From: Ectocarpus siliculosus
Lineage: Eukaryota > Sar > Phaeophyceae > Ectocarpales > Ectocarpaceae
Direction: 5' to 3'
Length of the DNA: 21,578 nt
Assembly (NCBI GenBank): GCA_000310025.1
Contig: FN649727.1
Location: forward strand, 3,067,422 to 3,088,999
Part shown: positions 1 to 21,578 of the stretch, in pieces
Position numbering within the stretch: the stretch's first letter is position 1
How the letters are laid out: each line of letters begins with the position of its first letter
Position numbers and translations under genes: made by a program
Notes under the pieces: generated by a model
The model's input: only the letters and a program-made list of their open reading frames with translations
Database searches by the model: none
Told to the model about the DNA's origin: nothing

Positions 1-1527
1 AAGGAGGCGAAGGAGAGCGTGCACAGCACCCAGTTCATGGACGCAACGAAGAGAGAGGTGTTTGGGTTGCTAGAAGCAGATGCATTCAAGGTTGTTGGAC
101 CCTAGCAACCAATCGGTAATTGTATCAAGTCGAAGTTTGTGTTTGATTGGAAGGTAGATGCGTTCGGCTTTCCTACGAAGGCCAAAACCAGACTTGTTGC
201 AAGAGGAGATATGCAGAAGGAGTACATTGACTTTGGTGATTTGTATGCTCCCACAGTAGCTTCGTCTAGTGTTCGTATGTTGGCAGCTTTGGCGTGTGAG
301 CTTGACTTGGAGTTGTGTCATTTCGATATCGATCAGGCGTTTGTGAGGGCCCCTCTCAAGGAAGACATTTTCATGCGATTGCCGGAAGGATGTGGTGCGT
401 TGTCGGGGAAGATTGTGCAGTTGAACAAGAGCCTTTACGGTTTGAGGCAGGCATCTAGGGAGTGGTACGCGTTGCTGAAGAAGTGTCTTTTGGCTTTGGG
501 TTTCGAGCAGTGCATGGCCGATTCATGTGTTTTTCGCTTAGTCGAAGGGGGGGAAGTAGTGTTGATTCTAGTAGTACACGTAGATGATATTTTTGCAGTG
601 GGGACGAAGGAGAGGTGTGATCAATTTGGGAAGGACCTGGGCGATTACGTACCGGTGAAGTCTCTGGGGGAGTTGCAGTGGTACTCTGGTTGCTATTACG
701 AGAGGGACAGAGAGGCAGGTAGATTGACGATTTCGCAGGAGACATACACCAAGGAGTTGGGAGAGAGATATGGTGTGGAGTGGGGCGGAAGCATTCCTTT
801 GCCCACGACTTGGAGACTTTGGGACTTTGATGTGAATGAGCCGAGCGTAGAGCACCCATTTCGCGCGCTGATTGGTTCGTTGCTATGGATAGTTTTTTTG
901 ACTAGGCCGGATATCGCGAATGCGGTGAGGGCAGTAGCGAGGTACTGTAGTGCACCCAAGTTGATCCACTGGAAGGCTGCACTTGGCATCTTAGGATATG
1001 CAGTTAGGACTAGTTCTTTCGGGATTTCTTTTCAGAAGGGGACAATTTCAGGGTTTTCTTTGATCACGTTCGTCGACGCGGATTACGCCTCGCGTGCGGC
1101 GGATCGTAGGTCGGTTTCAGGGGGAGTAGTAATGTGTGCGGGGGGAGCGATAGCATGGTTTTCCAAGACTCAGAAGTGTGTGACTTTGTCCACCACGCAG
1201 GCAGAGTACGTGGCGATGGCGGACATGGGGAAGGAGATTCTTTTTTTGAGGCAGGTTTGGCGCTTTATGTTGCCGAAGGAGTTGCGGCCGTGCATTCCAC
1301 TGTACGAGGATAACGAGGGTGCTCTCCAGATCGCAAAACACCCGATCTCGAATTCCAACTCGAAGCACATCGACGTGCGGCATCACTTCCTCAGACAACT
1401 GGTAGATGAGAAGGAGGTAGAGATCATTCATGTAGCGTCGCAGTACCAGCATGCTGACTTCCTCACGAAGGCGCTACCTGAGAGGGATTTTGTGTTCCAC
1501 AGGGACTACGTGATGAACTTAAATTGA
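1..1527 (+). pseudogene. Ty1/copia pol 3' part: reverse transcriptase and RNase H, with one in-frame TAG
   Basis: This is the C-terminal part of a copia polyprotein; the 5' part (gag, protease, integrase) lies left of the window. Frame 1 is open from base 1 except for a TAG at 103-105, just before the conserved KSKFVFDWKVD start of the RT domain. Visible RT signatures are FDIDQAFVRAPL, LNKSLYGLRQASREWY and the catalytic HVDD box at 577-588, where copia elements usually have YVDD. RNase H follows with FVDADYAS, TTQAEYVAMADMGKE, YEDNEGALQIAKHP, SKHIDVRHHFLRQ and QYQHADFLTKALPE, so its acidic residues are all present. The frame ends at TGA 1525-1527, soon after the usual C-terminal motif. Apart from the TAG the 1.5 kb is intact, which suggests a fairly young copy. 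In life it would copy element RNA into cDNA in cytoplasmic particles. The family call is certain; the TAG could be a nonsense mutation, readthrough, or an error. Confidence 0.93.
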
Positions 1528-1878
1528 GCAGTCCCGGAGTTTTTTGTGTTGTGTTTTTGTTTGTGTGATTCTTTCGATTTGAGTATATGAGGAGTTGATT
1601 TTCTACGAGTTTGAATTCAAGAATGGCCGATTGACATTATATTTGGTATTTCTGTTTTAATGGTTGGTTGGGAATACTTTCTATCCGATTGAAATTCTAA
1701 ATGAGCAGTCCTGGAGTCTTTATTTTTGTTTTGTTTTTTTGCGTTTGTGCGATTCTATTGAATTGCTATTTCTGAGGATTTTCTACGATGTTGAATTCCA
1801 GGGTGACCGATGGATAATCTCTGCAGTGTTTCTGGTTTAATGCTTAGGAGAAGAGTTTCAAACCGGTTGGAGTTCTAA
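1525..1878 (+). repeat. Two tandem copies of a 177-bp unit downstream of copia pol
   Basis: Copy 1 runs 1525-1701 and copy 2 runs 1702-1878. Each opens with TGAGCAGTCC and closes near ATTCTAA or GTTCTAA, with matching internal blocks (TTTTCTACGA, TTGAATTC, a GGTTTAATG-like block). The copies are diverged but colinear, and the period is exactly 177 by the shared starts and ends. Copy 1 starts on the copia TGA stop codon. A shorter echo (cgggtttaatgg) lies at about 1891-1902. The unit is T-rich and noncoding. It is probably a structural repeat of the copia 3' untranslated region; I do not see LTR ends in it. Confidence 0.75.
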
Positions 1879-2214
1879 CGAGTTTTGTTTCGGGTTTAAT
1901 GGTCATGGTGTTTTGGCGAAGACGAAGCATGAGATGGATGGAATGTTAATCACTAAGCCTTGCGTTCAGGTATTTGGTATAAGAGGGTATGCATGTGTAA
2001 GGTAGTTAAATGAGTCCGGGTGTAATCTTGCCAATGCAGCGAGTAGGGGGGCTGTTGGATGTACTCACAGCATCAACAGATTATTGCGAGCAAGAATTTC
2101 CCGAGCAGATGGAGCGGGGAGTTTGGGGGTTCAATGGTTGCTATGGATTAGATTTGGTGGTACCAACTTTATCACATATTGCAGGTTTGAGGGTATGGGT
2201 GTCTACAACGGAAT
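1879..2214. other. Noncoding spacer between copia tail and Ty3 gag, with a PBS-like site
   Basis: No gene is recognised here. The sequence TGGTATAAGAGG at 1976-1987 matches 10 of 12 bases of the primer-binding site TGGTATCAGAGC that many LTR elements use to pair with initiator-Met tRNA. A real site should sit directly after a 5' LTR ending in CA, and no such LTR with a partner copy can be identified, so the match may be chance. An open frame (about 2010-2450) crosses this region but resembles nothing known to me. Confidence 0.4.
1976..1987 (+). promoter_or_regulatory. Candidate tRNA primer-binding site (weak)
   Basis: Ten of twelve positions match the common initiator-Met tRNA primer-binding site, on the same strand as both retroelements and about 240 bases before the first gag-like frame. 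The nearest CA dinucleotide is eight bases upstream, which is further than usual. Without a detectable 5' LTR this remains only a candidate. Confidence 0.22.
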
Positions 2215-5016
2215 TTGTGTGCGTGGCTTGTGGTTCCTCACTTCCTTTTTCTGTGTATAATCAAGTCCTTTTTCCGGCTCTCACGCCAACCCCGGCTTCC
2301 ACGCCCATACTCCGGCTATCACGCCAACCCGGCTTCCACGCCTTCAGGACTCCCACGTCCCTACATATACCTTTACATCAGGGCCACCACGCCACCCGGC
2401 TTCCACGCCACAACTATATTATACACGAGCTTCCACGCTCCACCACGTAGAAGGGCTTTCACGCCCGCGGATAGTTTCTACATTTTGACCGTTGGCAGTA
2501 CCCAGCTGCTGGCACCTTTTGTTTCCCACTACGGGACCCCGCGCCGAGGCACCCACGCACAAAGCTACTCAACAGCCTCTGTCTTTTTCGACCACGCTCT
2601 GTATGCACCGCATGATGGTGTTGGTGCTCGCGCCGCTGATCCCCAAGAAGAGGCCACACGTCTGTTTGAGCTTCGCTCTGAGGCCAGGCGTGTCCGCCTT
2701 TTCCAAGAGGATGAGCATGCTCGTGGGGCTATAGCCTCGAGTAGCGTGCGTGCGCGTAAACCGGCTGCTCCCTCTGTATCCACTGTTTTTGCTGGTGATG
2801 CCGTTCATACCCCCACCGGAACATCTCCGTCTCCTTTTGAGACTGCTGTTTCTGGTGATGATGTGGTGGCCACCGGTTCTGCCGTAGTGGCCACCCACCC
2901 CTCTGATGTGCGTTCAGTCGCAATAGGAGCTCTTCTTCAACCTTCCGATGTGCCTTCAGTTGCACTAGGGAATGTCCCCATTCCGCGTGACGAGCTTCGT
3001 GTTCCGTCTACAGCGGATGACGGGACTGTCAGGTTTTCTGACGGTGTACAACGTTCCGCCGCATCCGCTGTTGCACCTGTTTTGCGTAGTACGTCTCGCG
3101 ATGCGTCTGCTCCTAGCAGTTCTAGTATTCGTTCTGATGTGCGTTCAGTGGCACCACGGACCATCAACACCTCTCGAGGTGTGCGTTGCGATACGCCTGC
3201 TATTAACCATGTAGCAAAATCGCAGATCCCTGTTAGAGAAAACAGCACGGGCGCTCGGCCGGCACATGTTGATGCTAATGTGACTGCCGCCCGAGTGTCC
3301 GCTTCTCAGAGTTATACCTCTAAGACTAACGGAGAGCAGGCACTTGCTCGTGATAATCGTCGCCAGGTTCGCAATGCACGCGCTGTAGCTTCTGCTCACC
3401 ATGTGCCTGCTCCGCCTCCCATGCTTTCTTCCGCTCATGAACGTGCAGCTACAGCAGCTGCCCTAGAACAAGTTCGTCTCGCCGAAGCTCGCAACGCGGA
3501 CCTGTTTCGAGCACTTCAAGCTATGACGACCTCTGCACCTACGACTTCCTCCGACTCCACGCCCCCTGCGGGATCTCCTCGTCGTCCCGGCCCTTCGGAG
3601 GACACGGAATTGGCAGCTCTCTCTTCTCCGGCCTTGCGCGAGGCCACCACGGGTCCTGAGAGCCGTCATCGAGCCGAGCGCCCCGCGGCGCCCGTGCTCA
3701 TGTCCTCTTCGGCGACTGCGGCCGTCACTTCCGCCGCTGCTGCCGCTGCTGCGGCTACTGCTGCTGCTGCTGCACCTGCGCCTGCCACCACGGCTCCTTC
3801 GCCAGCTGCTGCTCCACCGATCGCATGCCCGCCACTCCTCACCTATCTCAGCGCCCGCTGGCATACGTTTCCTCGAGACATGCAAGCGCTACTGGCCTCT
3901 TCGGAGGCTGAGGCGGCCACCTGCGCTGCGGTGGACCGTGTCCGGGCCGATCGCTTGGCCCGGGCACAGCAGCTGGAAGATGAAGCAGACCGCGAAGAGG
4001 AACTCGGGATAAAGAACGCCCTGGGTTCCACGGAGGGCGTCACCCTGAAGGTCGCCACCGATCTTCACGACACTGAGGCGGCCATAGCTGCCTTACAGGC
4101 GAAGCATGCTTCGCTGACGACGGCCGCCGCCGCCGTCAAGGAAGAAGGAGCCCGCCACCGTTGCGAGCTGGAAGCTTTCAAGGGGCGTCGACAGCGGCGC
4201 CTTCGGGATCGCGAGGCACCCGATTCCGGCGCCAGCTCCAGGGCTTCATCAGTGGAGCGAGACGCCTTCCCGGCGCTTCCATCACGGGCGCAGCGGACGG
4301 CGTCGTCTCCCACGGCTCGCCGCGGGGTGTCCTACGCTGCAGCTGCCCGCAGCCCCACCACGCGGGGCAGCGAACGCTCGCTTGCCTTTCGGAAGGGCGA
4401 TGCAGCCTTTTCGAAAGGCATCTTGAGGCACATGGCCCAACATGTGCAGTTTAGTTTCCAAGAGTCGGACCGCGAGCGCGTGCTCCGTGCGGCGGAGGCT
4501 GTGGCGATAGCGATGCCGCCGGACAGTACTGTTGAGGACGCCATGCGCGAGGCCAGGATTCGTGGGAACCCGTTACTCGATCAGGTCGAGTACCTGCTGG
4601 GGTGCCTTCGGGCGGCACACGGGAGGGTGACGGGTACGGTGGCGTGGCCGGGCTGCTACAACGCTGTTGCACCCCCCCCTGTTCCGTCTTTCGACACCTT
4701 CGCCCCGGCGTCATCTTCATCTTCGAGGCGAGGAAAGCAAGCGGGCCCAAGAGCGGGGGGCGCGGGAGCGGAGGAGGTGGCTCCGGCGACAGCGACAGCA
4801 GCCACTCCCGCGGATCCGCCCCCTCCCATCGCGGCCGTGCTCCAGCGTCTTCTTCGGCGTCCAGCTCTTCGGAGCGCGTGGACAAGAAGGTGGTCAAGAA
4901 GAAGAGCCGCACCTCTCGCCCGTCTTCGGACGCCGCTGGAGGAGCATCCTCGGACTCCGCCTCGGAGCGTAGTCTTCCTCGGAAGGCTTCTTCGGGCCGG
5001 TCTTCCAGGCAAGTAG
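2215..5016 (+). CDS. Large N-terminal Gag part: disordered, Ala/Ser-rich, with coiled coil
   Basis: This long frame-1 ORF has no clear family match. It begins on a non-ATG codon, and the first in-frame ATG is only at 3421 (residue 403), so the true start is unresolved. Residues up to about 490 are Ala/Ser/Pro-rich with repeated SDVRSVA or SDVPSVA phrases. An alanine tract follows (about 3700-3830). Then comes a charged helical stretch rich in Glu, Arg and Ala (about 3840-4200) that looks like a coiled coil and ends in the basic segment FKGRRQRRLRDRE. A more compact region around 4390-4620 (FSKGILRHMAQHVQFSFQ to QVEYLLGCLRAAHG) may be folded. After about 4670 the composition of this frame degrades and frame 3 looks like the real protein, so the coding path probably moves -1 within 4668-4765. 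The position and strand make it the N-terminus of Gag; a structural role is inferred. Confidence 0.7.
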   Translation: MCAWLVVPHFLFLCIIKSFFRLSRQPRLPRPYSGYHANPASTPSGLPRPYIYLYIRATTPPGFHATTILYTSFHAPPRRRAFTPADSFYILTVGSTQLLAPFVSHYGTPRRGTHAQSYSTASVFFDHALYAPHDGVGARAADPQEEATRLFELRSEARRVRLFQEDEHARGAIASSSVRARKPAAPSVSTVFAGDAVHTPTGTSPSPFETAVSGDDVVATGSAVVATHPSDVRSVAIGALLQPSDVPSVALGNVPIPRDELRVPSTADDGTVRFSDGVQRSAASAVAPVLRSTSRDASAPSSSSIRSDVRSVAPRTINTSRGVRCDTPAINHVAKSQIPVRENSTGARPAHVDANVTAARVSASQSYTSKTNGEQALARDNRRQVRNARAVASAHHVPAPPPMLSSAHERAATAAALEQVRLAEARNADLFRALQAMTTSAPTTSSDSTPPAGSPRRPGPSEDTELAALSSPALREATTGPESRHRAERPAAPVLMSSSATAAVTSAAAAAAAATAAAAAPAPATTAPSPAAAPPIACPPLLTYLSARWHTFPRDMQALLASSEAEAATCAAVDRVRADRLARAQQLEDEADREEELGIKNALGSTEGVTLKVATDLHDTEAAIAALQAKHASLTTAAAAVKEEGARHRCELEAFKGRRQRRLRDREAPDSGASSRASSVERDAFPALPSRAQRTASSPTARRGVSYAAAARSPTTRGSERSLAFRKGDAAFSKGILRHMAQHVQFSFQESDRERVLRAAEAVAIAMPPDSTVEDAMREARIRGNPLLDQVEYLLGCLRAAHGRVTGTVAWPGCYNAVAPPPVPSFDTFAPASSSSSRRGKQAGPRAGGAGAEEVAPATATAATPADPPPPIAAVLQRLLRRPALRSAWTRRWSRRRAAPLARLRTPLEEHPRTPPRSVVFLGRLLRAGLPGK
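2274..2475 (+). repeat. Degenerate short repeat with core CCGGCTTCCACGCC
   Basis: An approximately 18-20 base motif with core cCGGCTtcCACGCC recurs at 2274, 2292, 2312, 2329 and 2396, with weaker forms near 2430 and 2454. Spacing is regular for the first four copies (18-20 bases) and then loosens. It lies at the very start of the open gag frame, where the frame has no ATG, so it may be 5' leader rather than protein-coding. Function is unknown; packaging, dimerisation or promoter repeats are possible but not shown. Confidence 0.65.
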
Positions 5017-6833
5017 TACCGTCTCTCGTGGATGTTGCTTCTGATGATCGTCTTAACGCTCTTCTGCGTGATGGTCATCTTGTGTTTTCGAACACTGTGT
5101 TGCGTAGTGACAAGTCTGTCAAGTTGACAGACTTCCGTGGTGTTGATGTTGCAGACACAAAGCCGTCTATTAAGACCGAACCCAGTGGGGTTGCTGTTGA
5201 AGCTGCCCCACCGTCTGTAAAAACAGAGCCTCTTGCCATAGCGAGTGTGCCCACCGATGATAGTGCTCTGCCGCTTTCTTCCACCACTGCTCACGCTCGC
5301 CATGCAACGGTTGCTGCTGCTGCTTCGGCAGTTGATGCCGCACGTGTTGCTCGTGTCCAACGTGAGTACATCACCCTCAACCTCAAAAAAGTTGAACGTG
5401 TATCCGCTATGCCTTTCCCTGCGTCTTTGCTGCCAGCTGATGCATATCAGCAGCTCATTCGCACCGTTCGATCTGCGCTCACGGATATTTTGATGTTGTG
5501 TGATGATCGTAGCGTCGGTTTGATGGACTCCGATTTTGTCCGAGGTTGGGAGCGCCCTCTTCAAAAGAGAATTTTGAGTGCGATCTCACCTGACAAACCT
5601 ACTACATCCGACCTTGTCCTCTCCATTTCTGATTATTTTCAGCAAGTGAAGCGGAGGCTGGATGAAGGAGCCACGGGTCCAGAGGCCTTCATGCTCCTTC
5701 TGCGACTGCTGTCGGAGCAATTCGATGTCGGAGATCGACAGGAGTCGTTTTTGCGACTTCAGCATTTTGGTGTTTCGAATGAAACCTTGTTTGCGGATTA
5801 CCTTAGGGCGTTCCGCCTTTTGGTTTCTTCTGTCACCGGATCTGAGCGTGTTTTGGCTCCTAGCGTGTCTATGGTGCTTGAGATAGTCAGGAATTCTGTA
5901 AGTAAACAGTTTCCGTCTTTGGCTCCGATGCTGTACCCTGGTGATCTGGCTACGGCCGTGACACCGTTTGACTCGATTGATGCAATGTGGCAGGCGTTCG
6001 CGCCTTTGGCCACCAACAAAACCCCCGCTATAGGAGGTTCAGAGTATTTTTCTTTGTCTTCCACGCCTGGTTCTTCGCAGCCCCGGCGTTCCCAGAACCG
6101 TGCACCTGCACCTGCGCCTTCGGGCCGGTGGGCACAAGGTTCTGCACAAAATCCTGTTGTTTTGGCAGTTCAGTCTCAGGGCGGCGGTGATGATCCGTTT
6201 TCCCGTGATTATAGTGCATGGCCCGCCACACAGGGCGATTGGTCGAATGTGTACCAAGTCAGTTCCTCTTTCCGTAACACCGGTGATCCTTTTTTGTGGA
6301 CTCCTCTCTTGACTCAGGACGCTCGCTCGCAAGCGTTTCGAGAGAACCGTAACCGTTGTTTGAACTGCTCTGGTGATGACCATTCCATGAAACACTGCCC
6401 AGCTCCTTTCACAAATTCTAGCGGTCTGTTGAACCCAGAACTAGGTGAGCTGAACGACAACTCTGACGCTTTCCGACGTTGGCAAGGCCGTATGAGGTCT
6501 TACCGTCGCAAGCCACACACCGGTTCAGGTGCTGGTGGCGGGCGTAACAAGCGTCACTCTTCGTCTTCGTGTAGAAATCACGCAGGCGACTACCGTAACA
6601 ACGGTAACTCCCAGAATGATGGTCGCAATAATGGAAATTTTGCTCATAACTCGCGACAGCCGTCCACAGACAACACCCATCACACTGGTGCTCTGTCTAC
6701 ATACCGACCGCAATCATCGGTCCACACAGGCTCTCCTCCCGGCGCTTCTGTTTCGTCTAACTACAACGCTAGACAGCCGGGAAATTTCCAATCTGGCGGT
6801 CAGAATGGCCACAATGCTCGTGGGTCCAACTGA
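4602..6833 (+). CDS. Gag: capsid-like region and CCHC zinc knuckle
   Basis: Frame 3 opens inside the preceding ORF on a GTG, so this is not an independent start; it should be reached from frame 1 by a -1 shift near the C8 run (4670s) or the G-run at about 4755. A basic Ser-rich segment (DKKVVKKKSR) is followed by two SUMO-type motifs, IKTE at 5169-5180 and VKTE at 5217-5228. A helical region at about 5400-5960 (MPFPASLLPADAYQQL through MLYPGDLATA) has the size and character of a retroelement capsid. The zinc knuckle CLNCSGDDHSMKHC at 6357-6398 fits CX2CX4HX4C and should bind element RNA. The tail is rich in Asn, Gly, Ser and Arg. The frame ends at TGA 6831-6833 but remains open beyond it. Gag forms the virus-like particle; this assignment rests on the knuckle, position and composition. 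Confidence 0.82.
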   Translation: MPSGGTREGDGYGGVAGLLQRCCTPPCSVFRHLRPGVIFIFEARKASGPKSGGRGSGGGGSGDSDSSHSRGSAPSHRGRAPASSSASSSSERVDKKVVKKKSRTSRPSSDAAGGASSDSASERSLPRKASSGRSSRQVVPSLVDVASDDRLNALLRDGHLVFSNTVLRSDKSVKLTDFRGVDVADTKPSIKTEPSGVAVEAAPPSVKTEPLAIASVPTDDSALPLSSTTAHARHATVAAAASAVDAARVARVQREYITLNLKKVERVSAMPFPASLLPADAYQQLIRTVRSALTDILMLCDDRSVGLMDSDFVRGWERPLQKRILSAISPDKPTTSDLVLSISDYFQQVKRRLDEGATGPEAFMLLLRLLSEQFDVGDRQESFLRLQHFGVSNETLFADYLRAFRLLVSSVTGSERVLAPSVSMVLEIVRNSVSKQFPSLAPMLYPGDLATAVTPFDSIDAMWQAFAPLATNKTPAIGGSEYFSLSSTPGSSQPRRSQNRAPAPAPSGRWAQGSAQNPVVLAVQSQGGGDDPFSRDYSAWPATQGDWSNVYQVSSSFRNTGDPFLWTPLLTQDARSQAFRENRNRCLNCSGDDHSMKHCPAPFTNSSGLLNPELGELNDNSDAFRRWQGRMRSYRRKPHTGSGAGGGRNKRHSSSSCRNHAGDYRNNGNSQNDGRNNGNFAHNSRQPSTDNTHHTGALSTYRPQSSVHTGSPPGASVSSNYNARQPGNFQSGGQNGHNARGSN

Positions 6834-7181
6834 CTCGTCGGTGGCGGTTCGTGTACCTCCCCCGACCCGCCTTCGGCACCATCGGGACATATTGCACGTT
6901 CTTCACAAGATGTACGTGTATCAGGGATGGTGGAGCGAGGTGCTCCTGCCCTGCGAAACGCTGGTGCCCTTGCACCCGCTGTTTCTTCTCCATATTCGGA
7001 CAAGAGGGTTGGGAATGCACAAGACGATGCCGTTCCCCTTTTACCCTCCCACATTTCGCTTGCAACCTCTGCTACTTCGCCTCTTTTGATGGGTACTTTT
7101 TCGGGAAATGACTCCCCCGAGGGGAGTGCCGTCTTGAGGTGCGGGAACAGAGCGACCAGACGCGCGGGCCACCGAGTGTAG
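6834..7181 (+). other. Gag frame continuing past TGA, overlapping the NADAR frame
   Basis: Frame 3 stays open for 115 codons after the TGA at 6831-6833 and stops at TAG 7179-7181. The peptide is Ser/Pro/Ala-rich (for example SAPSGHIARSSQDVRVSG) and similar in style to the neighbouring Gag linkers, so it is probably genuine coding sequence once joined to Gag. It overlaps the frame-2 NADAR ORF, which is open from 7112; joining them needs a -1 shift inside 7112-7181. The TGA is followed by CTC. Either one TGA mutation plus one indel broke a single Gag-NADAR ORF, or translation is recoded at these points. Confidence 0.55.
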
Positions 7182-8806
7182 TTCGGCAGCTCCCCCCGGC
7201 GCCTGCAGGTAAGACCGGCAAGAGCAACGCGCTTTATATGATTGAGGAGGATTCGTCAGAAGTGGTCAATTCTGATGCGTCTTCTGATACGTGTGATCCG
7301 TCTGTGCTCGCTGCCGCCGTTGGTCCGCCAGCCGCCGCAGCACCGGTAGCGGTTTCGTCAGGTTCCGACCGACGATTCTCGCCCGGTGGGGCTAAGCAGA
7401 CCCCACCAATTGCCAACGAGAACGATCGTGCAGAGGTGCAAACCAGGAACATCCCGCGATCGACGTTGAGAGTGTTGACAGCACCGTCTCCAGAGGACGC
7501 TTCAGAGACGCCCGCCGTAAATACGGTATGCTCGCGATCCTTGTCACGGAGGACCGGCCAGGAGCACCTTGCACCGTCCAAAGTTGTATTGACAGACAAA
7601 GCACTGGTGTCCGCTCCTAGCGAAAGCGATCTATATGCCCCCTGGTCCGGATCGGATGCGGGTACGGTAGAAGATCTAGAAACGGACAGCCCTATACGAA
7701 GCGTGGCGCCCCCGTTTATCTCGGCGAATTCGGCAGTGGATTCGAATTCTCCGATGGACCCATCCCCTGATTTAGGCAATTTAGCAATGGATGTAAATTC
7801 CTTTGCCCGCACACCTGGCACCGGCCCATCTGCAGAAGATGTTGACCATAATGCTGCCCAGGCGTCTCCCACTTCAGGTCGTTTAGCAGTGGACACACAT
7901 CCTGCTCGTACTTCTCGTCATCGCCCGTCCCCGAAAGACGCTGGTTTCGATGCTACTCAGGAGTACTCCAATTCAGACGTGGTCCTATTTTGGAAATCCC
8001 CTTCTCCCTTCTGTCAATGGACCCCATCTACTTTTGTCGTTGATGGTACTTCGTATGTGTGTGCAGAGCAATGTTTTGCGTCAGAGAAAGCTCGTCTTTT
8101 TGGCGACCGCGAATGTCTACAGAACATCATGAGAGTTTCCGACCCCGATCTACACAAGAAGTATGGTCGTGCGGTCCAGGGTTTCGACCAAACTCTCTGG
8201 GAGAAGGAGCGCGAAAATATCGTGCTGACTGGCTCTTACGCTAAATTTTCCCAAAATCCAGAGATGAGACTACACCTCCTTGGATCCGGAGACAAACTTT
8301 TAGCAGAAGCCAGTCCTTATGACTGCATTTGGGGAATCGGTCTTCGTGCAGATCATCCGGACACTTGTCGTCCGTCTCGTTGGCGTGGTCTAAATTTGTT
8401 GGGTGTAGCTTTACAGAACGTTCGCCAACTTTTACGATCAAACGCCCCACAGCCAGAACGTAGTTCTCGCTTAGCGGCTTTGGGTAAAACGCCCAGCCCA
8501 GATCGTTGTACCGTGTTCGAAGTTAATCCTTCCACGCATCAACGGCTGTCGACGGCACCTGTGCCGTCGTCTTCGGAGCGTTTTGCGTCCTTTTCGCAAT
8601 ACGTCACTAGTGTCCCGTCCGATCATGACAACAGCGTTTGGGCTGTGTCTCGGGACACTGACCATCCTGATCCTCAGTCGCCTTTGCTTCCTGAGCAAGG
8701 TCCTAGTTTAGTCGGCGGTGTAATCACCGTTGACGATGACTCTTTCACTGCACGAATCCTCACCCATTGTGGCTCTGCTTCTACGCAATTTGGATGCGTG
8801 GCGTAG
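7139..8806 (+). CDS. NADAR-domain (YbiA/DUF1768) protein embedded between Gag and protease
   Basis: The N-terminal ~275 residues are disordered and rich in Ser, Pro, Asp and Ala. Residues about 280-434 (bases 7976-8440) form a complete NADAR domain of normal size. It opens at VVLFWKSPSPFCQW, has the helix EQCFASEKA with E310 and K317 in the family's conserved E-x(6)-K pattern, KFSQNPEMRLHLL, the block GDKLLAEASPYDCIWGIG (384-401, with D395 and W398) and the closing NLLGVALQNVRQLL. Family members cleave N-glycosidic bonds: E. coli YbiA acts on riboflavin-pathway intermediates, and some NADARs remove ADP-ribose from guanine in DNA. The remaining ~120 residues lead into the protease (ARILTHCGSASTQFGCVA before TAG 8804-8806). 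The first codon of this frame is GTG; the first ATG is at 7238, but translation is more likely continuous with Gag. That the domain is active, and what it acts on, is inference. Confidence 0.87.
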   Translation: MREQSDQTRGPPSVVRQLPPAPAGKTGKSNALYMIEEDSSEVVNSDASSDTCDPSVLAAAVGPPAAAAPVAVSSGSDRRFSPGGAKQTPPIANENDRAEVQTRNIPRSTLRVLTAPSPEDASETPAVNTVCSRSLSRRTGQEHLAPSKVVLTDKALVSAPSESDLYAPWSGSDAGTVEDLETDSPIRSVAPPFISANSAVDSNSPMDPSPDLGNLAMDVNSFARTPGTGPSAEDVDHNAAQASPTSGRLAVDTHPARTSRHRPSPKDAGFDATQEYSNSDVVLFWKSPSPFCQWTPSTFVVDGTSYVCAEQCFASEKARLFGDRECLQNIMRVSDPDLHKKYGRAVQGFDQTLWEKERENIVLTGSYAKFSQNPEMRLHLLGSGDKLLAEASPYDCIWGIGLRADHPDTCRPSRWRGLNLLGVALQNVRQLLRSNAPQPERSSRLAALGKTPSPDRCTVFEVNPSTHQRLSTAPVPSSSERFASFSQYVTSVPSDHDNSVWAVSRDTDHPDPQSPLLPEQGPSLVGGVITVDDDSFTARILTHCGSASTQFGCVA

Positions 8807-9598
8807 CTGGACACCGGTTCACCCCAGACTTTCGTTAGTTCTCGAACTTGGGAGTCCATGAAAGCCGCGGGTGCAGCTTCGTCGTTGTTTGAAACACGCA
8901 CCCAACCTCGTTGTTGGGGAGGGTTTGGTGAGTCCGCCCCCCTTCAAACGTCGACCATGGTCCGTTTAAGCGTGCAGTTTCTTCGGCGAAAATTCCCGAC
9001 CGCTTCTCTCGCCGTTTGGGCGTATGTTGTGCCTGACGGTGTTATGCAACATGATGTGTTGCTCGGCAGGGATAGTTGGATGCGTTTCAGCGACCGTTCC
9101 TACCGTGCCTTGCCCACAAGACGCCCAATGATCGCGTTTTCGGGGAACTGACTTTAGCCCACCATAAGCACGGTGGTGCTGAAGCTTTTGTGCATGACGT
9201 CACTGCTCGTGAGGGTAGTTTCCAGCTTAGATATGCTGGCCGACATCCCATTCAATTACTGCCTGAACACCAACTGGTTCCAGTTGATTTAGTTCGCAGT
9301 GATGGGTCTCCTGCCCTTGTAGGCAATTATCTGGTAGATATGTTTGCCTCAAACGTCCATGTTTTCTTCAGAAGAACATTTTGTTACTCATGGCCGCCAA
9401 CGTGTGCCATTAGCGGGAGTTTCGAGTTTGGAACCGGGTGATGTTTTGGGTACCGCTTCAGCGCCCCTTCTCAAGGTTCCTCTTGGTGCGTTTCCGTGTG
9501 ATACCGACGGAGCTGGTCTTCCGGCCACCGCCGTTTCACCCACTCCCGTTTTCGGACACCTCGCAATCTGCCCATACGGACCCTGGCCCCGTTTTTAA
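8807..9598 (+). pseudogene. Aspartic protease and PR-RT connector, split over three frames
   Basis: The retropepsin active site LDTGSPQTFV starts on the first codon after TAG 8804-8806, in the same frame as the NADAR ORF. The second signature HDVLLGRDSW lies at about 9050-9079. Frame 2 then ends at TGA 9149-9151. Homologous-looking protein continues in frame 1 (GELTLAHHKHGGAEAFVHDV, to about 9340), then frame 2 (SSEEHFVTHGRQRVPLAGV, to about 9550), then frame 3 (SDTSQSAHTDPGPVFNYDG). This implies a one-base loss near 9136-9148, a one-base gain near 9336-9345 and another near the TTTT run at 9547-9555. The enzyme would release Gag and Pol products. With TAG inside the N-terminal strand and three frame changes, the assembled sequence cannot give a complete protease and polymerase by ordinary translation. 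Confidence 0.85.
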
Positions 9599-12500
9599 CT
9601 ACGATGGCTCCGGTTCGACAGCGTCACCGACGGCTCATTCGTTTGTGTATGATCTGCATGAACGGACCGCCAAACCGCCGCATCCGGCGCCTGGTTCGAA
9701 TCCTTCTGATTTGACTCCTCTTTCGCCTTGCCCGGCTCTTTTGGCGCGTTTAGCACCAGATCAACGTGCCAATTTCTCTCGTGTGTGGGATAAGCTCCCC
9801 CGTCACTTGCGAGAAATCACGTTTAATTTACATGGTCCTGGTTGGACACCGGACGTTATTACCGAATTGGGTAAGGTGCTATGTGAATATCACGACGTGT
9901 TTTCCAGTTCGCCTACGGATTTCGGTTCTTGTTCATTGTTCCCGTTCAAGTTGACCGTTCCCTCCGGCAGTGAGCCCGTTACACCTCGTCCGTACCGAGT
10001 TAGTCCTCCGGTTTCGAAGCAAGTGGACGCTATCCTCGACCAATATCTTGCTGCGGGTCTTATACAACACTCGACGTCACCGTACTCGAGTCCTTTGGTT
10101 GTAATACCCAAGAAATCCGGTGGTGTTCGCATCACCGTAAACTATCGTAAGCTGAATAAAATATGTGCTCTTAGTCAGCTTCCGAATCCTAGAGTTGATG
10201 ATACTCTGGACAAATTATTGAAGGGGAAGATTTATTCTCTCTTTGACATGAAATCTTCGTTCCATCAGATCACGGTTCATCGTGATACCATCCCCCTCAC
10301 GGCGTTTGTTACGTCTTCTGGGCTGTTTGAGTGGTTGAAAATGCCTCAGGGCAGTGCCGCTGCTCCCGGATGGTTCTGTAAGGTCGTCAACGAAGTCATC
10401 AAAAATCTTCGAGGTGTTGCGTTGTATCTGGACGACCTCATTGTCTTTGATGAGACCCCGGCCGCTCATGTAGCGACCATTCGCTCTCTTTTCGAAAGAT
10501 TGCGCGAGCACAATTTGAAACTGACTCCTCCGAAAGCCACTATTGGCGCCACGGAAGCCGAGTTTCTTGGGCACACTATATCTCCGGACGGAGTTCGGCC
10601 CAATGGTGAAAAAGTTGTTGCTCTCACCAAGATGCCGATGCCCAAAGACACCAAGCAGCTTCGAGCTTTGCTGGGTGGTTTGGGTTATTACCGGAAGTTT
10701 CTTCCACAGATGGTTAAGCGTATTCGCCCTTTTACGACTCTTCTTAAAAAGAATGTGAAGTTTGAGTTCACGGGTTCAATGGAGTCCGTCGTTCGCCAAC
10801 TTCTCGAAGAACTGGCGAACCCTCCAGTTTTGGTGTATCCAGATTGGGATGCTGTATCCGACGGTCCGCGCCCTTTTCGCCTCTACTGTGACGCGAGTAA
10901 AGATGGGTTTGGTGGAACTTTGGAACAAGAACAACCTGATGGCTCTATTCGGCCTATTGTTTTTGTTAGCCGAGCTACTTTGGAATCTGAGCGTCATTGG
11001 ACTCCTCTGGATCTTGAAGCTGGCAGTATCATTTGGTGCATCAAGCGCCTTCGCGGTTACCTATGGGGCACCCAGTTCAAGATTTTCACGGATCACAAGT
11101 CCCTTGAACACCTTGCAAAGGTGGGGGAAAACAACGCTCGCGTTCAACGTTGGTTGGAGTTCCTGACAGCATACTCCTACACTCTTGAGTATCGCAAGGG
11201 TTCGTCTAACGGCAATGCTGACTTCCTTTCTCGACTACCGATAGAAACTACCGAGCGTGACCGTTCTGGCCGCAGTCGTTTGACTCCGTCGGCTGAAGAT
11301 GAAACGGTTTATTTTATCCGCTCTTGTGGGTTTGTGCCTTCTGGCCATCAAGCCGGTGTTGACTTGGGTGGGCTCGTGCCGTCCGCCCCGTGTTCAGTCT
11401 TGGGTGGGCTACCGCCTTCTTCAGCTGATTTTGCTGATTTTCGCGAGCACGGACCGCGCGCTACTGTCGCTCATTCTGACGTTCCCTCGGGCGTTTGGTC
11501 TGTTCGTGGTTTAACCCCGACTGTTATCGGTGCTTCGGGCTCTACAACCGCTCGCAACCGCCCTCCCTTGGTCGCCTCGGGTCGTTCTGCAGTTTCGACT
11601 GCTGCTGGTGTTTTTTCCGTACAAGATGCGACAGAAACGCCCGCTACACGCCCTGGTGCTTCATCCAGGCGCGCCCTGGATCCTACCGATCTAATTTCGA
11701 CACGAACCCGTCGGCGAGCTGCTGCTGCCGCCGGTACTCCGCGCCCGGCTGTGGACTATGGCTTTTCCCAGCCGGAGGACTCGCTTCTCGAGCCGACTGT
11801 TCCTCCGTCTGTAGCTCGTGCGCCTCACGTTCATCAATCTTCGGCTCCCCGGCCGGTGGATTCCGCCGCTTCGGCGCCACTGAGTCCAATTCCGGAGATG
11901 GCCGTTCGCCCAGACCCGACACCGCCAACGCCCGCGTCTGGACCTTTGCTTGGTTCGGTGCGTGTTCCGCCGGCTGTTGATACCCCAGTGCTTTCGGGCG
12001 TGGAGCTCGATTTCCGCGAATCGGTTGAGCGTTTTTCCCATTCTGATTGGGAGCGAGAACAACGCGGTGAACCCGTGTGCGATGCCGCCATACGCTACAT
12101 CCTTCTAGGTCAACCTCCCGAATTACCGCCTGGTTTTCTTGACCACCTTCCGTCACACCGTCGACCTTCGTTTTCGGACATCCGTGAACTGGCACATAAA
12201 GGCCGGTTGCACGTTGACGACGATGACGTAGTGCTTCTCGTTAAGAAGCCCACCACAACCGCTTCTGCCACTTCCACGCGCCATGGCGGGCGTGCAGCAC
12301 GTCTCCTCAACGACGAACCTATTAGGGTTTACGTCCCCATGTTGATGCGCCCATGGATCATGCAGATCTGTCACGCTAATGCGTCTTGTCATCTTGGTGC
12401 AGCTCGTACGCTGTCTATGTTAGAGCGTTTCTACTGGTGGGTAGGCATGAGCGTCTGTACCAAATGGTGGATTCGCCATTGCCTCAAGTGCCAAGCTCGT

Positions 12501-13001
12501 AAAACTTCCCGACAAACGGCCCGGTGGCCCATTTTAAGTTTGCCACTGCCGTCCGGACCAGGAGTATCCGTGAGTGTCGATTATTTCGGCCCACTGCCGA
12601 CTACCCCTAGGGGTAACACTTACATTCTGCTTTTCACCGACCGGTTTAGTCGGCGTGCTGACATGTACGCCGTTACGGCTGCTGAGTTTACCGCTGAAGG
12701 TACTGCAGATATTTTCGTGAATCGGTATATCCCTCTGTGGGGTTGCCCTTTGAGTCTTTTATCAGACAATGGCACACAATTTTGCTCGAAACTGTCACAA
12801 GCCGTTTACAAACGTCTCGCAGTTCGCAAAGTGGCCACCAGTTTGTACCATCCTAATGGAAATGGTGCTGTCGAGCGTGTTAACCATACTATGGCACAAA
12901 TGCTTGCCATGGTCGTTAACGAACGGCAAGATGATTGGGACGTCCATCTCCCTCATGTAGAGTTTGCCTATAATAACTCTGTAGCGCGGCCACCGGTTTA
13001 G
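9438..13001 (+). CDS. Pol: reverse transcriptase, RNase H and integrase of a Ty3/gypsy element
   Basis: The first codon is GTG and the first ~35 residues are out-of-frame sequence; the authentic protein enters near 9550. RT shows KSGGVRITVNYRKLNKI, SLFDMKSSFHQI (D270), a FEWLKMPQG box and the catalytic YLDD at residues 330-333. RNase H shows YCDASKDGFGGTL (D485), PLDLEAGSIIW, FTDHKSLEHL and NGNADFLSRLP. A Ser/Pro/Ala-rich linker of roughly 250 residues follows, much longer than usual. Integrase then has its zinc-binding region with CLKCQARK, and a core of D1048, D1110 and E1146, spacing DX61DX35E, matching D-D-35-E. The frame ends at TAG 12999-13001 inside the conserved EFAYNNSV motif; the rest continues in frame 2, implying loss of one base at 12981-12983. 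Its products copy RNA to cDNA and insert it into chromatin. Confidence 0.95.
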   Translation: MMFWVPLQRPFSRFLLVRFRVIPTELVFRPPPFHPLPFSDTSQSAHTDPGPVFNYDGSGSTASPTAHSFVYDLHERTAKPPHPAPGSNPSDLTPLSPCPALLARLAPDQRANFSRVWDKLPRHLREITFNLHGPGWTPDVITELGKVLCEYHDVFSSSPTDFGSCSLFPFKLTVPSGSEPVTPRPYRVSPPVSKQVDAILDQYLAAGLIQHSTSPYSSPLVVIPKKSGGVRITVNYRKLNKICALSQLPNPRVDDTLDKLLKGKIYSLFDMKSSFHQITVHRDTIPLTAFVTSSGLFEWLKMPQGSAAAPGWFCKVVNEVIKNLRGVALYLDDLIVFDETPAAHVATIRSLFERLREHNLKLTPPKATIGATEAEFLGHTISPDGVRPNGEKVVALTKMPMPKDTKQLRALLGGLGYYRKFLPQMVKRIRPFTTLLKKNVKFEFTGSMESVVRQLLEELANPPVLVYPDWDAVSDGPRPFRLYCDASKDGFGGTLEQEQPDGSIRPIVFVSRATLESERHWTPLDLEAGSIIWCIKRLRGYLWGTQFKIFTDHKSLEHLAKVGENNARVQRWLEFLTAYSYTLEYRKGSSNGNADFLSRLPIETTERDRSGRSRLTPSAEDETVYFIRSCGFVPSGHQAGVDLGGLVPSAPCSVLGGLPPSSADFADFREHGPRATVAHSDVPSGVWSVRGLTPTVIGASGSTTARNRPPLVASGRSAVSTAAGVFSVQDATETPATRPGASSRRALDPTDLISTRTRRRAAAAAGTPRPAVDYGFSQPEDSLLEPTVPPSVARAPHVHQSSAPRPVDSAASAPLSPIPEMAVRPDPTPPTPASGPLLGSVRVPPAVDTPVLSGVELDFRESVERFSHSDWEREQRGEPVCDAAIRYILLGQPPELPPGFLDHLPSHRRPSFSDIRELAHKGRLHVDDDDVVLLVKKPTTTASATSTRHGGRAARLLNDEPIRVYVPMLMRPWIMQICHANASCHLGAARTLSMLERFYWWVGMSVCTKWWIRHCLKCQARKTSRQTARWPILSLPLPSGPGVSVSVDYFGPLPTTPRGNTYILLFTDRFSRRADMYAVTAAEFTAEGTADIFVNRYIPLWGCPLSLLSDNGTQFCSKLSQAVYKRLAVRKVATSLYHPNGNGAVERVNHTMAQMLAMVVNERQDDWDVHLPHVEFAYNNSVARPPV

Positions 13002-14257
13002 CACCTAATGAGGTGCATATCAACCGTTTGCCTCGCCTTCCGATGACTGTCATCGAGCATCCTTATGCTCGTGGTCATCAAAGTTTGGATCGAGACCATC
13101 TCCAATATTGCGACCTCGCTGCTGATCGCCAACGTCGTGCTTACGAGCTAGTACGCGAGCAGCACAAGTTATCCATTTCTCGGATCGAGCGTCGAAATTC
13201 CGCTCTCTCGGATGCGTTGCACAAGCTTCCGACTTACACCATCGGCGATTGGGTTTGGATCTATAATACCGAATCTACCATTCGCTCCGGTGTTCGATCA
13301 GGCACCGACGACAAGGTTCTCAAAGCGAAGTTATCATTGCTTTGGACCGGTCCGTTTAAAGTGTTGGCTGTAGGCCCCTGTTCGAAAGCCCCTGATGGCA
13401 GTCCTCTCGCGGCCAAGTTGTTATACTTGGATCTTCCGTCGGACCTGCCGGGCAAAGACTCGAAACGTCGTGTTTCGGTCGCACGCTGCAAGCCATGCGC
13501 TAATCCGCATGACGCTGAGGACCTGCCACGGTTTCTGCCGACTGGTCTCACGCAGTATGTTTTAAACAACTATACGACCAAATCTCCTCCGTATCATGTT
13601 ACGGAAAATGACGTCTCGACTTCGGTCGAACGCCTCGAGGTGGAACAAATTACTGGTCACCAGTCTGTTCGCGGTCGTGGTGGTGTTATCGCAGTTCTGT
13701 ATCAGACACATTGGAAGGGTCTTCTCCGCCCTTCTTGGGAGCGTGAGATGGACCTTCAGCACTCTCGATCGCAGATTCTCCGGTATTGGACGGGTACGCC
13801 CGATCAACACCGTCAGACGAATCGCCGATACCGTGCAATGCGTATTGGCGCAGCCGCACGCGAATTGGCACGTGCTAAGGGCGAGAGATATTTGCCTCCG
13901 GGTTACTCCTTTGTCTCCTGCTCAACCTGGGACCGTCGTTTCGCCGATACTCCTCTACCTGTGGGTGCGTTCTTCTGGTACAAGGCTCAAGATGGACTCT
14001 GGTGGCTGGGCAAGATTTCTGGACCGACTGAACGGGCTGACCACTACATCGTACGCTTCCTCGACGACCCCGGACCGGTCAAGATCGCCCTCTCCGTTGT
14101 TCGTTACTCTACCCTCGGATCGGCCGTCTGCGGTTCGTGGTGCCTTCAAGTCCACAGCGGTAGCGCCCTCATGAAAGGACTTCTTCGCAATGTCGACATG
14201 TCGCGAAACGTGGAGGCGGAGCATTCGCCGCCAAATGATCCGGCACGCACCGATTAG
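12992..14257 (+). CDS. Integrase C-terminus, chromodomain and a Tudor-like barrel
   Basis: Frame 2 resumes integrase with ATGLAPNEVHINRLPRLP, the direct continuation of the frame-3 EFAYNNSV; the first listed start codon at 13013 is a GTG and not a real start. Residues about 70-150 (numbered from 13013) are the integrase C-terminal beta barrel (YTIGDWVWIYNTES, LSLLWTGPFKVLAVGP). A chromodomain follows at about 204-262, with VERLEVEQITGHQ, YQTHWKGLLRPSWERE and DLQHSRSQILRYW. Of the usual methyl-lysine cage aromatics only W234 is in place. After a basic linker, residues 317-367 form a second small beta-rich unit with GAFFWYKAQDGLWWLGKI and HYIVRFLDDPGPVKIAL, resembling Tudor/Agenet readers. These modules probably direct integration to particular chromatin. 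The ORF ends at TAG 14255-14257. Chromodomain assignment is strong; the Tudor-like call is tentative. Confidence 0.88.
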   Translation, partial: TGLAPNEVHINRLPRLPMTVIEHPYARGHQSLDRDHLQYCDLAADRQRRAYELVREQHKLSISRIERRNSALSDALHKLPTYTIGDWVWIYNTESTIRSGVRSGTDDKVLKAKLSLLWTGPFKVLAVGPCSKAPDGSPLAAKLLYLDLPSDLPGKDSKRRVSVARCKPCANPHDAEDLPRFLPTGLTQYVLNNYTTKSPPYHVTENDVSTSVERLEVEQITGHQSVRGRGGVIAVLYQTHWKGLLRPSWEREMDLQHSRSQILRYWTGTPDQHRQTNRRYRAMRIGAAARELARAKGERYLPPGYSFVSCSTWDRRFADTPLPVGAFFWYKAQDGLWWLGKISGPTERADHYIVRFLDDPGPVKIALSVVRYSTLGSAVCGSWCLQVHSGSALMKGLLRNVDMSRNVEAEHSPPNDPARTD

Positions 14258-15115
14258 CAAGCGTGTGTGTCTTGGGATCTACCTGTGTGACGTGTGTGTT
14301 CTATCCTAGATGGGATGCGGACTCGAGGTCGCCCCTGATCTCGTCCGGCCCTCTCATTTGCAAGTACGTGTAGGCTGTTGTTGCCTCTGGATAGCGCAGT
14401 GTTAGGCCTCGTTTTGGTATTTCGACCCCTTTTTCTCGTCATTCTGGCGATCGGTTTGTTTCCGCCTGGTACGTCGTTTTGTCTTTCGAGTCCTTTTTGC
14501 CTTTCTGCTTCTTTCGCCGTTCGCGTGGTTGAGCTTTATTTTCGGCTCCCCGCGGCGGTTTGATTTCGACGGGCCTTATGTTGGGTCATGGCCCCCTGGT
14601 TTTCGCCGTCGAAACGATTGGTTCCTTACCTTTTTGCGTACGTCGCCCTATGGCGTCATTAGGTTTTTTTTTGTGATTAGTCAGCTTATACGGGCTAGCT
14701 AGCCGTGAGTATTTCCGCCGCTTTTAGTCGTTGAGCGACACCGACTGCTTCGTGTTTTGTATCGTTTTGTCGATACGGACGGTTGGTTTTCGCCGTTCCG
14801 ACGGTGCTTTTCCAGCATTTTCTTCCTTTCTTTGGGTTCCGACCTGTTACGGTATTTGTAGCGTTGACGTTTTCTATGATCGTGTTTATTGTCCCCCTGT
14901 TTCATTCTTAGCCCCCGTCTTTCCCTTCCCTTTCGTTCTTTTTGCTTGGGTCAAACGATGGTCTTGCGACTCATCGTGTGAGAGGTGTGGGAGGGTGATT
15001 CTTGGTATTTTGGAGCTCCACATCCTCGATCCTTTCATTTTTTGGGATTCGACAATTACTTGTCAAGTCCCTAGGTTTCAAGTATCTGCGTATGAGAACC
15101 TCCAGGGTGGGCTAG
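14258..15115 (+). other. T-rich noncoding 3' region with palindromes and polypurine tracts
   Basis: No gene is seen. The sequence is T/G-rich like a retroelement 3' untranslated region. It contains a 12-base palindrome GGCTAGCTAGCC at 14693-14704, a hairpin GTATCG-TTTTGT-CGATAC at 14758-14775, and a repeated phrase GGTTTTCGCCGT near 14597 and 14785. Two purine-rich tracts could be plus-strand primers: one at 14980-14995 followed by TGATTC, and AGGGTGGG at 15104-15111, just before the LTR start at 15116. A junction between Ty3 and copia sequence may lie in this stretch. Confidence 0.5.
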
Positions 15116-15381
15116 TGTTATGGGATTTGAATGTAGCCAGTGCCAACGGTATTGCGGAGTAATTCCCAGAGGAAAGTGCGGGAGATGTAACTCCCGATGG
15201 AAGGATAAAACAGGGGGCAGGACCTTTGTGGCCCCTTTTAGAGGGAGCATGTCCTCCCCCTCTGTGCTCAGTCTACCTTTGAGAGCAAGGCAACAGCAAG
15301 CACTGCTGTTCCAAGAGATTAATAAACAAGTGAGTCTTCATCAGGGTCTTCAGGGATCGCTACGCGTGTAATCCCACAACA
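15116..15381 (+). repeat. 266-bp LTR with TG...CA ends
   Basis: The left end TGTTATGGGATT and the right end AATCCCACAACA form an imperfect terminal inverted repeat (11 of 12 positions), a standard LTR signature; the TGTT...AACA type is especially common in copia elements. A purine-rich GGGTGGG tract lies just to the left, as expected for a 3' LTR. Inside are an A-rich TATA-like block (GGATAAAACAGG, about 15200) and AATAAA at about 15321, a possible poly(A) signal. The five bases on each side (GCTAG and TCGGG) do not match, so it is not a simple solo LTR with target duplication. It is either the 3' LTR of the Ty3 element or, more likely from its ends, that of the interrupted copia element. Confidence 0.78.
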
Positions 15382-15999
15382 TCGGGTATAGGACCATTGC
15401 CCGATGCTAGAGGAGTCACACCCTCGAGCTTCACAGCAGTACACGGTCGTCACACCCTGGGGCTACAAAGGATGTTGAGCGGTGCAAGAGTACCCGATTT
15501 CATCTTCTACGCGTACCACGTTCAAAGCACCTCACCGTTTCGTTATAAGCCCTGCGGCATTTGCTATCGAATGTACCTCGAATGTACCAAGAGAACCTGA
15601 TTCCATATCCATCCTCTTTACAACAAATAACGCTATTTTGCCAATAATTTTTCCCCTCATCTCCAAACTCTCCACCCACACACTTGCCATCGCCATGCAA
15701 CCTACGAGCGCAGCGGCGACCGCCACTAGCGGTCGTCCGCGAAGCGCCCTTGTAAGTCCTAAAGATTCGACGGGTTCCATAACATTTCAGCCACAATCAA
15801 CGAAAAAAGAGTTCTTCTTCTTCAGTTCTGTGGATCTTCCGGTCTTCTTATAACAAATCTGAATGTGATTTCGAGATCCGACCCTTACTTACTACTTGTT
15901 TGTGTAAGAGGTGCAAATACTCAGATAGGAAACTTTTGTAATCGGAATTTGAGTAAATAACTCATCGGGTTAACCTACAATATATATAGTGGTATAGAT
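15382..15999. other. Intergenic DNA, no gene seen
   Basis: Nothing protein-coding is convincing here. Two hairpins are visible: CATCGGG/CCCGATG at 15380-15386 and 15400-15406, directly at the LTR edge, and CGACCGC/GCGGTCG at 15717-15723 and 15729-15735 with a five-base loop. Both arms pair perfectly over 7 bp. Function is unknown. Confidence 0.5.
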
Positions 16000-16000
16000 A

Positions 16001-16071
16001 GGTCGGTCGGCCGGTCGATCGGGCGGCCTTGGGCCGCCTTCTTCGTCGATCGCGCCGCCGTCGATCGCCCT
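16001..16071. repeat. GC-rich GTCG/GATCG repeat cluster with a perfect hairpin
   Basis: About 70 bases are built from GGTCG, GTCGATCG and GCCGCC words. GGCGGCC at 16022-16028 and GGCCGCC at 16032-16038 pair perfectly around a three-base loop, and CGTCGATCGC-type words repeat on the right side. It stands out sharply from the AT-rich flanks (TATATATA just upstream). No function can be assigned. Confidence 0.55.
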
Positions 16072-16200
16072 TGTAGTGGTCTGGTATAAGCGCTAATAAT
16101 CTAGCCCCTGCAACATGCACCCTAACCCTAGCCGGTCGCCCCCCCGCCCGGTGGTCTACTTGGTATCCTCGAAACCTTCTATATAGATAGAATAGATAGT

Positions 16201-16311
16201 CTAGATGTCAGGTCAGGGGTTCGAATCCCGGGTAAGCGAGCTTTTCTTGCAAAGTGAGTTTTTCTCTCGCTTCCGCTTCTGGCCTAGTGGATATAGCGCT
16301 AGTTCGTGTGT
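16201..16311 (+). other. tRNA-like pol III boxes in reversed order (B box then A box)
   Basis: GGTTCGAATCC at 16218-16228 is a perfect B-box match, as in the T arm of tRNAs. TGGCCTAGTGG at 16280-16290 is a perfect A-box match, as in the D arm. They are on the same strand but with B upstream of A. Some pairing across the two halves exists: CGCTT (16274-16278) with AAGCG (16234-16238), and CTAG (16301-16304 region) with CTAG (16201-16204). However the T stem closes only three pairs and the D stem only two. This is not a clean tRNA. Possible readings are neighbouring ends of two tRNA-derived SINEs or a decayed permuted tRNA arrangement. Confidence 0.35.
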
Positions 16312-16510
16312 ACACAGAGGGAAGAGAGTGAGTGCTGAACTCTTCTCGCATCAAAAATCGAAGGCAAGTACCGCAGGAGGAGGGGAGGAGGGTAGAGAGG
16401 GTCTCTTCCGTGTGACCACGGGTTGGAGCGTTCGACTCTGGATATGTATATATATATATCTCGAATGGGTAGTAATATTATTCCTTTTTAATTAAATATT
16501 GTACACGGCA

Positions 16511-16804
16511 CTACTAAGTAGTGCTGTGAGCGCTGATTTGAAGTGAAGACAAAAAAAATAAAAAATAAAAAATGAAAAAACACCGTACGTATTATTACTG
16601 ACCAAATAAAAAAAGAAAAGAGCCACATTTCATTTTCCCGTCAGTCAGATAGAATATGACCTACTAGTAGTGCTGTGAGCGCTGATTTGAAGTGAAGACA
16701 AAAATAAAAAATAAAAAATGAAAAAATACCGTACGTATTTATTTACTGACCAAATAAAAAAACGAAAAGAGCCACATTTTCCCGTCAGTCAGATAGAATA
16801 TGAC
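16511..16804 (+). repeat. Tandem duplication of a ~150-bp AT-rich unit
   Basis: Copy 1 is 16511-16660 and copy 2 is 16661-16804. Both run from CTACTA(A)GTAGTGCTGTGAG through an A-rich stretch, CCGTACGTATT, ACTGACCAAATAAAAAA, GAGCCACATTT and CCCGTCAGTCAGATAGAA to TATGAC. Differences are a few substitutions and length changes in the A runs and one CATTT block, so the duplication is recent. Each copy begins with the palindrome CTACTAAGTAG or a one-base-shorter form. There is no coding potential. It may be a minisatellite seed or part of a nonautonomous element. Confidence 0.85.
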
Positions 16805-17281
16805 CTGACCGGCACATATGTCATCTATCTCAGAAAAAAAAAAAAACATTGCTTGCTCACCAGGCAGGAGGGTGGTTTGTGAGGAAAGATCAATCAATCT
16901 AGTCTACATCCCTTCCAATACACACACACGTACGTTACGTGCGTGCGCGGTTGTCACTACATTATTAGGAAAAATAAATACACACACAGAAAGACTACGT
17001 ACCCAATCGAGATATACCCACATCACAGTCGATTGGGATGACATCATTGCGGTGGAGTCTTTTCAGTGGGGAGTCTTGAGGGATGGAGCCAGTCAGACAG
17101 ACAGAGCATCGGAAATTCATGACAAGGACAGAGAGGTCGGTGACGAAAGGCAAGATGCGGCCGAAAAAATGAAAATAGAACAGACGGCAAGAAGTTGACA
17201 ACACTTACTTTTATTTTCGTTAGCCAATCAAATCAAATTGTGCCCTATGAGTCACATCACGGACCCGTGCTACCGGGGACA
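16805..17281. other. Intergenic DNA upstream of the host gene, no gene seen
   Basis: The stretch holds short CA/ACGT-rich microsatellite pieces (about 16918-16950 and 16978-16990) and an A14-type run near 16834. A CCAAT pentamer at 17224-17228 lies about 360 bases before the gene's ATG and could be a promoter element. A 126-codon open frame here has low complexity and no recognisable features, so I do not call it a gene. Confidence 0.45.
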
Positions 17282-17325
17282 CCCCCCCCCCCCCACACAC
17301 ACACCCGCACCCGCACCCGCTCCTG
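17282..17325. repeat. C13, CA and CCCGCA microsatellite in the 5' flank of the host gene
   Basis: A run of 13 C (17282-17294) is followed by (AC)n and then three imperfect CCCGCA/CCCGCT units. It sits about 260-300 bases upstream of the ATG, within likely promoter or 5' UTR sequence. Confidence 0.8.
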
Positions 17326-17582
17326 TTCATTCTCCCCCCCGCCCCCAAACCCTGCCTGGCACCCGCGACGTTCCCCTCCTCCACCCAGAACGCGGCGTCT
17401 ATTAATTTCTATCGGTGCCAGACCGAGACCAAATTACTTGGTCATCAGTCGTCACCGACCTTCTTGTGACACGATCCGGCGGGTACATAGAGAAGAAATC
17501 TTGCCTTTCTTTCTTCTCGGTCGTTCTTGCCCCGCGCCCTCGTTTTTTCACGTCAAGCACCATCATCGTCATCGCCGTCATC

Positions 17583-20500
17583 ATGGCTACCATCAGGCGT
17601 CGCGGCGGCCCTTCCCCGGCAGGGCTGCAGCAGAGGGTGGGGCTGGCGGCGGCTGGCGTCGTTCTCCTCGGGGTCAGTTGGTCGGCCAGGGCGTTTGTTC
17701 TCACTCCCCCCCGAGTCTTCGCAGCCGCGGGAAAGTTCAACGCTGCTCTACCCGCCTCACCTCGTCAAGGATCCAGTTTCTTCAAGATAATGATGTCGGA
17801 AAAAAATAATGTTGAAATCGTTGCGGCTGCCGGGCCCGCCGCCGCCACCGCCACGGCGACGGCGGTTCGAACACCAGTACCAGCAGCAGGAGGAGGAGGG
17901 GCGTCCACTGCTGCTGCAGCCGCTACCGCTACTGCTGCCGTTCAACAGCATCAGGCCAACACGGCTATCGAGAACGTGGACGCCGTGGGTGCTGTTGCCC
18001 AGGAGGAGGTCAGGCAAGCGGGCGAAGAGGTCGTGAGGCTGACGGCCACGACCGTCGCGAGGGCGCTGCCTGGGACCTGGCTGACCGCCGGCCTGCCCAA
18101 GTGGATGCACATCCTGCGGCGAAGGATGATCACCAAGGAGGACTGGATGCATCTCCACGCGTCGAGTGGGGCGGTAAGTAGCACAATGTCGTCGTGAAGA
18201 TACGCGTTGTGCTGTACGTACCACTGCTGTGCGTGCCACAACACAAGAAGATTAAGATTCCTTCACAAGATGACTCGGCAAGGAAAACGTCCAAGAACTT
18301 CCGCCCAAAGTTTAGTTACTGTCAAGTTTTGTTACTCTTTTTTTGTTGGTGTCAAAAGTTAAGCGTCTTGTTGCCATTGCGAGCTGCGTGGATCCCCCCC
18401 GTCGCGGTGTCTGCTCGTCACACCAGCCCCCCCCAGGGTTCTTCCTCTCGATGCCCGCTTTCTCTTAAGTACTTGCGGCCGGAAACGATTGACCGGAACA
18501 TTATTTCTTCGGCTGCGCGTACGTACGTACTTGCACCGAGCTCAAGGCTCAAGGGTTCGATGAAAATATCTCCGGAGTAGCTAAATATGGATTTCTGGAA
18601 TTATTTTGCCCATCTCCGCCGTTCTTCTTCTTCCTCCGCGTAATCGGCATCAGATGCAAGTTGATTTGATCTCAACCCCAACTACATCGATTGGAGGTCA
18701 TGGCCTTTTGGTGATAGATTTGGAGCCCCAGTGAGCCGGTACTGCAGCATGAATCAATTCTCTTCGTTTGCCCACCACACGGCGCATGCTGGCGATTGCT
18801 GCTGCTGCGGCCGCAAATCGTATGCGCTGAATGCGTGTGTGTATCATCTTGCCGACAGTTCCGACTCTTGAATCCAAATTAATTGTACTTGATGCAGCCA
18901 TCTCCGCTATTCCCGCTTTTTTTAGCACCACACACGCTCTCTCTCACTCGTCCCCCTGTTCCCACGATCCTAGCTGCCATAAAGAGAGGCAGTCACCGCG
19001 TGGCTCTCGTTTTCTCTCTCCCTCCCTCTTCCCCCCTCCTCTAGTCTAATCAATGGTCATCCCTCCTGCGTTCGGTTCTGGTTAACAAGTTGTTGGTACC
19101 AAAAATGGGGGGGCAGCTGTCTTGGTGTGCTGTTACCAGGTGCACACGTCCCAAGCTGCGAATGAGTCATTTTTGTTGGCTGCTATTATGCCGTTACGCG
19201 GCGATGTGTCGTGTATGTATTATGCGGTATTTTCTAAACTGAATGAAGGATGCGTAGCCCAACACGAGGTAACGTACCTACAAGGCTTTCGGATACACAC
19301 ACACAACATCATCAACGGTTTCTTCTTGACCGCATACTATACACAGCAGTTATCATGTTGACAAGGATGGATCCGTTGGCGAAAGGACGTGCATGGTACA
19401 AAAACCAAACAACGCGCTACAGATACCATGTAGACTAGAACACAAAAGACGACCTTTAAAATTAAAGGAACATGTGGAAACCAGGTTATTATAGGTATCT
19501 TCCCAGTAGTAGGGACGGACGCACATACAACCGTATTCTCACACATGAGAGAGCGGGTCAACTATTATTGCAGCACCGGGAGTACATCCATACAATAATT
19601 GACAGCTGACGCGGGCGATGTGGTCGTGCGGGGACGAAGAGTTTTTTCACCGCGCACGACATACACATACGATACATGAACGCATAGCAAACAGAGGGTT
19701 TCTTTCTTGGTTTCTTCCCATCATTTTTGTCGCCGAGCCCGCCGCAGAGTTTCGAGAGAAAAAGACCCCTGTTTGATATTTGTTTCATCATATCATAAAA
19801 CAAACTTCACCTCACGCTGCTGCTGCTGCCGTAGGTAGGTGCACAGATATATATATATACCCATATCTGTGAGCATCATTGGGGCAGCGCTTTGTCGACG
19901 GCTTTAAAAAAATGTTTTTGACACCTCCCGCCCTACATATACATGACATGTGCTTTGGACCGCAATAATAGGTATGCATATGCATGATGAGTAAGATCTT
20001 TCTCTGTGGTCAGCGGTACAGTACGCAGCAGTATTGATTGGGCAGCTCGTTGTGTACCTAGCCATCATCCCCGTCACCCACCTGACTACTGACTCGATGC
20101 CTGTAGCGCCAAGCGTATCATCAAAAGGCTGATAATCGAATTAAAGCACCGACTTTCTTTACGACGACAGATTGTTGGAATCTTTACTCCTTCTTGCATG
20201 CCTTTTTCGCTGGGTACGGGGTGCGACAAAGACGTACCACCTACTCTTTGTGTGTGGAAAGAAGCGCTTGTACATAGGTTTTTCTCCTTGCATTGGAGAC
20301 ATGCTCTCGCCATCCACCGCTCGCTCACACCGCCCCCTCGCGTGGCCTCTCGCGCCTCTCCCTTGTTCTTTACAACAAAAAACAGTTGTACATCGCGGGA
20401 GGATCCCTGTACCTCTTGGGCGTCATCGGCATGGAGCTATTCACGGGCACCCCCCAGCTCGACACGACGAGCGCGCTGCCCCTGTGCGTCCTCGGTTTCG

Positions 20501-21167
20501 GCGCGCTTAACACCTTTAGCTCGATCCCGATGGCCAACACCCGCAGCTGGGTCTTGAGCGGGCTCTGCCTCTCAACGATGCAGCTCTGGAACGCTTGGTA
20601 CGTCTCGGGAGCCTACCCGGCCTCTCTGGCCCCCGCGGACCCCTGGCTCGCCGCCGCAAACCTCTCCTTGCTGGTGATCGCCTGCGTCGAGGCCGAGGAG
20701 CAGATCCTGGCCGAAAAGCGGTGAGACCCCCCCCCCTGGCTCATCCTTACGAAACGTAGATATTGCCTGGGCCGGCGAAAACCCGGCGTATCGAGCTCCG
20801 TCCCGGCATTGTAGGGACGCGAGGTCTATATGACCTAATGACTGCTTGTACGGCATGTGTTTACATGACTACCCCCTCCCCCTCCTCCTTACAAGCGTTC
20901 TACCAAAAATGCCCCTTGCGCGTGTGCGTGCACAGCCAAAGGGAAATCCTGGCGCAGAAGGGCCGCCGCCGCACGGGGAAGATCCACATCCGCGGAGACG
21001 ACCACGTGGAGGGCGATGCCATGAACCGCGCGGGTTCTTACGGGTCCCTGATCTTCAACGCCCCCCACCTCTACGCTACGCTCGTGGGAAGCGGCTGGGT
21101 CGAGCGTCTCGGAGAGGCGTTCCCCGACAGTCCCGCCCTGCTTTTCCACGCCTACGTCGCCCTCGCG
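17583..21167 (+). CDS. Plastid-targeted multi-pass membrane protein, unrecognised (three exons, 3' partial)
   Basis: Proposed exons are 17583-18173, 20386-20720 and 20936-21167 (386 codons so far). Exon 1 starts MATIRRRGG, then a hydrophobic stretch (about residues 19-33) and SARAF, giving cleavage A37|F38; an Arg-containing ASAF-like motif followed by a Ser/Ala/Pro-rich segment is the bipartite plastid signal of stramenopile algae. A low-complexity Ala/Thr region precedes a helical segment ending LPKWMHILRRRMITKEDW. Exon 2 has about four hydrophobic spans (LYIAGGSLYLLGVIGMELF, LPLCVLGFGALNTF, WVLSGLCLSTMQLWNAWYV, LAAANLSLLVIACV). Exon 3 adds a basic loop and YGSLIFNAPHLYATLVGSGW. Splice sites are GTAAGT/ACAG, GTGAGA/ACAG and GTAAGA, and the phases agree. 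For exon 3 the AG at 20935 keeps phase; the earlier AG at 20895 does not. No family is recognised; a thylakoid or envelope membrane location is inferred. Confidence 0.75.
18174..20385 (+). other. Intron 1 (2.2 kb) of the plastid membrane protein gene
   Basis: The donor GTAAGT at 18174 and the acceptor with pyrimidine-rich lead CTCTCCCTTGTTCTTTACAAC then ACAG at 20382-20385 leave the reading frame in phase 0 on both sides. No further exon is evident inside, but a short one cannot be excluded. The intron carries several palindromes: ACGTACGTACGT near 18520, CACAGATAT/ATATCTGTG at 19842-19850 and 19863-19871 around a TA run, and ATGCATATGCAT at 19974-19985. No transposon ORF is seen. Confidence 0.6.
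20721..20935 (+). other. Intron 2 (215 bases) of the plastid membrane protein gene
   Basis: The donor GTGAGA is immediately followed by a run of 10 C (20727-20736). A CTACCCCCTCCCCCTCCTCCTT pyrimidine tract lies about 50 bases before the acceptor at 20935. The split codon is CG|C (Arg), joining ILAEKR to QREILAQKG. The AG at 20895 is an alternative acceptor but shifts the downstream frame into an Arg/Pro-rich shadow. Confidence 0.6.
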
Positions 21168-21578
21168 GTAAGAGCACCACCCCCCCCCCCCGTGTGAATG
21201 CGGCTTCCAATGGGAAAACCGTGTTCATGTACTCCCGGAATGGCGGCTGTACAATAAGGAGAGGGAAGTGTACATGACTGAGCTGGGTAAAATACGAGGG
21301 AGGTACAGGGAGATGTTTGAGGGATGGAACAAAAAGGAAAGGACGGGAGCTGTACAGGGGAATAGGAAGTGGTTTGAAAAGGGGGGAAGGGATATCGTTA
21401 GGATAGACAAACTAGGGACGGGATTTTTGAGCCCCCTTTGGCAAAATAAAAAGGAACGATTGGCCCTCGGTGATCGGTCCTGTGGGAACAATGCTCCGTC
21501 CTCTCGAGGACGCGTGGTCAATGGTCTAACCGCTAAGGGATGCAAAACAAAAAAATACGCCCCCCCTCCCCCCACCCA
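21168..21578 (+). other. Start of intron 3 and right window edge, with a tRNA-like half
   Basis: The donor GTAAGA at 21168 is followed by a 12-base C run (21180-21191). If unspliced, the protein would end nine residues later at TGA 21195-21197. No further exon is seen before the edge. At about 21511-21540, GTGGTCAATGGTCTAACCGC followed by TAAGGGATGC has the layout of a tRNA D arm and anticodon arm with an A-box-like TGGTCAATGG, then an A-rich run; a tRNA-derived SINE head is possible. A purine-rich tract fills most of 21241-21420. Confidence 0.4.

What the first reader, a model, noticed from the sequence alone, without database searches (positions are those of the whole stretch)
7976..8440. 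A complete NADAR (ADP-ribose-linked N-glycosidase) domain built into a Ty3/gypsy retrotransposon between Gag and protease
Seen: a full-length NADAR core with the EQCFASEKA helix, the SPYDCIWGIG block and the NLLGVALQNVR end, in the same frame as the downstream protease and flanked by Gag on the left. Known: NADAR proteins cleave N-glycosidic bonds (YbiA on riboflavin intermediates; some remove ADP-ribose from guanine in DNA), and NAD/ADP-ribose enzymes are common in virus-host conflict. Inference: the element may use it to undo ADP-ribosylation of its nucleic acid or particle by the host, or to act on NAD metabolites in the particle. I cannot tell whether this fusion has been described.
Basis: partly seen in the sequence, partly recalled or inferred. 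Interest (0 to 1): 0.88.

Follow-up and report, generated by a model that had tools for sequence, protein, structure and literature searches.

The report
NADAR enzyme inside algal Ty3 retrotransposon
A jumping gene in what is probably a brown-alga genome carries, inside its replication polyprotein, an enzyme domain of a family known to strip ADP-ribose from DNA bases; the fusion was already reported in Ectocarpus in 2025, and here it looks old, widespread in its element family and kept by selection.

Summary
Window 7976-8440 encodes a full NADAR domain (Pfam E=9.2e-43) in the N-terminal part of Pol of a decayed Ty3/Gypsy copy, between a zinc-knuckle Gag and the protease. It is no one-off: of 150 places in the genome picked by the window's RT, 124 have a NADAR within 4 kb upstream, 129 with a second NADAR list. 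Nine of 11 ADP-ribose-contact residues are identical in 27 of 29 copies, and changes between sub-families show purifying selection. But the fusion is published: Dinatale et al. 2025 (PMC12477816) report a YbiA-family NADAR at the N-terminus of Pol in one whole Gypsy lineage of Ectocarpus. Additions here: Gag ends in TGA-C at 17 junctions from five sub-families, and the same frame stays open through NADAR in 7 of them, so NADAR is probably made by readthrough; the nearest named free-standing relatives are Myxococcota and Planctomycetota; and NADAR fusions also occur in other, tyrosine-recombinase-type elements of environmental samples. Best reading: a packaged ADP-ribosyl-nucleic-acid hydrolase that protects the element's RNA or cDNA. 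The enzyme class is well supported; substrate and role are inferred.

The parts
4602..6830 (+). Gag ORF; other copies match from about residue 190 onwards
   Evidence: Gag of other copies 30-50% identical over the matched pieces
6357..6398 (+). Gag zinc knuckle CX2CX4HX4C
6831..6833 (+). TGA at the Gag-Pol junction, followed by C here and at 16 other junctions read
7139..8806 (+). ORF with the N-terminal part of Pol: Pro/Ser-rich linker, NADAR, second linker; ends in a TAG just before the protease motif
7976..8440 (+). NADAR domain (YbiA family; Glu equivalent to E125 at 8306-8308)
8807..9148 (+). retroviral-type aspartic protease (LDTGS), open to the stop at 9149
   Evidence: by motif and by matches among copies, not by Pfam
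10104..10580 (+). reverse transcriptase core (PF00078)
10869..11174 (+). RNase H (PF17917)
12333..12854 (+). integrase: H2C2 zinc domain and rve core (rve 31.6 bits, just under its cut-off of 32.6)
13637..13789 (+). possible chromodomain (E=0.024, below cut-off)
   Evidence: a C-terminal chromodomain is reported for Gypsy-12_Ec32 (PMC12477816)

Best explanation
It is a probably active YbiA-family NADAR domain that an ancestor of one brown-algal Ty3/Gypsy lineage captured, ultimately from a bacterial source, and that has been kept under selection at the N-terminus of Pol. Gag ends at UGA-C and Pol continues in the same frame, so NADAR would be made at low level by stop-codon readthrough, packaged with protease, RT and integrase, and probably freed by the protease. 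In the particle it most likely hydrolyses N-glycosidic ADP-ribose from guanine of the element's RNA or single-stranded cDNA, removing a block placed by host ADP-ribosyltransferases. Shown: domain, position, linkage to RT, active-site conservation, purifying selection, same-frame UGA junction in intact copies. Inferred: catalysis, readthrough, packaging, substrate, benefit.
For: Pfam E=9.2e-43. Of 150 RT places picked without regard to NADAR, 124 have a NADAR upstream in the list and 129 when the list is added. In 20 of 20 NADAR-picked copies, protease and RT/integrase follow on the same strand; 18 of 20 have a Gag match upstream. Nine of 11 residues that contact ADP-ribose or matter for catalysis in P. 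nicotianae NADAR are identical in 27 of 29 copies; E43, K50, E125, D130 and W133 in 29 of 29. NADAR pN/pS is 0.23-0.57 in pairs between sub-families; dN/dS is 0.17 for the least saturated such pair (D-D2) and 0.09 for window-F. Ty3 and brown-algal NADARs group together with SH-aLRT 99 and 95 in two quick trees. TGA-C at 17 junctions from five sub-families; frame open through NADAR in 7 of 17, from sub-families A, C and D. The NADAR/YbiA proteins tested in PMC11125620 all hydrolysed guanosine-ADP-ribose (passage). The survey PMC9503650 favours host macromolecular ADP-ribosylation as target of NADARs of eukaryotic RNA viruses (passage). PARP catalytic pieces exist in this genome (4 places).
Against: No structure or activity could be tested. 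No DarT and no KptA match was found, so no nucleic-acid ADP-ribosyltransferase is identified; these searches are blind to introns, so the absence is weak, and the PARP matches are short pieces. PMC11125620 also says that NADARs outside DarT1 operons did not act efficiently as antitoxins, so the substrate cannot be read from the family. NADAR evolves faster than RT in the closest pairs (77 vs 91% for window-F; 81 vs 95% for D-D2). Two young pairs give high dN/dS: A-A2 1.25 and, with a broken frame, F-F2 0.62. NADAR and RT trees share 5 of 8 splits. 21 of 150 RT places have no NADAR in either list and were not read. In 10 of 17 junction copies the frame is closed or shifted between the TGA and the end of NADAR.
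Confidence: 0.5

Rival explanations
1. RNA-end or NAD-metabolite processing: the domain acts on ADP-ribose-containing RNA ends (such as NAD-capped or ADP-ribosylated 5' ends) or on soluble ADP-ribose signals of an antiviral response, rather than on bases.
For: RNA processing is what Dinatale et al. suggest. The survey PMC9503650 posits soluble ADP-ribose derivatives, or by-products of RNA processing, for viral NADARs in general and phage ones above all (passages).
Against: No KptA found in this genome (blind to introns); the NADARs tested act on guanosine-ADP-ribose.
Confidence: 0.25
2. House-cleaning N-glycosidase: it destroys damaged or toxic ribosyl metabolites, like YbiA on riboflavin intermediates. 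The comparison with retroviral dUTPases is recalled, not looked up.
For: YbiA family by its Glu at the E125 position; a stress-induced Ectocarpus NADAR protein improved stress tolerance in Arabidopsis (PMC7922944, passages).
Against: It is fused inside Pol, probably made in small amounts; nothing found here ties reverse transcription to riboflavin intermediates.
Confidence: 0.12
3. Non-enzymatic binding role: the fold binds ADP-ribosylated nucleic acid or protein and tethers the particle or Pol.
For: Position next to Gag; binding alone would also conserve much of the pocket.
Against: Residues needed for catalysis (equivalents of E125 and K50) are kept in 29 of 29 copies.
Confidence: 0.08
4. 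Chance passenger without function.
For: Many copies are decayed; 21 of 150 related RT places have no NADAR in the lists.
Against: At least 129 of 150 RT places keep it; selection between sub-families; intact active site.
Confidence: 0.03

Closest known systems
Gypsy-12_Ec32 lineage of Ectocarpus (Dinatale et al. 2025, Genome Biol 26:320, PMC12477816; outline, passages and part 1 of 2 of section 5 seen)
   Different: Their consensus sequences were not at hand for comparison; their main text has no occurrence of 'stop codon', 'readthrough' or 'frameshift', supplements not seen; selection and contact residues were analysed here
NADAR/YbiA enzymes (E. coli YbiA 2B3W; 8BAU, taken to be P. nicotianae NADAR because the numbering fits with an offset of two; DarT1-linked NADARs; myxobacterial YarT-YbiA)
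   Same: Pfam family, catalytic Glu, ADP-ribose contact residues
   Different: Those are free-standing or antitoxin proteins, not part of a Pol polyprotein
Tx1 LINE ORF1 NADAR of Crassostrea gigas (reported in PMC12477816)
   Same: NADAR captured by a retroelement
   Different: Other element class; not examined here
DNMT-carrying retrotransposons (de Mendoza et al. 2018, PMC5890265; passages seen)
   Same: Nucleic-acid-acting enzyme captured into Pol of DIRS and Gypsy elements, with purifying selection reported for the Gypsy case
   Different: Methyltransferase instead of glycosidase; NADAR, DUF1768 and YbiA do not occur in the text held

Membership tests
NADAR superfamily, YbiA family | Significant match to PF08719 | tested here: met
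   E=9.2e-43, profile 2-163 of 163
NADAR superfamily, YbiA family | Catalytic Glu in the last strand (E125; Asp in BC4488 type, His in phage type) | tested here: met
   Glu in 29 of 29 copies; criterion from PMC11125620 and PMC11543638
NADAR superfamily, YbiA family | ADP-ribose contact residues | tested here: met
   9 of 11 identical in 27 of 29 copies; Y84 is Phe in 27 of 29, D86 varies
NADAR superfamily, YbiA family | YbiA fold | not tested
   Structure prediction was busy four times, then switched off
NADAR superfamily, YbiA family | N-glycosidic ADP-ribose hydrolase activity | not testable with these tools
   Needs protein
Ty3/Gypsy (Metaviridae) retrotransposon | RT-RNase H upstream of integrase in one Pol | tested here: met
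   (RT, RNase H and H2C2 over cut-off; rve 31.6 bits against 32.6)
Ty3/Gypsy (Metaviridae) retrotransposon | Gag with zinc knuckle and aspartic protease | tested here: met
   both by motif and by matches among copies, not by Pfam
Ty3/Gypsy (Metaviridae) retrotransposon | Flanking LTRs | tested here: inconclusive
   None found around the decayed window copy; other copies were not searched for LTRs
[quoted passage not shown]
   Position met. An Ectocarpus sp. CCAP 1310/34 protein with NADAR, RT and integrase (P0124) pairs with family F in both trees, and the window groups with them. Gypsy-12 itself was not at hand, so identity of the lineage is likely but not tested
Ectocarpus NADAR-Gypsy lineage (Gypsy-12_Ec32) | C-terminal chromodomain | tested here: inconclusive
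   PF00385 E=0.024, 15 bits, cut-off 25.1
UGA readthrough Gag-Pol | Gag stop followed by Pol in the same frame | tested here: met
   Frame open from the TGA through NADAR in 7 of 17 junction copies (sub-families A, C, D); the other 10 have later stops or frame breaks. 4 of 21 copies gave no readable junction
UGA readthrough Gag-Pol | Measured readthrough | not testable with these tools
   Needs a reporter assay

The most novel reading that the evidence does not exclude
NADAR is a recurrently captured retroelement enzyme. Separate retroelement lineages (Ty3/Gypsy of brown algae; tyrosine-recombinase-type elements of environmental samples such as those behind P0126 and P0205; Tx1 LINEs as reported by others) took it up independently to strip ADP-ribose from their RNA or cDNA. 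That would imply an ADP-ribosylation-based nucleic-acid defence against retrotransposons in algae and other protists that is not yet identified.
Probability: 0.3. Interest if true: 0.8.

Novelty: new member of a known kind. Interest (0 to 1): 0.48.

Why it matters
If the domain acts on ADP-ribosylated nucleic acid, it points to a host defence that ADP-ribosylates retroelement RNA or cDNA in brown algae, which is testable with one purified domain and standard substrates. Fusions in other retroelement classes make it harder to dismiss as an accident. As a bare fusion it is already in print.

Tried and rejected
One-off insertion: rejected. Loss of catalytic residues with neutral drift: rejected. 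Host stand-alone NADAR gene in this genome: looked for with PF08719 (150 scored of 230) and with the Pylaiella protein P0010 (150 scored of 265); nothing stood out from the element copies, but the lists are capped and blind to introns, so a host gene is not excluded. Of 26 NADARs unpaired, 5 were read (L024, L049-L052) and all 5 are pieces of the same elements; 21 were not read. LTRs in the window: none found. ORF 2215-5016 is not Gag by comparison with the 20 fetched copies. My first mapping of the contact residues was off by two after K50 and was corrected. The careful tree search did not finish; quick trees are used. Structure prediction and so fold search could not be run. Ascertainment: the 28 fetched copies used for anatomy, selection and residues were picked by NADAR matches, so that each carries NADAR is by construction; only the RT-picked list tests how general it is.

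Full report
What is there. The window holds a decayed Ty3/Gypsy copy on the + strand. A Gag ORF (4602-6830) has a CX2CX4HX4C knuckle at 6357-6398 and ends in TGA at 6831-6833. The ORF 7139-8806 starts with a Pro/Ser-rich stretch and contains a complete NADAR domain: PF08719, E=9.2e-43, profile 2-163 of 163. The protease motif LDTGS follows at 8807, after an in-frame TAG in this copy. RT, RNase H and integrase domains follow in 9438-12998, and a sub-threshold chromodomain in 13013-14254. Frames are broken in several places and no LTR pair was found, so this copy is not intact.

Is it a family feature. The window lies in a 189 Mb genome of 492 contigs. A Pfam search scored 150 NADAR matches of 230 candidates, all over the curated cut-off. 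A search with the window RT core scored 150 of 428 candidates. Pairing the two lists, 124 of 150 NADARs have such an RT downstream on the same strand within 4 kb (671-2688 bases, median 1627), and 124 of 150 RTs have a NADAR upstream. A second NADAR list, from the Pylaiella protein, adds 5, so 129 of 150 RT places have one. The lists are capped and the other 21 RT places were not read, so they are neither for nor against. Five of the 26 NADARs unpaired were read and all are pieces of the same elements.

Anatomy of copies. The 20 best-scoring NADAR places were fetched over 10 kb. They were picked by NADAR, so its presence is by construction. What they show is the company: 20 of 20 have protease and RT/integrase matches behind it, 18 of 20 a Gag match in front, 19 of 20 a match to the window's C-terminal ORF. 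With eight more shorter loci and the window they fall into at least seven sub-families (A, B, C, D, D2, F and the window's own E) by NADAR, RT and protease similarity (the grouping is mine).

Conservation and selection. In NADAR the window is 52-77% identical to the other copies (one copy with a disrupted stretch 38%), in the RT core 57-91%, in protease 51-82%, in Gag 30-50% over the matched pieces. So NADAR is about as conserved as other enzymes of Pol and more than Gag. Of 11 residues named as ADP-ribose contacts or catalytic in P. nicotianae NADAR (PMC11543638, passages), mapped through the alignment to 8BAU, nine are identical in 27 of 29 copies; Y84 is Phe in those 27 and D86 varies. The two exceptions, L047 and L048, have a disrupted stretch inside the domain, and even they keep the equivalents of E43, K50, E125, D130 and W133. 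With Nei-Gojobori counts on 12 representatives, NADAR pN/pS between sub-families is 0.23-0.57. The least saturated such pair, D-D2, gives dN/dS 0.17 for NADAR (dS 0.88) and 0.02 for RT; window-F gives 0.09 for NADAR, 0.07 for protease and 0.04 for RT (dS 1.5-1.9). Most other pairs between sub-families are saturated in dS. Against this, within sub-families A-A2 gives 1.25, F-F2 0.62 (F2 is the disrupted L047) and B-B2 0.49, while C-C2 gives 0.18 and D-D1b 0.16; the high values fit decay after insertion. NADAR changes faster than RT in the closest pairs, which may be relaxed constraint or adaptation; I cannot tell which.

Expression layout. In 17 of 21 copies (20 fetched plus the window) I could place the Gag end, in each case where the Gag frame closes with TGA. 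At all 17 the TGA is followed by C, and the next codons of the same frame are alike within and partly between sub-families, with a Gly-rich motif. Ten of the 17 are near-identical copies of sub-family A, so the independent count is five sub-families (A, B, C, D, E). From the TGA the same frame stays open through NADAR in 7 of 17 (L023, L024, L027, L033, L038 of A; L034 of D; L039 of C), for 2175 codons in L033 and 2015 in L034; in L032 of B it stays open into NADAR; in the rest, the window included, later stops or frame breaks intervene. The other four copies (L028, L035, L036, L040) gave no such junction. One stop at one place in five sub-families, with long open Pol frames behind it in the least damaged copies, argues for programmed readthrough rather than damage. 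Readthrough itself is not measured. Same-frame Gag-Pol by readthrough is known from Moloney MLV (UAG; PMC5009743, passages). That UGAC is a leaky context is recalled, not looked up.

Origin. In a search of 5.8 billion proteins (262 hits, 120 listed) the best named are Ectocarpus sp. CCAP 1310/34 (74%) and Pylaiella littoralis (55%); unnamed proteins reach 76%, and those that fall outside the Ty3 group in the tree reach 59%. In named bacterial genomes the 13 best loci are all Myxococcota or Planctomycetota, at 50-58%; viral contigs reach 51%. In two quick trees the Ty3 and brown-algal NADARs form one group (SH-aLRT 99, 95) next to such bacterial and environmental proteins; the branch joining it to one myxobacterial row has support 82. 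This agrees with Dinatale et al., who saw almost only bacterial hits outside Ectocarpus. The NADAR and RT trees of 11 elements share 5 of 8 splits; family B and the unnamed elements P0122 and P0123 move, so exchange between elements or weak signal is possible. The Pylaiella protein may be a host gene or an element fragment. The host of the window is not given; a brown alga is inferred from the Ectocarpus relatives.

Other retroelements. A search for long proteins with this domain gave six: four Ty3 proteins (P0121-P0124) and P0125 and P0126. P0126 carries NADAR and an RT (E=2.1e-15). Of 75 proteins of its RT family returned (P0126-P0200; only part of the candidates was scored), P0126 alone has NADAR in the precomputed domains. 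P0205 carries NADAR and a tyrosine recombinase (E=1.7e-8, over the cut-off). P0202 and P0201 have recombinase matches below the cut-off (E=3e-4 and 0.011), P0203 an RT match below the cut-off (E=0.0023; 1.2e-12 with a profile of the P0126 family), P0125 a C5 methylase, and P0204 no other Pfam domain. A recombinase-like end in P0125 and P0126 was seen by eye only. In the trees these NADARs lie apart from the Ty3 group, mostly on long branches; five of six retroelement-type ones group together and P0125 does not. Two relatives of P0126 carry a NUDIX domain. These look like further captures of ADP-ribose-related enzymes, independent of the Ty3 one. I saw no report of that in the listings (20 of 104 papers listed), nor in the passages of de Mendoza et al.; the library holds open-access papers only. 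Host species are unknown.

Mechanism. Published biochemistry: NADARs of several types hydrolyse guanosine-ADP-ribose, with the last-strand acidic residue and the lysine important, though NADARs outside DarT1 operons did not protect efficiently in cells (PMC11543638, PMC11125620; passages). The Ty3 domain has that residue set. I judge that it is an active ADP-ribosyl N-glycosidase (likely) that acts in the particle on the element's RNA or cDNA (plausible) against host ADP-ribosylation (speculative). The genome has PARP catalytic pieces (4 places) and one Macro piece but no DarT or KptA match, in searches that do not see across introns, so the supposed host writer is not identified. Rivals are RNA-end or metabolite processing, house-cleaning and a binding role.

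Prior knowledge and verdict. The fusion is described for Ectocarpus in PMC12477816 (passages and part 1 of section 5; [quoted passage not shown] The finding is real and most likely belongs to that lineage. New here are the readthrough layout, the selection and active-site evidence, the taxonomic placement, and the extra element classes.

Noticed in passing
window:139-1527: Ty1/Copia reverse transcriptase fragment (PF07727, E=3.7e-36) upstream of the Ty3 copy.
   Followed up: no
P0125, P0126, P0201-P0205 (environmental proteins): Long proteins with NADAR, several with RT, tyrosine recombinase, C5 methylase or SET matches: probable captures by tyrosine-recombinase-type retroelements.
   Followed up: partly
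P0127, P0200 (environmental proteins): Relatives of P0126 that carry a NUDIX match and no NADAR beside the RT.
   Followed up: partly
window:6831-6833 and 16 other copies: Gag ends in TGA followed by C; Pol frame continues behind it.
   Followed up: yes
window:16517-16739: AT-rich direct repeats about 150 bases apart (53 and 40 nt pairs).
   Followed up: no
window:2215-5016: 933-aa ORF upstream of and overlapping Gag, no Pfam match up to E=1 and no match in the 20 fetched copies.
   Followed up: partly
P0010 (Pylaiella littoralis, 248 aa): Free-standing NADAR with an N-terminal Cys-rich stretch, near the base of the Ty3 NADAR group: host gene or element piece.
   Followed up: partly
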